Assembly (NCBI RefSeq): GCF_000682715.1
Contig: NZ_AWFH01000034.1
Span: forward strand, 124,001 to 188,000
Direction: 5' to 3'
Source: Hyphomonas atlantica corrig.
GTDB lineage: Bacteria > Pseudomonadota > Alphaproteobacteria > Caulobacterales > Hyphomonadaceae
DNA length: 64,000 nt
The position numbers and the translations under genes were made by a program. Shown here piece after piece: positions 1 to 64,000 of this stretch. Positions within the stretch are counted from its first letter, which is position 1. Each line of letters starts with the position of its first letter. Below the pieces are notes generated by a model, which saw only the letters and a program-made list of their open reading frames with translations, searched no databases and was not told the DNA's origin.

Positions 1-2847
1 CTGAGCGGCCTTTTCCGTCCACTGACGTGCGAGGTTCAGATCCTTGGGCACACCCGTGCCGCGCTCATGCAGCTTGGACAGAGTGTATTGCGCGATGGGA
101 AGGCCTTTGTCGGCCGCGCTCTGCATCAGGGGCGCAGCCTCGCGCAGATTGTTCTCGGCGAGGTATTGCTGGGCAACATAATACTCAGCGACCGCATCGC
201 CGGATGCGGCAAGGGTGGCAAGAGATTCTACTGCGGGGATCGGTGCGTAACTTACAGCGGTTTCGACCACCGGCGCTGTCTCTACCGGAGCAGGCAGTGC
301 AGGGGTAGGCTGCGTTTCAAGCTCAGTGCCTTCGGGATCGGCCTGAGCGACAGCCGCCGGTGTGTCCTCTTCGAACAACATGGCGTCCGCATCCGTTGTC
401 ATGCTCGCGACCGTGATGTCCTCCGCGGCCTCTGCGGGCTGCTCAACAGCGTCTGCTGAGGTTGTCGCGGTTGGCGCAACTGGCGCAGCGGCAACGCTCG
501 GCGTGGACTGTTTTCCGCGCAGATACAGATATCCGCCGACGGCAGCCCCGGTAATCACGACGGCAGACGCTGCGGCATACAGAGGAAGCTTGCCATTGCT
601 GAACATGCCGGAGCTGCTGTCACGGCTCGCTATCCGGATAGGTTGAGATGGGCGTCCTGACGACGCAGCGATTGCGGCTTGCCGCGCGGCGCTCATGAAG
701 TCCAGCTTTTCCTCTTCTTGCGGAGCCTCTTCAATGAGTGGATCGAACTCTGCTTCGTCGCTGTCGGAATGGTCCGCCAGAATGGCATCAGCTTCAACTT
801 CTTCTTCCGTCGGGGTGTCTTCTTCGAACGGAGATGATGACAAGTCGAACTCGTCATCTTCGAAGATGTCGGATTCTCTCGCTTCGGTATGGCTGTCATC
901 ATACTCGTCGAGATCGACCAGAGGGTCGATTCCGTCGCCCGTGAGCGAGTCCGGCCCTGCGGTCAGGCTTTCATGGAAGTCATCGTCTGCGTCGACCGGG
1001 CCCGGTTCGGCCTCCGGCTCAACGAGTTCGTCAACAAGCTCAAAATCTTCTGTGTAAGCACTTTTCGCCGGTGCGGATGCGAGATTGTCTTCGGCGACTG
1101 TGTCGCTTTCATTTTCCGTCTCGACGTCGTCCGAAAAGAAGTCTTGCGGATCGTCAAACGCGGTCGAATCTTGCGGCAGGCCCGGCTCGAATTCCGCGTC
1201 ATAGTCTTCTGATAACAGGCTATCTGAATCTTCCGTCTGAAACTCTTCGAGCAGACTGTCCGCATCAATGAAGCTGTCTTCTGCGCCAAGACCTTCAATC
1301 GGATCGCGGCTTGCTTGAGCCGGGTTGATCGTATCTTCCAGATTTTCCAGTCGCGTTGCGAGCGATGCCATCGCCTTCTGGATTGGCGACAAGGATGCGC
1401 TGGTCTGGGTCTGGATCTGGTCGAGCCTGTCGGACATGCCTGTCAGGGCGTCTGATAGATTGGCATCCGCGCGCTTGCGAGTTTCTTCAATTTCTGTCGC
1501 CAGGGTCTGGAGGGCCTTGTCCTGACGAGACTGAAGGCGACCAGCGACATTGGCGACTTGCTCGCCGATTTGCGAGATGGCTTCCGCTGTGCGTTGTTCA
1601 CTTGCATTAACGCGCTTGTCGATCTGCTCACCAAACTCTTCGATCCGGTCTCCGACAAGTCCACCAATGCGTTTGATTTCAGAAGATACAGATTGGATGT
1701 CGTTGCTCTGACGCTCCTTGTCCTCGGAGACAGTACGGCGTACACTGTCAATCTCTGAGCGGATGTCCTCGAACACGTCATCAGCAGGCGCAGCAGCCGC
1801 CTTGCTGATCTCTTCTGCCAATTCCCGGCGCGTCGTGTCTACTGACTGGCGCACGGTTTCCATGATCTGCTCAAACCGGGATTCGAATTCAGCCCGCAAC
1901 TTGTCGGCCATATCTGGCTCAACAGACCGGGACAGTGAGCCGATTTTCACGTCCAGATCGTTCAGCGTGGATTCCAGGCTTAGCAGCGCGGCGTCGGTGG
2001 TCGATTCCGCGCGATTGAGGCGATCCTGGGTTTTATCCAGCGCAGCGTTGACTGAATTCAGGGACTCGCTCATGCGCGCTTCAGCGGCGCTCAGGCGTTC
2101 CTCGGTCCTGTCGATGCCGGACAGTTTCAGGTTCACATGGGTTTCGAGATCGGACAGGCGGTCCGTGAACTCGCGCGACTGGGTCTCTGCTCGCTGCTCT
2201 GCTTCGCTCACCGCTGTGTCGATGCGGGAGGCTGTCTCGGCGAGCGTTTTCTCGACTTTGACCTCCATACCCTCGACGCGGTCGTTCAGCTCCGCAAAGC
2301 CGGTTTCCACGCGACCCTTGACTGCGAGGGCTTCATTCTGGGCGAGTTCGTTCTCTTCGAATACGTGGCTGGCCAGTTTACCGAGCGCCTGTTCCAGAGA
2401 CTTCAGGGCTTCAAGGTTCTCCCGTGAGGAATCGTCATTCTCAAGCTTCTGAACCTTCGCCTGTAGCGCTGCGTAGGTTTCCTGCAGTTCCTCGATGAGG
2501 CCATCGACACGTGAGGCGACCGTCGACGAACTCTGTTCTGCATCTTCCAGTCGGGCCACGAGGCCGAGAATGGTGTGATCCATCCCTGTGATGGCAAGGG
2601 TTGAGCGGGCTTCAGTCGCTTCGATGCGGCGCGTCAGCTTGTCGATCGTATCATTGGCGGCGTTCGGGGCAGGGCGGCGATGTTCGAAGGGGGCGGCAAC
2701 TTCGTTTGGCTTGGACGATTCGACCGACATGAGGAGACGGTTCAGGTATTCCCCGAGCGTTATCCCCTCTGCATGTGCAGCTTCTCGCGCGGCATCGCGC
2801 GCGCGTTGGTCAATTCCTTTGACGCTCCAGGGCCCCGTCTGGCTCAT
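1..2847 (-). CDS. podJ: PodJ-like polar localization factor with Sel1 repeats (3' end missing)
   Basis: The reading frame is open from the ATG at 2847 to the window edge, so at least 949 residues are present and the C-terminus is cut off. The N-terminus (GPWSVKGID...LGEYLNRLLM) is the typical opening of alphaproteobacterial PodJ. Residues about 60-460 are heptad-like and rich in E, Q, S and T, as in a long coiled coil. Residues about 490-720 are very acidic. A membrane segment lies at about 752-776, and Sel1-type repeats (DAVAEYYVAQQYL, PIAQYTLSKLHERGTG) begin in the predicted periplasmic tail. PodJ of Caulobacter has the same order of parts and recruits polar organelle and cell-cycle proteins. 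A GGAGA ribosome site precedes the start. The function here is inferred from this architecture. Confidence 0.85.
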   Translation of the reverse strand, partial: MSQTGPWSVKGIDQRARDAAREAAHAEGITLGEYLNRLLMSVESSKPNEVAAPFEHRRPAPNAANDTIDKLTRRIEATEARSTLAITGMDHTILGLVARLEDAEQSSSTVASRVDGLIEELQETYAALQAKVQKLENDDSSRENLEALKSLEQALGKLASHVFEENELAQNEALAVKGRVETGFAELNDRVEGMEVKVEKTLAETASRIDTAVSEAEQRAETQSREFTDRLSDLETHVNLKLSGIDRTEERLSAAEARMSESLNSVNAALDKTQDRLNRAESTTDAALLSLESTLNDLDVKIGSLSRSVEPDMADKLRAEFESRFEQIMETVRQSVDTTRRELAEEISKAAAAPADDVFEDIRSEIDSVRRTVSEDKERQSNDIQSVSSEIKRIGGLVGDRIEEFGEQIDKRVNASEQRTAEAISQIGEQVANVAGRLQSRQDKALQTLATEIEETRKRADANLSDALTGMSDRLDQIQTQTSASLSPIQKAMASLATRLENLEDTINPAQASRDPIEGLGAEDSFIDADSLLEEFQTEDSDSLLSEDYDAEFEPGLPQDSTAFDDPQDFFSDDVETENESDTVAEDNLASAPAKSAYTEDFELVDELVEPEAEPGPVDADDDFHESLTAGPDSLTGDGIDPLVDLDEYDDSHTEARESDIFEDDEFDLSSSPFEEDTPTEEEVEADAILADHSDSDEAEFDPLIEEAPQEEEKLDFMSAARQAAIAASSGRPSQPIRIASRDSSSGMFSNGKLPLYAAASAVVITGAAVGGYLYLRGKQSTPSVAAAPVAPTATTSADAVEQPAEAAEDITVASMTTDADAMLFEEDTPAAVAQADPEGTELETQPTPALPAPVETAPVVETAVSYAPIPAVESLATLAASGDAVAEYYVAQQYLAENNLREAAPLMQSAADKGLPIAQYTLSKLHERGTGVPKDLNLARQWTEKAAQ

Positions 2848-2940
2848 CACTGCTCTCCTAAGCACGCTCAGATTGCCCGTGGATACTGAGAATCCGGGCA
2901 AGTTTATCCATCTTCACGAACTTTGATGGCAGGCGCCGGA

Positions 2941-2955
2941 TTAAGGTGAGGTTAA
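2941..2955. promoter_or_regulatory. CtrA-type box TTAA-N7-TTAA upstream of the podJ-like gene
   Basis: A perfect TTAA, seven bases, TTAA lies 94 bp upstream of the podJ-like start codon and about 110 bp from the divergent merR gene. This is the consensus of the cell-cycle regulator CtrA in Caulobacterales. A GAATC (a GANTC, CcrM methylation type) lies nearby at 2890-2894. Binding is inferred. I saw no second TTAA-N7-TTAA in the other intergenic regions. Confidence 0.55.
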
Positions 2956-3026
2956 AGGTAAAGAAAACCCGTAAATTTGGTAACCTTGGGCCAAGACGCG
3001 GGAGTGACGGGATACGAAAATAAAAG

Positions 3027-3062
3027 TTTACGTTGACGTTCGCGTAAGCCGTGATCTAGATT
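3027..3062 (+). promoter_or_regulatory. merR promoter with LiuR-like operator
   Basis: TTTACGTTGACG at 3027-3038 runs into GACGTTCGCGTAA at 3035-3047, giving overlapping TTACG/CGTAA half-sites like those recognised by LiuR-type MerR proteins. The operator overlaps a possible -35 (TTGACG, 3034-3039), followed after 17 bp by TAGATT (3057-3062). A start site about 7 bp further on would coincide with the merR ATG. Autoregulation is the likely reading. Confidence 0.5.
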
Positions 3063-3068
3063 TGCGTC

Positions 3069-3551
3069 ATGATGAACAACAAGCTCTCCAAAATTTCCGC
3101 TGCGGACTCCCGCACCTACACAATTTCCGAGCTTGCTCGCGAGTTCGGCGTAACGCCACGGGCGCTCCGGTTTTATGAGGACAAAGACATGCTCCATCCC
3201 GCGCGGGATGGGATGACGCGTGTCTATTCCAACCGGGACCGCGCGCGGCTGACTATCATTGTCAGGCTGAAACGTCTCGGCCTGCCACTCGCGGATATCC
3301 GCGAAATTCTCGATCTCTACGTTCTGGACGATGGGCAACGGGCCCAGATGCGGATGTCGCTCGACAAGTTCCGCAAGCAGGTCAAGGAACTGGAAATTCA
3401 GCGCGGCGATATCGATACCGCGCTGACCGAGCTGCGAAAGGGTATTGCCTGGCTTGAAACGCAGATCGCCAATACCGGGCCGTCTGACGAAAATAAGCGA
3501 CAATTGGCGGCATATGACGAGATTGCCCGCCGACAGCTCGACGAAGTTTGA
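3069..3551 (+). CDS. MerR-family regulator of acyl-CoA catabolism (LiuR-like)
   Basis: This 160-residue protein has an N-terminal winged-helix domain (YTISELAREFGVTPRALRFYED, residues about 16-37), the TRVYSNRDRARL wing, and a C-terminal coiled-coil dimerisation helix from about residue 105. It has no cysteine pair for metal sensing, so an acyl-CoA-type ligand is more likely, as for LiuR, the regulator of branched-chain and fatty acid degradation in proteobacteria. It sits at the head of the beta-oxidation cluster, and similar palindromes precede this gene and the gene at 5642. Two ATGs in tandem (3069, 3072) have no visible Shine-Dalgarno sequence, so the mRNA may be leaderless. The family is clear; the ligand is inferred. 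Confidence 0.85.
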   Translation: MMNNKLSKISAADSRTYTISELAREFGVTPRALRFYEDKDMLHPARDGMTRVYSNRDRARLTIIVRLKRLGLPLADIREILDLYVLDDGQRAQMRMSLDKFRKQVKELEIQRGDIDTALTELRKGIAWLETQIANTGPSDENKRQLAAYDEIARRQLDEV

Positions 3552-3572
3552 TCTGAGCCAACCCAATTCTCG

Positions 3573-3599
3573 CCCCACCCAGCAGATGCCGCGGTGGGG
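3573..3599 (+). terminator. Stem-loop after merR (possible attenuator)
   Basis: CCCCACC (3573-3579) pairs with GGTGGGG (3593-3599) around a 13-base loop and is followed by TTAAATCATTT, a broken T tract. It lies between merR and the first acyl-CoA dehydrogenase and could give partial termination or stabilise an mRNA end. No promoter is obvious between it and the next gene. Confidence 0.4.
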
Positions 3600-3667
3600 T
3601 TAAATCATTTAGACAGGCGCTGCACGGGAGCAATCCAGTCGAGCGCCGGATTTACAGGAAGCACACA

Positions 3668-5452
3668 ATGCCCCGTTACGACGCGCCAATTCGCGACATG
3701 CAATTCATCCTGCAGGAACTGCTGGAGATTCAGAACTATTCAAACCTTCCCGGCTTCGAGGAGGCTACGCCTGACCTTGTGAATGCGATCCTGGATGAGG
3801 GAGGCAAGTTCGCCAAGGAAGTCCTGTTCCCACTCAATACAATTGGCGACAAACAGGGCTGTGTTCGCAGTGACGATGCCAGTGTGAAAACGCCAGATGG
3901 CTTTCCAGAGGCCTATAAGCAGCTGGTTGAGAATGGCTGGCCGCTTCTGTCGGCGCAGCCTGAAATGGGCGGTCAGGGCCTGCCGCATGTCGTCAATATT
4001 GCGTGGACGGAAATGGTCTCGTCCGCGAATATGGCGTTCGGCATGTATCCGGGCCTGACGCACGGCGCATTCCAGGCGCTGATGGCGGGTGGATCTGAAG
4101 AGCTGAAAGCGAAGTACGGCCCGAAAATGGCCTCTGCCGAATGGGCCGGTACGATGAATTTGACCGAGCCGCATTGCGGAACGGACCTCGGCCTGATGAA
4201 GACTAAGGCCGTGCCGCAGGGCGACGGCACCTACAAGATTTCCGGCCAGAAGATCTGGATTTCCGGCGGCGAGCAGGATCTCACCGAGAATATCATTCAC
4301 CTCGTGCTTGCGCGTATCGAAGGCGCGCCGGAGGGCATCAAGGGTGTGTCGCTTTTTGTCGTTCCGAAATTCCTCGTCAACGAGGACGGTTCACTGGGTG
4401 AGCGCAATGCGTGTTCCTGTGGTGGCCTTGAAGAGAAGATGGGCATTCACGGCAATGCGACCTGCGTCATGAACTATGATGGCGCCACCGGCTGGCTGGT
4501 CGGCGAAGAACACAAGGGCATGCGCACCATGTTCGTCATGATGAATGAGGCGCGCCTTGGTGTTGGCCTGCAGGGGCTCGCGCAGGCTTCCATCGCTTAT
4601 CAGAACGCCGTCGACTTCGCGAAAGACCGACTGCAAGGCCGTTCCTTGACCGGGCCGAAGGCGCCAGAGCAGCCAGCTGATCCGATCATCGTGCACCCGG
4701 ATGTGCGCCGCATGCTTATGGACCAGAAGGCCTTCATCGAGGGTGCACGGGCGCTGACCTACTGGACCGCATTCCAGGGCGACCTGCAGCACAAGTCGCC
4801 GGATGAAAAGGTTCGCGAAAAGGCTGGCGACTATATGGCTCTGCTGACACCCGTTATCAAAGCCTACCTCACCCATATGGGGTTCGAGAAAGCCAATCAG
4901 GCGCTGCAGCTTCATGGTGGATCAGGCTTCACTCAGGAATGGGGCCTTGAGCAATACGTCCGCGATTGTCGCATTACACTGATCTATGAGGGCACCAATG
5001 GCGTGCAGGCGCTGGACCTGGTCGGTCGCAAGCTTGCCGCCAATGGCGGTCGTGCGGTGTTCAGCTTCTTTGCCGAAGTCGATGAATTTGTCAGCGCGAT
5101 TGAGGGTGACGCAGATCTTGCTCCATTCGCGGAGGGCCTTTCGACCCTGAAGGGACAGCTCCAGGAAGCGACAACCTGGCTGATGCAAAACGGCATGACC
5201 GATTTCAACAATGCCGGCGCGTCGAGCCATGATTACCTGCATCTTTTCGGCCTGACCGGGCTGGCACTGATGTGGGCAAAAATGGCGAAAGTCGCGTTGG
5301 AAAAGAAGGCTGAAGCCGACCCTTATTATCAGGAGAAGCTGGCAACTGGCCATTACTTCCTGGATCGTATGGTGCCGGATGGCGCAGCGCATCTCGCAAA
5401 GGTGAAGACCGGCGCGAAAACGATGATGGCTCTGCCGGCTGAGGCGTTCTAG
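3668..5452 (+). CDS. Acyl-CoA dehydrogenase with C-terminal extension (FadE-like)
   Basis: This 594-residue flavoenzyme would catalyse the first step of beta-oxidation, the FAD-dependent alpha,beta-dehydrogenation of an acyl-CoA. The N-terminal, middle (MNLTEPHCGTDLGLMKTKA) and C-terminal acyl-CoA dehydrogenase domains are in order, followed by the extra C-terminal domain of the roughly 600-residue class. The catalytic glutamate is visible in LIYEGTNGVQ at about residue 441, and the FAD/dimer motif QLHGGSGFTQEWG precedes it. The start at 3668 has AGGAAG 7 bases upstream. It follows merR and opens the enzyme genes of the cluster. Substrate chain length cannot be read from the sequence. Confidence 0.92.
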   Translation: MPRYDAPIRDMQFILQELLEIQNYSNLPGFEEATPDLVNAILDEGGKFAKEVLFPLNTIGDKQGCVRSDDASVKTPDGFPEAYKQLVENGWPLLSAQPEMGGQGLPHVVNIAWTEMVSSANMAFGMYPGLTHGAFQALMAGGSEELKAKYGPKMASAEWAGTMNLTEPHCGTDLGLMKTKAVPQGDGTYKISGQKIWISGGEQDLTENIIHLVLARIEGAPEGIKGVSLFVVPKFLVNEDGSLGERNACSCGGLEEKMGIHGNATCVMNYDGATGWLVGEEHKGMRTMFVMMNEARLGVGLQGLAQASIAYQNAVDFAKDRLQGRSLTGPKAPEQPADPIIVHPDVRRMLMDQKAFIEGARALTYWTAFQGDLQHKSPDEKVREKAGDYMALLTPVIKAYLTHMGFEKANQALQLHGGSGFTQEWGLEQYVRDCRITLIYEGTNGVQALDLVGRKLAANGGRAVFSFFAEVDEFVSAIEGDADLAPFAEGLSTLKGQLQEATTWLMQNGMTDFNNAGASSHDYLHLFGLTGLALMWAKMAKVALEKKAEADPYYQEKLATGHYFLDRMVPDGAAHLAKVKTGAKTMMALPAEAF

Positions 5453-5469
5453 GCGCGGATCGGAATTTT

Positions 5470-5509
5470 GATGGCGCGCAGGCCTGCTGAGTCAGGTTTG
5501 CGCGCTATC
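5470..5509 (+). terminator. Strong nested stem-loop after the first acyl-CoA dehydrogenase
   Basis: Bases 5470-5480 pair with 5499-5509 (GCGCGCA with TGCGCGC at the core, one G-T pair), enclosing an inner CCTG/CAGG stem with a 6-base loop. No U tract follows, so it is not a textbook intrinsic terminator. It may protect an mRNA 3' end or assist Rho-dependent termination ahead of the operator at 5588. Confidence 0.4.
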
Positions 5510-5587
5510 ACACAAATAATTCATGGAAATCCCGCCGTTTTGACGTTGGGATAGGGCTGGGAATCCGGCGGTTCCGTCGCTACATGT

Positions 5588-5601
5588 TTACGTGAACGTA
5601 A
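5588..5601 (+). promoter_or_regulatory. LiuR-like palindromic operator TTACGT-GA-ACGTAA
   Basis: A perfect 6+2+6 palindrome lies 40 bp upstream of the ATG of the second acyl-CoA dehydrogenase. It shares half-sites with the motif in front of merR at 3027-3047 and matches what is known of LiuR-type MerR operators. It indicates a second regulated promoter inside the cluster. The cognate regulator is inferred to be the MerR at 3069. Confidence 0.6.
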
Positions 5602-5641
5602 GCGGCAACCGATCGCCGTGCAAAGTGGAGGAACACAAAAA

Positions 5642-6808
5642 ATGCAAGCCAGCCCCCTAGATGTCCCAAAGGCTGCATGGCGCCAGGACGAAGAGATCGA
5701 GATTTTCTCCGATGCCGTCGGGCAATTCTTCGAGAAAGAATGTGTGCCGCACGCTCCGCAGTGGCGCAAGGATGGCATTGTTCCGCTGGAAATCTGGAAG
5801 AAGGCTGGTGAGATGGGCCTGTTGGGCGCGTCCATTCCTGAAGAGTATGGCGGCGCGGGCGGTGACTTCCGCCATGAGGCCATCATCATTGAACAACAGC
5901 AGTGGAAAGGCGTCGACGGGTTCGGCATCACGTTGCACAACGCCATCATCGCGCCTTACATCGTGTCTTACGGGACAGAGGAGCAGAAGCGTCGCTGGCT
6001 GCCCGGTATATGCTCGGGCGAATTGGTCACTGCAATTGCAATGACCGAGCCGGGCGCTGGCTCGGACCTGCAAGGCATGAAGACGACGGCAAAACGCGAT
6101 GGAGACGAGTACGTAATCAACGGCTCCAAGACGTTCATCTCGAACGGTCAGACCGCGAATTTGATTCTTCTCTGCGTAAAGACAGATCCGACGCAGGGCG
6201 CCAAGGGGATCTCGATCATCGCTGTCGAGACCGACAAGGTTGAGGGCTTCCGTCGCGGACGCAATCTTGAAAAGGTCGGCCAGCACGCGGCGGATACGTC
6301 TGAACTTTTCTTCGATGATGTCCGTGTGCCCGCGTCCGCCCTGTTGGGTGAGGTCGAAGGCAAGGGCTTTATCCAGTTGATGCAGAAACTGCCTCAGGAG
6401 CGCCATATCATTGGCCTTCAGGGCGTTGGCATGATTGAGCGGGCCATTCACGAGACAGTGGAATATGTCAAAGGACGCAAGGCCTTCGGTCAGACCATTT
6501 TTGACTTCCAGAACACGCAGTTCAAACTGGCCGAGTGCAAAACCGAGGCAACGGTCGCCAAAGTGTTTGCAGATCACTGTACGGAGCGCCTTCTGAAAGA
6601 GGAGCTGGATGCATCCACGGCGTCCATGTCCAAATACTGGATCTCGGATTTGCAGTGCAAGATCATCGACGAGTGCCTGCAGCTTCATGGCGGCTTTGGT
6701 TACATGGATGAGTACCCAATCGCGCAGATGTATGCGGACGCACGCGTCCAGCGCATCTATGGTGGTGCCAATGAAGTCATGAAAATGCTGATCGCCCGAA
6801 CATTGTAA
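5642..6808 (+). CDS. Acyl-CoA dehydrogenase (long-chain/isovaleryl type)
   Basis: This 388-residue enzyme has the three standard domains: AMTEPGAGSDLQGMKTTA binds flavin, LQLHGGFGYMDEYPIAQMYAD is the conserved C-terminal helix, and RIYGGANEVMKMLIAR closes the protein. Where medium-chain enzymes have the catalytic Glu (IYEGT), this one has Gly. That is the signature of long-chain and isovaleryl-CoA dehydrogenases, whose base sits on an earlier helix. GGAGGA at 5627-5632 fixes the ATG at 5642 rather than the in-frame GTG at 5618. It has its own LiuR-like operator. Substrate preference is open (long-chain or branched acyl-CoA). Confidence 0.9.
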   Translation: MQASPLDVPKAAWRQDEEIEIFSDAVGQFFEKECVPHAPQWRKDGIVPLEIWKKAGEMGLLGASIPEEYGGAGGDFRHEAIIIEQQQWKGVDGFGITLHNAIIAPYIVSYGTEEQKRRWLPGICSGELVTAIAMTEPGAGSDLQGMKTTAKRDGDEYVINGSKTFISNGQTANLILLCVKTDPTQGAKGISIIAVETDKVEGFRRGRNLEKVGQHAADTSELFFDDVRVPASALLGEVEGKGFIQLMQKLPQERHIIGLQGVGMIERAIHETVEYVKGRKAFGQTIFDFQNTQFKLAECKTEATVAKVFADHCTERLLKEELDASTASMSKYWISDLQCKIIDECLQLHGGFGYMDEYPIAQMYADARVQRIYGGANEVMKMLIARTL

Positions 6809-6843
6809 TGGATCGATCAGGCAAGGTGTAGACGGGAAGGGTG

Positions 6844-7149
6844 ATGAAGAACGGATTGGCATGGCTGGGCATTACGGTCGCGGTGATCGCCGTGAACCTT
6901 GGCCTGTCCATGTTTCAACCGTACTCGGAATCCAGAATTTTGGGATTGCCCCTTCATCTGAGCCTTGCGGCGTTGGCATTTGTGTTCGGTCTGGTGATGT
7001 TCGCTTCGCATCGCGTTTATGCGTCGTCGGTGAAGAAGCTCCGGGCTGCCGGGCTGACCGACGCTGAAATTGAGATGGTCTCTCAAGAGAAAGATCCCGA
7101 GGCTAAACTGCGCGAAATACTTGGGCGCAAGAAGGGTGATCATGCCTGA
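6844..7149 (+). CDS. Small two-helix membrane protein of the acyl-CoA cluster
   Basis: This 101-residue protein is not recognised. Two hydrophobic segments are visible (WLGITVAVIAVNLGLSMF and LSLAALAFVFGLVMFAS). A charged cytoplasmic tail follows, with LRAAGLTDAEIEMVSQE resembling a short-helix oligomerisation or UBA-like stretch. It lies 35 bp after the dehydrogenase, and its stop overlaps the thioesterase start, so it is translated with the cluster. GGGAAGG precedes the start; a GTG one codon earlier (6841) is an alternative. It may anchor or assist the soluble enzymes, but this is only a guess from position. Confidence 0.7.
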   Translation: MKNGLAWLGITVAVIAVNLGLSMFQPYSESRILGLPLHLSLAALAFVFGLVMFASHRVYASSVKKLRAAGLTDAEIEMVSQEKDPEAKLREILGRKKGDHA

Positions 7150-7570
7150 CAGCCATCTCATCCGTGACGTATTCCCGACGCCCAGCCCGTCATCAACTTC
7201 GCTTGGCTTCGAACTTCTGGCGCTTGACATGACGGCGTTGACGACACGAGTGCGGTTTGAAGGGCGGCCCGAATTCTGTAACCCGGCCGGCGTCATTCAG
7301 GGTGGCTATCTCGTAGCCATGATGGATGATACAATCGGGATGCTCGCCGGGATGAAGGCGGGCAAGACCAAACTGCCTTCGACGGTCGATCTGCATACGC
7401 ATTTTCTACGCCCTGTTCGCAAGGGCGTGATCGAAGTTTCGGCGCGCCTGCGCAATGTCGGCAGGGCCATGGTATTCGCCGAAGCTGAACTCTACGATTC
7501 CCGCGGCAAGGAAGCAGCCCGCTCCACCGCGAGTCTAACCCTCAATCCGGTTTTGAAGCCGGCCACTTGA
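7142..7570 (+). CDS. Hotdog-fold thioesterase, PaaI family
   Basis: The 142-residue single-domain protein carries the PaaI-type hotdog signature: NPAGVIQGGYLVAMMDDTIG at about residues 48-67 (the substrate-binding turn and acidic residue) and TVDLHTHFLRPVRKG at about 80-94. Enzymes of this group hydrolyse acyl-CoA thioesters and can release CoA from stalled beta-oxidation intermediates. The ATG at 7142 overlaps the previous gene by 8 bp, which supports it over in-frame codons further upstream that lie inside that gene. Specificity is not determinable. Confidence 0.88.
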   Translation: MPDSHLIRDVFPTPSPSSTSLGFELLALDMTALTTRVRFEGRPEFCNPAGVIQGGYLVAMMDDTIGMLAGMKAGKTKLPSTVDLHTHFLRPVRKGVIEVSARLRNVGRAMVFAEAELYDSRGKEAARSTASLTLNPVLKPAT

Positions 7571-7597
7571 ATATTCGTTTAAAAGGGAGCTACTCCA

Positions 7598-8803
7598 ATG
7601 ACTGAAGCCTATATCTACGATGCGGTGCGTACGCCCCGCGGCAAAGGCAAGAAAAGCGGATCACTGCACGAGATCACCTCGCTCAGCCTCGCTACGCAAG
7701 TTCTTCAGGCCATCCGTGACCGGAATGAGCTTGACACCTCCAAAGTTGATGATGTCGTGCTCGGGTGCGTCAGCCCGGTGGGAGAGCAGGGCGCAGACAT
7801 CGCGCGCGTTGCCGTACTGAACGCCGAGTATGCCGAGACGACAGCCGGTGTGCAGGTTGACCGGTTCTGCGCCTCCGGCCTTGAAGCCTGCAACATGGCC
7901 GCTGCGAAGGTCATGACCGGCGAGGCTGACATGGCCATCGGCGGCGGGGTCGAAAGCATGAGCCGCGTGCCAATGGGCGCATCCGGCGGGGCATGGTCTT
8001 CTGACCCTCAAGTTGCCCTGAAGACCTACTTTGCCCCACAGGGCATCGGCGCTGACACGATCGCCACAAAGTATGGTTTTTCGCGCGATGACGTGGACGC
8101 TTTCGCTGTTGAAAGCCAGAAGCGCGCAGCAAACGCCTGGAAAGAAGGTCGCTTTGCCAAGTCCATCGTTCCGGTGAAAGACCAGATGGGCGGCATCCAG
8201 CTCGATCACGACGAACATATGCGTCCTGACGCAGACATGCAGTCTCTGGCAGCGCTGAACCCGTCTTTTGCTGGCATGGGCGCCATGGGTTTTGATGAAG
8301 TCATCAAGCAGCGTTACCCGGAGCTGGAAGCCATCAATCACGTTCACCACGCCGGTAACTCATCCGGTATTGTGGATGGTGCATCGGCTGTGCTGTTTGG
8401 CTCAAAGGAAATGGGCGAAGCCCTCGGCCTCAAGCCGCGTGCCCGCGTTCGCGCGATGGCCTCTATCGGTTCCGAGCCTGGCATCATGCTGACCGGACCG
8501 ACCTATGTGACCCAGAAGGTTCTGAAGAAGGCAGGTATGGAGGCCGGTGACATTGACCTCTACGAGCTGAACGAAGCTTTCGCATCGGTCGTCTTGCTGA
8601 TGATGCAGAACCTGAACATCCCGCATGAGAAAATGAACGTGAATGGCGGCGCGATCGCAATGGGTCACCCGCTCGGCGCGACCGGCGGCATGATCCTTGG
8701 CACGATGGTGGACGAGTTGGAACGTTCCGGCAAGGAAACTGCTCTCGTCACGCTGTGCGTCGGCGCCGGCATGGGCACCGCCACGATCATCGAGCGCGTT
8801 TAA
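7598..8803 (+). CDS. fadA: Acetyl-CoA C-acyltransferase (thiolase)
   Basis: The 401-residue thiolase cleaves 3-ketoacyl-CoA with CoA to acetyl-CoA and a shortened acyl-CoA. The nucleophilic Cys91 is in [13 protein letters not shown], His357 in [15 protein letters not shown], and the second active-site Cys387 in TLCVGAGMG. All catalytic residues are present and the length is normal. AAAGGGAG lies upstream of the ATG. It is followed after 29 bp by the multifunctional hydratase/dehydrogenase with which it likely forms a trifunctional complex. It could also act as an acetoacetyl-CoA thiolase; the neighbours favour beta-oxidation. Confidence 0.92.
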
Positions 8804-8832
8804 TCCAGATACAGACGAACGGAATATACGAT

Positions 8833-11067
8833 ATGAAACTCGAAACATTCGGTTGGGACGTCGACAGCGACGGTATTGCCCACGCAACATTCGACGTGCC
8901 AGGTCGCAGCATGAATACGCTGACGGCAAAAGCAGTCGCCGACATCATCGCGATCTCCAAAGAGGTTGCCACAAACGATTCTATCAAGGGGCTCGTCTTG
9001 TCCTCGGGCAAGCCAAGCGGCTTCTGCGCCGGGGCAGACCTTGGCGAAATGAATGAAAACGCTGGCGGCGGCAAAAGTGCGTCGGACATGTCTGAAGCGG
9101 AGCTGAAGAAGGCGCAGTTCGAACGCGGCTTCTCCCTCAACAAGACGCTCCGCGAGCTGGAGACCTGTGGCAAGCCGGTGGCTGTTGCGCTGAACGGCCT
9201 CGCCCTTGGCGGCGGTCTCGAAGTAGCGCTTGCCTGCCATTACCGCGTTGCGGCCAATGACAATCCAAAGCTGCAATTCGGTCTGCCGGAAGCCAAGATC
9301 GGTCTTCTGCCCGGCGCTGGCGGCACGCAGCGTCTGCCGCGTCTCGTTGGCGTGCAGGCGGCGCTACCGCTGATCCTGCAGGGCGAAAGCTTCAATGCAG
9401 AAAAAGCGCTCGCCATGGGTGTGGTGCAGGAACTTGCTCCGTCTGCTGAAACCGTCGACAAGGCGAAAGCCTGGGTCAAGGCAAATCCGAACGCCAAAGC
9501 GCCTTGGGACGAAAAAGGCTTCAAGGTTCCAGGCGGTGTCGTCCACCGTCATCCGGGGGCTGGCCAGGTTGCGACCATGTCGAACGCAATGCTGATGTCC
9601 AAGACCTATGGCAACTATCCGGCACAGAAGAACATTCTGTCCTGCATCTATGAGGGCATTCAGGTGCCGATTGATGCAGGCCTTCGCATCGAAACGCGTT
9701 ACTTCATCAACACGCAGCAGCGCCCGGAAGCGAAAGCCATGATCCGTTCGCTGTTCCTCTCGATGCAGGAACTGTCCAAGGGCGGCAACCGCCCGGCAGG
9801 GTATCCGAAGACAGAGTTCAAGAAGATCGCTGTCATCGGCGCCGGTCTGATGGGGGCAGGCATCGCCTATGTTCAGGCAAAAGCTGGCATCCCGACCGTT
9901 CTCGTGGACGTGTCCAAGGAGAATGCCGAAAAGGGTAAGGACTATTCCCGTCGCCTCGTCGAGAAAGCTGTGTCTCGCGGCAAATCGTCGAAGGAGAAGG
10001 GGGATGCCCTGCTCGACCTGATCACGACGACGGACAATTATGATGACGTCAAAGGGGCTGACCTGGTCATTGAGGCCGTGTTCGAGAATGTCGAACTGAA
10101 GGCCAAGATCACCAAGATGGCGGAAGACGTACTGGACGCGGATGCTGTGTTCGGCTCCAACACGTCTACGCTGCCGATCACCGGTCTTGCGGAAGCCTCA
10201 CAGCGCCCGGAAAACTTCATCGGCATTCACTTCTTCTCGCCAGTCGAGCGGATGGGGCTCGTTGAGATCATCAGTGGTGAGAAGACGAGCGAAGCGACGC
10301 TTGCCAAGGCGGTTGACTATGTTCTTACCATTCGCAAGACGCCGATCGCCGTCAACGACAGCCGCGGCTTCTACACATCCCGCTGCTTCGGCACGTATAC
10401 ACGGGAAGGCATGGAAATGCTGGCCGAAGGCATCAAGCCGGCCATCATCGAGAATGTCGGCCGTCAGTCCGGCATGCCGATGGGACCGCTGGAGGTGTCT
10501 GACTCTGTCGGTCTCGATACCGCGCTGAAGGTTACGCGAGCCACGGCTGAAGCGGCCGGTATTGATCTGCAGTCCGATGACCGTACGCAATTCCTGGCTT
10601 GGCTGGTCGAGGATCAGGAGCGCGTCGGCCGCAAGGCGGGCAAGGGCTTCTACGACTATAATGAAAAAGGCAAGCCGGAACGTCTCTGGCCAGACCTGAA
10701 CAGCCGTCTGGAAGTGAAGGTGGACGAATGCCGGCCGGACCTGAAGCAGCATCTGAAAAATCGTTTCCTCGTGCGCCAGGCCATCGAAGTGGCCCGCTGC
10801 TTTGAGGAAGGCGTCATCACAGATGCGCGGGATGCGGACATTGGCTCGATCCTCGCTTGGGGCTTTGCGCCGTATACGGGTGGTTGCTGCTCCTATGTCG
10901 ACCTCGTCTGGGGCATCAGGGAGTTCGTTGCCGAGGCTGACCGTCTGGCGGCCAAGTATGGCGAACGCTTCGAGCCACCAGCGCTGCTACGCGACATGGC
11001 CGAGAAGGGAGAAGGTTTCTACGATCGCTTCCCGCCAGCCGGAAAAGCAGAGAAAGCAGCTGCGTAA
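8833..11067 (+). CDS. fadB: Enoyl-CoA hydratase / 3-hydroxyacyl-CoA dehydrogenase multifunctional enzyme
   Basis: This 744-residue enzyme carries out the second and third steps of beta-oxidation. The N-terminal crotonase domain contains [19 protein letters not shown] and [17 protein letters not shown], with the two catalytic glutamates. The NAD-binding Rossmann domain begins at about residue 332 ([20 protein letters not shown]), and the dehydrogenase His lies in [12 protein letters not shown] at about 464. Two C-terminal dehydrogenase domains follow. The ATG at 8833 is chosen because upstream in-frame residues are encoded within the thiolase gene in another frame. It is the last gene of the cluster, and a perfect intrinsic terminator begins 33 bp after it. 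Confidence 0.93.
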
Positions 11068-11100
11068 GAATTCCACAAGGAATTGAACCAAAAAATATTA

Positions 11101-11137
11101 GGGTCAATAGTGTTTATTACACTATTGACCCTTTTTT
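11101..11137 (+). terminator. Intrinsic terminator of the acyl-CoA cluster
   Basis: GGGTCAATAGTG (11101-11112) and its exact reverse complement (11120-11131) form a 12-bp stem with a 7-base AT loop, followed by six T. An A run precedes the stem on the other side. It ends the fad transcript. Confidence 0.9.
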
Positions 11138-11147
11138 CTATTGATTG

Positions 11148-11197
11148 CCGCAACCAAAGCGGGAATGATTTGTCCCCGCGATCAATTTTGGTTGCGG
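11148..11197. promoter_or_regulatory. Nested inverted repeat in the leader of the lipoprotein gene
   Basis: CCGCAACCAAA (11148-11158) is repeated exactly inverted at 11187-11197. Directly inside it GCGGG (11159-11163) faces CCCGC (11175-11179). The element fills the space between the upstream terminator and the lipoprotein ATG at 11215. A weak promoter (TTGATT at 11141-11146, AATGAT 17 bp later) would place part of it upstream of the transcript, so it may be a double operator; if transcription starts earlier it would be an RNA hairpin. No known family is recognised. Confidence 0.45.
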
Positions 11198-11214
11198 GAA
11201 TACAGGGGAAATAT

Positions 11215-11766
11215 ATGCTAAAATACGTTGCGGTCGCGGTGGCCGTTGTTTCGTTGGCTGCGTGTGAGACCACTTCGAGCCGTCCGTACACACCATCTAC
11301 AGACAATATCATGGCTTTTCAGTCTGCTCTCACTGATGGGGGAGAGAAAGTGCAGCTTAGTGCATTCACGACTGCGGCTGGCGTGGAGAGTGATATGACG
11401 TGTCGTGCGCTAGGGGCCCTAGAAGTGGCGCCTGGCAAAACGCCCGTTTCATTCATCGAAGGGGCCATGCGTGACGAGCTTTTTGCGGCTGGTGTCTACG
11501 ATCAGAAAGACGGATCCGTAATCAATGGTAAGGTTACGAACTTGGAGTTCAACTCATTCGGAACCGGTTCTTGGAAAATCGCTCTTCAGCTTTCTTCAGA
11601 TGCATTTCCTCAGGGGTACGAAGTTTCAACTGATTACAGCTTCAAGACGAGTTATTCAGCATTGAAGGCATGCCAAAACGTAATCGACGCCTTTACGCCA
11701 GCAGTTCAGGATCTCATTGGTAAGGCCGTTGCGGATCCAAATTTCGGCTCACTGGTGGCTGAGTAA
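11215..11766 (+). CDS. Hypothetical lipoprotein
   Basis: The 183-residue product has a short lipoprotein signal, with the lipobox LAAC placing the acylated Cys at residue 17. The mature part is a mixed alpha/beta domain of about 165 residues with two further cysteines (MTCRALG, KACQNVI). I do not recognise the family. GGGGAA precedes the ATG by 5 bases, which rules for 11215 over an in-frame start at 11083 lying upstream of the terminator. The gene stands alone, bounded by terminators on both sides, and is visibly less GC-rich than its neighbours, which is compatible with acquisition. Confidence 0.75.
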   Translation: MLKYVAVAVAVVSLAACETTSSRPYTPSTDNIMAFQSALTDGGEKVQLSAFTTAAGVESDMTCRALGALEVAPGKTPVSFIEGAMRDELFAAGVYDQKDGSVINGKVTNLEFNSFGTGSWKIALQLSSDAFPQGYEVSTDYSFKTSYSALKACQNVIDAFTPAVQDLIGKAVADPNFGSLVAE

Positions 11767-11798
11767 CTCAGCTAAAGAGCTGTATCGCCAAACTATGA

Positions 11799-11828
11799 GG
11801 CCGGAGCATTACTGCTCCGGCCTTTTTT
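11799..11828 (+). terminator. Intrinsic terminator of the lipoprotein gene
   Basis: GGCCGGAGCA and its exact reverse complement form a 10-bp stem with a TTAC loop and six T at 11823-11828. It lies 32 bp after the lipoprotein stop and 20 bp before the end of the converging RNase E gene. Confidence 0.9.
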
Positions 11829-11847
11829 GTTCAGCTCTCTGATTGTC

Positions 11848-14463
11848 CTAGCGTTTGGCGCGGGACCACCAGCCGGTGCGTTTGGGTTCGGCCTTCTTGG
11901 CGGGTTCCGGCGCAGGCTCCGGCTCAGGCGTTGCGGCAGGCTGTTCTGCCATGACAGGTTCAGCTTCCGGCTCCGGAGCAGGGGCCTCTACGGACGGTTC
12001 AACCACCTCAGCAACTGGCTCCGCCGCGTCTTCCCTGGCAGCAGGTTCCGCCTGTTCAGGTTCATCGGAGCTTGCTTCGGGCGCTGCGTCGTCAGTGCTC
12101 TCTGCAGCGTCTTTCTTCCGGGACCGGGAGCGACGACGCTTGAGCTTGGCGGGCTTTTCGTCTTCGCCAGCAGGTGCTTCGCCTGAGGTTTCGTTTGCGG
12201 CTTCACTGGAGGAGTCACTCGGTGTGTCCGAGGTGGCTTCCGCTTGTTCGGCCTCCGCCGGTGCGGGCGTTGGCTCGGCCTCTACTTTCGCTTCGCTGGA
12301 CGGAATATCGTCCAGCATTTCCGCAGCACTCGCAGCGAGGCCGTCCAGATAGGCGCCGCCATCTGTTGGCGCTCCATCGGCTGCCTCGGTGCGGTTGTCG
12401 GAAGACCGGCGCCGCCGGCGACCTCCGCGACGGCCCCGGCGGCGGCGCTTGCGAGGCGCGCCATCCTCTGTGTCTCCGTCCCCTGACTCCGCCGAGGCGT
12501 CGGAGGTCTCGTCATCCTCGTCGCTGGCGTCGTCCTCATCGGTATTTGGTTCTGTATCCTGGGACTCGGCGGCATCCTGTTTGCGGCCACGACCACCACG
12601 GCGTCTGCGTCGCTTGCGACGGCTGCCACCGGCTTCTTCTTCCTGATCGGAGGAAGCCTCGACTGTCTCTTCGTCGGCTTCGTCCTCATCCTCCTCCGTG
12701 ACGACCTGTTTGGTCGGCTTGGCGAGGGAGCGAGGGGGCTTGCGTTTCTTGGGCTTGCCGTTCGGGTCGCGCTCCGCATCAATGACGAAATCGCCGGGCA
12801 GCATGTCTTCGGAGGAATGGATGGAGACGGCAAAGCCGGCCATCTGCTCCACCTCGATCAGGGCTTCCCGCTTGTTGTTGAGCAGGTAGAGCGCCACATC
12901 GGTTGGCGCCTTCACGGAGATTGCCTTGAGGCCGCCCATCGACGCGCGCGCTTCGATGGCCCGGATCAGCTGCAATGCCGCTGACGGAATGGAGCGGCGA
13001 CGGCCTGTGCCGTTACATGCCTCACACGGATCTGAGGTTGCCTGCAGCACACCCTGACGACGACGCTGACGGGAAATTTCCATCAGGCCGAATTGCGAGA
13101 TCCGGCCATGCTGTACGCGGGCGCGGTCTACCTTCAGGTGTTCTTTCAGCTTTTTCTCGACGGCGCGATTGTTCTTGTTCTCGTCCATGTCGATGAAGTC
13201 GATCACGACGAGACCAGCCAGATCGCGTAGGCGCATCTGACGGCAGGCTTCCTCTGCGGCTTCCAGATTGGTGCGCAGGGCTGTCTGTTCGATGTTGCGT
13301 TCGCGTGTGGCCTTGCCGGAGTTCACGTCAATCGCCACCAGTGCTTCGGTCTGGTTGATGACGAGATACCCGCCGGATTTCAGCTGTACGGTCGGGGAGT
13401 AGATGGAATCAAGCTGCTGCTCGACGGCTTCGGCCACGAAGAGCGGATCTTCTTCCTTCCATTGCTGAACCTTCTTAGACTGGCTCGGCATGATCAGCTT
13501 GGCGAGATCTTTTGCTTCGCGATAGGCGTCTTCGCCCTGAACCAGAACTTCCTCGATCTCCTTGTCGAACATGTCCCGCATGGCTCGGTGGACCAGTCCG
13601 CCTTCGGCGTTGATCAGCGTCGGGGCTTCAGAGGTCAGCGTTTTCTCGACAATGGTTTCCCAGAGTTTCGAGAGGTATTCGTAGTCACGCTTGATCTCGC
13701 CCTTGGTGCGCTTGGCGCCAGCCGTGCGGACGATCAGGCCCATGCCTTCCGGCACGTCCAGCTCGGATACGATGGATTTCAGGCGCTTGCGGTCTGCGCC
13801 ATTCACGATCTTGCGGGAAATACCGCCTCCGCGCGGTGTGTTTGGCATCAGAACGGAATAGCGTCCGGCGAGGGACAGGTAAGTCGTGAGCGCCGCGCCC
13901 TTGTTGCCGCGTTCTTCCTTGACGACCTGAACCAGCATCACCTGACGACGGCGAATGACTTCCTGGATCTTGTAGCGCTTGGAAATGGACGCACGGCTGG
14001 CCTTCTTGCGGCGCGGCGCAGCTTCGGCTTTCGCCTCGCCATTCTCGTCTTCAGAGTTATCCGAGTCGTCAGACTCGTCGTCGGCGTCGTTTTCCGATTC
14101 GTCGAAGTCTGAATCGTCGGCGTCTGTTGCGTCGCCATCGTCATCATCGTCTTCGTCGTCGATTTGCGCCGCAGCTTCTTCCGCGGCCTCTTTCAGAAGG
14201 GCCTCGCGATCTTCCGCTGGCAATTGGTAATAGTCGGGGTGGATCTCGCTGAAGGCGAGAAAGCCGTGGCGATTGCCACCATATTCAACAAAAGCGGCCT
14301 GTAGAGACGGCTCTACACGCGTGACTTTTGCTAGATAGATATTTCCTCGAAGTTGTTCATTGCCGGTGGTTTCAAAGTCAAAGTCGTCCACCTGACCATT
14401 GTTGACGATCGCGACACGGGTCTCTTCCGTATGCGCGGCGTCGATTAGCATGAGTTTGCTCAT
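11848..14463 (-). CDS. rne: Ribonuclease E
   Basis: This 871-residue endoribonuclease starts mRNA decay and matures rRNA and tRNA; it normally sits at the membrane as the degradosome scaffold. The N-terminus MSKLMLIDAAHTEETRVAIV is the family opening and fixes the start at 14463; an in-frame ATG at 14508 is less typical. The S1 domain is interrupted at about residues 100-160 by an acidic insert rich in D, E and S. The magnesium-binding aspartates are in LVAIDVNSGKATRERN and LVVIDFIDMDENKNNR, and the Zn-link is DPCEACNGTGRR. The C-terminal 300 residues alternate arginine-rich and acidic low-complexity stretches, the expected RNA- and partner-binding tail. Confidence 0.95.
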   Translation of the reverse strand: MSKLMLIDAAHTEETRVAIVNNGQVDDFDFETTGNEQLRGNIYLAKVTRVEPSLQAAFVEYGGNRHGFLAFSEIHPDYYQLPAEDREALLKEAAEEAAAQIDDEDDDDDGDATDADDSDFDESENDADDESDDSDNSEDENGEAKAEAAPRRKKASRASISKRYKIQEVIRRRQVMLVQVVKEERGNKGAALTTYLSLAGRYSVLMPNTPRGGGISRKIVNGADRKRLKSIVSELDVPEGMGLIVRTAGAKRTKGEIKRDYEYLSKLWETIVEKTLTSEAPTLINAEGGLVHRAMRDMFDKEIEEVLVQGEDAYREAKDLAKLIMPSQSKKVQQWKEEDPLFVAEAVEQQLDSIYSPTVQLKSGGYLVINQTEALVAIDVNSGKATRERNIEQTALRTNLEAAEEACRQMRLRDLAGLVVIDFIDMDENKNNRAVEKKLKEHLKVDRARVQHGRISQFGLMEISRQRRRQGVLQATSDPCEACNGTGRRRSIPSAALQLIRAIEARASMGGLKAISVKAPTDVALYLLNNKREALIEVEQMAGFAVSIHSSEDMLPGDFVIDAERDPNGKPKKRKPPRSLAKPTKQVVTEEDEDEADEETVEASSDQEEEAGGSRRKRRRRRGGRGRKQDAAESQDTEPNTDEDDASDEDDETSDASAESGDGDTEDGAPRKRRRRGRRGGRRRRRSSDNRTEAADGAPTDGGAYLDGLAASAAEMLDDIPSSEAKVEAEPTPAPAEAEQAEATSDTPSDSSSEAANETSGEAPAGEDEKPAKLKRRRSRSRKKDAAESTDDAAPEASSDEPEQAEPAAREDAAEPVAEVVEPSVEAPAPEPEAEPVMAEQPAATPEPEPAPEPAKKAEPKRTGWWSRAKR

Positions 14464-14874
14464 GTAAAGGAACCTTGTGAGCCGGCGCAGCAGCTCTGGA
14501 CGCGACATGGCGCCTTGAGCCAGCCGCAGGGCCGGACTGGAAATTTAAGGGGAGGATGCGGTCACACCGGCCCGACTGCCCCTTGGGCAGTACAGGAAAA
14601 CCGGTTTTGACTACTGCACCCGCGTACATATTCTCTGCTTTCCGGAGCGCGGCGCCCGCTTGCCTTTTCGGTGAAGCCGGGATCGCTGTCGCGACGTTGG
14701 GAAACTTGCTTGGTAGGCCTGATTGGCTACTACCGTCTGATACTGCCCAATTTTGACTCTCAAGAAAAGACCAAAAAGGACGCTGAGGCTGTGTAATACG
14801 TATCCTATGGTCAATGCTGGGTTAATAAACGGTCTGATAGGAAGTGCCTTCAATCCGGACAATGTGGGTTCCTG
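14464..14874. other. Divergent intergenic region between rne and the amidase gene
   Basis: These 411 bp hold the leaders of two divergent genes. On the rne side the length suits a long 5' leader, which in other bacteria lets RNase E control its own mRNA. TTGTCC and TATCAG 17 bp apart on the minus strand (near 14840-14861) are a weak promoter candidate for rne. I see no CtrA box, RNA gene or supported small ORF. Confidence 0.3.
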
Positions 14875-16089
14875 ATGACGCTTTTACGCCTTGTTTTCCT
14901 TGTGATCGCCTTTGCGGGTGGGGGATTTGCCGCTTCGGCCGATATCAGCCGTGTGCAAGTCGTCGGCAATGGTGAGCCAACGCGAATCACCGTTTGGGCC
15001 GATAGTGAGCAGGAAGGACGTGCATTCCTCGCACAATCAGATGAAGCGCGCAGCCTGATCGTTCCGATTCAGGGGGATGTAACGCCTGCTGCCGGGGATG
15101 GTCGCGGCGGTGTCGCGACCTGGGCGCTTTCCGAAGGCACACTTAGTTTCGCCCTTGATCGCCCATTGATGGTTGCGCGCGTCCTGGCACTGCCTCCGGC
15201 CGGGAATGAGCCTTCACATCGAATCATTATCGACCTTCAGGCCGTTTCGGATGCCCGCTTCAGCAGCGTGGCCAAACGCGATATGCGCAAACTCGCATCC
15301 TATCAGGACAACCGGCGCAAGAGCGAACTGGCTGCCGAACTCGCGGCATTGCGTCCCGATGCTCCTTTGCCAGCATCCAGCCGCGTCTCCGAGAAGACCT
15401 ATACGGTGGTCATTGATGCCGGGCATGGGGGCAAGGACCCCGGCGCGATGGCGATAACCGGTGGCAGGGAAAAGGACATCACGCTCCGCGCCGCCCTCAC
15501 GCTCAAGAAAATTCTCGAGTCCGACCCGCGCTACACGGTGCGCCTGACCCGAGACACGGATGTCTATGTGGATCATGAAGTGCGGGTCAGCATGGCGCGC
15601 GACTGGGGCGCGAACCTGTTCATTTCGCTGCATGCGGATGCAGCGGGCAGCCGGACGGTGTCAGGCGCATCTGTCTACACGATCAGCGCCAGCGGCGAAC
15701 GCCGGATCGACAAGGAAGCCAATCGCAACAATTGGCGAATTCCTCTGGAAGACGGCGCGCCCCAACGCGTGAGCAGCATCCTCGAAGACCTGGTCAAGCG
15801 CGAGACCAAGACGCGCTCTTCCGAATTCGCGGAGATGCTGTTGCCGGAATTGGAGAAATCAGGACCAGTCCTGCGGAATACCCACCGCGAGGCTGGCTTT
15901 TACGTACTGCTCGCCCCTGATGTGCCCGCAGTTTTGTTGGAGATGGGCTTCCTGACGAACAGGGAAGATGCCAAGCGCCTTCAATCCGAACAGGGCATTC
16001 GCAAGGCCATGAGCGCTGTGAAACGCGGCATCGACCGTTTCTTTGACAAGCAGGACATTCTGATGGCCGGGCAAGAGGCCAACGGGTGA
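14875..16089 (+). CDS. N-acetylmuramoyl-L-alanine amidase, AmiC type
   Basis: This 404-residue periplasmic enzyme splits the amide between N-acetylmuramic acid and the peptide stem, chiefly during daughter-cell separation. A signal peptide (residues 1-22) is followed by an AMIN-like targeting domain (about 25-130) and an Amidase_3 domain (about 175-390). Zinc ligands are visible in VIDAGHGGKDPGA (His184), in GGREKDITL (Glu) and in LFISLHADA (His); the catalytic glutamate is in VLLEMGFLTNRED. An insertion after ISLHADA corresponds to the regulatory helix of AmiC/B enzymes that EnvC or LytM factors displace. It probably shares a transcript with the TPR lipoprotein 41 bp downstream. Confidence 0.92.
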   Translation: MTLLRLVFLVIAFAGGGFAASADISRVQVVGNGEPTRITVWADSEQEGRAFLAQSDEARSLIVPIQGDVTPAAGDGRGGVATWALSEGTLSFALDRPLMVARVLALPPAGNEPSHRIIIDLQAVSDARFSSVAKRDMRKLASYQDNRRKSELAAELAALRPDAPLPASSRVSEKTYTVVIDAGHGGKDPGAMAITGGREKDITLRAALTLKKILESDPRYTVRLTRDTDVYVDHEVRVSMARDWGANLFISLHADAAGSRTVSGASVYTISASGERRIDKEANRNNWRIPLEDGAPQRVSSILEDLVKRETKTRSSEFAEMLLPELEKSGPVLRNTHREAGFYVLLAPDVPAVLLEMGFLTNREDAKRLQSEQGIRKAMSAVKRGIDRFFDKQDILMAGQEANG

Positions 16090-16130
16090 ATCTCCTTGCG
16101 GCGTGGCGTTGTAGCTGAGAAGCTTGCAGG

Positions 16131-17891
16131 ATGAATTTGTTTCGTTTCCTTGCGGCATCTACAGTTCTGGCGGTTTCGACGGCTTGCGCGAGCATGGGTG
16201 GCCATTCGCCTTTCGACTCGTCTCTGATCAAGGATGCGCGGCCCGACGAAGCAAAAGCCTATAGCGATTTCCTGATTGCTCGCTTTGCGGCGATGACGAA
16301 CGATCCCCAGATGGCGGCGGAGCGTTATTCATCCGCGATTGATACTGCGCCGGAGAAGTCCGGTATCGCGGACCGGGCCTTGTTCGCTTCACTTCTTTCC
16401 GGTGAATATCAGGAAGGCGTGCGTGTCGCCCAGCGGGCCAATCTGCTTGGCAGTGACGCGGCTCTGGTACGGCTTACTCTGGCGGTTGATGCCTTGCGAC
16501 GAGGCAGGGATGCCGATGCGCAAACCATGCTGGAGCAGAGCCGGTTTGGCCCGTTCAATCGCATGATCGCGCGCGGTCTTTCTGCCTGGCGCGTGGTGGA
16601 ATCGGAAGGAACCGGCGCGGCGGTTCGCTACCTGGAAGACGGTTTGAGCGGAGACCCGCGACTGGATAGCGCTGCGCTCTACATGATGGGCCTGATTGAA
16701 TTGTCAGCCGGCAATGATGATCAGGCGCTTGCCGTGTTTGAGTCGCTTTGGGAAACAGGGTCGAGGCTGGCGGTCGGTGTCGAAGCGCATGCGCAACTTT
16801 TGGCCTATCGAGGACAGCGCGCCGAAGCGTTGGCGATGCTTTCTGAATTTGACCGGGAAATTGGCCACAACGCCGCTATTGCGCGTCTTCATGAAGCGAT
16901 TGAGCGCGGAGACAAGATCAAGGTTCGCCGACTGAAGCCGGAAGAGGGCGCTGCGCTGGCGATCTACGTGCCTGCGGCGGCGCTGATGAGCCAGACTGAT
17001 GATGACGTCTCGGCAGTCTATTTCGTTCTCGCGCTGGCACTGGACCCGGATCTCCATGTGGCCCGATCACTCTGGGCCCAGTCGCTCGCAAATGCAGAAC
17101 GATGGGAAGAGGCCATTTCAGTCCTCGTGCGCATTCCGGACAGTTCAGCCTTTTACGGAACGTCTCGCGGCCAGATCGCCTGGGCCCTGCACAATAGCGG
17201 GCGCGATCAATCCGCACTTGCTGTTGCCCAGGATGCCCTGGAGAATTCGTCGGATCGTGGCCTCAAGGTCCAGATCGCTGATCTCTATCGCACGCTCGGG
17301 CGACAGGAGGCGGCAGATCGTCTCCTCACTCGCACAATAAGCGACGATGCACGACAGGGGCGAGAAGACTGGCGACTGTTCTTTGCGCGCGGCGCGTCTC
17401 GTGAATCTCTGGGAAAGTGGCATCAGGCCGAACAGGATTTGCTGAAGGCACTTGCCCTGCAGCCCGACGATCCGTCTTTGCTCAACTATGTTGGCTATCT
17501 CTATGTGGATCGGGGCGAAAATCTTGATCAGGCCATGAACATGATCCAGCGCGCTGCCGAGCAGGCACCAAATTCCGGTCACATCATCGACAGTCTCGGC
17601 TGGGCTCACTATCGGCTGGGCAACTATGACCTGGCTGTCGAACATCTGGAGCGGGCCGTGGAGCTAGAGCCGGGTGATCCGGTGCTGAACGACCATCTCG
17701 GAGACGCTTATTGGCAAGCGGGCCGCAAGCTGGAAGCAAAGTTCCAGTGGCGGCGTACCTTGTCGCTTGATCCTGCCGCTGAGCAGCGGGACGTCATTGA
17801 AGCGAAACTGACTGCGGGTCCGCTTGAGCCGGTGGTGAAGCAGGCAGAATCCGACAAGGGCTCAATGCTTCTCCCCCTCCAACCACGATAG
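16131..17891 (+). CDS. TPR-repeat lipoprotein
   Basis: The 586-residue protein begins with a lipoprotein signal (lipobox VSTAC, Cys19). The rest is a solenoid of tetratricopeptide-like helices, clearest at the C-terminus (LNYVGYLYVDRGENLDQAMN, YRLGNYDLAVEHLERAVEL, LGDAYWQAGRKLEAKFQW). Such proteins act as adaptors in envelope assembly complexes. It lies between a peptidoglycan amidase and ispE, only 16 bp before ispE, an arrangement common in alphaproteobacteria. No catalytic motif is seen and the partner is unknown. Confidence 0.85.
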   Translation: MNLFRFLAASTVLAVSTACASMGGHSPFDSSLIKDARPDEAKAYSDFLIARFAAMTNDPQMAAERYSSAIDTAPEKSGIADRALFASLLSGEYQEGVRVAQRANLLGSDAALVRLTLAVDALRRGRDADAQTMLEQSRFGPFNRMIARGLSAWRVVESEGTGAAVRYLEDGLSGDPRLDSAALYMMGLIELSAGNDDQALAVFESLWETGSRLAVGVEAHAQLLAYRGQRAEALAMLSEFDREIGHNAAIARLHEAIERGDKIKVRRLKPEEGAALAIYVPAAALMSQTDDDVSAVYFVLALALDPDLHVARSLWAQSLANAERWEEAISVLVRIPDSSAFYGTSRGQIAWALHNSGRDQSALAVAQDALENSSDRGLKVQIADLYRTLGRQEAADRLLTRTISDDARQGREDWRLFFARGASRESLGKWHQAEQDLLKALALQPDDPSLLNYVGYLYVDRGENLDQAMNMIQRAAEQAPNSGHIIDSLGWAHYRLGNYDLAVEHLERAVELEPGDPVLNDHLGDAYWQAGRKLEAKFQWRRTLSLDPAAEQRDVIEAKLTAGPLEPVVKQAESDKGSMLLPLQPR

Positions 17892-17907
17892 AACGCCAAC
17901 AGATCGA

Positions 17908-18780
17908 ATGCCAACAACGCTTGCCCCCGCCAAGGTCAATCTTTTCCTGCATGTCGGTGAGGTTCAGGCGAATGGGCGCCACCCTCTCGATTCGCTTGTC
18001 ATGTTTGCCGGTCCTGAAGCCGCAGATCGGGTGAGCGTGGAGACCGCAGACAAATTGACCTTGAATGTTACGGGCCCTCGGTCCGCAGGGCTTGAGATCG
18101 ATGAGCGCAATCTGGTGCTTCGCGCAGCGAATGCCCTGCTTGAAGCCAGCGGGAAAATGCGCGGTGCTGCCCTGACCTTGGACAAGCACTTGCCCGTGGC
18201 CGCCGGGATCGGTGGCGGATCGGCGGATGCCGGGGCAACGCTTCGATTGTTGCGGGACCTCTGGTCGCTTGATGCCGACCTTGTTCAACAGGTGGCTGTG
18301 CCGCTGGGGGGAGATGTTCCGGTGGCTTTGACTAGACGCACAGCTCTGATGCAGGGCGAAGGCGAGCGCGTTCTTGTTCAGGAAGAAATGCCGACCCTCC
18401 CGGCAGTTCTGGTGAACCCCGGCGTGGATTGCCCGACAGGTGCGGTGTTTAAAGCTTTTGACGCAGCAGGTGCAGGCGCTGGTTTCTCCGAGTTGGCCCG
18501 CATTCCCCGGTTCGAAACCGCGACCACGATGATCGACTGGCTTGAATCCCAGCGAAATGATCTGGAGCCCGTGGCAATCGACCTTGTTCCAGTGATTGGA
18601 AAAGTTCTGGCAGCCATGTCGGAACTTCCGCAGGCGCGCCTTGCGCGGATGAGCGGATCGGGCGCGACCTGTTTTGCCCTGTTCGACACGCGAGATGCCG
18701 CGGACGTTGCAGCGGAAGATATTGCTGCGACGTATCCCGACTGGTGGGTTCGGGCGACGGGACTGGGGGATACCGCGTGA
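17908..18780 (+). CDS. ispE: 4-diphosphocytidyl-2-C-methyl-D-erythritol kinase
   Basis: IspE phosphorylates CDP-methylerythritol in the MEP route to isoprenoids. The 290-residue GHMP kinase has the N-terminal APAKVNLFLHVG motif with the substrate-binding Lys and Asn, the ATP loop PVAAGIGGGSADAGA at about residues 94-108, and the C-terminal MSGSGATCFALF motif. Length and motifs are standard. The gene follows the TPR lipoprotein by 16 bp, and its stop overlaps the GTG start of the next gene (GTGA). Isoprenoid supply fits the nearby lipid-carrier genes at 18777 and 19829. Confidence 0.95.
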   Translation: MPTTLAPAKVNLFLHVGEVQANGRHPLDSLVMFAGPEAADRVSVETADKLTLNVTGPRSAGLEIDERNLVLRAANALLEASGKMRGAALTLDKHLPVAAGIGGGSADAGATLRLLRDLWSLDADLVQQVAVPLGGDVPVALTRRTALMQGEGERVLVQEEMPTLPAVLVNPGVDCPTGAVFKAFDAAGAGAGFSELARIPRFETATTMIDWLESQRNDLEPVAIDLVPVIGKVLAAMSELPQARLARMSGSGATCFALFDTRDAADVAAEDIAATYPDWWVRATGLGDTA

Positions 18781-19835
18781 CGGTCACCTACCTGTCTCTT
18801 GGCGCCGCATTGATCTCATTTGTCCTCTGCGGCGTGGCTCGGAAACTCCCTTTGCTCGACGCGCCGGATGGTGGCCGCAAACAGCAAAAAGCGCCCGTCC
18901 CACGCACCGGTGGCCTCGGCATTCTTGGCGCTCTAATTTTGGCCTTCGCGGCCTTTATGCTCACGTCAGATGTGGACCTGTTGAACGGAGCTTCACCGGC
19001 ATCCCTTGGCGGTGCGATCGTGCTTGTGTTGGCCCCCTGGATAATCGGTTTTCTTGATGATTGGCTTGGGCTGTCTGCCAAGGTGAAACTGGTTCTTCTG
19101 ATCGTTTGGGCCATCGCGGCGGCCCTGCCGTTTTTCCTGTCAGGCGAGCCGTGGGCATGGCTGATCGGGCTCGGCGTGGTGCTCTGGCTGATCGTGATTA
19201 CGAATGCCGTGAATTTCATGGACGGTGCCAATGGACTGGCTTTGGGCACGTCAGCAGTCATGACTGTTGGGCTGTTCCCACTCTATGCGATTTTGATGCT
19301 CTGTCTCGGCAATTGTGTTCCAGACCCGTTGGGCGAGTTCGCTATCGTCGCGCAATTTGCGTTCTTTGGCGCAGTGCTCGGATTCCTCGCCTGGAATTTG
19401 CGCGGGGTTCTCTATGCCGGCGACTGCGGATCACTCGGCACAGGGGGCCTGTTTGGTCTTATGGCCGTGTACCATCTCGACGTCAGCATGGACGGCGTAC
19501 GCACGGCTCTTCTTGGAGTGACGTTGGCCTTGCCGTTCCTCATTGATGTTATTCTCACGCTGGCCTGGCGCAGTCTGAAGGGGCGCAATGTGCTTCAGGC
19601 GCATACCGATCATGCCTATCAGCGACTGATCGCACGGGGGTGGGGCCACATCAGCGTAGCGGCATTCTGGTGGGCCATGTCGCTGATTTGCGCTGTGATG
19701 GGCGTTGTGACGCTCTTCGGTGGAGCAGAGGCGTCGCCGGATGGTTTTCCGACGTTGCAATTTGTTGCGCTGGCTGCGCTCGCTGCCATCGGCTCGGCAT
19801 TCTGGTGGCTGGAACGGTCCCGACCGGTTCAGTAG
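18777..19835 (+). CDS. MraY/WecA-like polyprenyl-phosphate sugar-1-phosphate transferase
   Basis: This 352-residue integral membrane protein has about ten hydrophobic segments and the glycosyltransferase family 4 signatures: a cytoplasmic DDWLGLSAKVKL, NFMDGANGLALG with the catalytic aspartates, AGDCGSLGTGGL, and a C-terminal HTDHAYQRL histidine motif. Such enzymes load a UDP-activated HexNAc phosphate onto undecaprenyl phosphate to start O-antigen, capsule or glycan synthesis. The GTG at 18777 overlapping the ispE stop is preferred to an upstream ATG at 18744 inside ispE. It is more like WecA/WbpL than MraY because the canonical MraY is normally in the dcw cluster. The sugar is unknown. Confidence 0.85.
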   Translation: MTVTYLSLGAALISFVLCGVARKLPLLDAPDGGRKQQKAPVPRTGGLGILGALILAFAAFMLTSDVDLLNGASPASLGGAIVLVLAPWIIGFLDDWLGLSAKVKLVLLIVWAIAAALPFFLSGEPWAWLIGLGVVLWLIVITNAVNFMDGANGLALGTSAVMTVGLFPLYAILMLCLGNCVPDPLGEFAIVAQFAFFGAVLGFLAWNLRGVLYAGDCGSLGTGGLFGLMAVYHLDVSMDGVRTALLGVTLALPFLIDVILTLAWRSLKGRNVLQAHTDHAYQRLIARGWGHISVAAFWWAMSLICAVMGVVTLFGGAEASPDGFPTLQFVALAALAAIGSAFWWLERSRPVQ

Positions 19836-20851
19836 GCGCGGCTGACGCAGAAATCTGCAAGGTCTTCCAGCGCTGAACGGTATGGTGAACTTTCCAGAGA
19901 CCTCAGCGCGCCTTTGGCGAGTGCGGCGTAGGCTTCAGCTTCTTGTATGGTAGCTTCTGCTGCTCCCGTGGCGCGGATCAGGTGAACTGCATGGGCCAGA
20001 TCTGCGTCCTGCTGGGTTTCCGGATTCATGGCCCGGTCCCAGAACAGGCGGTCTTCATCAGAACCGCGACGCTTCGCGATGATCACGGGCAGGGTGATCT
20101 TGCACTCGCGGAAGTCGTCGCCGACGGACTTGCCAATAACGGATGTCGTTCCGCCATAATCCAGCGCGTCGTCGACGATCTGGAATGCGAGGCCCAGATT
20201 TTTGCCATATGTCGCCAGCGCATGCGCGTGTTCGTCACTGCCCGCAGACATTGCGCCGGTCTCAGCAGCCGCTTCGAACAGGGCGCCGGTCTTTGCTTCG
20301 ATGATTGCGAGATAGTCTTCTGTCGGCAGGTCACGGGCTTGCATCGCTGCCAGCTGGCGTACTTCACCTTCGGCAATGATGGTCGAGGCCGTGGCGAGAC
20401 GATTCAGGATTTCCAGGCTGTTGGTTTCAACAAGCAGGTTGAACGCGCGGGCAAACAGGAAGTCTCCCACGAGAATCGATGCCTTGTTGCCCCAGATGGC
20501 CTTTGCAGCAGGCTTGCCCCGGCGCAAATCGCTTTCATCCACCACGTCATCATGGAGAAGGGTGGCCGTGTGGATGAACTCCACCGCAGCGGCCAGCGCG
20601 TGCGTTGCCGTATTCGGTTTACCGACAGCGTAGGCCGAAATGAGAGTGATGAGAGGGCGCAGGCGCTTTCCGCCTGCCGACACGATATAGCCGGACAGGT
20701 CGGGAATCACGGAGATCGGGCTGGCGGCGCGAGTCGCAAGTAGGTGCTCGACCTGGGCAAGATCGTCGGCGACCAATGATTGCATGCGATCCACAATGGA
20801 ACCGATGGCCTCTTTGCCTCTTGGTTTTGGCGAAAGGGTCACGTTGTTCAA
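19829..20851 (-). CDS. ispB: Polyprenyl diphosphate synthase (octaprenyl type)
   Basis: This 340-residue trans-prenyltransferase condenses isopentenyl diphosphate onto allylic diphosphates and most likely makes the ubiquinone side chain. Both aspartate-rich motifs are present: LLHDDVVDESDLRRGKPAA (first DDxxD, with downstream Arg) and FQIVDDALDYGG (second). GGKRLRPLITLISA supplies the diphosphate-binding Lys and Arg. The residues before the first DDxxD that set product length cannot be converted to a chain length reliably. The gene converges on the sugar-phosphate transferase, and the two overlap by 7 bp. Confidence 0.9.
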   Translation of the reverse strand: MNNVTLSPKPRGKEAIGSIVDRMQSLVADDLAQVEHLLATRAASPISVIPDLSGYIVSAGGKRLRPLITLISAYAVGKPNTATHALAAAVEFIHTATLLHDDVVDESDLRRGKPAAKAIWGNKASILVGDFLFARAFNLLVETNSLEILNRLATASTIIAEGEVRQLAAMQARDLPTEDYLAIIEAKTGALFEAAAETGAMSAGSDEHAHALATYGKNLGLAFQIVDDALDYGGTTSVIGKSVGDDFRECKITLPVIIAKRRGSDEDRLFWDRAMNPETQQDADLAHAVHLIRATGAAEATIQEAEAYAALAKGALRSLESSPYRSALEDLADFCVSRAY

Positions 20852-21028
20852 GGGCTCCCGTCATTTCTCTGTCGGAATGGGAAATAGTCTTACGAGACGT
20901 TCGCATCAAGCGCGCCGTGTCACCCGGACGCATCTATATCAGAAGTTGTGGCGCAACCAGACCCAGATCAGGTCGTTGGATAAGCTATCTATTTGCCAAA
21001 CAGGAAAAAACCGGGAAAGGTCTGACTC

Positions 21029-21520
21029 ATGAAGCCGTATGTAATGATCGTTGCGGCAGCGATGCTTGCCGCATGCACGTCAACCCAGTCCTATGGGCCC
21101 GCTTCGGGCACTGGGAAGATGGGGTATTCCAGCCAGCAGATCGAAACCGGTCGGTATCAGGTTTCCTATACTGATTCCGATGCCTCTCGAGCCCGTGATC
21201 GGGCTTTGCTGCGCGCGGCCGAGCTGACGCTTCAGGAAGGTGCTGACTGGTTCGAAATCGTCAACAGCTACACCGAGCAATCGGCAGATGGCCGACGGAC
21301 CGGTTCCAGCGTGTCCATAGGAGGGTCTTCTGGTTCCTATGGCCGCAGCAGCGGTGTCGGCGTAGGCGTCGGGATTGGCTTCCCCCTTGGAGGCGGGAGC
21401 GGCCCAGCCGTCACCGAAGTCCTGGAAATCCTGACGGGCACGGGCGAAAAGCCCGATCGACCAAACGCCTATGATGCGCGGTCGGTAGACATAAATCTGC
21501 GCGGGACGGTGACTGAATGA
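21029..21520 (+). CDS. CC0125/CC1285-type lipoprotein
   Basis: The 163-residue protein has a lipoprotein signal (lipobox LAAC, Cys at about 16). It then has a domain with GYSSQQIETGRYQVSYTDSD and ARDRALLRAAELTLQEGADWF, known from small lipoproteins named after Caulobacter CC0125 and CC1285. Its C-terminal half contains a Gly/Ser-rich linker. The role of the family is unknown; the central fold resembles envelope proteins that respond to stress. It overlaps the next gene by 4 bp (ATGA), so the two are translationally coupled. Confidence 0.8.
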   Translation: MKPYVMIVAAAMLAACTSTQSYGPASGTGKMGYSSQQIETGRYQVSYTDSDASRARDRALLRAAELTLQEGADWFEIVNSYTEQSADGRRTGSSVSIGGSSGSYGRSSGVGVGVGIGFPLGGGSGPAVTEVLEILTGTGEKPDRPNAYDARSVDINLRGTVTE

Positions 21521-21723
21521 AGGAAGTCTTTCGTACCAATGACCTCGTCAAGCTGAGCTTTATTGAACATCTGCTTCAGGAAGCTGGTGTTCAGTATTTT
21601 ATCGCGGACCAGCATATATCGGCAGTTGAAGGGAATATCGGTGCATTTCCCCGCCGCGTAATGGTTGCGGATGATCTGGCGGCCGCGGCGCAAACCGCCC
21701 TGGCAGAAGTCGAACCGGGCTAG
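21517..21723 (+). CDS. DUF2007-type small protein
   Basis: This 68-residue protein has the DUF2007 pattern: an N-terminal EVFRTNDLVKLSFIEHLLQE helix, AGVQYFIADQH, and a C-terminal VMVADDLAAAAQTALAE helix. The fold is a ferredoxin-like PII-related domain, sometimes annotated as putative signal transducing protein. It overlaps the lipoprotein before it by 4 bp and the methyltransferase after it by 1 bp, so the three form one translation unit. No function is established. Confidence 0.85.
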   Translation: MKEVFRTNDLVKLSFIEHLLQEAGVQYFIADQHISAVEGNIGAFPRRVMVADDLAAAAQTALAEVEPG

Positions 21724-22451
21724 TGCCGGGGGTCACAGAAGACACGCTATACCAGGGACGGGTAAAATTGTTCCAACCCGAGAAAGGGTTTCGGGCCAGC
21801 ACGGATTCGCTCGTGCTCGCAGCGGCCCTCCCGGAAAAACTGAATGGGTCAGCTCTCGAAATCGGGTGCGGATGTGGCGGGGCGCTGCTCACGGCGGCCT
21901 ACCGATTGTCGTCCATGCAGCTAACGGGTGTCGATATCGATGCCGGCATGACGGCGCTCGCCAGCCAGTCGGTGACCGCGAACGGGTTTCAGGATCGCGT
22001 GAACATCGAAACCGGAAATGCCGCAGAATGGGTGCGTGACAAGGAAAACCAGTTTGACGTGGTGTTTGCCAACCCCCCGTATTTCGAGCCGGGCCGAATT
22101 TCCGCGCCGGGTGCGGAGAAGGCGGCGGCCTACCTCGAATCCCTCAGCCTGGACGGCTGGATCAAGGCGATGGCGTTTGCTGCCAAGCCCAGGGCGCCGA
22201 TCGTGATTATTCACCGGGCCGCAGAGCTGGCGAGAATCCTGTCGGTGCTGGACCGACTGACGGGTGAAATCCGGGTTCTGCCGATCGCTTCGAAACGCGA
22301 TGAAGAAGCCCGGCGTGTGCTCGTGCGCGGACGTAAGGGGCTGAAACGCGGGCAGGTTCATTTGCTGTCGCCATTGATCACACACACAGAGGATGGCCAG
22401 CCCAGTGCTCGCCTCGCCGCTATCCGTCAGGGCGATGCGATAGACTGGTAG
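21723..22451 (+). CDS. TrmN6-like SAM-dependent methyltransferase
   Basis: This 242-residue class I methyltransferase has the SAM loop LEIGCGCGGALLTAA at about residues 42-56, the acidic end of beta2 in GVDID, and the NPPYFEPG motif typical of adenine-N6 or glutamine-N5 methylation. The N-terminal QPEKGFRASTDSLVLAA matches enzymes that modify adenine 37 of tRNA1(Val). The start is a GTG overlapping the previous stop. The exact RNA target is inferred from family likeness, and the N5-glutamine group is a less likely alternative. Confidence 0.82.
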   Translation: MPGVTEDTLYQGRVKLFQPEKGFRASTDSLVLAAALPEKLNGSALEIGCGCGGALLTAAYRLSSMQLTGVDIDAGMTALASQSVTANGFQDRVNIETGNAAEWVRDKENQFDVVFANPPYFEPGRISAPGAEKAAAYLESLSLDGWIKAMAFAAKPRAPIVIIHRAAELARILSVLDRLTGEIRVLPIASKRDEEARRVLVRGRKGLKRGQVHLLSPLITHTEDGQPSARLAAIRQGDAIDW

Positions 22452-22527
22452 TCCGGTTTCTCTGGGAATTGCCACATTTGCGGGTTAGGCTCCGAAATGA
22501 GGAGGGGGCGCAGAAAGGGAGATGGTC

Positions 22528-22665
22528 ATGTTTGGCCTGTTATTCTTTGGCTTCCTGACAGTCGGCCTGCTCGTGGCGATGCTGGGTCATGGCGGCTTTT
22601 ATCGTCTGGTCACCGGGCGCGGCGGTGTCAGCAATGACCACGACGAATCCCGTGGGTCGTTCTGA
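22528..22665 (+). CDS. Micro membrane protein (45 aa)
   Basis: The short frame starts at ATG 22528 (or 22522) behind AAAGGGAG and encodes one hydrophobic helix (MFGLLFFGFLTVGLLVAML) followed by a polar tail ending in SRGSF. It lies in the 286-bp gap between the methyltransferase and glyQ with a well-placed ribosome site. No family is recognised. Coding status rests on the ribosome site and membrane-helix composition only. Confidence 0.45.
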   Translation: MFGLLFFGFLTVGLLVAMLGHGGFYRLVTGRGGVSNDHDESRGSF

Positions 22666-22737
22666 TCGCATTCCCATGCTTGCCTCGTTCCGCGCGCGGC
22701 TGTAACCCGGCACGATATTGATATCCGGACTTCTGCC

Positions 22738-23634
22738 ATGACTGCACCAAAGGCACATGCCAAACCGAAATCCTTTCAGGATCTTATCCTGACGCTCCAG
22801 AATTACTGGGCCGAGAAAGGCTGCGCGATCCTGCAGCCCTATGACATGGAAGTCGGCGCAGGCACGTTGCACCCCGCTACGGTTCTCCGGGCGCTTGGGC
22901 CGAAAGAGTGGCGCGCCGCCTATGTCCAGCCTTCCCGGCGCCCAAAGGATGCGCGCTACGGTGAGAACCCGAACCGGCTTGGCCATTACTATCAGTTCCA
23001 GGTTATCCTGAAGCCGAACCCGGCCAACCTTCAGGACCTTTATCTGGAAAGCCTGTACGCCATCGGCATTGACCCGACCGTCCACGACATTCGCTTTGTC
23101 GAGGATGATTGGGAGAACCCGACGGTAGGGGCCTGGGGCCTTGGTTGGGAAGTCTGGTGCGACGGGATGGAAGTCAGCCAGTATACCTATTTCCAGCAGG
23201 TTGGCGGCCTCGACGTGTTTCCGGTGTCCGGCGAGCTGACCTATGGTCTCGAACGCCTCGCCATGTATGTGTTCGGCGTCGACAATGTTTATCATCTGCC
23301 ATTCAACGATCCGGACAGCGAAGTGCCGCTGACGTATGGCGATGTCTTCCTCGAGAATGAGCGCCAGCAATCGGCCTTCAATTTCGAGCATTCGGATGTT
23401 GAAATGCTGAAGCGCTGGTTTGCAGATTGCGAGAACCAGTCAAATGCCCTGCGCGAAGCGGGTAAGCCGCTGCCGGCCTACGACTATGCCCTGAAGGCGA
23501 GTCACACCTTCAACCTGATTGATGCGCGCGGCGCGATCAGCCCGACGGAGCGTCAGGCCTATATCGCCCGTGTTCGCGACCTTGCCCGAGGCGCCGCAGC
23601 GCAATGGGCTGAGCAGGAAGGCGCCGGCGCCTAA
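22738..23634 (+). CDS. glyQ: Glycyl-tRNA synthetase alpha subunit
   Basis: This 298-residue catalytic subunit of the alpha2beta2 glycyl-tRNA synthetase activates glycine. Class II features are visible: [19 protein letters not shown] at the N-terminus, [20 protein letters not shown] (motif 2 region), and [16 protein letters not shown] (motif 3, ATP-binding Arg). Length and composition are normal. Its partner glyS follows only after an inserted gene at 23704-25569, although the two are adjacent in most genomes. Confidence 0.96.
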
Positions 23635-23703
23635 GGGCGAAGACCCGCGCATTTGTCCATTGCGGCCCGTGGGAGTAGAGTTTCTCCCGTGGGAGGACGC
23701 GTC

Positions 23704-25569
23704 ATGTTTCGCGGGATATTGATTTGCCTGATGTTTCTGGGCGTTGCGCTCGGCGCTGATGCCAAGACCAAACGCGCCTTGATTGTCGGCGTGGGCGATT
23801 ATGAGCAACTGCCCGACCTTCACAAAACAACTGGCGACGCGACCGGATATTCCGAGGCTTTCGAGGGGCAGCTGGGCTTTGAGGTCACCCGCCTGATCGA
23901 TCCGGGTACGATAGAGTTTCTGGAGGCGTTGGATGGTTTCCTTCAATCCATAGAGCCGGGGGATGAAGTTGCCTTTATCTTTTCCGGGCATGGCTGGTCA
24001 GACGGCGCTGACAATTTCCTTGCCCTGAGGGATGCCCCGCTGGAATCATCAGAGTTCGCGCTACGCCGCCAGACGGTGTCTTTGTCGAATGACGTGCTGG
24101 CAGAGATCAAGGCGCGAAGGCCCGGCCTGTTGTTCGCCATCATCGATGCCTGCCGGGACAATCCCTTCGACACGGGTACGCGCAGCGTAACGCGAGGCCT
24201 GTCGCGGCTGGAGATCGTGCCGGGCACACTCGTTGTCTATGCGGCGGGCGCCCGGCAGAAGGCGCTGGACCGGCTGGGGCCTGAGGATGACTCGCCCTAT
24301 TCGGTCTTCACGCGCAGCCTGTTGCCGCGCCTTGGCGACCCGGAGATTCCACTTCTGCGTAGCGTCGACGAGACGCGCAGCGAAGTTGCCGTGCTAGCGT
24401 CGAGTATCAATCATGAGCAGCGCCCGGCCATCTACTCGGACGTGTCACTGGATTACTGCTTCGCGGGTGAATGTCGCACCGATGTCGCCCTTGATCAGGA
24501 AACGGTCGACTGGGTGGAGATTTCCAGTGTCGGCTACACGGCGGTTGATCCCTGTACCAAATATGCGCGGCACCTTGAGAAGTATCCTGATGGGAAATTT
24601 GCCGAGGTGGCGCGCCGAAATCTCGCCAATCCGCCCTGCGCCCGCACGCGATTGCAGTTGAAGTCGGTGTCCTGGTTCGGAGACCTGAGCGGCCACACGG
24701 ATGAAGTCTACGGTGTGGACTACAGCCCGAGCGGTCGGTTCGTGGCGAGTGCCTCAGCAGATCACACCGCGCGTCTCTGGATCGTCGGCATGACGCCAAG
24801 CCTTTATGGCCAGTCGACCGAACTGAACGGCCATACCGCGCCGGTCCTGACTGTGCGGTTCAGCCCAAATGAAGAGCGCCTCATCACGGCGTCTGAAGAC
24901 GGCACGGCGCGCATCTGGAGCTCGCTGGGCGAGGAGGCGCGGCTTGTTCTGGACGGGCATGACAATGTCGTCGCCTATGCGGAATACAGTCCGTTCGGGG
25001 ACCGGGTGGTCACGGCCTCCTATGACAAGACCGTTCGGGTGTGGAATTCTCGATCAGGCGAGGAAATTTTGCGACTGTCAGGGCATTCGGCTGCGGTTCG
25101 CTCCGCCAGATACAATGCCGATGCCAGCCAGATCGTTACGGCGTCGAATGACGGCACGGTGCGCGTATGGGATGCGGAAACAGGTCAGCAGGTGCGCATG
25201 GTCGAATCCGGCGAATTGCCCGCGACCTATGCCACGTTCAGCGCGAATGGTGACCGTATTCTCGTAGCCTCTGCCGACAAGAGCGCGCGTGTCTGGGATG
25301 ATGACGGCAATATGCTGGAACTGACGGGACACGAAGCGCCCCTGTGGAACGCAACCTTCAGCACCGATGGGGAATTCGTTGCGACCAGCGCGATGGATCT
25401 GTCCGGAAAGATCTGGGACGCGGAGACGGGAGCCTTTCTGGCGGGTGTGCAGGATCTCAGCATGTATGGCGCGAACTGGGTTGAGTTCTCGCCAGACGGA
25501 AAGCGGCTGCTCGTCTCCATGAAAGGGGGCGGCCTGCAATTGTGGGAGTTGACCTTCGGTGCGGACTGA
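23704..25569 (+). CDS. Secreted caspase-like (peptidase C14) protein with seven WD40 repeats
   Basis: The 621-residue protein has a signal peptide (residues 1-20, ending GADA). A caspase-fold domain (about 23-245) carries the catalytic dyad His96 (FIFSGHGWSD) and Cys150 (AIIDACRDNPF). A linker with a YARHLEKYPDGKFAEVARRN helix follows. Seven WD40 repeats from about residue 327 to the end (each GH...DGTARIW-like) should close one propeller. It is thus a bacterial metacaspase/orthocaspase fused to a binding platform, and is predicted to be periplasmic. GGAGG fixes the ATG at 23704. It sits between glyQ and glyS with gaps of 69 and 85 bp. Substrate and trigger are unknown. Confidence 0.88.
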   Translation: MFRGILICLMFLGVALGADAKTKRALIVGVGDYEQLPDLHKTTGDATGYSEAFEGQLGFEVTRLIDPGTIEFLEALDGFLQSIEPGDEVAFIFSGHGWSDGADNFLALRDAPLESSEFALRRQTVSLSNDVLAEIKARRPGLLFAIIDACRDNPFDTGTRSVTRGLSRLEIVPGTLVVYAAGARQKALDRLGPEDDSPYSVFTRSLLPRLGDPEIPLLRSVDETRSEVAVLASSINHEQRPAIYSDVSLDYCFAGECRTDVALDQETVDWVEISSVGYTAVDPCTKYARHLEKYPDGKFAEVARRNLANPPCARTRLQLKSVSWFGDLSGHTDEVYGVDYSPSGRFVASASADHTARLWIVGMTPSLYGQSTELNGHTAPVLTVRFSPNEERLITASEDGTARIWSSLGEEARLVLDGHDNVVAYAEYSPFGDRVVTASYDKTVRVWNSRSGEEILRLSGHSAAVRSARYNADASQIVTASNDGTVRVWDAETGQQVRMVESGELPATYATFSANGDRILVASADKSARVWDDDGNMLELTGHEAPLWNATFSTDGEFVATSAMDLSGKIWDAETGAFLAGVQDLSMYGANWVEFSPDGKRLLVSMKGGGLQLWELTFGAD

Positions 25570-25654
25570 TCCGCCCATCTGCACGTCTGGCGCTTGACCC
25601 TGACGCCCGCGCTAGTATGCCGTGCAAGCTTGTAGTTACTGGCTGGACCCCTTC

Positions 25655-27688
25655 ATGGCAGACCTGATTCTCGAACTCTTCTCAGAGGAAATTCCCGCAC
25701 GGATGCAGGCCAAGGCCGAGCAGGACCTGGGTGCGGCGCTGGAAAAGGCGCTTGGCGAGGCCGGGCTGAGCTGGGCGTCGCTGGAAACAGCATCTGGGCC
25801 GCGCCGCCTGACAGTGTTTGTGGATGATTTGTCCGAACGCTCAGCCGATGTGAAGGAAGAACGCAAGGGCCCCAAGGTTGGCGCGCCTGACAAGGCAGTC
25901 GAAGGCTTCCTGCGCGGTGCGGGGCTCAGCGACATCAACCAGGCTGAAGTGCGCTCAGACCCGAAAAAGGGCGACTTCTACGTGGCCGTGATCGAGACGC
26001 CAGGCCGGGATGCGACAGACATCATTGCGGAGGCTGTGCCTGCCATCATTCGCGGCTTCCACTGGCCCAAGAGCATGCGCTGGGGGACAGGTGAGCTGCG
26101 CTGGGTGCGCCCGCTGCAGCGGATTGTCTGCGTTCTGGACGGCAAGATTGTGCCGTTCGAGGTCGACGGCGTGGCCAGCGGCAACGAAACCGAAGGCCAC
26201 CGCGTGCACGGCCGTGGGCCCTACAAGGTGCTCGATCGCCAGGATTATGAGGAATCCCTGTCCGGTGCAGGCCATGTGAAGTTGACGCGTGATGCCCGCC
26301 GCGAAGTGATCCTATCCGGTATTGAGAAGGTTTGCACAGACGCTGGCCTCGAGTGGATCGAGGATAAGGGGCTTCTGGAAGAAGTGGTTGGTCTCGCCGA
26401 ATGGCCTGTCGTCGTGCTGGGCGACATGGACCCGGCCTTCCTGAGCCTGCCGCCGGAAGTGATCCAGCTGTCCATGCGCACGCACCAGAAGTATTTCGCC
26501 GTCAACGACAAGAAGACCGGCAAGCTCGCGCCGAATTTCATCGTAGTTGCGAATATCGAAGCGACAGATGGCGGCAAGAAGCTGGCCGAAGGCAATTCGC
26601 GTGTCCTGTCGGCGCGTCTCGATGATGGCCGCTTCTTCTGGGAGAAGGACAAGGCGACGCCGCTTGAAGACATGGCCGCGAAACTGTCCACGATTGCGTT
26701 CAAGGCGGAGCTTGGCTCGCTGGGCGACAAGGTGGAGCGCGTTGCGGCGCTGGCCCGTGAACTTGCTCCCAAAGTTGGCGCCGATCCGGACCTTGCCGAA
26801 CGCGCAGCACGTCTCGCCAAGGCAGACCTTGTATCAGAAATGGTCGGCGAATTCCCGGAACTGCAGGGTGTCATGGGCCGCTACTATGCGCTGGAAGAGG
26901 GCGAGCCCGAAGCGGTCGCCGATGCCATCCGCGACCATTACAAGCCGCAGGGCCCGAGCGATTCCGTGCCGACCGATCCGGTGGGCATCGCTGTCGCGCT
27001 GGCTGACAAGCTGGATACGCTGGTTGGATTCTGGGCGATTGACGAGAAACCGACGGGTTCAAAAGATCCGTTCGCGCTGCGCCGTGCGGCGCTGGGCGTG
27101 GTTCGGATTGTGTTGGAGAATGAAGTGCGACTGAAACTTCATTCCAACTTGGAAGTGTCGAGCGACCTCCTCTCCTTCTTCGCTGACCGCCTCAAGCAAG
27201 TCCTCCGTGATCAAGGCCAACGCCACGACCTGATCGATGCGGTCTTCGCCCTCGGCGAGGATGATCTCGTGCTCATCACGCGCCGTGTCGAAGCGCTGGG
27301 GGCGTTTCTGGATACCGAGGACGGCGCGAACCTACTCGCGGGCTACAAGCGCGCCGCGAACATCCTCAAGGCCGAGGAGAAGAAGGGCGATTTGCCGTCC
27401 GATCTCTCAGTCGATGACGCGCTGATCGCGAAGGGCCCCGCCGAGGAGCAGGCGCTGGGCAAGGCGTTGGCGGATGTTGAGGCAGCAATCGAAGGGCCTC
27501 TGGCGGCGGAAGACTTCACCGGCGCAATGGCCGAGCTGGCCAAGCTCCGCGCGCCGGTCGACGCGTTTTTCGAGGCCGTCATGGTCAACGATGATGACGC
27601 CGCTGTCCGGGCGAATCGCCTGGCCCTGCTGACCAAAATTCGCGCAACGCTGCATTGCGTAGCTGATTTCTCCCGTATCGACGGTTGA
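25655..27688 (+). CDS. glyS: Glycyl-tRNA synthetase beta subunit
   Basis: The 677-residue beta subunit recognises tRNA(Gly) and completes the heterotetramer with GlyQ. The N-terminus DLILELFSEEIPARMQ and the central EWPVVVLGDMDPAFLSLP, MRTHQKYFAV and SRVLSARLDDGRFFWEKD motifs are diagnostic, and a C-terminal anticodon-binding-like helical domain follows. The ATG at 25655 is chosen over one at 25622 because the conserved protein begins there. It lies 85 bp after the caspase/WD40 gene; no clear terminator separates them, so co-transcription with glyQ remains possible. Confidence 0.95.
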   Translation: MADLILELFSEEIPARMQAKAEQDLGAALEKALGEAGLSWASLETASGPRRLTVFVDDLSERSADVKEERKGPKVGAPDKAVEGFLRGAGLSDINQAEVRSDPKKGDFYVAVIETPGRDATDIIAEAVPAIIRGFHWPKSMRWGTGELRWVRPLQRIVCVLDGKIVPFEVDGVASGNETEGHRVHGRGPYKVLDRQDYEESLSGAGHVKLTRDARREVILSGIEKVCTDAGLEWIEDKGLLEEVVGLAEWPVVVLGDMDPAFLSLPPEVIQLSMRTHQKYFAVNDKKTGKLAPNFIVVANIEATDGGKKLAEGNSRVLSARLDDGRFFWEKDKATPLEDMAAKLSTIAFKAELGSLGDKVERVAALARELAPKVGADPDLAERAARLAKADLVSEMVGEFPELQGVMGRYYALEEGEPEAVADAIRDHYKPQGPSDSVPTDPVGIAVALADKLDTLVGFWAIDEKPTGSKDPFALRRAALGVVRIVLENEVRLKLHSNLEVSSDLLSFFADRLKQVLRDQGQRHDLIDAVFALGEDDLVLITRRVEALGAFLDTEDGANLLAGYKRAANILKAEEKKGDLPSDLSVDDALIAKGPAEEQALGKALADVEAAIEGPLAAEDFTGAMAELAKLRAPVDAFFEAVMVNDDDAAVRANRLALLTKIRATLHCVADFSRIDG

Positions 27689-27843
27689 TCCAGATCAAGG
27701 CGTTTTTGGGTCAATGTCTCAGTTTGGAACGCGGCGCCTGAGCGCCAACGCGCCAATGTGTCACGAACAACGTTGTCACGCTGAGTGTACCCTTTCTGGT
27801 ACTGGCCAATGGCGCTGCGATGCAGCATAGAAATTGCAAATCG

Positions 27844-27863
27844 CCCCCGAGTATCCTTGGGGG
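27844..27863 (+). promoter_or_regulatory. Stem-loop in the ppdK leader
   Basis: CCCCCGAG (27844-27851) pairs with CTTGGGGG (27856-27863) through 8 bp including one G-T, with a TATC loop. It ends 30 bp before the ppdK ATG and about 17 bp before its ribosome site. Two TGTCACG copies 15 bp apart lie upstream at 27759-27780. A regulatory role is possible but unproven. Confidence 0.35.
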
Positions 27864-27893
27864 ACTCGACTTATGTATCGGAAGGCAGAATTC

Positions 27894-30581
27894 ATGGGTG
27901 AAGCAGCACTGAAACCAGCAGACGAAACCTGGGTGTATGCTTTTGGCGGCGGTAGCGCAGATGGCGACGCCTCAATGAAAAACCTGCTGGGTGGCAAAGG
28001 CGCCAACCTCGCAGAAATGGCCAAGCTTGGCCTGCCGGTACCGCCGGGCTTTACAATCACGACCGCCGTTTGCACGGCGTATTACGAACTCGACCGGAAG
28101 TATCCGGAAACGCTGGAAGCGCAGGTGGATGCCGCGCTGGAAGCCATCGAGAAAGAAACCGGCAAGGGCTTCGGCGATCCCGAGAACCCGCTGCTCGTGT
28201 CCGTTCGTTCCGGCGCGCGCGCCTCGATGCCTGGCATGATGGATACGGTCCTGAACCTCGGCCTGAACGAGACCGCTGCGGCGGGGCTGGCGAAGAAGGC
28301 TGGCGAGCGGTTCGCCTATGATTCCTATCGCCGCTTCATTCAGATGTATTCCAACGTCGTGCTGAACATCAGCCATGACGAGTTCGAGCATATCCTCGAC
28401 GACTACAAGGATCGCGAGGGCTACGAGCTCGACACCGAGATGACGGCGGATGACTGGAAGAAGATCATCTCACTCTACAAGGACGCCGTTCAGTACAATC
28501 TTGGCCGCCCGTTCCCGGATGATCCGAAGGAACAGCTTTGGGGCGCGATCACGGCCGTGTTCGGTTCCTGGATGAATGACCGCGCGATCACATACCGAAA
28601 GCTCAACGACATTCCGGAGGAATGGGGCACGGCGGTTAACGTGCAGGCGATGGTGTTCGGCAATCTGGGCGAAACGTCAGCGACCGGCGTCGCCTTTACG
28701 CGTGACCCGTCAAATGGCGATCCGGTTTTCTACGGCGAGTACCTGATCAATGCGCAAGGTGAAGACGTTGTTGCCGGTATTCGCACGCCTGCACCAATCT
28801 CTCGTGAGCGCGCTGATACGCTGGGCTCAACCGACGCACCGCTCGAGGAGTCGATGCCGGAAGTCTACACCCAGCTGCGCGACGTCGCGAACACGCTGGA
28901 GCAACACTACAAGGACATGCAGGATCTGGAGTTCACCGTTGAAGACGGTCGTCTTTACATGCTGCAGACCCGGAACGGCAAACGCACTGCCGCCGCCGCG
29001 CTGAAGATCGCAGTCGACATGGCGCGTGAGGGCCTCGTGACGGAAGAAGAGGCCGTGCTGCGCCTTGAGCCGTCCCAGCTCGACCAGTTGCTGCACCCGA
29101 CCATTTCCGAAGATGCCAAGCGCGACGTGATCGTGATGGGCCTTCCGGCCAGCCCCGGCGCAGCCGTTGGTAAGGTCGTGTTCGAATCCGAAGATGCCTG
29201 GGCCATGGCTGAAAAGGGCGAGGATGTGATCCTCGTTCGCGTCGAAACCAGCCCGGAAGACATCAAGGGCATGCACGCCTCCCGCGCCATCGTCACGGCG
29301 CGCGGCGGCATGACCAGCCACGCCGCAGTTGTTGCGCGTGGCATGGGCCGTCCATGTGTCTGTGGCGCTGGTGGCCTGCAGATCGACTACAAGGCCGGCG
29401 TGTTCCGCGTCATGGGCCGGGAGATCAAGAAGGGTGACGTAGTTACTGTCGACGGCGCGACCGGTCAGGTCATGATGGGCGCTGTTGAAATGGTTCAGCC
29501 GGACTTGTCTGGTGATTTTGGTCTACTGATGGGCTGGGCGGACAAGGCCCGGAAGCTGAAAGTGCGCGCCAATGCGGAAACGCCGCTCGACACGCGTACC
29601 GCTGTTGAGTTTGGCGCAGAAGGCGTTGGCCTCTGCCGTACCGAGCACATGTTCTTCGAAGAAAAGCGTATCCCGGAAGTGCGTGCCATGATCCTCGCCG
29701 ATGGCGAGACCGGCCGCCGCGCGGCGCTCGACAAGCTCCTGCCAATGCAGCGCAGCGACTTCGAAGAGATTTTCCGCATTCTGGAAGATCGCCCGGCGAC
29801 GATCCGTCTGCTGGATCCACCGCTACACGAGTTCCTGCCGCATACCGATGCGGATATGGAAGATGTGGCCAAGGCGTCCGGCGTGAATGTGGACGAGCTG
29901 CGCCGCCGCGCTGCAGAGCTGCACGAGAGCAATCCAATGCTTGGCCACCGTGGTTGCCGCCTCGGCATTACCTATCCTGAAATCTACGAGATGCAGGCTC
30001 GCGCCATCTTTGAGGCAGCTGTGAACGTGTCCAAGGAAACCGGTCGCAAGCCGATTCCTGAAGTCATGATCCCGCTGGTCGCAACGCATAAAGAGCTGGC
30101 GATCCTGAAGGCCGTGGTGGATGAAGTGGCCCAGTCGGTCTTCTCTGAAACCGGTGTGACGCTGGACTACCTGGTCGGCACGATGATCGAACTGCCACGC
30201 GCAGCCCTCCAGGCGGGTGAAATCGCCCAATCGGCAGCATTCTTCTCATTCGGCACGAATGATCTGACGCAAACCACGCTCGGTATTTCCCGTGATGATG
30301 CGGGGCGGTTCCTCAAGGCTTATGAGGACAAGGGCATCTACGAAAAGGACCCGTTCGTAACGCTGGACCAGGTTGGCGTCGGTGAATTGGTCAAACTGGC
30401 CGCCGAACGTGGCCGCAGTACCCGCCCTGGAATCAAGCTCGGAATCTGCGGTGAACATGGTGGCGACCCGGCTTCCATTAACTTTTGTCACGTTACGGGA
30501 CTCGAATACGTATCCTGCTCTCCGTACCGTGTGCCAATCGCGCGGCTCGCCGCGGCACATGCTGCGCTGAAGAACGCATAA
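27894..30581 (+). CDS. ppdK: Pyruvate phosphate dikinase
   Basis: This 895-residue enzyme interconverts pyruvate, ATP and phosphate with phosphoenolpyruvate, AMP and diphosphate. The N-terminal ATP-grasp domain carries GGKGANLAEMAKLGLPVPPG and SVRSGARASMPGMMDT; the phosphohistidine loop GGMTSHAAVVARGMGRP lies in the middle; the C-terminal PEP/pyruvate barrel ends with LGICGEHGGDPASINF, containing the catalytic Cys. GGAAGG 8 bases upstream supports ATG 27894 over ATG 27873. The gene is followed by an intrinsic terminator and appears monocistronic. It would supply PEP when the cell grows on pyruvate or 2-oxo acids, such as those taken up by the TRAP system at 53501-58009. Confidence 0.95.
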   Translation: MGEAALKPADETWVYAFGGGSADGDASMKNLLGGKGANLAEMAKLGLPVPPGFTITTAVCTAYYELDRKYPETLEAQVDAALEAIEKETGKGFGDPENPLLVSVRSGARASMPGMMDTVLNLGLNETAAAGLAKKAGERFAYDSYRRFIQMYSNVVLNISHDEFEHILDDYKDREGYELDTEMTADDWKKIISLYKDAVQYNLGRPFPDDPKEQLWGAITAVFGSWMNDRAITYRKLNDIPEEWGTAVNVQAMVFGNLGETSATGVAFTRDPSNGDPVFYGEYLINAQGEDVVAGIRTPAPISRERADTLGSTDAPLEESMPEVYTQLRDVANTLEQHYKDMQDLEFTVEDGRLYMLQTRNGKRTAAAALKIAVDMAREGLVTEEEAVLRLEPSQLDQLLHPTISEDAKRDVIVMGLPASPGAAVGKVVFESEDAWAMAEKGEDVILVRVETSPEDIKGMHASRAIVTARGGMTSHAAVVARGMGRPCVCGAGGLQIDYKAGVFRVMGREIKKGDVVTVDGATGQVMMGAVEMVQPDLSGDFGLLMGWADKARKLKVRANAETPLDTRTAVEFGAEGVGLCRTEHMFFEEKRIPEVRAMILADGETGRRAALDKLLPMQRSDFEEIFRILEDRPATIRLLDPPLHEFLPHTDADMEDVAKASGVNVDELRRRAAELHESNPMLGHRGCRLGITYPEIYEMQARAIFEAAVNVSKETGRKPIPEVMIPLVATHKELAILKAVVDEVAQSVFSETGVTLDYLVGTMIELPRAALQAGEIAQSAAFFSFGTNDLTQTTLGISRDDAGRFLKAYEDKGIYEKDPFVTLDQVGVGELVKLAAERGRSTRPGIKLGICGEHGGDPASINFCHVTGLEYVSCSPYRVPIARLAAAHAALKNA

Positions 30582-30613
30582 GCGGGCAGGATTCGCTCGA
30601 ATCGTTCAAAATT

Positions 30614-30644
30614 TGGGTGTTGCGGCGACGCAACACCCTTTTTT
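30614..30644 (+). terminator. Intrinsic terminator of ppdK
   Basis: GGGTGTTGCG pairs with CGCAACACCC-type sequence to give a 9-10 bp stem closed by a GCGA tetraloop, followed by six T at 30639-30644. It begins 33 bp after the ppdK stop. Confidence 0.92.
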
Positions 30645-30930
30645 GTGCAGTGCGGTGAATTTCATAAAATTTGCAGAAATATTCCGCGTAATTACAGCGA
30701 CTTGGCGGCTCTTTCCTCATGTGGCGGTTTAAATCGCCAGAAGGCGCTGTATCTATCCTGACAGAAAAGTCATTCACGTATCTGGCCAGCTTCTTGCTAG
30801 GTAGCGTGAGAGATGGATATCGAAGTCCAAATCAGGCCCTGATCGGGGTCATCAATTTAAGACAAACCAACAACACCCGGGTTGCATATGGCGGAAATTA
30901 TATCGCCTGCCGGGGGATTGGGGAGCGGTG
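30645..30930. other. Intergenic region before the cell wall hydrolase
   Basis: These 286 bp are AT-richer than their surroundings and must hold the hydrolase promoter. A 70-codon frame at 30719-30931 has no ribosome site and no family likeness, so I do not call it. No palindrome, CtrA box or RNA gene is evident. Confidence 0.3.
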
Positions 30931-32082
30931 ATGTTAAGGGTTCTTCAACCACGAAGGGCGACTCTGTCGCCAATGCGTGGGCTCCAAGAGCAGCTCAAGC
31001 GTTGGTGGATGGCCATGACGAACGAAGAGCAGAGAGATATTGTTGTGCGCGGGGCGACCATTGCGGTCTGTGCCGTCGCTGCGACTGTGACCCTGCCTGT
31101 AATCGGCGAACTCCAGTTGGAGAAGCGCGCCGAAGCTGATTTCCGTGCAGAGGCGATGCGCTTGGCCACCATTGAGGATGGCGGCGTGACTGTGCGCTCT
31201 GACCCCATGACGCCCAGCCTGCTGGATACGCCATGGATTCGCACGGTGGAGTACACGCTCAAGCGCGATACCGATTCTTCCATGAGCCGCTATGCGATGC
31301 GCGACCGTGATGGTGCAGCGCTTTCATCGCTGGTTTCGTTCCGTCCGGAACACATCAAACGCGCTGAAAAGATCAATGACGAGGCGAAATGCCTGTCGCA
31401 GGCCATTTATTATGAGGCCGGCACGGAATCGCTGGGCGGCAAGATGGCTGTTGCTGAGGTCATCGCGAACCGCGTTCGTGATCACCGCTATCCCGACAGC
31501 ATCTGTGATGTGGTTTTCCAGGGTGCCACGCGCACAACGGGCTGCCAGTTCACTTTCACCTGTGACGGGGCCATGAATCGCGCGCCGCGTGGCCGCAATT
31601 GGGATACATCCCAGAAGGTTGCTGCCCACGTCCTGATGAACCTCAATGAGGAGCGCACGGGCGGTGCCACGCATTATCACGCGACCTATGTCGACCCGAT
31701 CTGGAGCGCAGGCCTCATCAAGACTGACAAGATCGGCCTGCACATCTTCTATCGCTTCCCGCGCGGAGCGGAATGGGCCCAGGTCCGCCAGAACTACAAT
31801 AACAAGCGCGCGCGTGTGATCACCGCCGCTGCTGACCGTGACGTGAACGCGGCCGCGACTTCCGTCATCAAGACACAGGACGAGGCCAAGGTTCAGAAAG
31901 TTGCAATGGACGCACCCGCGCCAACGCTTGCGCCTGCATCCGTGACGACATCGACGCGCACGATCACCAATGGCGCGCCAAAGTTCAATGCGGTTCGCAA
32001 ATCGTCGAACGTATCTTCTTACCAGACCGCACAGGTCACCCGCGCGGCCGCTGGAGCGGGCGCAACAGGCGGCCTGAACTGA
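30931..32082 (+). CDS. SleB-type cell wall hydrolase, membrane-anchored
   Basis: The 383-residue protein has one N-terminal membrane segment (GATIAVCAVAATVTLPVI, about residues 41-58), so its catalytic part is periplasmic. The Hydrolase_2 domain lies at about 150-265: AKCLSQAIYYEAGTESLGGK holds the presumed catalytic glutamate, and AEVIANRVRDHRYPDSICDV and CQFTFTCDG follow. This domain, named after the spore-cortex enzyme SleB, is common in alphaproteobacteria as a muralytic enzyme. The C-terminus is an Ala/Thr/Ser-rich tail. GGGAG 5 bases upstream favours ATG 30931; the GTG at 30928 is possible. Substrate bond specificity is not known. Confidence 0.87.
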   Translation: MLRVLQPRRATLSPMRGLQEQLKRWWMAMTNEEQRDIVVRGATIAVCAVAATVTLPVIGELQLEKRAEADFRAEAMRLATIEDGGVTVRSDPMTPSLLDTPWIRTVEYTLKRDTDSSMSRYAMRDRDGAALSSLVSFRPEHIKRAEKINDEAKCLSQAIYYEAGTESLGGKMAVAEVIANRVRDHRYPDSICDVVFQGATRTTGCQFTFTCDGAMNRAPRGRNWDTSQKVAAHVLMNLNEERTGGATHYHATYVDPIWSAGLIKTDKIGLHIFYRFPRGAEWAQVRQNYNNKRARVITAAADRDVNAAATSVIKTQDEAKVQKVAMDAPAPTLAPASVTTSTRTITNGAPKFNAVRKSSNVSSYQTAQVTRAAAGAGATGGLN

Positions 32083-32086
32083 AGAT

Positions 32087-32896
32087 CTAGTCTCGCGGGG
32101 GCACGCTCTCGCGGACTCGCTTCATGATCGCGCCTGGCATCCAGCGCGACATGAATCTGGCCCGTTCTGCATCTTTTCCGACCATGTAATGCCGATCCTT
32201 GCCGTGAGCGGCCTCCCAGGCGCGTTCCGCGGCCATCGAAACCGGATACACGTTCATTCCGTTTTCCCGTAGCTGATCGGACATCTTGTGGTTGGAGCCG
32301 TCACGATCTCCCATTTCAAGAATTGGGGTTTCGACGAACCACGGCATCAGGCTGGTGACACGAATATCAAGATCCCGGAACTCGGCATCAAGCGCCTCGG
32401 TCAGCCCGCGAACGGCAAACTTTGTTGCAGAATAGACGGCGAGTTGCGGCGATCCCACGATTCCCGCAGTTGAGGCGGTGTTCACAATGCGCGCGCCTGA
32501 TGTTGCCTTGAGGAGTGGCAGGGACACCTGCACGCCATTCACGACGCCTTTCACATTGATGTCGATGATCGCATCGTTGTCTTCGCCGGTGATGTTTTCA
32601 AACCAGCCATGACGGCCGATACCGGCATTGTTGAACAGGACATTCATCGCCCCTTCGGTCGCGTCGCCGAAGTCTTTCACCGCGCCTGCCCAGTCGTCAC
32701 GGCTGCGCACGTCTAGCTTGGCCTTGATGCAGTTTTTGGCGCCGATTTCGGCTTCCACTTCATCCAGCCCGTCCGTGTTCACGTCGTAGAGACCACAGAA
32801 CCAGCCGCGCTTTGAAAAATAACGTGCGGTCTCTGCCCCGATTCCGGATGCTGCGCCTGTGATGAATATGCTCTTTCGGCCGCCCGCCTGACTCAT
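32087..32896 (-). CDS. Short-chain dehydrogenase/reductase
   Basis: This 269-residue SDR has the classical cofactor loop TGAASGIGAETARYF, the NNAG motif (VLFNNAGIGRHG), and a YSATKFAVRGLTE active site with Tyr and Lys; the catalytic Ser is in NTASTAG. The C-terminal extension (MVGKDAERARFMSRWMPG) is typical of SDRs annotated as alcohol or acyl dehydrogenases without proven substrates. AGGAGG nine bases upstream picks ATG 32896. It ends 4 bp from the converging hydrolase and lies downstream of nadC with a 49-bp gap, so it could be the last gene of the nad operon. The substrate is unknown. Confidence 0.85.
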   Translation of the reverse strand: MSQAGGRKSIFITGAASGIGAETARYFSKRGWFCGLYDVNTDGLDEVEAEIGAKNCIKAKLDVRSRDDWAGAVKDFGDATEGAMNVLFNNAGIGRHGWFENITGEDNDAIIDINVKGVVNGVQVSLPLLKATSGARIVNTASTAGIVGSPQLAVYSATKFAVRGLTEALDAEFRDLDIRVTSLMPWFVETPILEMGDRDGSNHKMSDQLRENGMNVYPVSMAAERAWEAAHGKDRHYMVGKDAERARFMSRWMPGAIMKRVRESVPPRD

Positions 32897-32944
32897 GGGC
32901 AATTTCCTCCTGCTGTTAGGGACTGATCGCCCTTTTCAGCAGTG

Positions 32945-33802
32945 TCAGACGACATCCATGCCGACGTCAAGATTGGGAGCCGAATGGGTGAGTGCGCCCA
33001 CAGAGATATAGTCCACGCCCGTCTCGGCAATTGACGCAACGGTATCCAGATTGACGCCGCCGGAAGCTTCCAGCGTCACGCGGCCTTCATTCATGGTGAC
33101 CGCGCGGCGCAGCGTGTCCGGGCTCATATTGTCTAGCAGGACAGCGTGCGGACCGTGTTTCAGGGCTTCTTCAAACTGTTCGAGCGTGTCGACCTCAATC
33201 TCGATCATGCGGAGATGCCCGGCATAGGCTTTCGCGCGCTCAAGTGCCAAGGCAACGGATCCGTCGCAGGCGGCAATGTGGTTGTCCTTGATCAACACCG
33301 CATCATCCAGGCCGTAACGGTGGGCTGTCCCTCCGCCGCAGCGAACAGCGCGCTTTTCCAACGCGCGATGGCCAGGCGTTGTCTTCCTTGTGCAGACAAT
33401 CGTGGCGGACGTGTGCGAGATTTTCTCCACATAGGCGCGCGTCATGGTCGCAACAGCGGACAGCCGCCCAATGAAGTTCAGCATGGTGCGTTCCGCGGTC
33501 AGGATGGATCGGGCGCTGCCGTCCAGACGCGCAACCACGTCTCCAGGCTTCACAGCGGAGCCGTCGCCCATCTGGACGTCCAGTTTCACACTGGAATCAA
33601 TGAGGGAAAGCGCATGGCTTGCGACATCGATGCCTGCGATCACACCGTTCTGGCGAGCGGCAATGACAACGCTCAGCTGCGTGTCTGGTGCTATGGTTGC
33701 ATCCGTAGTCAGATCACCGGCGCGGCCAAGGTCTTCAGACAAGGCCAGGCGGACGATGGGGTCAAGGATGATGGCGGGCAGTGGCGGTGGGACGGGCGTC
33801 AT
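32945..33802 (-). CDS. nadC: Nicotinate-nucleotide diphosphorylase (carboxylating)
   Basis: NadC converts quinolinate and PRPP to nicotinate mononucleotide, the third step of the aspartate route to NAD. The 285-residue type II phosphoribosyltransferase shows SEDLGRAGDLTTDATI, CTRKTTPGHRALEKRAVRCG (quinolinate/PRPP-binding Arg and Lys), LIKDNHI, and EASGGVNLDTVASIAETGVD at the phosphate site. Its start overlaps the nadB stop by 4 bp (ATGA), showing translational coupling in the order nadA-X-nadB-nadC. Confidence 0.96.
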   Translation of the reverse strand: MTPVPPPLPAIILDPIVRLALSEDLGRAGDLTTDATIAPDTQLSVVIAARQNGVIAGIDVASHALSLIDSSVKLDVQMGDGSAVKPGDVVARLDGSARSILTAERTMLNFIGRLSAVATMTRAYVEKISHTSATIVCTRKTTPGHRALEKRAVRCGGGTAHRYGLDDAVLIKDNHIAACDGSVALALERAKAYAGHLRMIEIEVDTLEQFEEALKHGPHAVLLDNMSPDTLRRAVTMNEGRVTLEASGGVNLDTVASIAETGVDYISVGALTHSAPNLDVGMDVV

Positions 33803-35337
33803 GGGTGCGCAGTCTCCTCAAAGCTTCTGATCAGGAATTGACGTTCCGGGGCAGTCGTATCCGGATAATCCGAACGATAATGGCCGCCTCGACTTTCTTT
33901 GCGGTTGAGTGCAGACTGCACGATCAGGCGCGCAGTTGTCAGGGCGCGGGCAGACCCGTGCGTGGATTGAAGTCGCTCGACCAGTTCCAGAACGCGTGTC
34001 ATGCCGGCTTCGTCTCTTACGACGCCGCATTTTTCGGACATCGCAGCGCGTAGATCTTGCAGGGCGGCTGTCGGCAGGGTCGCCGGAACATGGCCAGTCG
34101 AAGATTGCGGGTCTTTCAGTGTTGCGTCCCGTAAACGTGCTGCAATCCTGTGGGCGAATACAACCGCTTCGAGAAGCGAGTTCGATGCCAGCCTGTTTGC
34201 GCCGTGCACACCGGTTGATGTGCATTCGCCGCACACGGACAATCCGTCGAGACTGCTGCGTCCCCAGAAGTCCGGCACGATCCCGCCCATGTGGTAGTGG
34301 GCGGCTGGAGCAACGGGGATCATGTCTGTGCGCGGGTCTATACCGGCGGATCGGCACGCCCCGAAGACGGTCGGGAAATGATCCGGGAAATGATCGCCTA
34401 CGGCCTTCCGGCAATCGAGAAATGCGCCGCGACCAGACAGGCGCTCGGTGTGCACCGCGCGCGCAACTTCATCCCGTGGCGCAAGTTCCGCGAGTTCGTG
34501 ATAACGGTCCATGAACGCAGCGCCGTCGCGATTGTGCAGTGTGGCGCCTTCCCCGCGCAGGGCTTCTGTCGCGAGCGGTGCGGGATCGCGCCCAATATCA
34601 ATGGCCGTCGGATGGAATTGCACGAATTCCAGATCTGCCATCAAGGCGCCTGCCTCCCACGCCATTGCTATCGCGTCGCCGCGGGCTTCGGGGGGATTGG
34701 TGGTCACTTGGAAAAGGCCGCCGGAGCCACCGGTGCAGAGCACGGTCTCGCGGGCGGTGCGTGTCGAGAGGTTTCCGGAGGTGTCGCGAAGTATCGCGCC
34801 AGCAACCTGCAAATTCTTGTCCTGTAGCAGGCCCGTTGCACGCACCCCTTCGATGATGGTGATGTGTGGCGCGGCAGCAACCGCAGCCACCAGCGCGTCC
34901 ATGATTGCCTTGCCAGCAAGATCACCGGCGACACGAGCGACACGCGGATGGGAATGTGCCGCTTCGAGGGAGAGGGCGAGCGCGCCGTCTGGCGTACGAT
35001 CGAACGGCACGCCCAGTGCTACCAGATCCCGCACCCTCGCCGGGCCTTCCTCAGCAATCAGGCGGGCAATGATCGGGTCGACCAGTCCAGCCCCGGCCGC
35101 GACGGTGTCGGCGGCATGTTGTTCGGGACTGTCTTTCGGGTGGAGCGCTGCGGCAAGGCCACCTTGCGCCCAGGCGGATGAAGCCGCTTGCCCGAGGGGG
35201 GCCGGTGAGATGACGGTACAAGGCCGCGGCGCCAATTGTAATGCCAGGAACAGGCCAGCAAGGCCTGCGCCAATGATCAGAACATCGTCATCGCTTGGCC
35301 GATCGGCCGTCAGGGTTTGCGGAAACGTCACGGCCAC
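33799..35337 (-). CDS. nadB: L-aspartate oxidase
   Basis: NadB oxidises L-aspartate to iminoaspartate for quinolinate synthesis. The 512-residue flavoprotein has the FAD-binding LIIGAGLAGLFLALQL, the active-site segments LEAAHSHPRVARVAGD and QFHPTAIDIG, and the YHMGGIVPDFWGRSSLDGL and GANRLASNSLLEAVVFA motifs of the succinate dehydrogenase/aspartate oxidase superfamily. The absence of succinate dehydrogenase partners and its place next to nadC and nadA settle the choice. It is slightly shorter than the E. coli enzyme (540). Its ATG is 3 bp after the stop of the small secreted gene. Confidence 0.95.
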   Translation of the reverse strand: MAVTFPQTLTADRPSDDDVLIIGAGLAGLFLALQLAPRPCTVISPAPLGQAASSAWAQGGLAAALHPKDSPEQHAADTVAAGAGLVDPIIARLIAEEGPARVRDLVALGVPFDRTPDGALALSLEAAHSHPRVARVAGDLAGKAIMDALVAAVAAAPHITIIEGVRATGLLQDKNLQVAGAILRDTSGNLSTRTARETVLCTGGSGGLFQVTTNPPEARGDAIAMAWEAGALMADLEFVQFHPTAIDIGRDPAPLATEALRGEGATLHNRDGAAFMDRYHELAELAPRDEVARAVHTERLSGRGAFLDCRKAVGDHFPDHFPTVFGACRSAGIDPRTDMIPVAPAAHYHMGGIVPDFWGRSSLDGLSVCGECTSTGVHGANRLASNSLLEAVVFAHRIAARLRDATLKDPQSSTGHVPATLPTAALQDLRAAMSEKCGVVRDEAGMTRVLELVERLQSTHGSARALTTARLIVQSALNRKESRGGHYRSDYPDTTAPERQFLIRSFEETAHP

Positions 35338-35340
35338 GGA

Positions 35341-35808
35341 TCAGGAGATGCCGTCGGTTGCCCGGCGAAACTCCGCCGGTGCCGTTACAGCTGAAACGAG
35401 CGCGCCGAACATTCGGTCTGCGGACTGGACGGTCAGTGTGAAATTGTCAGGGACGTAAACAAGGCCTTCCACTTTCGCTTCCAGCATTTCTTCGATCTGT
35501 GAGCGAATGGAGATCTGGTTGCCGAAGCGGCGCGCCTGACAGGACTGGCGTACGACCGAACGGCCCCACATGGAGCACACCTCAACGGCCGTTAGTTCAC
35601 ACGCATACTGGCCGTCCTCCGGATGGGGGGACAGGTACATCGTGCCAGACATCATGCACTCACCACCGCGATAGGGTTTCGTCTGGAAACTCCACGTCCC
35701 GATCACGTCGGTCGGGTCAGTTTCGCTCTTGCTGTCGGCATAGGCCGGCGCGCAGGCGAGGAAGCCTGCAAACACCATTGCCGCAAGACCAAGCTTGGCC
35801 TGGAACAT
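35341..35808 (-). CDS. Small secreted protein of unknown function inside the nad operon
   Basis: The 155-residue product has a signal peptide (MFQAKLGLAAMVFAGFLACAPAYA, split here as residues 1-24). The mature domain of about 130 residues has four cysteines (GGECMMSG, QYACELT, EVCSMW, RQSCQARR), enough for two disulfides, and a beta-rich pattern starting VIGTWSFQT that recalls lipocalin-like small barrels; I do not assign a family. GAGGAG precedes the ATG at 35808. It lies 68 bp after nadA and 3 bp before nadB, so it is co-transcribed with NAD biosynthesis although exported. The link is unexplained. Confidence 0.75.
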   Translation of the reverse strand: MFQAKLGLAAMVFAGFLACAPAYADSKSETDPTDVIGTWSFQTKPYRGGECMMSGTMYLSPHPEDGQYACELTAVEVCSMWGRSVVRQSCQARRFGNQISIRSQIEEMLEAKVEGLVYVPDNFTLTVQSADRMFGALVSAVTAPAEFRRATDGIS

Positions 35809-35876
35809 CCTACCACTCCTCGCACCTGCCGGGCACATTACGCTGTGCCCAGGCATTTGCACACCCCGCAGGGCTG

Positions 35877-37019
35877 TTAGACCACCATTTCCAGTTCCAT
35901 GGGTTTCAGCCCGGTTTCGAACGCCAGCGGCTTCTCCATTTTCGGCAGGGCCATCATGGCATCGAGCGCTTCCTTGGCGCGTACGCGAACATCTTCCGGA
36001 ATGGTGACTTCATACTCGCCGGTCACGAGGCAGTCATAGATGTTTTCCAGCGTGATGCGTTTCATGTGCGGGCAGAGATTGCACGGACGGATGAAGTTCA
36101 CATTCGGGTTTGCCGAGGCGACATTGTCGCTCATTGAGCATTCCGTCAGCAACACCACCTTGTTCGGGCTTTCCTCCGCCACATAGTTGGCAAGTGCAGA
36201 CGTCGAGCCGGCAAAGTCAGCGGCTTCCAGCACGTCCGGCGGGCACTCCGGGTGGGCCAGGATGACGACGCCCGGATGCGCCTCGCGAAGTTGGTCAACG
36301 TCATCGGCGCTGAACAATTCGTGCACTTCACAGGCGCCAGGCCACGTCATGACGCGAATGCCGGTTTGCGCGGCCACATTCTTCGCCAGATACTGATCCG
36401 GGACGAGGATCACTGTGTCGGAATTCCATTCCTGCGCGATGGCTTCCACAACCTGAGCCGCATTGGAGCTGGTGCAGGTGATGTGACACTCGGCCTTCAC
36501 CTCGGCTGTGCAGTTCACATAGGTGACGATCGGATAATTCGGGAATTTCTCCTTGATCAGGCGCACGTCCGCGCCGGTGATCGACGCTGCAAGTGAGCAT
36601 CCGGCGCGGGTGTCCGGGATCAGCACCGTTTTCTCAGGCGCCAGGATCTTGGAGGTCTCTGCCATGAAGTGCACGCCAGCCTGAACGATGATGTCGGCAT
36701 CGACGTTGGCGGCTTCACGGGCGAGCTGAAGACTGTCGCCCCGAAAGTCACCGACCAGTTGGAAGATGTCAGGCGTCATGTAGTTGTGCGCCAGGATGAC
36801 GGCATTCTTCTCTTTTTTCAGGCGATTGATCGCCGCGACGAGCGGCGCAATCGCGGGCCATTCCATCGGCGTGATGAAATCCTGCACCAATGGGTACAGC
36901 GCGTCGGTCTCGGCCTTTACGGCGTCGTCATATGCCAGTCCGCGCGCTTCAGCAGCGGATGCGCCGCGCAGCGGGGTTGGGGTGGGGCAGCCAGGGCCAG
37001 AGTCGATAAGACGTGCCAT
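35877..37019 (-). CDS. nadA: Quinolinate synthase
   Basis: NadA condenses iminoaspartate with dihydroxyacetone phosphate to quinolinate using a [4Fe-4S] cluster. The 380-residue protein contains the conserved NAVILAHNYMTPDIFQLV, VHFMAETSKILAPEKTVL, the cluster-ligand cysteine regions (RAGCSLAASI, ITCTSSNAAQV, RPCNLCPHMKRITL), and VILAHPECPPDV. An N-terminal extension of about 70 residues before the core is usual in alphaproteobacteria. AGGAGG lies 8 bases before the ATG. It is the first gene of the nad operon and has a palindrome over its promoter. Confidence 0.96.
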   Translation of the reverse strand: MARLIDSGPGCPTPTPLRGASAAEARGLAYDDAVKAETDALYPLVQDFITPMEWPAIAPLVAAINRLKKEKNAVILAHNYMTPDIFQLVGDFRGDSLQLAREAANVDADIIVQAGVHFMAETSKILAPEKTVLIPDTRAGCSLAASITGADVRLIKEKFPNYPIVTYVNCTAEVKAECHITCTSSNAAQVVEAIAQEWNSDTVILVPDQYLAKNVAAQTGIRVMTWPGACEVHELFSADDVDQLREAHPGVVILAHPECPPDVLEAADFAGSTSALANYVAEESPNKVVLLTECSMSDNVASANPNVNFIRPCNLCPHMKRITLENIYDCLVTGEYEVTIPEDVRVRAKEALDAMMALPKMEKPLAFETGLKPMELEMVV

Positions 37020-37046
37020 TTGTCGTCCTCCTTGGTTCAGACCGAC

Positions 37047-37093
37047 TTATGCTCGATCTGAGTATAATATGGGCCTGAAGCCTCGCGTTTCAA
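37047..37093 (-). promoter_or_regulatory. nadA promoter with NadQ-like palindrome
   Basis: On the minus strand TTGAAA (37088-37093) and TATTAT (37064-37069) are 18 bp apart, a good sigma70-type promoter. TTATGCTC (37047-37054) and GAGTATAA (37060-37067) form an inverted repeat with 7 of 8 pairs and a 5-base centre that covers the -10 and start site. Its place fits the NadQ repressor known to control nadABC in alphaproteobacteria. The assignment is inferred, and no nadQ gene is in the window. Confidence 0.55.
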
Positions 37094-37226
37094 GGGAATT
37101 GACCTTCAAACGTCCGGAGACAGGAGCTCGTGCGACAGAAACTTGAAGCTTATGCGCAGTCTGAGCAAAAGGGGGTTTAGCGCTTTCGGCTCCTTCGGGC
37201 AAGTTCAAACTCGTGTGAACGCCACG

Positions 37227-38684
37227 TCAGCTTTCGTCAAACAGCTCCAACGCCGCCGCTGTCATGGCCTCAACGCCCGTTGCGATGGTGGGGTCATAGT
37301 CTGGCGCGAAAAACGGCGAATGCAGCGAGGGCAGGGGTAGGGAACTGTCCTGTGAGGCCTGGTATTTGTCAGGCGAAACTGCGCCGACCCAGAACAGGAG
37401 ACCAGGAATGTTCTCTTCCGTGCGGCCGAACTGGCTGAAATCTTCGCCGCCCATGACGGGTTGGACTTCTTTCACATTGTCGCTGCCAATCGCGTCGGCC
37501 ACCGCTGTCATCGCCTTGTCGGCCAAGTCGGCATTGTTGAACAGCGATGGTGTGTAGTCCTGCTCGACCTTGATGATGGGTTCCGGTGCGCCGAACGCGT
37601 CGGCCTGCGCTTTGGCGATGCGCTCAATGCCATCGAGCAGCATTTGTCGCGTCGAGTCGTCATAGGAGCGCACGGTGAGCAACAGGGTCGCTTCATCGGA
37701 GATGATGTTGTGCTTCGCCCCGGCCTTGAAGGAGCCGACGGTGACAACGGCAGAATCCTGGGGGTTCGTGTTGCGTGAGACGAGACTTTGCAGTGCGACG
37801 ACAATATGCGACGCGACGAGCACAGGATCCCGCGTGGTGTGCGGGTAGGCGCCATGCCCGCCGACACCTTTCACCGTTATGTCCACGCTGTCGACGTTCG
37901 CCATCGCATACCCCTTCGTGTAGACGATCGTGCCTGCTGGCGCAGACGCGGAAACGTGCAGGGCAAGGTTGTAGTCCGGCTGAGGAAAGCGGCTGTAGAG
38001 GCCATCGGCCAGCATGGCCTGAGCGCCAAGACCGATCTCTTCAGCGGGCTGGGCAATCATGACCAGCGTGCCACTCCATTCGTCCTTGCGGGCGGCGAGG
38101 GCGCGCGCCGTGCCGATCCAGCTGGTCATGTGGATGTCGTGGCCGCAGGCGTGCATCACCGGGCTTTCAACGCCGGTCCAGGTCGTTGAGACGACTTCAG
38201 AGGCGAATGGGAAGCCGGTCTGGTCCGGCACGGGCAGGGCGTCCATGTCGGCGCGGATCATCACCGTAGGCCCGTCGCCATTGCGCAACACGCCAACCAC
38301 GCCATGGCCGCCAACGCCGTCCTTCACTTCGCCGACGTCCTTCATCGCCTTGTCGACGACCCAGTCCTGGCCGATGCCGGTGGTCACCTCGAAGCCAAGA
38401 TTCTCCAACTCCGATGCCATCAGGGCGGCAGATTTGGCTTCCTTGAAGGACAGCTCCGGATTGGCGTGAAGTTGTTTGTAGATTTCGATCAGTTCCGCGT
38501 CGGCCTTGGGCATTGCGGCATTCACTGCTGCGGCGGGTGTCGCCGGGGTGTCGCCATCTGTCGCGGGGCTGGTTTCTGATCCGGTGTCCGAGGCGAGCGT
38601 TTGAGGCGTTTCGGTCGAGTCGTTTCCATTCCCGCAGGCAACCAGCGCGAGAGCGAATGAGGAGATGGCAGCAGTGCGAAGCAT
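37227..38684 (-). CDS. M20-family amidohydrolase, lipoprotein
   Basis: The 485-residue protein begins with a lipoprotein signal (lipobox LVAC, Cys17) and a Thr/Asp/Ala-rich linker, so it is anchored to an envelope membrane. The M20D metallohydrolase follows: MIRADMDALPV, HACGHDIHMTSWIGTA (metal ligands Cys and His), MIAQPAEEIGLGAQAML (catalytic and ligand glutamates) and a dimerisation lid; MGGEDFSQFG supplies the last metal-binding region. Relatives remove acyl groups from N-acyl amino acids or peptides such as hippurate and indole conjugates. It is monocistronic here. The substrate is unknown. Confidence 0.88.
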   Translation of the reverse strand: MLRTAAISSFALALVACGNGNDSTETPQTLASDTGSETSPATDGDTPATPAAAVNAAMPKADAELIEIYKQLHANPELSFKEAKSAALMASELENLGFEVTTGIGQDWVVDKAMKDVGEVKDGVGGHGVVGVLRNGDGPTVMIRADMDALPVPDQTGFPFASEVVSTTWTGVESPVMHACGHDIHMTSWIGTARALAARKDEWSGTLVMIAQPAEEIGLGAQAMLADGLYSRFPQPDYNLALHVSASAPAGTIVYTKGYAMANVDSVDITVKGVGGHGAYPHTTRDPVLVASHIVVALQSLVSRNTNPQDSAVVTVGSFKAGAKHNIISDEATLLLTVRSYDDSTRQMLLDGIERIAKAQADAFGAPEPIIKVEQDYTPSLFNNADLADKAMTAVADAIGSDNVKEVQPVMGGEDFSQFGRTEENIPGLLFWVGAVSPDKYQASQDSSLPLPSLHSPFFAPDYDPTIATGVEAMTAAALELFDES

Positions 38685-38837
38685 GAGTTTTGACCCCTGT
38701 GTTTATATGGGATTCAGCCTAACCGCCTTTTGCGCGCTGTGAAGGGGGCTAAAATCCCTGCATACAACGGCAATCGCCGGGTTGCGCCGCTGTGCTGCGC
38801 TGCATATAAGGGGCGGTCCAAAGGAGATAATCTGCTC

Positions 38838-39188
38838 ATGGCCCGCGTTACTGTTGAAGACTGCGTCGATAAGGTTCCAAACCGCTTCGAGCTCGTCCTG
38901 CTTGCCGCACACCGTTCCCGCATGATCCGCGAAGGTTCGCCGATCACTGTGGACCGCGACAATGACAAGGATCCAGTCGTCTCCCTGCGCGAGATTGCCG
39001 ATGAGTCGGTTGACCTGAAAGTGGTCAAGGAAGCGCTGATCTCCAACCTTCAGGACATTCGCCCAGGCGAAGAGAACGAGCGCGAAGCAGACCGTATGGC
39101 TCTGGAGTCCGCACCTGCTGCGACCGAAGAAGACGTCATGCGCGCCTATCAGGCTGAGCTGGAGTCCGGACGGGACGACCGGCTGTAG
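38838..39188 (+). CDS. rpoZ: DNA-directed RNA polymerase omega subunit
   Basis: The omega subunit helps assemble RNA polymerase and forms part of the ppGpp site in proteobacteria. The 116-residue protein starts [20 protein letters not shown] and contains [11 protein letters not shown] and [18 protein letters not shown], the standard omega pattern, followed by an acidic tail. AAAGGAGAT precedes the ATG by about 10 bases. It lies 8 bp before rsh, the ppGpp synthetase gene, as in many proteobacteria. Confidence 0.96.
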
Positions 39189-39196
39189 GAGGCCCA

Positions 39197-41461
39197 ATGG
39201 ACGGCAGCACCCTTTCCGCAAAGGATGAAGGGGCTGGCGACACGGCTGGCGCAGAAACAACGGCTGCAGAAAAACCTGAGCCGCGCGAAGTACTTACTCG
39301 CGCGCAGCTGATTTCAAAAGTCAGGGCCTATCATCCGCGGGTGAAGTCCGAGCTGCTGGGCGCCGCCTACGATTTCGCCAAGAAACATCATGGCGAGCAG
39401 ATGCGCGATTCCGGAGACGCGTACTATTCCCACCCCGTCGAGGTCGCCAGCCTGCTGGCCGATGTGAAGCTGGACGAGATCACGATCGTCGCCGGCCTGC
39501 TGCACGATGTGGTCGAGGATACCGAAATTGACATCGGTGATGTCGAAGTGCGGTTCGGCGCGGATGTCGCCGAACTCGTCGATGGCGTCACCAAGCTCGA
39601 CAAGCTGGAATACAGCTCCAAGGAATTGGCGCAGGCCGAAAACTTCCAGAAATTCATCCTGGCGACAACCAGCGACATTCGTGTCCTGCTGGTGAAGCTG
39701 GCCGATCGTCTGCACAACATGCGCACATTGCACTTCCGCAAGAAGGCATCAAGCCGGGAGCGGACCGCGCGGGAAACGATGGATATTTACGGCCCGCTGG
39801 CGCGCCGGGTTGGCCTGTACCAGATCGCTGCCGAAATGGAGGATCTGGCGTTCCAGGAACTCAATCCCGAAGCGCGTCGGGCCATTCTGTACCGACAGGA
39901 AGAGCTGGCGCTGGAAAATGCGGGTGACCTGGAACGTATCCGCGAAGCGCTGCAAGAGCTGATGGAAGAGTCCGGCATTGCCTGCCGGATCAAGGGCCGG
40001 AAGAAACAGCCCTATTCGCTGTGGCGGAAGCTGGAGAAGAAATCCATTTCTTTCAGGGATGTGGCCGATCTGTTCGCATTCCGTGTGATCGTCAGCTCGG
40101 TTGAGGATTGCTACCGTGTGCTGGGCAAGGTTCACGCGCTCTGGGCCTGCATTCCGGATCGGTTTCGGGACTATATCTCGGTGCCGAAACCAAACGGCTA
40201 TGCGAGCCTTCACACCACTGTGCGCGCGTCCGGCAATCGCCGAGTGGAGTTGCAGATCCGCACCGAAGAGATGGACCGCACGGCCGAGTTCGGCGTCGCA
40301 GCGCATTGGGGCTACAAGAATCATTCCTATGGGTTTGATGTCGATTCTGCGCGCGCGGCAGGACTAGACCCCGCAGCCAACCTGGAAGCGTTCGCCGAGC
40401 TCATTCAGGATGGCGGCGATCCGAGCGAGTTCATGGAACACGCCAAGCTGGAGATGTATCGCGAGCACGTGTTCGCGTTCACGCCGAAGGGCAAGTTGAT
40501 TATCCTGCCGGCCGGCGCGATGCCGCTGGACTTCGCCTATGCGGTCCACTCGGCTGTCGGCGACACATGCGTCGGCGCGAAGATCAATGGTGAGATCAAG
40601 CCGCTGCGCCGTCCATTGAAGAATGGCGATGTTGTCGAGGTCATCCGGGGCAAGGCCCCACAGGCCATCCACGGCTGGGAGGCGCTGGCCATTACCGGAC
40701 GGGCGCGCTCTGCCATGCGGAAGCTGGTGCGCGATAAGGAAACAACCGAATTCCGCCGTCTCGGCCAGGGCCTCATCAACATGGCGTTGCGCCGTGCCGG
40801 GATTGATCCGGTTGATGTGAAGATGAACCATACGGCACGCCTCGCCGGGTTTGAAAACCTTGAAGAAATGGCCGAGGCGCTTGGGCGCGGGCGCATCTCT
40901 TCAAACGATGTGATCGTGGCGGCGTTTCCGGGCTATCGCCCCGAACGCGAGGATGACCCGAGCAAGGTGCGGATGGACAGCGAGCACACGCCGCTGATGG
41001 TGTCTGGCAATGATTTGTCGCCGGGTGTCACCCTGCACCTGGGCAAATGCTGCTGCCCATTGCCAGGCGACCGGATTATGGGGGTTCATGAGCCGGGACA
41101 AGGCATTGTCGTACACGTCGCGAGTTGCCCGAAACTGGCTGAATATGACGACAAGCCAGACCTGTGGGTCGACCTGCGCTGGACGGAATTGGCGCGGACC
41201 GGAGCAATTGCGATTGGCCGGATTCGCATCAATGCCTCGAACGAACGCGGCGTGTTGGCGAAGCTGTGCGCAGCTGTGGCTCAGGCCGGTGGAAACATCA
41301 CCAGCATCCACACTGTCGACCGTCATGAGGATTTTACCGAGATCCTGATGGAAATTGAGGTTGAAGACCTGAAGCGCCTGACGCAGATACTGGCCGCGCT
41401 CCGGTCGATCGCGGTGGTCGACCGGGCAGTTCGCGACCAGGAGGGCGAAGATGACGAATGA
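39197..41461 (+). CDS. rsh: Bifunctional (p)ppGpp synthetase/hydrolase (RSH)
   Basis: This 754-residue stringent-response enzyme has an HD hydrolase domain ([43 protein letters not shown]), the synthetase domain ([20 protein letters not shown]), a TGS domain ([20 protein letters not shown]), a conserved cysteine region ([13 protein letters not shown]) and a C-terminal ACT domain. Intact HD residues and the basic RFRD motif indicate a bifunctional enzyme, and alphaproteobacteria usually have this single long RSH. It follows rpoZ by 8 bp and overlaps pyrE by 11 bp. Confidence 0.95.
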
Positions 41462-42032
41462 TGATGTGCTGAACGTATTCCGCGAGGCCGGGGCTTTGCT
41501 GGAGGGGCATTTCATCCTGTCATCCGGTCGCCGCAGCCCGGTATTCCTTCAGAAGGCGCTGGTGTTTTCGCAGCCTGACCTGTCGGAAAAGCTGTGCAAG
41601 GCGCTGGCAGAAAAGCTGACGGCAGAGTTTGGCAAGATCGATGTCGTCGCCGGGCCGGCGGTCGGTGGCATCATTCCAGGCTATGAGCTGGCGCGCCAGT
41701 TGGGCGCTCGCTCGATCTTTGCGGAGCGGGTCGATGGCCAGCTTCAGTTCCGCCGGGGCTTCTCGATTGCGGAGGGTGAGCGCGTCCTGATCGCTGAAGA
41801 CATTGTGACCACGGGCTTGTCGTTCCGCGAGACGGTCGAGGCGCTGGACAAGCTGCCCGGTGAGGTCGTCGGTGGCGCTTGCATCATTGACCGTTCGAAT
41901 GGCCGCGCCGATGTCGGCTGCAAGCTGGTCTCGCTCGCGGCGGTGGATTTCCCCGACTATGACGCCAATGATTTGCCGCCAGATCTCGCGGAGATTGAGG
42001 CAGTCAAGCCTGGCTCGCGGGGCCTTGCCTGA
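41451..42032 (+). CDS. pyrE: Orotate phosphoribosyltransferase
   Basis: PyrE joins orotate to PRPP in pyrimidine synthesis. The 193-residue type I phosphoribosyltransferase shows [37 protein letters not shown], and the PRPP-binding [18 protein letters not shown]. It starts inside the end of rsh and its stop overlaps the pdxJ ATG, so it is coupled to both. It is shorter than the E. coli enzyme but typical of the alphaproteobacterial form. Confidence 0.94.
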
Positions 42033-42787
42033 TGGCAGACCGGCTTCGCCTGGGTGTGAACATTGATCACGTCGCGACCATTCGCAACGCGCGCGGCGGG
42101 GATCATCCAGACCCCATGCGGGCGGCGGAAATCGCAGCGGCAGCCGGGGCCGACGGCATCACGATCCATCTGCGCGAGGATCGCCGACATATTCGCGATG
42201 GCGATCTGGAGGCCATCCGCGCCGCGTCCAGCCTGCCGATCAATCTGGAGATGGCGGCTACGGAAGAAATGACGGATATCGCCTGCCGATTCCGTCCGCA
42301 TGCCGCCTGTATCGTTCCGGAAAAGCGCGAAGAGCGCACCACCGAAGGCGGCCTGGATGTGGCCGGCCTGCACAACCAGATTGCACCTGTGGTTCGTCGA
42401 CTGAATGAGTCCGGCGCGCGTGTATCACTCTTCATTGAGCCAGACCCCGTCCAGATTGCGGTGGCGGAAGTCCTGCAGGCGCCTGTGGTAGAGTTGCACA
42501 CCGGGAAATATGCCGAACTCTGGATCGAAGGTGGGTTGGAAGCCGCAGCGCCGGAGCTGGAGCGTCTGAAGATTGCCGCCGCAGAAGCGCGCAAGCGCGG
42601 TGTCGAGCCCCATGCCGGTCATGGTCTGACCTTCGAGAATGTCGGTCCGGTGGCTGCCATTCCGGAAATCGCGGAGCTCAATATCGGCCACTTCCTGATT
42701 GGTGAGGCTATCTTCATTGGTCTGGACGCGGCGATCAAGGAGATGCGGCGCCTGATGGACGAAGCCAGAGACAAGGCTGACGCATGA
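42032..42787 (+). CDS. pdxJ: Pyridoxine 5'-phosphate synthase
   Basis: PdxJ makes pyridoxine 5'-phosphate from 1-deoxyxylulose 5-phosphate and 3-amino-2-oxopropyl phosphate. The 251-residue TIM barrel carries [62 protein letters not shown] and [11 protein letters not shown], all family landmarks including the active-site His, Glu and Arg. It overlaps pyrE by one base and acpS by four. Confidence 0.96.
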
Positions 42788-43194
42788 TCATCGGTATCGG
42801 GAATGATCTTTGCAATATCGAGCGGATCGAGAAGACGCTCGAGCGCTATGGCGAACGGTTCGAGAACCGGGTCTTCACGGAAACAGAGATTGCGCTTGCA
42901 CGGCGGCGTCGCCGTACGGCGGAGACCTATGCCAAGCGGTTCGCCGCGAAGGAAGCCTGCGCCAAGGCGCTGGGCACGGGCGTGCCGCGCCGCGGGGTGC
43001 ACTGGAAACATTTGGGCGTGGTGAACCTGCCGACGGGAAAGCCGACGCTGGCGCTGACGGGCGGTGCGGCCGAGCGGCTCGCCACAATGGTTCCGGAAGG
43101 TCATGAAGCGGTTATCCATTTGACGATCACGGACGATCACCCCTGGGCTGAGGCCCAGGTGATCATCGAAGCACTTCCGGTGCAGAAGCCATGA
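42784..43194 (+). CDS. acpS: Holo-[acyl-carrier-protein] synthase
   Basis: AcpS transfers phosphopantetheine from CoA to the acyl carrier protein. The 136-residue protein begins with [20 protein letters not shown], holding the Mg-binding Asp, and has [16 protein letters not shown] with the second metal ligand Glu and the CoA-binding Lys. It overlaps pdxJ and rnc by 4 bp each. Alphaproteobacteria usually carry lepB between acpS and rnc; here the two are directly joined. Confidence 0.94.
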
Positions 43195-43946
43195 CCCCAA
43201 CCCGTCCGAAACGCACGCGCCTACGCAGCAAGGGAAAGGCCAATCAGCCGTCCTTGACAGACGCAGACCTGAAATCTGTCGAGGCGATCCTTGGCCACAA
43301 GTTCAAGACACCTGACACATTGATCCGGGCCCTGACGCATCCAAGTGCGGTATCCTCGGCAGACTCTGTGCGGCTTTCCAATCAGCGCCTGGAATTCCTG
43401 GGCGACCGTGTGTTGAATCTGGTTATCGCGGACCGGTTGATTGATCGCCGGCGCCTTGAGAGCGAAGGCGATCTTGCCCCACGTCTCAATGGATTTGTGA
43501 AGAAGGGCGCCTGCGCCGAGGCGATGCGCCATCTGGGGCTGTCGAAATATCTCATCATGTCGGATGGAGAGATTGCTTCCGGCGGGCGCGAGCGAGAGTC
43601 GACCCTTGGCGACGCATGCGAGGCGATCATCGGCGCGATCTATCTTGATGCCGGGCTGTCCACTGCGCGAAAATTCATCGAAAAAGGCTGGGCCCCACAG
43701 TTTCAGGCACCATTGGCAGAAGCCAAGGATCCCAAGACGCTGCTGCAGGAATGGGCGCAGGGGCAGGGCCTGCCACTGCCGGATTATGACGTGCTCAACC
43801 GCTCCGGCCCGGATCATGCGCCGACCTATGAAATCCAGGTGCGAGTCGATAACCGGGGCAGCGCTGTTGCCGTGGGCTCGTCAAAGCGCGATGCTGAGCG
43901 TAATGCTGCGGCCCTCCTTCTGAAAAGTCTGACCGAACCGAAATGA
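43191..43946 (+). CDS. rnc: Ribonuclease III
   Basis: RNase III cuts double-stranded RNA in rRNA precursors and regulatory duplexes. The 251-residue enzyme has the signature [19 protein letters not shown], the second catalytic stretch [17 protein letters not shown], and a C-terminal dsRNA-binding domain ([19 protein letters not shown] ... [20 protein letters not shown]). The N-terminus carries a basic extension of about 20 residues. It is coupled by 4-bp overlaps to acpS and era. Confidence 0.95.
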
Positions 43947-44890
43947 CAGATATCCCCATCACCCGTGCCGGATTTGCCGCCATCATCGGCGCGCCGAATG
44001 CCGGCAAGTCCACTCTGACCAATCGCCTTGTCGGCACCAAGGTCGCCATCGTGACCCACAAGGTGCAGACAACGCGCTTTCCCGTGCGCGGCGTGGCGCA
44101 GCTGGACGGCACCCAGATCGTGCTGGTTGATACGCCGGGGATCTTCGCTGCGAAGCGGAGGCTTGACCGTGCCATGGTCAAGGCGGCCTGGAGCGGCGCA
44201 GAAGACGCGGATGCCATCGTGCACCTGATCGATGCGTCGGCTTGGGTTGCAGAGCGTGAAAACAAGGTGGACGGTGCGCAGAAGAAGTCTCTCGAAGACG
44301 ACCGGCGCGTAATCGAGCAACTGAAACAGAGCGGTCGCAAGGCGTTTCTGGCGCTGAACAAGATTGACCTCTTCCCGCACGACCAGATCCTGCCGATCAT
44401 CGCGGAGCTGAACGAGACGGGTGTCTATGATGAGATCTTCATGATCTCGGCCGAGAATGGCGACGGTGTGGAGGCGCTGGAAAAAGCGGTCGCAGCGCGC
44501 ATGCCCGAAGGCCCGGCGCTTTATCCGCCAGATCAAATCGCAGACTTGCCGATGCGCCTGCTGGCGGCGGAAGTGACGCGCGAGAAGTTGATGCTGCGAC
44601 TGCATCAGGAGCTGCCGTATCAGCTGATGGTCGAGACCGAGAGCTGGGAAGAGCGCAAGGATGGGTCTGTCCGTGTGCAGCAGGTTGTGATCGTCGGGCG
44701 GGAAAACCACAAATCCATGGTGCTGGGTAAAGGCGGCGCGGCCATCAAGGATGTTGGCCGCAAGGCGCGCGAGGAATTGTCCGAGATGCTGGGGCGGAAG
44801 GTGCATCTGTTCCTGTTCGTCAAAGTCGATGAGCGCTGGCAAGAGCGCCGCGAGAGCTATCAGGGGTTGGGTCTGGAGTTTGATGTTTGA
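43943..44890 (+). CDS. era: GTPase Era
   Basis: Era is a GTPase that checks 16S rRNA 3' maturation and 30S assembly. The 315-residue protein has all G motifs: GAPNAGKSTLTNRLVG (P-loop), VDTPGIF, ALNKIDLFP, and ISAENGDG, with a C-terminal KH domain (IVGRENHKSMVLGKGGAAIK). It overlaps rnc by 4 bp, and its last codons overlap the TTG start of recO. Confidence 0.96.
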   Translation: MTDIPITRAGFAAIIGAPNAGKSTLTNRLVGTKVAIVTHKVQTTRFPVRGVAQLDGTQIVLVDTPGIFAAKRRLDRAMVKAAWSGAEDADAIVHLIDASAWVAERENKVDGAQKKSLEDDRRVIEQLKQSGRKAFLALNKIDLFPHDQILPIIAELNETGVYDEIFMISAENGDGVEALEKAVAARMPEGPALYPPDQIADLPMRLLAAEVTREKLMLRLHQELPYQLMVETESWEERKDGSVRVQQVVIVGRENHKSMVLGKGGAAIKDVGRKAREELSEMLGRKVHLFLFVKVDERWQERRESYQGLGLEFDV

Positions 44891-45624
44891 ACTGGTCCGA
44901 TGACGGCATAATCCTCGGCGGTCGCCGTTTCGGGGAAGGTGGCCTCATCCTCGATGTTCTGACCCGTACACGCGGTCGCCGATCAGGCCTTGTCTATGGC
45001 GGATCATCCCGCAAGCGCCGGGCGCAATATGAAGCCGGGAACTCTGTTTCGCTTAGCTGGACAGGCCGTTTGGAGGACTCGCTCGGGCGCTTTGACGTGG
45101 CAGAGGCGAGCCGCGAGCGCGCCGCGCGCGTGCTGGACGATCCGGCGGCACTTGCCGCCATCTCCGCGATTACGGCCATATTGCGCGGCGGGCTAGATGA
45201 GGGCGACGCTGCGGGCTCTGCCCTGTTTGATGCGACGGAATTGCTGCTCGACCAGATCGAGGCGCGGGAAATCTGGCCCGCGCTCTATGTGCGTTGGGAG
45301 CTCGGCCTTCTGTCTGCCCTGGGCTTTGGGCTGGATCTGGATGAGTGCGCGCTGTCTGGCGCGAATGATGGCTTGACCCATGTGTCGCCGAAGACAGGGC
45401 GCGCCGTGCGCGGGTCCGAAGCCGAAGAATATGTCGACCGCCTGCTGCGCCTGCCTCTTTTCCTGACAACGCCCACTGCCCACGTCGCGCCAGACGACAT
45501 TGCAGACGGGCTGACGCTGACAGGATATTTCATGGAAGAGCGGTTGTTCGGCGGGCTTAATCGCGGCATGCCGCCAGAGCGCACGCGGCTCGTGGGGCGT
45601 ATCCTGAAATCGCGCCAGTCCTAG
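44887..45624 (+). CDS. recO: DNA repair protein RecO
   Basis: RecO loads RecA with RecF and RecR at gaps. The 245-residue protein begins NWSDDGIILGGRRFGEGGLI, the RecO OB-fold opening, includes YGGSSRKRRAQYEAGNSVSL, and ends with a helical domain without the zinc-binding Cys cluster seen in some RecO. The start is a TTG within the era stop (TTGA overlap); no ATG or GTG fits the conserved N-terminus. It ends the overlapping rpoZ-recO series. Confidence 0.9.
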   Translation: MNWSDDGIILGGRRFGEGGLILDVLTRTRGRRSGLVYGGSSRKRRAQYEAGNSVSLSWTGRLEDSLGRFDVAEASRERAARVLDDPAALAAISAITAILRGGLDEGDAAGSALFDATELLLDQIEAREIWPALYVRWELGLLSALGFGLDLDECALSGANDGLTHVSPKTGRAVRGSEAEEYVDRLLRLPLFLTTPTAHVAPDDIADGLTLTGYFMEERLFGGLNRGMPPERTRLVGRILKSRQS

Positions 45625-45714
45625 ACTGCCATGTTCAGAAGCCATTCATTTTCCAGTGTGCTAGGTAGCGCGTGAGGAATGGGGCGTTCCGTGCGAATGA
45701 AAAAGGCTGATGCC

Positions 45715-45900
45715 ATGAAGAAAACACTGTTTGCCGCAACCGCCATTGCCACTTTGGGACTGGCGGGCTGTATCCATGTTGATGCAGATGAACATGGTCG
45801 CGACGCGATCTATGAAAATACCGAGACCGCGCTGCGTGTCTGTGGCGGCGAGGGCCGAGTAAAGGAAGTCAACGAAGACGGCTTCAAATGCCTTGACTGA
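45715..45900 (+). CDS. Tiny lipoprotein (61 aa)
   Basis: MKKTLFAATAIATLGLAGC is a typical lipoprotein signal with Cys19 in the LAGC box. Only 42 residues follow, with a Cys pair (LRVCGGEG ... FKCLD). Upstream in-frame ATGs at 45697 and 45679 would add a charged stretch that spoils the signal peptide. The family is not recognised. It ends 5 bp from the converging extensin-like gene. Confidence 0.65.
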   Translation: MKKTLFAATAIATLGLAGCIHVDADEHGRDAIYENTETALRVCGGEGRVKEVNEDGFKCLD

Positions 45901-45905
45901 TTAGG

Positions 45906-46589
45906 TCACCGGCACACTTTTCCCCCGCCCATGTCGAGATGAAAATGATCGGCATGGGCGGCATTGTATTCAGGCCCCAGCGTCACTGAGAACAGGTCAC
46001 ACGCGCCTTCATGCAGGCGGCGCAGGAATTTCTGTTCGGCCCCGCCGCCACCCCAATGGGTTTTCACATTGATGTGGCGACCATCTTCCAGCCGAAACCC
46101 TGCAATGTCGATTGCATTGCCGAGCCCGTGCTGGGACATGCGCCCCGTGCCAGCAATGTTACGACAGGAAAAGCTGCCATAGGTTTCCACCCGCGCGATG
46201 GGTGAGCCGAGGATCTCCACCGCCGCGGGGCGGGCGACATGACGCTCCCATGTATACAGCGCAGCGGCCTGAGCGCACGTCATGCGCAAGGTGGCAGAGT
46301 ACGGCGTGAGTGTCTGGTCTAGTGTTAGCGCATCATAGAGGCCGCAACTGCCGGCCATGTCCTGATCTTCCAGTGGCGTATACAGCACGCCCGCCTCGTC
46401 CAGCGCGGTGAAGCAGAGTTCCCGGTTCTTCTTGGCGCGTGTCAGCTTGTGCCATGTGCCCATGCCAGGTGGCTCGGTCAGGTCAATCGGGGCAAAGGGG
46501 TTATGGCGCGGCGGGGCGAGCCAGAAGAATGTCAGAACGCACAGCACGGGTACGCCAATCAGGATGATCCATGCCTTGATTGCATTCAT
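45906..46589 (-). CDS. Extensin-like domain protein
   Basis: The 227-residue protein has an N-terminal membrane anchor (WIILIGVPVLCVLTFFWL, about residues 6-24). The extensin-like C-terminal domain found in many alphaproteobacteria follows: LTPYSATLRMTCAQAAALYTWE, SFSCRNIAGTGRMSQHG, NAIDIAGFRLEDG and a final AHADHFHLDMG. The conserved SQHG...DHFHLD histidines and aspartates resemble the zinc site of LAS-type D-Ala-D-Ala peptidases, so a periplasmic peptidoglycan peptidase is likely. The ATG at 46589 is chosen; a TTG at 46622 is in frame but weak. Confidence 0.83.
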   Translation of the reverse strand: MNAIKAWIILIGVPVLCVLTFFWLAPPRHNPFAPIDLTEPPGMGTWHKLTRAKKNRELCFTALDEAGVLYTPLEDQDMAGSCGLYDALTLDQTLTPYSATLRMTCAQAAALYTWERHVARPAAVEILGSPIARVETYGSFSCRNIAGTGRMSQHGLGNAIDIAGFRLEDGRHINVKTHWGGGGAEQKFLRRLHEGACDLFSVTLGPEYNAAHADHFHLDMGGGKVCR

Positions 46590-46716
46590 CTGCAGCTGTG
46601 CCCTTTTCCTTTCCTTAACCAAAGTCTCGTTTGTGTTAACGTGCTCCGGCCCGTGAGTCGCTGACTTTAATCAAGGGCCTGCACCAGAATGTGGCACGAA
46701 CTGCAATGAGGCCAGA

Positions 46717-48951
46717 ATGTCCGATTTGATTGACGGCACGCCGGAAGACCGGATCATCAACGAGCCGATGAGCGAGGCGCTTTCCAAGCGCTATCTCGCC
46801 TATGCGCTCTCGACGATTACCGCCCGGGCTCTGCCGGATGTGCGCGACGGCCTGAAGCCCGTCCAGCGCCGTATCCTGTATGGTATGCGTGTCCTGAAGC
46901 TCGACCCTGAAGGCGGCTATCGCAAGTGCGCCAAGATCGTCGGCGACGTGATGGGTAACTTCCACCCGCATGGCGACAGCTCGATCTATGACACGCTGGT
47001 GCGCCTCGCACAGGATTTCACCGTCCGCTATCCGCTGGTCGATGGACAGGGCAATTTCGGCAATATCGACGGTGATAGTGCCGCTGCCTATCGTTATACC
47101 GAAGCACGGATGACGGTTGCCGCCGAGTTGCTGCTGGATGGCCTCAACGAGAACGCAGTCGATTTCCGCGCCAATTATGCCGAGAATGATGAAGAGCCGG
47201 TCGTTCTGCCTGCCGGTTTCCCGAACCTGCTGGCCAATGGTGCGAGCGGCATCGCGGTCGGCATGGCGACGTCGATTCCACCTCATAATGCGGCGGAATT
47301 GATTGATGCGGCACGGCTTCTGATCGAGAAGCCGAAAGCCACGACCGAAGAATTGATGGATTTCGTGAAGGGGCCTGATTTCCCGACGGGCGGCATCATC
47401 GTCGAGACCAAGGAAGCGATGATCCAGGCCTATGAGACCGGTCGGGGCAGCTTCCGCATGCGGGCGCGCTGGGAAGTCGAGGACACAGGCCGGGGCACCT
47501 ATCAGATCGTCGTGACCGAGATCCCGTATCAGGTGCAGAAATCCCGCCTGCTTGAGAAGCTGGGCGAGTTGATCGAAGCCAAGAAACTGCCGCTTCTGGA
47601 CGATGTGCGCGATGAGAGCGCTGAGGATGTGCGGCTTGTGCTGGTGCCGCGCTCCAAGACGGTTGAGCCGGAAGTGCTGATGGAAAGCCTTTACAAGGTC
47701 TGCGATCTTGAAACGCGCTTCAGCCTGAACATGAACGTCCTGCACAAGGGCGCGCCGCAGGTAATGGGCCTGAAGGACGTATTGCAAGCCTATCTGGACC
47801 ACCGGCGCGAAGTCGTGGTGCGCCGTGCGGAATTCCGCCTCGACAAGATCGAGAAGCGCCTGCACCTGCTCGATGGTTACCTGATCGCCTATCTCAATAT
47901 TGATGAGGTGATCCGGATCATTCGGTATGAGGACGAACCAAAAGAGGTTCTCATGTCGACCTTCAACCTGACTGACACGCAGGCTGAAGCGATCCTCAAT
48001 CTCCGTTTGCGGGCATTGCGCAAGCTGGAGGAAATGGAAATTCGCGGCGAGCATGATCGCCTGATGAAAGAGCGCGAAGAGCTGACCAAGCTGATCGGCT
48101 CCACGCGTCGCCAATGGAGTAAGGTGTCCAAGGAGCTGAAGGAAGCGCGCGATGCGTTCGATCCGGAGTCCGAGCTTGGCCGCCGCCGCGCGACGTTCGG
48201 GGAAGTCGCGGAAGTTGATCTCGCCGCCGCGCTTGAAGCCACCCTGCCGAAGGAGCCCCTGACGATTGTGCTGTCCCAGCAGGGCTGGATCCGCGGCATG
48301 AAGGGGCATGGCCTCGATCCGGAATCCGCCAAGTTCAAGGATGGCGATGCGCTCTATCTCGCTGAAGAGGTGATGAGCACGGACAAGATCATCTTGATGG
48401 CGTCGGATGGCCGCGCGTTCACCTTGCCGGCAGACAAGCTGCCTGGCGGGCGCGGGCATGGCGAGCCGATCCGCCTGTCAATCGATCTGGAAGACAGTGT
48501 CGACATCGTCGCCATGTTCCGGTTTGAGCCGGAGCGCAAACGCGTTGTCGCATCGACCGAAGGCTATGGCTTCGTGGTCGAGGAAAAGGAACTGGAGTCC
48601 AATCGGAAAGCCGGCAAGCAGGCGGTAAATACGGGTAAGGGCGAATTGACGGTCTGCACGCCGGTTGAAGGCGACATGCTGGCCGTGGTCGGATCAAATC
48701 GCAAATTGCTGATCTTCCCGCTGGACGAGCTGCCGGAGATGGCACGCGGCAAGGGCAACAAGCTGCAATCCTATAGCGGCAAGCACACGCTGAAAGACCT
48801 GATGACCTTCGACAAGCGCGATGGCCTGATTGTCATGACCGGTGGTCGCCACCGTGCCTTCCCGGAATGGGAAGAATGGATCGGCAAACGCTCACAGGCC
48901 GGCAAGACGGTTCCGAAGGGTTTCCCACGCAGCGGAACGTTCAACGGCTAG
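46717..48951 (+). CDS. parC: DNA topoisomerase IV subunit A
   Basis: ParC is the cutting subunit that decatenates daughter chromosomes. The 744-residue protein opens [20 protein letters not shown] and has [16 protein letters not shown] and the DNA-gate tyrosine Tyr127 in [11 protein letters not shown]. The quinolone-pocket sequence [12 protein letters not shown] has Ser88 and Asp92, so no resistance change is visible. The C-terminal beta-pinwheel is shorter than in GyrA, and no GyrA box is seen. Its 3' end overlaps the converging lipoprotein gene by 4 bp. Its partner parE is not in the window. Confidence 0.95.
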
Positions 48952-49931
48952 CTCGAAGGAGCGAGACCGAAGGCTTTGTAGGCGTCCTTCCGATTGCCCC
49001 AATAGGGCGTGATGTGATCGGGAATTTGCAGGCGGCTTGTCGGCTGCCCCTCGAACGGCGCTGTGGGCGCCGGGCCAACCAGTACGGCATTGAATTGACC
49101 GCCACGGGCATTATTCAGTATCCAGTGAGGGCGTTTGCCGACCAGCCTTTTGACATCCTGACGGAAGAAACGGCTTGCGTCGCGATACTCCTGCTCCCAT
49201 TGCTCCTTGTAGTGACTAAGGTCCACATTGGGGTTGAGCTTCCTGGCAGACGCAACGCGTTCCTTCACTGGAATAGCGCGCCCTTTACCACCGACATAGC
49301 ACTTCTGCGTTGGGGAGTTGTCATAGGAGATAAAGCCAGTGCGAGCTGCGTCGACGCCATTTGCGATCGCGCCTGCATTATACGAATTCACCACAACGCC
49401 ATCTATCTCGACGCCCGGCGCGCGCTGGATGTTCCATAGGACGGAATCATATGAGGTGAGGTATAGGAATACCGGCGCGCTGGTATCCGTAACGAGCACA
49501 TCTATCTGTCTGGAATTAGCAACAGCATTTCCTATCGCCATGCCAATAGCTTCCCGCTGCATGGCCGTCTTTGCTTTCTTCTTTTGCTCCCGAACCAATG
49601 CTTCACGTTCGGCGATCGCCTCCGGCGTATCCTTGCGGTCGATGTGGTGGAGGGGTGTGGTGATGCCGCCGCCATAGGTGTAGACATAGGCGGCCTTGGC
49701 GCGGGAACTGGCCTTTGGAGTTCTGCAGGATGCGCTTGTGCGTACTGCCTCTAGCGGGGCGGGCTGTGTGCTCGGACGTAGTGAAGGCGTGCCGGAGGAG
49801 ACTGCTCCGTAAACTGTCGGGGCGACGTCGTCGGTTACCACAAGCGGCATGGACGGATCCATCGATGCGCTGCCGCCATTGCCGCATGCCGAGATGATCA
49901 CAAGGGCCGATGCCCAGATGAGATGGCGCAT
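48948..49931 (-). CDS. Unrecognised lipoprotein (327 aa)
   Basis: A lipoprotein signal (MRHLIWASALVIISACG, Cys at about 16) is followed by a low-complexity linker to about residue 75 and a conserved-looking domain. Within it IDVLVTDTSAPVFLYLTSYD and VEIDGVVVNSYNAG suggest alternating beta-strands, and RPHWILNNARGGQFN lies near the C-terminus. GGGAGGG eight bases upstream fixes the ATG at 49931. I do not recognise the family. It overlaps the end of parC by 4 bp, tail to tail. Confidence 0.7.
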   Translation of the reverse strand: MRHLIWASALVIISACGNGGSASMDPSMPLVVTDDVAPTVYGAVSSGTPSLRPSTQPAPLEAVRTSASCRTPKASSRAKAAYVYTYGGGITTPLHHIDRKDTPEAIAEREALVREQKKKAKTAMQREAIGMAIGNAVANSRQIDVLVTDTSAPVFLYLTSYDSVLWNIQRAPGVEIDGVVVNSYNAGAIANGVDAARTGFISYDNSPTQKCYVGGKGRAIPVKERVASARKLNPNVDLSHYKEQWEQEYRDASRFFRQDVKRLVGKRPHWILNNARGGQFNAVLVGPAPTAPFEGQPTSRLQIPDHITPYWGNRKDAYKAFGLAPSS

Positions 49932-50051
49932 ATTCACCCTCCCTACAGTTCGGTCTTTCGAAGACGATAGGACTGTAAAGTTTCGATAGGGTTGATTTGA
50001 AGGAGGCAAATTCCACCCGCCGGCGCAATCTGCTCAGCGGCACGCGCCCGG

Positions 50052-50801
50052 TTACTTTTCCAACAGCGCCATTGTGTCGGTCATCAGGGGGCCGATTTCT
50101 GTGTGGAGGACGAGGTCAGCAAACGGATCCTGATCGGTAGGTTCGCGGTTGATGATCACCATCCTGGCGCCATTGCGTTTGGCCTCCATCGGGATGGCGG
50201 ACGCCGGATACACGACAAGCGACGATCCGAGCACGATCACGAGGTCGCAGAGCAGGGCCTCTTCGCTGGCTTGCAGCATTTTGTCTTCCGGCATGGCCTG
50301 GCCAAAGGAAATCGTCGCATTTTTGATCAGGCCGGTGCAGAAGATGCAAGTAAGATCTTCATCATTCTCCCAGCGCGCCTTGAGTGTTTCGAATTCATAT
50401 CGCTTGCCGCATTGAAGGCATTTGCCATAGCTCGCATTGCCGTGGATCTCGATCACCTTGTCATCCGGCACGCCGGAATCCTGATGAAGGTTATCGACAT
50501 TCTGTGTGACTACGGAAGAAACCTTACCGCTCTTCACGAGGTCAGCAATTGCAAAGTGGCCGACATTCGGTTTCGCGCCGGTCCAGCCTTCGGTGCGGTT
50601 GAACACGCGGTTCCAGGATTCTCGCCGGGCTTCACGGGACGAGACAAAGTCCTGAAAATAGATGGGAGACATCTTGCTCCACACCCCGCCAGGGCTGCGG
50701 AAATCCGGAATGCCGCTTTCGGTCGAGATGCCTGCGCCAGTGAAAATCATCACGCGGCGAGCGTCTGAAATCATTCGAGCGAGTTTGCCTGCATCCGTCA
50801 T
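50052..50801 (-). CDS. cobB: NAD-dependent protein deacylase (sirtuin)
   Basis: The 249-residue Sir2-family enzyme removes acyl groups from lysines using NAD. Motifs run in order: VMIFTGAGISTESGIPDFRS (NAD loop), VTQNVDNLHQDSG (catalytic region, His in VIEIHGNASYG), two zinc Cys pairs (CLQCGKRYEF and CIFCTGLIKN), ISFGQAMPED, and VLGSSLVVYPAS. All catalytic and zinc residues are present. No close ribosome site is seen before the ATG at 50801. Acetyl-CoA metabolism genes in the window are plausible targets in general, but no specific link is visible. Confidence 0.92.
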   Translation of the reverse strand: MTDAGKLARMISDARRVMIFTGAGISTESGIPDFRSPGGVWSKMSPIYFQDFVSSREARRESWNRVFNRTEGWTGAKPNVGHFAIADLVKSGKVSSVVTQNVDNLHQDSGVPDDKVIEIHGNASYGKCLQCGKRYEFETLKARWENDEDLTCIFCTGLIKNATISFGQAMPEDKMLQASEEALLCDLVIVLGSSLVVYPASAIPMEAKRNGARMVIINREPTDQDPFADLVLHTEIGPLMTDTMALLEK

Positions 50802-50900
50802 GAGCGTCGTCTACGTAATCCTGTCGTTTCCGGTCCTTCTAGCAGCTAACCACTTGAACAGATTTGTAAAGCGCTTGCCCGGCGTGAAACAGTGTGCGGC

Positions 50901-51602
50901 CTAGACGATTGTGCCAAAAGCCGCGCCGATCAGGCCGGTGACTAGCATGGCCGCAGTGCCCCAGAAGACGATCCGCACAACCGCCTTCAGCTTGTGCGCG
51001 CCGCCTGCCTTCGCTGACAAAATGCCGAGAAGGACGAGCGCCAGCAGCGACACGATGGCGACGACCGGCGTGACGAGGCCGGATGGCGCGGCGACCCCGG
51101 CCAAGAGAGGCAGGATCGCGCCCGCCGAGAAGCTGACGGCAGAACTGACAGCGGCCTGAACGGGGCGTGCGGTGACAATCTCGTTGATGCCCAACTCGTC
51201 GCGAGCATGTGCCTCCAGCGCATCTTTCGCCATCAATTGGCGCGCCACATCATAGGCGGTGTCCTTGGCGACGCCGCGATTCATGTAGATATGCGCAAGT
51301 TCGACCAGTTCGGCTTCGGGATGATCCCGCAAGGCTACCTTTTCAATTTCCAGATCGGCTTGCTCGGTATCGGCCTGGGATGAGACTGAAACATACTCCC
51401 CCGCCGCCATGGACATCGCACCGGCGGCAAGACCCGCAAGGCCTGCGGTCAGGATCGCGGATTGGCTCGCATCGGCAGAGGCGACCCCGATCATCAGGCT
51501 GGCCGTGGACAGGATGCCATCATTCGCACCGAGAACGGTCGCGCGCAGCCATCCGATCCGGTGGCTGTAATGGTGTTCTCCGAGGGGGAATTCGGTCGAC
51601 AT
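50901..51602 (-). CDS. VIT1/CCC1-family iron/manganese transporter
   Basis: The 233-residue membrane protein has five hydrophobic segments. It carries the family opening HYSHRIGWLRATVLGANDGILSTASLMIGV (split: GWLRATVLGANDGI at about residues 17-30) and ELAHIYMNRGVAKDTAYDVA, the cytoplasmic metal-binding helix rich in Glu. Relatives move Fe2+ or Mn2+ out of the cytoplasm to avoid toxicity. AGGAGA precedes the ATG. It is probably monocistronic; no Fur or MntR box was identified by eye. Confidence 0.88.
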   Translation of the reverse strand: MSTEFPLGEHHYSHRIGWLRATVLGANDGILSTASLMIGVASADASQSAILTAGLAGLAAGAMSMAAGEYVSVSSQADTEQADLEIEKVALRDHPEAELVELAHIYMNRGVAKDTAYDVARQLMAKDALEAHARDELGINEIVTARPVQAAVSSAVSFSAGAILPLLAGVAAPSGLVTPVVAIVSLLALVLLGILSAKAGGAHKLKAVVRIVFWGTAAMLVTGLIGAAFGTIV

Positions 51603-51684
51603 GGCGTGTCTCCTGATCCCGTAAGCAGGCGACAGTTAGCGCGCCGGGTCAAGTCCACAGCATATCGCAGGCTGGGCGTGGTGT

Positions 51685-52128
51685 TCAGGCGTACATGCCG
51701 TCTCGCAGATTGATGCCGTGCTCCACCCAGGCCTTCATGGCGCAGATCATCTGCGACCAGCCCATGCAATTGCCGTAGGAATTCTTGAGTCCGTCCTCAG
51801 TTGATGGCCAGCCTTCTTCAGCGATGGAGACAATTGTCCGGCCATCATCCGTCGGCTCAAACCGCATCGTCACCAGCGTGGCCGTGCTGCCATCCTCGCC
51901 GCCCCATTTGAGGACGATGCGCTTGTTGGGTTCGACTTCGACCACATGGACAGGAAACGCGCCGGGAAAGTCATGGAAGTCCCACGTAACAGTTGCGCCC
52001 GTTTCGAGTCGTCCTTTTGCGCCGCCAGTCGTGAAGTAGCTGGACAGTTTTGCCGGATCGGCGACTGCCTCAAACACGTCTTCAACAGGGCGATTGATGC
52101 GCCCGCTCACCTCGAATTTGAGATCCAT
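51685..52128 (-). CDS. SRPBCC (AHSA1-like) ligand-binding protein
   Basis: The 147-residue START/Bet v 1-fold protein begins with MDLKFEVSGRINRPVEDVFE and contains WDFHDFPGAFPVHVVEVEPNKRIVLKWG and GWPSTEDGLKNSYGNCMGWSQM, the AHSA1 pattern. GGAGG five bases upstream favours ATG 52128 over GTG 52131. It is divergent from an ArsR-type regulator with only 54 bp between starts, a pairing seen widely in bacteria in which the regulator controls the SRPBCC gene. The ligand is unknown. Confidence 0.88.
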   Translation of the reverse strand: MDLKFEVSGRINRPVEDVFEAVADPAKLSSYFTTGGAKGRLETGATVTWDFHDFPGAFPVHVVEVEPNKRIVLKWGGEDGSTATLVTMRFEPTDDGRTIVSIAEEGWPSTEDGLKNSYGNCMGWSQMICAMKAWVEHGINLRDGMYA

Positions 52129-52164
52129 CACAGCCTCCCAGCGCTGCTTGTCACGCCAGAATTA

Positions 52165-52184
52165 ATGTTATAAAAAACCAACAT
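52165..52184. promoter_or_regulatory. ArsR-type operator candidate
   Basis: ATGTT (52165-52169) and AACAT (52180-52184) form an inverted repeat with an AT-rich 10-base centre, and the right arm reaches into the ArsR start codon (52183). The spacing suits a dimeric winged-helix protein controlling both divergent genes. Inferred from position and symmetry. Confidence 0.45.
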
Positions 52185-52518
52185 GTCAAGCGATGATAAA
52201 ACCGACCTTGTTTTCAAGGCTCTGGCCGCGCCGATCCGGCGGGATATTCTGGACGTGCTGCGAGACACACCTCAGACGACGGGTGAGATCTGCGCGCGCT
52301 TCAGTCATCTCAATCGGTGCACAGTGATGCAGCATCTCGGCGTGCTGGAAGAGGCGGAGCTGGTCCTGGTGCGCCGCGCAGGCCGCCAGCGCTGGAATTA
52401 CCTCAACGCCTTGCCGATCAAACATATCCATGACCGCTGGATCGGAGACTATGCAATGGGGGCAGTCAGCATGATCGACCGCCTCAAGACCGGTCTGGAA
52501 ACGGAAACCGTTGCATGA
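52183..52518 (+). CDS. ArsR-family transcriptional regulator
   Basis: This 111-residue winged-helix protein has APIRRDILDVLRDTPQTTGE, an ARFSHLNRCTVMQHLGVLEE recognition region, and a RRAGRQRWNYLNALP wing. It lacks the CVC metal site of ArsR/SmtB metal sensors, so it belongs to the non-metal group usually paired with SRPBCC genes. No Shine-Dalgarno is seen and the operator covers the start, so the mRNA is likely leaderless or very short. It would repress itself and the divergent gene at 51685. Confidence 0.88.
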   Translation: MSSDDKTDLVFKALAAPIRRDILDVLRDTPQTTGEICARFSHLNRCTVMQHLGVLEEAELVLVRRAGRQRWNYLNALPIKHIHDRWIGDYAMGAVSMIDRLKTGLETETVA

Positions 52519-52594
52519 GGGGCGAACGCTCCCTTGCGCTCTGCGGCGGGCGCGGATACCCCTTTTAAATCTGGTTCTTATGGAGGGACGCCCG

Positions 52595-53158
52595 ATGAGC
52601 CCCATTCTAATTGTTCTGGCCGCAATCGTTGCGATCGCCGGTTTTGTCATCCTGATCTACAACGGCCTCGTGATGAAGCGCCAGCGGGTCAATCAGGCCT
52701 TTGCTGATGTGGATGTCCAGCTGAAGCAACGCCAGAATTTGATCCCCAACCTCGTCGAAACCGTGAAGGGCTACGCTGCCCACGAGAAAGAGACACTGGA
52801 TGCGGTGATCAAGGCGCGCAGCGCGGCGCAGAGCGCCAACACGCCCGGCGAGATGTCAGCTGCCGAAGGCATGCTCACCGCATCGCTTGGCAAGCTGTTC
52901 GCGCTCGCCGAGGCCTATCCGGACCTGAAAGCCAACACGAACTTCCAGCAGCTGCAGACCGAACTCTCGACCATCGAGGACAAGCTGGCCGCCGCGCGGC
53001 GTTTCTACAATTCCGCGGTTCAGGACTACAACACGTCCCGCGAGCAATTCCCTGGTTCCATTGTGGCTGGCATGTTCAATTTCGAAGGCCGCGACTTCTT
53101 CGATGTGGGCGTCGAAGGCCGCGAGGCGCTTTCGACGGTGCCGGAAGTCAAATTCTAG
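52595..53158 (+). CDS. lemA: LemA-family membrane protein
   Basis: The 187-residue protein has one N-terminal helix (PILIVLAAIVAIAGFVILIYNGLV). The LemA coiled-coil domain follows: RVNQAFADVDVQLKQRQNLI, PNLVETVKGYAAHEKETL, FQQLQTELSTIEDKLAAARR and YNSAVQDYNTSREQFPG. GGAGGG seven bases before ATG 52595 decides the start against ATG 52580. LemA proteins are of unsettled function, often near TPM or peptidase genes; here a small lipoprotein follows 34 bp later. Confidence 0.92.
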   Translation: MSPILIVLAAIVAIAGFVILIYNGLVMKRQRVNQAFADVDVQLKQRQNLIPNLVETVKGYAAHEKETLDAVIKARSAAQSANTPGEMSAAEGMLTASLGKLFALAEAYPDLKANTNFQQLQTELSTIEDKLAAARRFYNSAVQDYNTSREQFPGSIVAGMFNFEGRDFFDVGVEGREALSTVPEVKF

Positions 53159-53192
53159 GATAGATTGGCCCTCTCGATACGGAGGTGGGACC

Positions 53193-53516
53193 ATGAAATA
53201 TGTATTGATCAGCGCGGCGCTTGTCCTTGGGGCTTGCGCCGCGTCTTCTTCCGGCTGGAGTGCGTCGACCTGGAACGGGTTGCCTGACCGGACTGTTGCT
53301 GGTGGCGGCTACAGCTTCTTTGCTTCACCCGCCGAGGGCCAGGGCTTCAAGCTGAAATTCTCCGTGAAGTCTGATGGAACATTCGGCGTGGCTGAGGCCC
53401 CGACCGAAGACGCCTTGCTGGAGGCAGCAAAGGCCGCGACGCCAGAAGGCTGCAGCTTCGTCTCTCTGGAGCGCACACCGGATGGCGGGGCTGTCGCAGA
53501 CTATGACTGCGGCTGA
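53193..53516 (+). CDS. Small lipoprotein next to lemA
   Basis: The 107-residue product has a lipoprotein signal (MKYVLISAALVLGAC, Cys15) and a compact domain of about 85 residues with a Cys pair (EGCSFVSLER ... ADYDCG) at its C-terminus. GGAGGTGGGA precedes the ATG by 2-8 bases. The family is not recognised. It overlaps the converging aminotransferase gene by 16 bp and may be co-transcribed with lemA. Confidence 0.7.
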   Translation: MKYVLISAALVLGACAASSSGWSASTWNGLPDRTVAGGGYSFFASPAEGQGFKLKFSVKSDGTFGVAEAPTEDALLEAAKAATPEGCSFVSLERTPDGGAVADYDCG

Positions 53517-54637
53517 GCCGCGAACCAGGGTTCCAACAGGCTGATGGCCTCCTCAATCTGCGGCGTGGACAAGGCAAACGAGAACCGCATGAATCTGTGC
53601 CCTCCGACCGGGTCGAAATCGACGCCGGGCGCTGTGGCGATGCCGGTGTCCTCAAGCAGCTTCAGGCAGAAGGCGAGGCTGTCGTTTGTGTATTTGGAAA
53701 TGTCCGCATAGATATAGAAAGCGCCATCGGGTGGAGCGATCCTCTCAAGCCCCAGCCGAGGCAGCGCTTCAAGCATCAATTCGCGGTTCTTGCGATAGAC
53801 CTCGACATGGCCATCCAGCTCTTCCGCGCTGTCCATTGCGACCAGTCCGGCGTGTTGGGAGAGCGAAGGCGGCGTCAGGAAAAGATTGCCGACATAGGCG
53901 CTGGTCCGCGCTGCGCCATCTTCCGGGGATACAAGCCAACCAAGGCGCCAGGCAGGCATGGAGAAGTATTTCGAAAACGAATTCACGATGTACGCGTCAG
54001 GCGAAAACTCCAGCATCGAACATGTGTCCGGGCCATAGCTGAGCCCGTGATAGATTTCGTCAGAGATCACACGGATGTTCTTTGCTTTTGCGACAGCGGC
54101 AAGCTCGGCGAGTTCGCTGGCCGGAATGATCGTGCCGGTCGGATTGGCGGGGCTGGCGATGATGACGCCAGCCGGTACCGGGTCAATTGCGTCCAGCGCC
54201 GCAGCGGTCAGCTGGAACCGGACATCCGCCCCGCAGGCGATCTCCACAGGCTCCAGGTTCAGGGCACGCAACGTATTGCGATAGGCAACATAGCCCGGCC
54301 GGGCCAGGGCGATCCGGTCTCCCGGATTGAACGCCGTGGACAGGGCCAGAACGAGCGCCGGGGAGGCGCCACAAGTCAGCGTCACGCGGCCAGGCGGCAG
54401 GTCGATGCCGTATTCATCCTTGTAGTGGCGGCAGATACGTTCCTTGAGCGGACGGCTCTCCCAATAGCCCATCGGGTCGGTGTCGAGCACGTCATGGGCT
54501 TTTGCAATGGCGCCGCGCGGTGCTGGCGTAGAGGGCTGACCGAATTCCATATGCAGGATGCGGCGGCCCTCGGCCTTCAGGTCATGCGCGCGACGACTCA
54601 CCGAAATGGCGCGAAATGGATCGATATCTTGTCCCAT
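53501..54637 (-). CDS. PLP-dependent aminotransferase (class I/II)
   Basis: The 378-residue fold-type I enzyme has GASPALVLALSTAFNPGDRI, SPANPTGTIIPASELAEL (substrate carboxylate region), RVISDEIYHGLSYG with the cofactor-binding Asp and Tyr, and SFSKYFSMPAWRLGWLV with the Schiff-base lysine. Arg in HRFMRFSFA binds the substrate carboxylate. The ATG at 54637 lies one base after the TRAP permease stop, so it is the last gene of the TRAP operon. Amino donor and acceptor are not readable; coupling with a 2-oxo acid importer suggests it aminates the imported acid or the reverse. Confidence 0.88.
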   Translation of the reverse strand: MGQDIDPFRAISVSRRAHDLKAEGRRILHMEFGQPSTPAPRGAIAKAHDVLDTDPMGYWESRPLKERICRHYKDEYGIDLPPGRVTLTCGASPALVLALSTAFNPGDRIALARPGYVAYRNTLRALNLEPVEIACGADVRFQLTAAALDAIDPVPAGVIIASPANPTGTIIPASELAELAAVAKAKNIRVISDEIYHGLSYGPDTCSMLEFSPDAYIVNSFSKYFSMPAWRLGWLVSPEDGAARTSAYVGNLFLTPPSLSQHAGLVAMDSAEELDGHVEVYRKNRELMLEALPRLGLERIAPPDGAFYIYADISKYTNDSLAFCLKLLEDTGIATAPGVDFDPVGGHRFMRFSFALSTPQIEEAISLLEPWFAAQPQS

Positions 54638-54638
54638 A

Positions 54639-56225
54639 CTAGCGGGCGGTAACGGCTGGTAGCCAGGTTGCCAAGGCGGGAATTGCCGCAACCAGACCGA
54701 TGAGGATCAACTGGAGCATGATGAATGGGATCGCACCCTGCCAGATCTGCATCGTTTTGATGCTGGGCGGCGCCGCTCCACGCAAATAGAACAAGGCAAA
54801 GCCAAAGGGCGGCGTCAGGAAACTCGTCTGAAGGTTGAGCGCCATAAGGATGGCCAGCCAGACCGGATCAAAGCCGAGAATGATCAGCGGCGGCGCGACG
54901 AGTGGCACGACGACGAACACAATCTCGATGAAGTCCAGGAAGAAGCCGAGGACGAACATGACCAGCATGGTTATGACCAGTGCGCCCCATCTGCCGCCGG
55001 GCATGGCGTGCAGCACATCGGCCACAATGTCGTCGCCGCCATAGCCGCGGAAGACGAGACTGAACAGCGAGGCCCCGATCAGGATCAGGAACACCATGCT
55101 GGTGATCTGCGTCGCGCTTTTGAGTGCCGGCAACAATTGGCGAACCCGTCGCAACACGATGAGACCCGCGGCGACACCGGCGAAGAACACGATAGACGCC
55201 AGGATCGTGAGCACGATGCCGAATTCGTTTGCGAGACCAATCTCCGCGACGCCGGTGCGCAGGTCGAACATGTTGCGCAACACGATGATGGTCACCACGC
55301 TGGCGAGGCCCGCTATCAGAAGCCATGACACGCGCTGTTCATGCTCATCATCGGCAAGGCGCAGGCCAGCAAGCAGGATGGCGCCGGCAACGCCGATGGC
55401 GGCCGCTTCTGTCGGTGGGGCGACGCCCCCAAGGATTGCCCCCAGCACAGCGATGATAAGCAGCAAGGGCGCGCCGAGGCCAAATGCGATCTCCCTGGCC
55501 GTCAGGGGCGGGCTGTCATCGTCCTGAACCGGTGGGCAACGATGCGGCTTGCGGATGGCCGTCAGAGCAATCCAGCCGAGATAGAGGCCGACCAGCAGAA
55601 GGCCGGGGATCAGCGCGCCGGCAAACAAATCACCCACGGACACGACAAAAGAGCCAGCAGCCCCTGTTGCCTGGCTTGCCTGGCTGGCGGCGTTCGAGAT
55701 GGCGTCGGCAAGCAGGATTAGCACGATGGAGGGCGGGATGATCTGGCCGAGCGTGCCGGAGGCGGCGATTGTGCCGGTGGCAAGGCGCGGATCATAGCCC
55801 TGACGGATCATGGTGGGCAGGGCGATCAGTGTCATGGTGATGACCGTCGCGCCCACGATGCCTGTTGAGGCGGCCAGCAATGCGCCGACCAGAACGACGG
55901 CATAGCCAAGCCCGCCGCGCACCTTGCCAAGCAGCCTGCTGGCAATGTGAAGCAAGTCTTCCGCCACGCGGGAGCGTTCAAGGATCACGCCCATGAGCAC
56001 GAAGAGCGGAACGGCGATCAGCGTCTGGTTCTGCATGATCGAGCCGCCGAGGATGCGACTGGGCAGGTTTCGGAGAAAGGCTTCGTCGAACACGCCGATG
56101 CCGATGCCGACGAGGGCGAAAAGCAATGCGACACCACCGAGCGTGAGCGCAACCTGATAGCCCGCCAGCAGCGCCAGTACAGCGCAGACGAACATCGAGA
56201 TGGCAAGGATGACTTCAAGCTCCAT
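54639..56225 (-). CDS. TRAP transporter large permease subunit
   Basis: The 528-residue membrane protein of the DctM family uses the sodium gradient to move organic acids delivered by the periplasmic binding protein. FVLMGVILERSRVAEDLLHI, GIVGATVITMTLIALPTM and PPSIVLILLADAISNAA are family motifs in the elevator-type transport domain, repeated near the C-terminus (LGFDPVWLAILMALNLQTSF, LTPPFGFALFYLRG). It is about 100 residues longer than common DctM proteins because of extra hydrophobic segments at about 280-380, as in other long permeases of this class. GGAGG selects ATG 56225, overlapping the small subunit by 11 bp. Confidence 0.9.
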   Translation of the reverse strand: MELEVILAISMFVCAVLALLAGYQVALTLGGVALLFALVGIGIGVFDEAFLRNLPSRILGGSIMQNQTLIAVPLFVLMGVILERSRVAEDLLHIASRLLGKVRGGLGYAVVLVGALLAASTGIVGATVITMTLIALPTMIRQGYDPRLATGTIAASGTLGQIIPPSIVLILLADAISNAASQASQATGAAGSFVVSVGDLFAGALIPGLLLVGLYLGWIALTAIRKPHRCPPVQDDDSPPLTAREIAFGLGAPLLLIIAVLGAILGGVAPPTEAAAIGVAGAILLAGLRLADDEHEQRVSWLLIAGLASVVTIIVLRNMFDLRTGVAEIGLANEFGIVLTILASIVFFAGVAAGLIVLRRVRQLLPALKSATQITSMVFLILIGASLFSLVFRGYGGDDIVADVLHAMPGGRWGALVITMLVMFVLGFFLDFIEIVFVVVPLVAPPLIILGFDPVWLAILMALNLQTSFLTPPFGFALFYLRGAAPPSIKTMQIWQGAIPFIMLQLILIGLVAAIPALATWLPAVTAR

Positions 56226-56844
56226 GGATGCCTCCATGCGGGGCTTCGTCGGGGGCATCCTCGAGCTTGCCGGTCAGGCGCAGAGCGGCCTTCAATGCTT
56301 CGGACAATCCCTGTGTGACCATCAGCATGGCGAAGGCCGGAAGCAGCGTCTTGAACAGGAAGAGCAGGGGCAGACCGTCCGACTCGCGTGAGCCTTCGAA
56401 CAGTGCCCAGCTGCGAGCGAGGCCCTGCTCGGTCATTGCCAGCAACCGGATGCAGATCGGGAAGAGGAAGAGGTAAATGCCAGCCAGCTCGACCCAGTTT
56501 CGCCCCCGCGTGCCGAAACGTGGGCGAAGAATATCTACGCGCACATGTGCGTCGTCTCTCAGGGCTGAGGCAGAGCCCAGCATGAACATGGCCGCAAAGG
56601 CATAGACGACAATCTCGTTCAGCCAGGTGAAAGAAAGGCCGAAAGCGTAGCGCAGCAGCACGACCAGCAACTGCGCGCCAACCAGAATGATGGCGCTAGC
56701 GATCGCGCCACCCAGCGCCCAGCCGGACACCGCGTCTATGCGCGAAATCAACCATTTGGCCGCGCGCTCAATCGGCTCAGGCCAGATCAGCAGGAGCAGC
56801 GGCAATGCGAGCAAAGGCGACAGGGCAAGGCCCAGCCATTTCAT
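56215..56844 (-). CDS. TRAP transporter small permease subunit
   Basis: This 209-residue DctQ-type protein with about five hydrophobic segments has the family pattern LLRYAFGLSFTWLNEIVVYA and LRDDAHVRVDILRPRFGTR. It partners the large permease and is coupled to it by an 11-bp overlap. GGGAGG four bases before ATG 56844 is the best ribosome site; an ATG at 56880 is in frame. Its start is 55 bp downstream of the binding-protein gene. Confidence 0.88.
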   Translation of the reverse strand: MKWLGLALSPLLALPLLLLIWPEPIERAAKWLISRIDAVSGWALGGAIASAIILVGAQLLVVLLRYAFGLSFTWLNEIVVYAFAAMFMLGSASALRDDAHVRVDILRPRFGTRGRNWVELAGIYLFLFPICIRLLAMTEQGLARSWALFEGSRESDGLPLLFLFKTLLPAFAMLMVTQGLSEALKAALRLTGKLEDAPDEAPHGGIHGA

Positions 56845-56899
56845 GGCACCTCCCACTGACAGGAAAATATCCGGTGACATGCTCTGCGTGCCCCCCGGT

Positions 56900-58009
56900 C
56901 TATTTGTTTGAATTGCGGGCGGCGTAGTACGGCCCTTCGGACACATCGGCCCAGCCGCGCATCAGCTTCAGGCTGGCCTCGAAGCTCTCATAGATGCGCT
57001 TCTCGATTCCGTCGCGCCCGGAGTCCGCGCGCACATCCCATGCCGCCTCAGCCATTCGGCTGACAACTTCATCCGGGAAACTGCGCATCTGTACGCCGTG
57101 TTCACGGGTCAGCAGGTCCAGGTGCACCGCATTCTGGTAGGTGAATTCGCCGAGGGAGGTGTGGTTTACGCTCTCGCAGGCCGCTTTGATGATGGCCTGC
57201 TCGCCGGGAGTGAGATCTTCCCAGATGCGGAGGTTCATGCCGACCGCGAGGCTGGCGCCGGGCTCATGGAAGCCGGGGCCATAGTAAAAAGGCGCTTCCC
57301 GATAGAAGCCGAGATAGTAGTCATTCCACGGGCCGACCCATTCGGTGGCGTCGATCGCGCCGGTCTGGAGGGATTGATAGATTTCCCCGCCGGGCAATGC
57401 GATGGACGATCCGCCCAGGGCGCGCAGCACATCGCCACCCTGGCCGGGAATGCGCATTTTCAGGCCGACAAGATCGTCCAGACTGTTGATCTCCTTGCGG
57501 AACCAGCCGCCCATCTGGTGACCGGTGTTCGCTGCCTGTATCGATTTGACGCCGAATTGCGCCGAGAGTTCGTCCCAGAGTTCCTGTCCGCCGCCAAAGT
57601 CGATCCACCCCATCAGTTCTTGCGCCGTCATGCCGAAGGGCACGGCGGTGAAGAAGGGATAGGCGCTGGACTTGGCGGTCCAGTAGTATTCCGCGCCATG
57701 ATACATGTCCGCCGAGCCATTCGACACGGCGTCGAAGGATTCGAAAGGTGGCACCAATTCGCCGGCCGCGAAGACTTTCACCTCCATCAGCCCATCTGAC
57801 ATTTGCTGGATACGCTCGGCCACGCGCTCGGCGGCTTCGCCAAGACCGGGCAGGCCCTTGGGCCAGGTGGTGACCATATTGAAGCGGCGACGATTGCGCG
57901 CAATGGCCGGGGCAGCAAGGTCTGCAGCCTTTTCCGGATTGGCGAAAGCAGCGGCCGCCCCGGCAAGGCCGAGGGCACCCGCACCCAGCAGGTTGCGTCT
58001 ATGGATCAT
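56900..58009 (-). CDS. TRAP substrate-binding protein, TakP type (2-oxo acids)
   Basis: The 369-residue periplasmic protein has a twin-arginine-like signal (HRRNLLGAGALGLAG). Its body matches the TakP group: VKVFAAGELVPPFESFDAVS, GHQMGGWFRKEIN, LKMRIPGQGGDVL, and LQTGAIDATEWVGPWND at the ligand pocket. TakP proteins bind pyruvate and other 2-oxo monocarboxylates as dimers. GGGGAGGA precedes the ATG. It opens the operon binding protein - small permease - large permease - aminotransferase. The ligand class is inferred from these motifs. Confidence 0.88.
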   Translation of the reverse strand: MIHRRNLLGAGALGLAGAAAAFANPEKAADLAAPAIARNRRRFNMVTTWPKGLPGLGEAAERVAERIQQMSDGLMEVKVFAAGELVPPFESFDAVSNGSADMYHGAEYYWTAKSSAYPFFTAVPFGMTAQELMGWIDFGGGQELWDELSAQFGVKSIQAANTGHQMGGWFRKEINSLDDLVGLKMRIPGQGGDVLRALGGSSIALPGGEIYQSLQTGAIDATEWVGPWNDYYLGFYREAPFYYGPGFHEPGASLAVGMNLRIWEDLTPGEQAIIKAACESVNHTSLGEFTYQNAVHLDLLTREHGVQMRSFPDEVVSRMAEAAWDVRADSGRDGIEKRIYESFEASLKLMRGWADVSEGPYYAARNSNK

Positions 58010-58065
58010 CCAGTCCTCCCCCTGCCTTTTCCCGATCTCCCGTCCGGATCAAAGGCGGTATTGTG

Positions 58066-58824
58066 TCACTCGTCGTCGCCCAGTGGTCGCCAGACGTCGC
58101 CATCGAGCACTTCTAGCGGTTTGTAGCGACGTTTGTAGTCCATTTTCTGGCTACCTTTGACCCAATACCCCAAATAGACATGCGGCAGGCCGAGGTCCTG
58201 GGCATGAAGAATATGATCCAGGATGAGGTAGTGCCCGAGACCCCGGGCGCTGAGGTGGGGATCGAAGAAGGTATAGACCATCGAGAAGCCGTCGCGGAGA
58301 ATGTCCGTGATCGAGGCAGCGACCAGCGGCGAATCCTCGTCCGGTCCGTCGCGATACTCGAAGATCAGGCTCTGCACCGGGCTGCCGCCAACCATCGCGC
58401 TATAGTCGCGATAGGACATGTCCGACATGCCGGCGCCGTTATGGCGGGAGCGCAGATAGGATTTCAGCAGGCGATATTGCTCGCGGCTTGGCTGGGCCTT
58501 AACCGGGCGGCGGATGATCGAGTCATTCCGGTTCAGGGCGCGGCGATCATTTCGTGATAGTTCAAAATCCCGCGTGGCGACGCGCACACTGCGGCAGGCA
58601 TTGCAGCGTGGGCAGGCCGGGCGATAGGCGATGCTCTGGCTGCGCCGGAAGCCTGCCTGGCTCAGCGAATTGTGCACCAGATCCGCTTCCCCGATGGCCA
58701 GGTTGGTAAACGCCTTGCGTTCCTGCTTGCCCGGCAGGTACGGGCACGGGCTGAGATTCGTCACGTAGAAACGCAGCGAGCGCTCAAGACCAGGCGGCAG
58801 GATCTGGGAGTCGGTGAATTTCAT
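58066..58824 (-). CDS. bpt: Aspartate/glutamate leucyltransferase (N-end rule)
   Basis: Bpt adds leucine from Leu-tRNA to proteins with N-terminal Asp or Glu, marking them for ClpS/ClpAP. The 252-residue protein shows CPYLPGKQERKAFTNL, YRPACPRCNACRSVRV with the conserved Cys cluster, RSHNGAGMSDMSYRDYSAMV and LGLPHVYLGYWVKGSQKMDYK, the arginyl/leucyltransferase pattern. Prokaryotic members of this ATE-related family are leucyltransferases. It stands between the TRAP operon and an SLC13 permease with no obvious functional tie. Confidence 0.93.
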   Translation of the reverse strand: MKFTDSQILPPGLERSLRFYVTNLSPCPYLPGKQERKAFTNLAIGEADLVHNSLSQAGFRRSQSIAYRPACPRCNACRSVRVATRDFELSRNDRRALNRNDSIIRRPVKAQPSREQYRLLKSYLRSRHNGAGMSDMSYRDYSAMVGGSPVQSLIFEYRDGPDEDSPLVAASITDILRDGFSMVYTFFDPHLSARGLGHYLILDHILHAQDLGLPHVYLGYWVKGSQKMDYKRRYKPLEVLDGDVWRPLGDDE

Positions 58825-58840
58825 GCCGCAGACGATACAC

Positions 58841-60685
58841 TCACAAATCGAACCGCCAAGGGGCGAATATCGTAAACACGGCCCAAAGCAGAATGACGAG
58901 CGGGCCGCCGAACTTCATGAAATCCCCGAATTTGTAGTGTCCCGGGCCCATGACCAGCATGTTGGTCTGGTAAGCAATCGGCGTCGCGAAACAGCAATTA
59001 GCGCCATAGATCACCGCCAGGAGGAAGGGCAGCGGATCTTCCACCTTCAGCTCCGCCGCCGCAGATAGGGCGATGGGCGAGAACAGGATGGCCGTCGCGG
59101 CATTGCTGAGCAGATTGGTCAACAAGGCAACGGCCAGGAAGATCGCAGAGAGAACCGCCAGCGTGCCATAAGGCGAAGCGATATTGACCACGGCATGGGC
59201 AATTTCGCCCGCTGCGCCTGTTTTCTCCAGCGCCATACCCATCGCGAGCGCTGCGCCGATCACAAGGAAGATGCGCAGATCCAGCGCCCGGCTGGCCTGA
59301 CGTGTGTTCAGGCAGCCCGCGACCAGCATTCCGACACCCGCAAGAACCGACGCATGCAGGATGGAGAGAAGGTTCGTAGCGGCCGCAATGACCATGGCGA
59401 TGGATATGACCCGCGCGGCGAGGGCCTTGGTCGTGAGTGGGATTTCGGTCTGGGACCATTCGAGCAGGATGAGGTCGCGGCTGGAACGCAATTCCCGGAA
59501 CGCATCAACCGGTCCACACAGGAGCAGCGTGTCGCCAGACTCCAGGCGGATCTCGCCCAGCTTGGTGCGGATCATGCGGCTGCGGCGCTGGATGCCGAGT
59601 GTCACGGCCCGCGTCAGGCGGCGGAAGCCGAGCATCTCAACCGTTCGGCCAACCATGCGGGAGCCGGGGGCGATCACCGCTTCAGTCAGGGCCAGCGTTC
59701 CGGGGCGGGGCGATTCTTCAAGGTCCGCTCCGGAGGCCTGCCAGACCTGCTGCAGGAAGTCTGGCTGGCGAGCGAGCACATTCTGAAGCGCCGCGCGGGT
59801 GGCGGCGATAATCACCAGATCACCCACTTGCAGGCTGATATCTTCATAAGGCGGCAGGAAGGCGCGCTCGCCGCGCTGGATCATGCGCACAGTCATGTCC
59901 GGCAAGTCTGTAAACATGCCCGCAATGGGTTTCTTGCCGAGCAGGAAATGTCCTTGTGTGACTTCGATCTGCGCCACGAATTGCTTGCCCGAAGGCTGGA
60001 CGATGTCGTCAGACAGGCCCCGGCGGTTGGGCAGCATGAATTTGGAGAAGATCAGAATATAGAGCAGGCCCGCCGCGGCGAGGATCAGCCCCATTGGGGT
60101 CTGGTCAAAGAAGCCGAGTTGTTCGCCTGTGATCCGGTCATAGGATTCTGCAGCCAGCAAATTGGTCGAGGTGCCGATCAGGGTCGTCATGCCCGCAAAG
60201 ATCGATGCGAAGCTGAGCGGCATCATCAGGCGCGATTGCGGCGCGTTCATGCGCATGGCGATGGCGGTCATCACAGGCAGGAACATGATGACAATGGGGG
60301 TATTGTTCACAAAGGCGCTGGTCACGAATACGGCGAGAAAGGCCAGTATCAGCGTCGTGACCGGTCGCTTGTCATATCCTGCAAGCAGGGCCTTGGTGGG
60401 GCCTTCCAGCGCGCCGGTCTGAAACAGGCCCTGGCCAACGACAAGCAGCGCCATGATCGTGATGAGGGCGGGGTTTCCGAAGCCCGACAACAGATCAGAG
60501 GCGCTGATCGCGTTGCCGTCCACATCGCTCGCCCCCGGAATGGCAAAGACGAGCAGGAGGGCCGCGATCACGCAAACGGAGACAAATTCCATCGACCAGC
60601 GGTCGAGCATGTAGAAGGTGATGGCTGCACACACGACGGCGAGGCTCGCCCACATCGGCCAGGTTTGGACCAGCTCAGATAGCAT
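58841..60685 (-). CDS. SLC13-family permease with two TrkA-C domains
   Basis: The 614-residue protein has about ten membrane segments split by a cytoplasmic insert at about residues 210-420. The insert holds two RCK_C/TrkA-C domains (YEDISLQVGDLVIIAATRAA and IRLESGDTLLLCGPVDAFRE end their conserved strands). Transport-domain landmarks include NNTPIVIMFLPVMTAIAMRM and LIGTSTNLLAAESY in the first half and LTNLLSNAATAILFSPIALS in the second, the SLC13/DASS helical hairpins. Substrates of this subtype include sulfate and dicarboxylates; specificity here is not readable. Confidence 0.9.
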   Translation of the reverse strand: MLSELVQTWPMWASLAVVCAAITFYMLDRWSMEFVSVCVIAALLLVFAIPGASDVDGNAISASDLLSGFGNPALITIMALLVVGQGLFQTGALEGPTKALLAGYDKRPVTTLILAFLAVFVTSAFVNNTPIVIMFLPVMTAIAMRMNAPQSRLMMPLSFASIFAGMTTLIGTSTNLLAAESYDRITGEQLGFFDQTPMGLILAAAGLLYILIFSKFMLPNRRGLSDDIVQPSGKQFVAQIEVTQGHFLLGKKPIAGMFTDLPDMTVRMIQRGERAFLPPYEDISLQVGDLVIIAATRAALQNVLARQPDFLQQVWQASGADLEESPRPGTLALTEAVIAPGSRMVGRTVEMLGFRRLTRAVTLGIQRRSRMIRTKLGEIRLESGDTLLLCGPVDAFRELRSSRDLILLEWSQTEIPLTTKALAARVISIAMVIAAATNLLSILHASVLAGVGMLVAGCLNTRQASRALDLRIFLVIGAALAMGMALEKTGAAGEIAHAVVNIASPYGTLAVLSAIFLAVALLTNLLSNAATAILFSPIALSAAAELKVEDPLPFLLAVIYGANCCFATPIAYQTNMLVMGPGHYKFGDFMKFGGPLVILLWAVFTIFAPWRFDL

Positions 60686-60729
60686 TGCGGCTCCGGGTCT
60701 TGAGTGTGCTTTGGCCCGGTCCGCAGGGA

Positions 60730-61422
60730 CTAGCCGTCAAGATCAAGCAATATGCTTATCCGGCGATTGACTGACAAGTGCGGCTCACCCGGTTTAAGCG
60801 GTTGGGTATCCGCCAATCCTGTTACAGCGCGTACACGTTCGGGGGATATACCGGCATTTGAGAGCACCCGTCTCGCTGCGTTGGCGCGTTCGGAAGAGAT
60901 ATCCCAATTGCTCCGATTCGGAATCAGGCTCGGAAAGGCATCGGTGTGGCCCTCAATCGTGATCGCGCCTGGCATGCCCCCGAGGGCGACGCCAAGATCG
61001 CGTGTGAGTGCCTCACCTGAATCGGTCAGGGTGCCGCTTTCACTGTCAAAGAGAGGGCGCGCGTCGCCATCGACCAGGTCGATACGGATGCCGTTTGCCT
61101 CCTGGGTCAGGATCAGGCTCGTGCCAGCGGCGCTCAAGGCCGGGTTCGATTTCAGGGCATGGAACGCACGGGCGGATTCCGAAGGGCGCAGATCGACCAG
61201 CGTGCTCGATTGCGTTGCGGTGGTGTCTTCACCCGTGAAGAAGTCCGCGATCGCTGTGCGGGAGTCTGGTGACACACCACTGACGAGCCACATGACCAGG
61301 AAAAAGGCCACGAGCGCTGTCAGGAAGTCGACATAAGCCATCTTCCACGTGCCCATCTTGCGCCGAGGCGCGGCGGGCCTTCTGCCCGGAAAGCGTTGCG
61401 AGGTGGTGGTGGCAATCGCCAT
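60730..61422 (-). CDS. motB: Flagellar motor protein MotB
   Basis: The 230-residue stator protein has a basic N-terminus and a single helix WKMAYVDFLTALVAFFLVMW with the proton-carrying Asp32. A linker follows, then an OmpA-type peptidoglycan-binding domain at about residues 110-230 (TIEGHTDAFP, NWDISSERANAARRVLSNAG, VNRRISILLDL). It fixes the stator to the wall and needs MotA, which is not in this window; motA and motB are also apart in Caulobacter. No other flagellar gene is nearby. Confidence 0.92.
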   Translation of the reverse strand: MAIATTTSQRFPGRRPAAPRRKMGTWKMAYVDFLTALVAFFLVMWLVSGVSPDSRTAIADFFTGEDTTATQSSTLVDLRPSESARAFHALKSNPALSAAGTSLILTQEANGIRIDLVDGDARPLFDSESGTLTDSGEALTRDLGVALGGMPGAITIEGHTDAFPSLIPNRSNWDISSERANAARRVLSNAGISPERVRAVTGLADTQPLKPGEPHLSVNRRISILLDLDG

Positions 61423-61538
61423 GCGCTTCAGTTCCCATCATTCTGTCAGGAATGGCGGTTCTACCAGAGCTTGGTTTATGCCGGTTGAGAACAAAGGGTG
61501 GGATTTGCGTCAAATTTCAATGAAGTGGCGGCGCTCTA

Positions 61539-62240
61539 TCAGCTCGGTGATTTTAGTATTCGCGCGACTAGTTCGAATATTGGAGAAGAGTACTCCAAGG
61601 TCGTTGCGAAGAGTGCAACATAGAGAGCGTACCTAATCTCCCGATTGGGATGAAACAGATAGTGCCGCACATCCCACCAGCGAACTTCACGCGCAAAAAT
61701 ATCGAATTGGCCGTCTACGCCAACACTGTCGCTGGTGCCATCATCAGCTTTGCTTGCGGATCCGATCTTCAGCTTCGTCAACGTTTCCGCGTCGACGCGA
61801 ACTTCATTTCTGTCCTGCCCAAAGTAAGCGGCCTTTAGTCGTATTTCTGTTCTGCAGACGCTGTTTCCGCCTTCTTGGAACTGAACAACGAAATACTTGT
61901 CACCGTATGCTTCGTTTAGTTTCGAGCCGGCTTCACGATACCCAAGGCCGCTATAACCAGTTTCCCCTACCAGCTTGGCCATCGTGTACGGATTGAGACG
62001 CATAAGTCGCTTTTCAGGTAGAGCGCCAGCAGGAACTCTCATTTCGAAGACTTGGTCATGTGTCTCCAAGCCCTTGTATCGCGCAATCAGACGAACAATG
62101 ACGAACGCGGCAATTCCCAAAATTAAACTAAGTACCAAATTCCATACATTGATCACTAGTAGTGGTTGATCGCAGGCCAAGCCCCATTCTTTTGTAGTCG
62201 TGCATATGTAAGACGGCACCTTTCCAATTTGCTCCAGCAT
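61539..62240 (-). CDS. Orphan membrane protein of atypical composition
   Basis: The 233-residue product is not recognised. An N-terminal hydrophobic segment (VINVWNLVLSLILGIAAFVI, about residues 28-47) is followed by a soluble domain of about 130 residues with beta-like strands (KYFVVQFQEGGNSVCRTEI) and a second hydrophobic stretch near the C-terminus (YALYVALFATTLEYSS). GGGGGAAG before ATG 62240 decides the start against 62258. The gene is visibly AT-richer, with more A/T in third positions than its neighbours, suggesting recent acquisition. Confidence 0.65.
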   Translation of the reverse strand: MLEQIGKVPSYICTTTKEWGLACDQPLLVINVWNLVLSLILGIAAFVIVRLIARYKGLETHDQVFEMRVPAGALPEKRLMRLNPYTMAKLVGETGYSGLGYREAGSKLNEAYGDKYFVVQFQEGGNSVCRTEIRLKAAYFGQDRNEVRVDAETLTKLKIGSASKADDGTSDSVGVDGQFDIFAREVRWWDVRHYLFHPNREIRYALYVALFATTLEYSSPIFELVARILKSPS

Positions 62241-62337
62241 CCTTGTCTTCCCCCTCATGTAATCTAGTAGTGATCTCTCTCAGTCGGACTATCTAACGAC
62301 AAGATAGCAACCGCTTTCAACTAAGGGGCGATACAGA

Positions 62338-63198
62338 ATGGCGAAAACAGCGTTTCTTGGCCTTGGGGTCATGGGGTTTCACATGGCTGGCCATCTGGCG
62401 GCCAAGGGCCATCAGGTGACCGTCTGGAACCGGAGCGAGGCCAAGCGCGGTGACTGGGCGGCCCAGCACAAGGGCGAGGTGGCGAAGAGCCCGGCGGATG
62501 CCGCGTTCGGCGCGGAGTTCGTGTTCCTGTGCCTGGGGGATGATCCGGACGTCCGCGACGTGTTCGACCAGCTGGAGCCGAGCCTTGGCGCGGGCATGAT
62601 TGTCGTGGACCACACCACTGCGTCTGCCGGACTGGCGCGGGAGCTGGACGAGCGCTGCCGCGTGAAGGGTGCGCGCTTCCTGGACGCGCCGATCAGCGGC
62701 GGCGAGGCCGGGGCCATCAATGGCAAGCTGACCATCATGTGCGGCGGCGAGGAGAAGGCGTTCAAATCTGCCGAGCCCGTCATGGCGGCCTATGGCAAGA
62801 GCATGACGCTGATCGGTGAGAGCGGCGCGGGCCAACTCGCCAAGTCCGTGAACCAGATCTGTATTGCGGGCATTGTGCAGGGCCTCTCCGAAGGGCTGCA
62901 CTTTGCCGAGCAGGCGGGGCTGGACGCGGAGAAAGTGATCGCGGCCATCAGCGGCGGCGCGGCGCAAAGCTGGCAGATGGACAATCGCTGGAAGACGATG
63001 GTCGAGGGGCAATTCGAGCATGGCTTCGCCGTGGACTGGATGCGCAAGGATTTGCGGATCGCGCTGGAGGCGGCGCGGGAGAATGGCGCGAGCCTGCCGC
63101 TGACGGCGACTGTGGACCAATACTACGCCGATGTTCAGGCGATGGGCGGGCAGCGCTGGGATACGTCCAGCCTGATCGCCCGGCTTACGCGGGACTGA
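62338..63198 (+). CDS. NAD(P)-dependent beta-hydroxyacid dehydrogenase (3-hydroxyisobutyrate type)
   Basis: The 286-residue enzyme has the Rossmann loop FLGLGVMGFHMAGHLAAKGH, the substrate-binding DAPISGGEAGAINGKLTIM, and GQLAKSVNQICIAG with the catalytic lysine. NADP preference is suggested by Asn-Arg (WNRSEAK) at the end of beta2 rather than Asp. It may act in valine catabolism or on small semialdehydes (glyoxylate/succinic semialdehyde reductase group). It is 6 bp upstream of the next gene, so they are likely co-transcribed. Confidence 0.9.
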   Translation: MAKTAFLGLGVMGFHMAGHLAAKGHQVTVWNRSEAKRGDWAAQHKGEVAKSPADAAFGAEFVFLCLGDDPDVRDVFDQLEPSLGAGMIVVDHTTASAGLARELDERCRVKGARFLDAPISGGEAGAINGKLTIMCGGEEKAFKSAEPVMAAYGKSMTLIGESGAGQLAKSVNQICIAGIVQGLSEGLHFAEQAGLDAEKVIAAISGGAAQSWQMDNRWKTMVEGQFEHGFAVDWMRKDLRIALEAARENGASLPLTATVDQYYADVQAMGGQRWDTSSLIARLTRD

Positions 63199-63204
63199 TC
63201 GGCC

Positions 63205-64000
63205 ATGCGCCTGCTTGAAGTTCACCTGCCAGCCGATGACCGGTTCGATACCGTGATCCGTGCCGTGAAGGCCGCGGACCCGATCGACTATTATGTTCAG
63301 AATACAGAACGCAAGGACCGGAAGCTGATCTCCGTCTTCATCCGCGAGGGGACCGGGCAATCGCTGATCGACAACATCCAGACGGCGCTGGAGACGTGTG
63401 ATGATTTCCGCATCACCGTCCTGCCGGTTGAGGCCACGGCCCCGAACATTGAAGAGGCCACTGACCAGAAGGCCCAGAAACAGATTCAGGCCACGCGGGA
63501 AGAGATCTATTCCGATGTTTCCACCGGGGCCCGGCTGGACCGCGACTTCGTCATTATGGTGGTGCTGTCCACCATCGTGGCGGCGATTGGCCTGAACTCC
63601 GATGGCATTGCGGCCGTGATTGGTGCGATGGTGATTGCGCCACTGTTGGGGCCGGTGCTTGGCTTTTCCATGGGCGCTGCGCTGGGAGATTTCAAACTGC
63701 TGAAGCGCGCCTCGGTGACGCTGGCGTCGGGCATCGGCATCGCGCTGCTTTGTGCGTGGCTCTTGTCCTTCGTGTTGCAGATTGATCTTCAGAGCCGGGA
63801 ACTTATGTCCCGCGCAGAAGTGCGGCTGGACGGGCTGGCGCTGGCAATGGCGGCGGGCGGCGCGGCGGCGCTGTCTCTGACGCGTGGACAGGCCTCGGCG
63901 CTTGTCGGCGTCATGGTGGCCGCGGCTCTGTTGCCGCCGGGCGCAGCGCTGGGCCTGTTCGTTGGAACGGGGCACTGGACGCTGGCCATGCGGGCCGGAT
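63205..64000 (+). CDS. DUF389-type membrane protein (3' end missing)
   Basis: The frame runs to the window end (265 residues seen). An N-terminal ACT-like domain of about 90 residues (MRLLEVHLPADDRFDTVIRA, YYVQNTERKDRKLISVFIRE) precedes hydrophobic helices containing LSTIVAAIGLNSDGIAAVIG, AMVIAPLLGPVLGFSMGAAL and LVGVMVAAALLPPGAALG. These are the hallmarks of the TIGR00341/DUF389 family, whose function is unknown. It overlaps nothing and follows the dehydrogenase by 6 bp. The C-terminal part lies outside the window. Confidence 0.87.
   Translation, partial: MRLLEVHLPADDRFDTVIRAVKAADPIDYYVQNTERKDRKLISVFIREGTGQSLIDNIQTALETCDDFRITVLPVEATAPNIEEATDQKAQKQIQATREEIYSDVSTGARLDRDFVIMVVLSTIVAAIGLNSDGIAAVIGAMVIAPLLGPVLGFSMGAALGDFKLLKRASVTLASGIGIALLCAWLLSFVLQIDLQSRELMSRAEVRLDGLALAMAAGGAAALSLTRGQASALVGVMVAAALLPPGAALGLFVGTGHWTLAMRAG

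Follow-up and report, generated by a model that had tools for sequence, protein, structure and literature searches.

The window, a 64,000-nt stretch of the Hyphomonas atlantica genome, carries a gene for a 621-aa protein between glyQ and glyS, the genes for the two subunits of glycyl-tRNA synthetase (GlyRS). All three genes lie on the same strand. The features of the locus are as follows (window positions, strand, feature).

22680..22708, +, glyQ promoter-like element TTGCCT-N17-TAACCC, of conserved TTG-N3-N16-18-TA shape
22738..23634, +, glyQ, glycyl-tRNA synthetase alpha subunit (PF02091, E 6.1e-140)
23653..23681, +, caspase-gene promoter-like element TTGTCC-N17-TAGAGT, the 17-nt spacing fixed in 14/14 Hyphomonas copies
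23704..25569, +, predicted exported C14 protease/WD40 propeller protein, 621 aa (ORF, Pfam, same-site copies)
23704..23763, +, Sec-type signal peptide, predicted cleavage after Ala20 (between ADA and K; hydrophobic core, AxA)
23770..24441, +, caspase (Peptidase C14) domain (PF00656; MALT1 match by sequence and fold)
23989..23991 and 24151..24153, +, codons of His96 and Cys150, the invariant dyad
within the C14 domain, +, candidate acidic S1-pocket residues Asp45, Asp148 and Asp189, all invariant
24442..24678, +, linker with Cys252, 257, 284 and 312, probable disulfides, invariant in 15 copies
24679..25560, +, seven-bladed WD40 propeller (PF00400; Foldseek matches)
25594..25621, +, glyS promoter-like element TTGACC-N16-TATGCC (34/34 with insert, 0/8 without)
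25655..27688, +, glyS, glycyl-tRNA synthetase beta subunit (PF02092, E 5.4e-190)

The caspase–WD40 ORF runs from an ATG at 23704 to a stop ending at 25569, 69 bp after glyQ and 85 bp before glyS, and a terminator scan found no terminator-like site in either flanking gap. Coordinates and Pfam thus agree with the original prediction of a protein with signal peptide, C14 domain and WD40 repeats, encoded between same-strand glyQ and glyS with these gaps and no terminator. The program-made ORF list begins the gene at 23653, with a TTG upstream of the ATG at 23704. It is the ATG that is served by a ribosome site, GGGAGG, and that relatives share as their start; on sequence grounds the start is assigned to this ATG rather than to the TTG. 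The GC content of the gene (0.606; GC3 0.709) matches that of glyQ and glyS, so that a recent foreign acquisition is not supported. A chance ORF is ruled out by the domains, dN/dS and 15 same-site copies described below.

The C14 domain and the WD40 propeller

Pfam placed Peptidase_C14 (PF00656) at residues 23–246 (E 5.9e-20, 72.4 bits against a cut-off of 21.4) and also reported WD40 (PF00400, E 1.3e-53), of which seven repeats are readable in the sequence. The full-length model had a mean pLDDT of 84, and its WD40 half resembled seven-bladed WD40 structures, as had been proposed from the repeats; Foldseek matched the propeller to WDR5 and to a designed seven-blade propeller with a TMt of about 0.9. 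Among the 25 Pfam families listed there was no NACHT, and the C14 and WD40 domains are joined by a linker of ~80 residues (247–325).

Because WD40 folds swamped the full-length structure search, the caspase half was modelled separately (pLDDT 88). Its best structural match was MALT1 (Z 27.7, rmsd 2.6, 217 residues, 22% identity), and the best solved relatives by sequence were also MALT1 (profile E 2e-19). The superposition takes in the whole MALT1 caspase domain, which has no homologous p10 (PMC5756287), and extends to about residue 256 of the window protein. His96 and Cys150 align with the GHG and DxCR motifs of MALT1. The profile alignment pairs Asp45 with Asp365 of MALT1 and Asp148 with Asp462, a numbering based on the alignment of the motifs plvDvyel and llDmCRk; MALT1 Glu500 is the candidate counterpart of Asp189, which is invariant in the 15 same-site copies. 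Asp365, Asp462 and Glu500 are the acidic S1-pocket residues held responsible for the P1 specificity of MALT1 (PMC4357240). Since Asp45 and Asp148 coincide with acidic residues of this pocket, the caspase domain is predicted to be Arg/Lys-specific at P1. The protease is probably catalytically active, and by analogy with MALT1 its activation may require dimerisation.

WD40 proteins sometimes act purely as scaffolds, and the caspase fold might be inactive and serve, jointly with the propeller, for binding. Pseudo-orthocaspases are mentioned in PMC6426788, and the dyad is missing in about 25% of alphaproteobacterial metacaspases (PMC3501461). This scaffold reading is nevertheless unlikely here: His96, Cys150 and the three aspartates, like Cys252/257/284/312, are kept in 15/15 same-site copies, and the dyad and acidic pocket are near-invariant across a 44-sequence alignment. 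The dyad originally reported as intact has therefore not been lost in relatives at this site.

Predicted export

A hydrophobic core and an AxA site at residue 19–20 are present in 15/15 same-site copies. The only cysteines of the mature protein are the catalytic one and the four linker residues, all of them conserved in the 15 copies. The signal peptide, this cysteine pattern and the envelope-type C-termini of relatives (below) lead us to infer that the protein is exported and periplasmic, in keeping with the earlier proposal of an exported C14 protease bearing a propeller. The linker cysteines probably form disulfides.

Same-site copies, relatives and selection

Of 42 genomes in the genus, 14 have the caspase gene between glyQ and glyS, and so does one genome from another genus (G024); a cultured carrier is H. 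jannaschiana VP2 (L007). A one-strain oddity is thereby ruled out, and the survey of Hyphomonadaceae gaps that had been suggested for this purpose thus gave a positive answer. The 13 other Hyphomonas proteins are 60–93% identical to that of the window. On the glyQ+glyS tree, caspase carriers within the genus are confined to a single 19-genome clade, of which 14 have the gene and five do not.

The G024 protein retains the caspase domain (74% identity) and the linker (69%), while its C-terminus is a cyclophilin (PF00160) whose best PDB match is the AquaCyp 5ex2 (E 4.5e-42). AquaCyps are described as periplasmic (PMC4898713). The G024 gap holds DUF2314, cupin and CDGSH genes, then the caspase–AquaCyp-type cyclophilin fusion, then glyS. 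In the caspase-domain tree the same-site copies fall within a Hyphomonadaceae clade whose other members have OmpA, Sel1 or FGE-sulfatase C-termini; L011, which is more distantly related, has a peptidoglycan-binding domain (PG_binding_1) beside the caspase module. The grouping of the same-site copies as a single clade is weak (support 0.56), with G024 nested inside it (support 0.91), a placement that hints at passage of the caspase cassette between genera. As the nearest caspase-domain relatives carry other C-termini, the WD40 half appears to have been acquired or exchanged within the lineage. The best reading of the OmpA, peptidoglycan-binding, Sel1, sulfatase-modifying and AquaCyp-type C-termini in relatives is that the C-terminal domain of exported caspases is exchangeable.

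Other C14 genes were noted in these genomes. The genome of the window also encodes a C14 protein that ends in an FGE-sulfatase-like domain (L001), a lipoprotein-like protein with the C14 domain at its C-terminus (L005), and a 540-aa protein with two tandem C14 domains and a Tat-like RR signal sequence (G000:C1:616851-618287, L003/L006), in whose second C14 domain the His motif is GYG (His to Tyr) with the Cys retained. In G069 and G068, exported caspase genes are paired and adjacent (L260 and L103), with an OmpA C-terminus in one member of the pair and an FGE-sulfatase C-terminus in the other.

The caspase–WD40 gene is under strong purifying selection. By the Nei–Gojobori method, dN/dS was 0.035–0.06 for the caspase domain and 0.06–0.12 for the WD40 half in most pairs, ratios that are rough when dS approaches or exceeds 1; G054/G055 were too alike to judge, and G000/G066 gave 0.18 and 0.25. 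Selection of this kind, as opposed to arms-race change, argues against two other roles, that of an orthocaspase-like executioner in programmed cell death and that of an effector against phage. C14 domains have been discussed in such terms (PMC3501461), and PADLOC gave a weak 'caspase' match (E 4.5e-8 over 154 residues). However, neither a NACHT/STAND sensor nor any further defence gene was found in the gap, the protein is predicted to be exported, and its relatives carry cell-wall modules, so that we regard a role in death or defence as improbable.

The glyQ–glyS gap in other genomes

In a class-wide sample, the gap between linked glyQ and glyS outside Hyphomonadaceae was 150 bp or less in 105 of 115 pairs (median 36), as measured between Pfam domain edges, so that gene ends beyond the domains are counted in. 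In Hyphomonadaceae it was 150 bp or less in only 10 of 92 linked pairs and exceeded 300 bp in 80, with a median of about 1,100. The normal adjacency of the two genes, taken as a premise in the original prediction, therefore holds for other Alphaproteobacteria and mostly fails in Hyphomonadaceae, and the placement is unusual relative to the class.

The cargo of the gap is varied, comprising DUF2314, cupin, CDGSH, a small lipoprotein-like family, a methyltransferase, DUF3047, an RF-1-domain protein and a glutamine cyclotransferase, among others; the gene calls rest on a codon-position filter that may miscall small genes. Long opposite-strand ORFs in the gap (e.g. clusters C0 and C17) were set aside as mostly antisense artefacts of GC-rich genes. 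When glyQ–glyS gaps from other families were searched for Hyphomonadaceae cargo, all matches were short, and most were to antisense ORFs over the ends of glyQ or glyS. Short-gap genomes occupy about five separate places on the glyQ+glyS tree, which is built from the flanking genes themselves and printed without support values. The best explanation is that the gap opened in Hyphomonadaceae and received different genes in different lineages.

The pheS–pheT pair is likewise interrupted: of 39 Hyphomonas genomes in which the two genes are linked, 27 have an insert of 0.45–1.1 kb between them. This indicates that interruption of synthetase pairs is a trend of the lineage and not special to glyQ–glyS. 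L263-L276 are pheS–pheT loci from 14 Hyphomonas genomes. Among the open-licence papers searched, we found none on glyQ–glyS insertions or Hyphomonas caspases.

Promoter-like elements at the three genes

All 34 Hyphomonas genomes whose gap holds an insert (at least 677 bp up to glyS codon 2) have an element CTTGACC-N16-TANGCCG about 60–70 nt before the glyS start codon; it is missing from the other 8, whose gaps do not exceed 57 bp. The association gives a Fisher p of 8e-9; as the genomes are related, the association is better gauged by the approximately five places on the tree where short gaps occur separately. At pheT, read as a control, 13 of 14 inserted loci had no glyS-like element and one had a loose match, which suggests that the separate promoter belongs to glyS in particular and does not come with insertion generally.

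The caspase gene is preceded by an element TTG-N3-N17-TA-N4 at −50 to −53 in 14/14 Hyphomonas copies, in most relatives TTGGTC-N17-TAACCT; the same-site caspase gene of G024 has no caspase-type upstream element. The two hexamers carry means of 1.62 and 1.66 bits of information as against 0.98 in the spacer. The boxes were chosen by their TTG/TA pattern, and conservation of those letters is partly by construction; other hexamer positions carry 1.05–2.0 bits. Upstream of glyQ, TTG-N3-N16-18-TA occurs at −56 to −68 in every Hyphomonas locus reaching that far. A generic sigma-70 scan of the window did not flag the caspase and glyS boxes, and the −35/−10 boxes are a poor fit to the E. coli consensus. 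From their conservation we infer that the boxes before the caspase gene and glyS are working promoters.

In close relatives an inverted repeat of varying sequence lies over the caspase −10 box (window 23670-23692; L223-L226), for example GGTAAGG-GTAA-CCTTACC in G070 and GGGAG-N8-CTCCC in the window. It could be an operator or could be due to chance.

These elements argue against the original suggestion that caspase expression follows GlyRS levels. Of the promoter and terminator that might isolate the gene, a promoter-like element is present and a terminator is absent, and read-through from glyQ into the caspase gene is possible. A functional partnership between caspase and GlyRS, in which shared transcription from the glyQ promoter would make the amount of protease track that of the synthetase, would suit the shared strand, the short terminator-free gaps and the retention of the position in 14 Hyphomonas genomes, but it is very unlikely given separate promoter-like elements before the caspase gene and glyS, sister genomes in which the gap is empty or filled with unrelated cargo, and a signal peptide predicting a compartment other than that of GlyRS. 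The unrelated cargo likewise weakens the view of caspase and GlyRS as one system.

Proposed function

The reading that we favour, and consider reasonably probable, is that the gene encodes an exported, paracaspase-like Arg/Lys protease whose envelope clients are chosen by its propeller, carried as cargo of the gap with its own promoter. The caspase gene would be transcribed from this promoter and the downstream glyS from another of its own. The protein would be exported to the periplasm, where the linker disulfides would form; the C-terminal propeller, as a module for binding clients or partners, would bring envelope proteins to the N-terminal caspase domain, which would cleave them after Arg or Lys. 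Recruitment of clients by the propeller is suggested by the G024 protein: because caspase domain and linker are kept while WD40 is swapped for a periplasmic-type foldase, the C-terminus appears to be a targeting module.

A broader reading, which we offer more tentatively, is that the Hyphomonadaceae glyQ–glyS gap is a site of cargo exchange and the caspase a periplasmic protease of modular build, with a targeting domain that is swapped in situ. Cassettes (DUF2314, cupin, CDGSH and exported caspases with swapped C-termini) would be gained, lost and passed between genera, and in Hyphomonas a fixed promoter upstream of glyS would keep the essential gene running whatever the gap contains.

Bacterial caspase relatives are usually discussed as cell-death or stress proteins, and budding bacteria such as Hyphomonas remodel their envelope. 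If the favoured reading of an exported, propeller-targeted protease is true, exported caspases with swappable periplasmic domains point to the control of envelope proteins. The gap survey indicates that an essential two-gene operon can split in one family, each half with its own promoter-like element.

Comparison with known systems

The protein resembles WD40 metacaspase-like proteins, or orthocaspases (PMC3501461, PMC5756287), in having a C14 p20 domain with a His/Cys dyad and, C-terminal to it, WD40 repeats. The commonest extra domain among prokaryotic metacaspase-like proteins is WD40 (10.9% of sequences), and members with WD40, possible N-terminal signal-peptide helices or peptidoglycan-binding domains were already described in 2012 (PMC3501461). 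The window protein differs in its signal peptide, its four-Cys linker and the lack of NACHT among the Pfam families listed; metacaspase–NACHT–WD40 signalling proteins have a NACHT NTPase at the C14–WD40 junction, where only the linker lies here. MaOC1 of Microcystis (PMC7935541, PMC5756287), a biochemically characterised bacterial p20 protease, is likened to it by description only, and the neighbours of MaOC1 are toxin–antitoxin genes, unlike glyQ and glyS.

The closest solved structure is the MALT1 paracaspase (PDB 3uo8, 3v4o); the two have the dyad in common, and two acidic S1 residues of MALT1 align with aspartates of the window protein. It differs from MALT1 in being bacterial and predicted to be exported, and in having WD40 in place of death and Ig domains. 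The periplasmic AquaCyp cyclophilins (PDB 5ex1, 5ex2; PMC4898713) represent the type of C-terminus found in the G024 copy and absent from the window protein. We conclude that the protein is of a type already known and that its placement between glyQ and glyS is one of many cargo insertions in Hyphomonadaceae.
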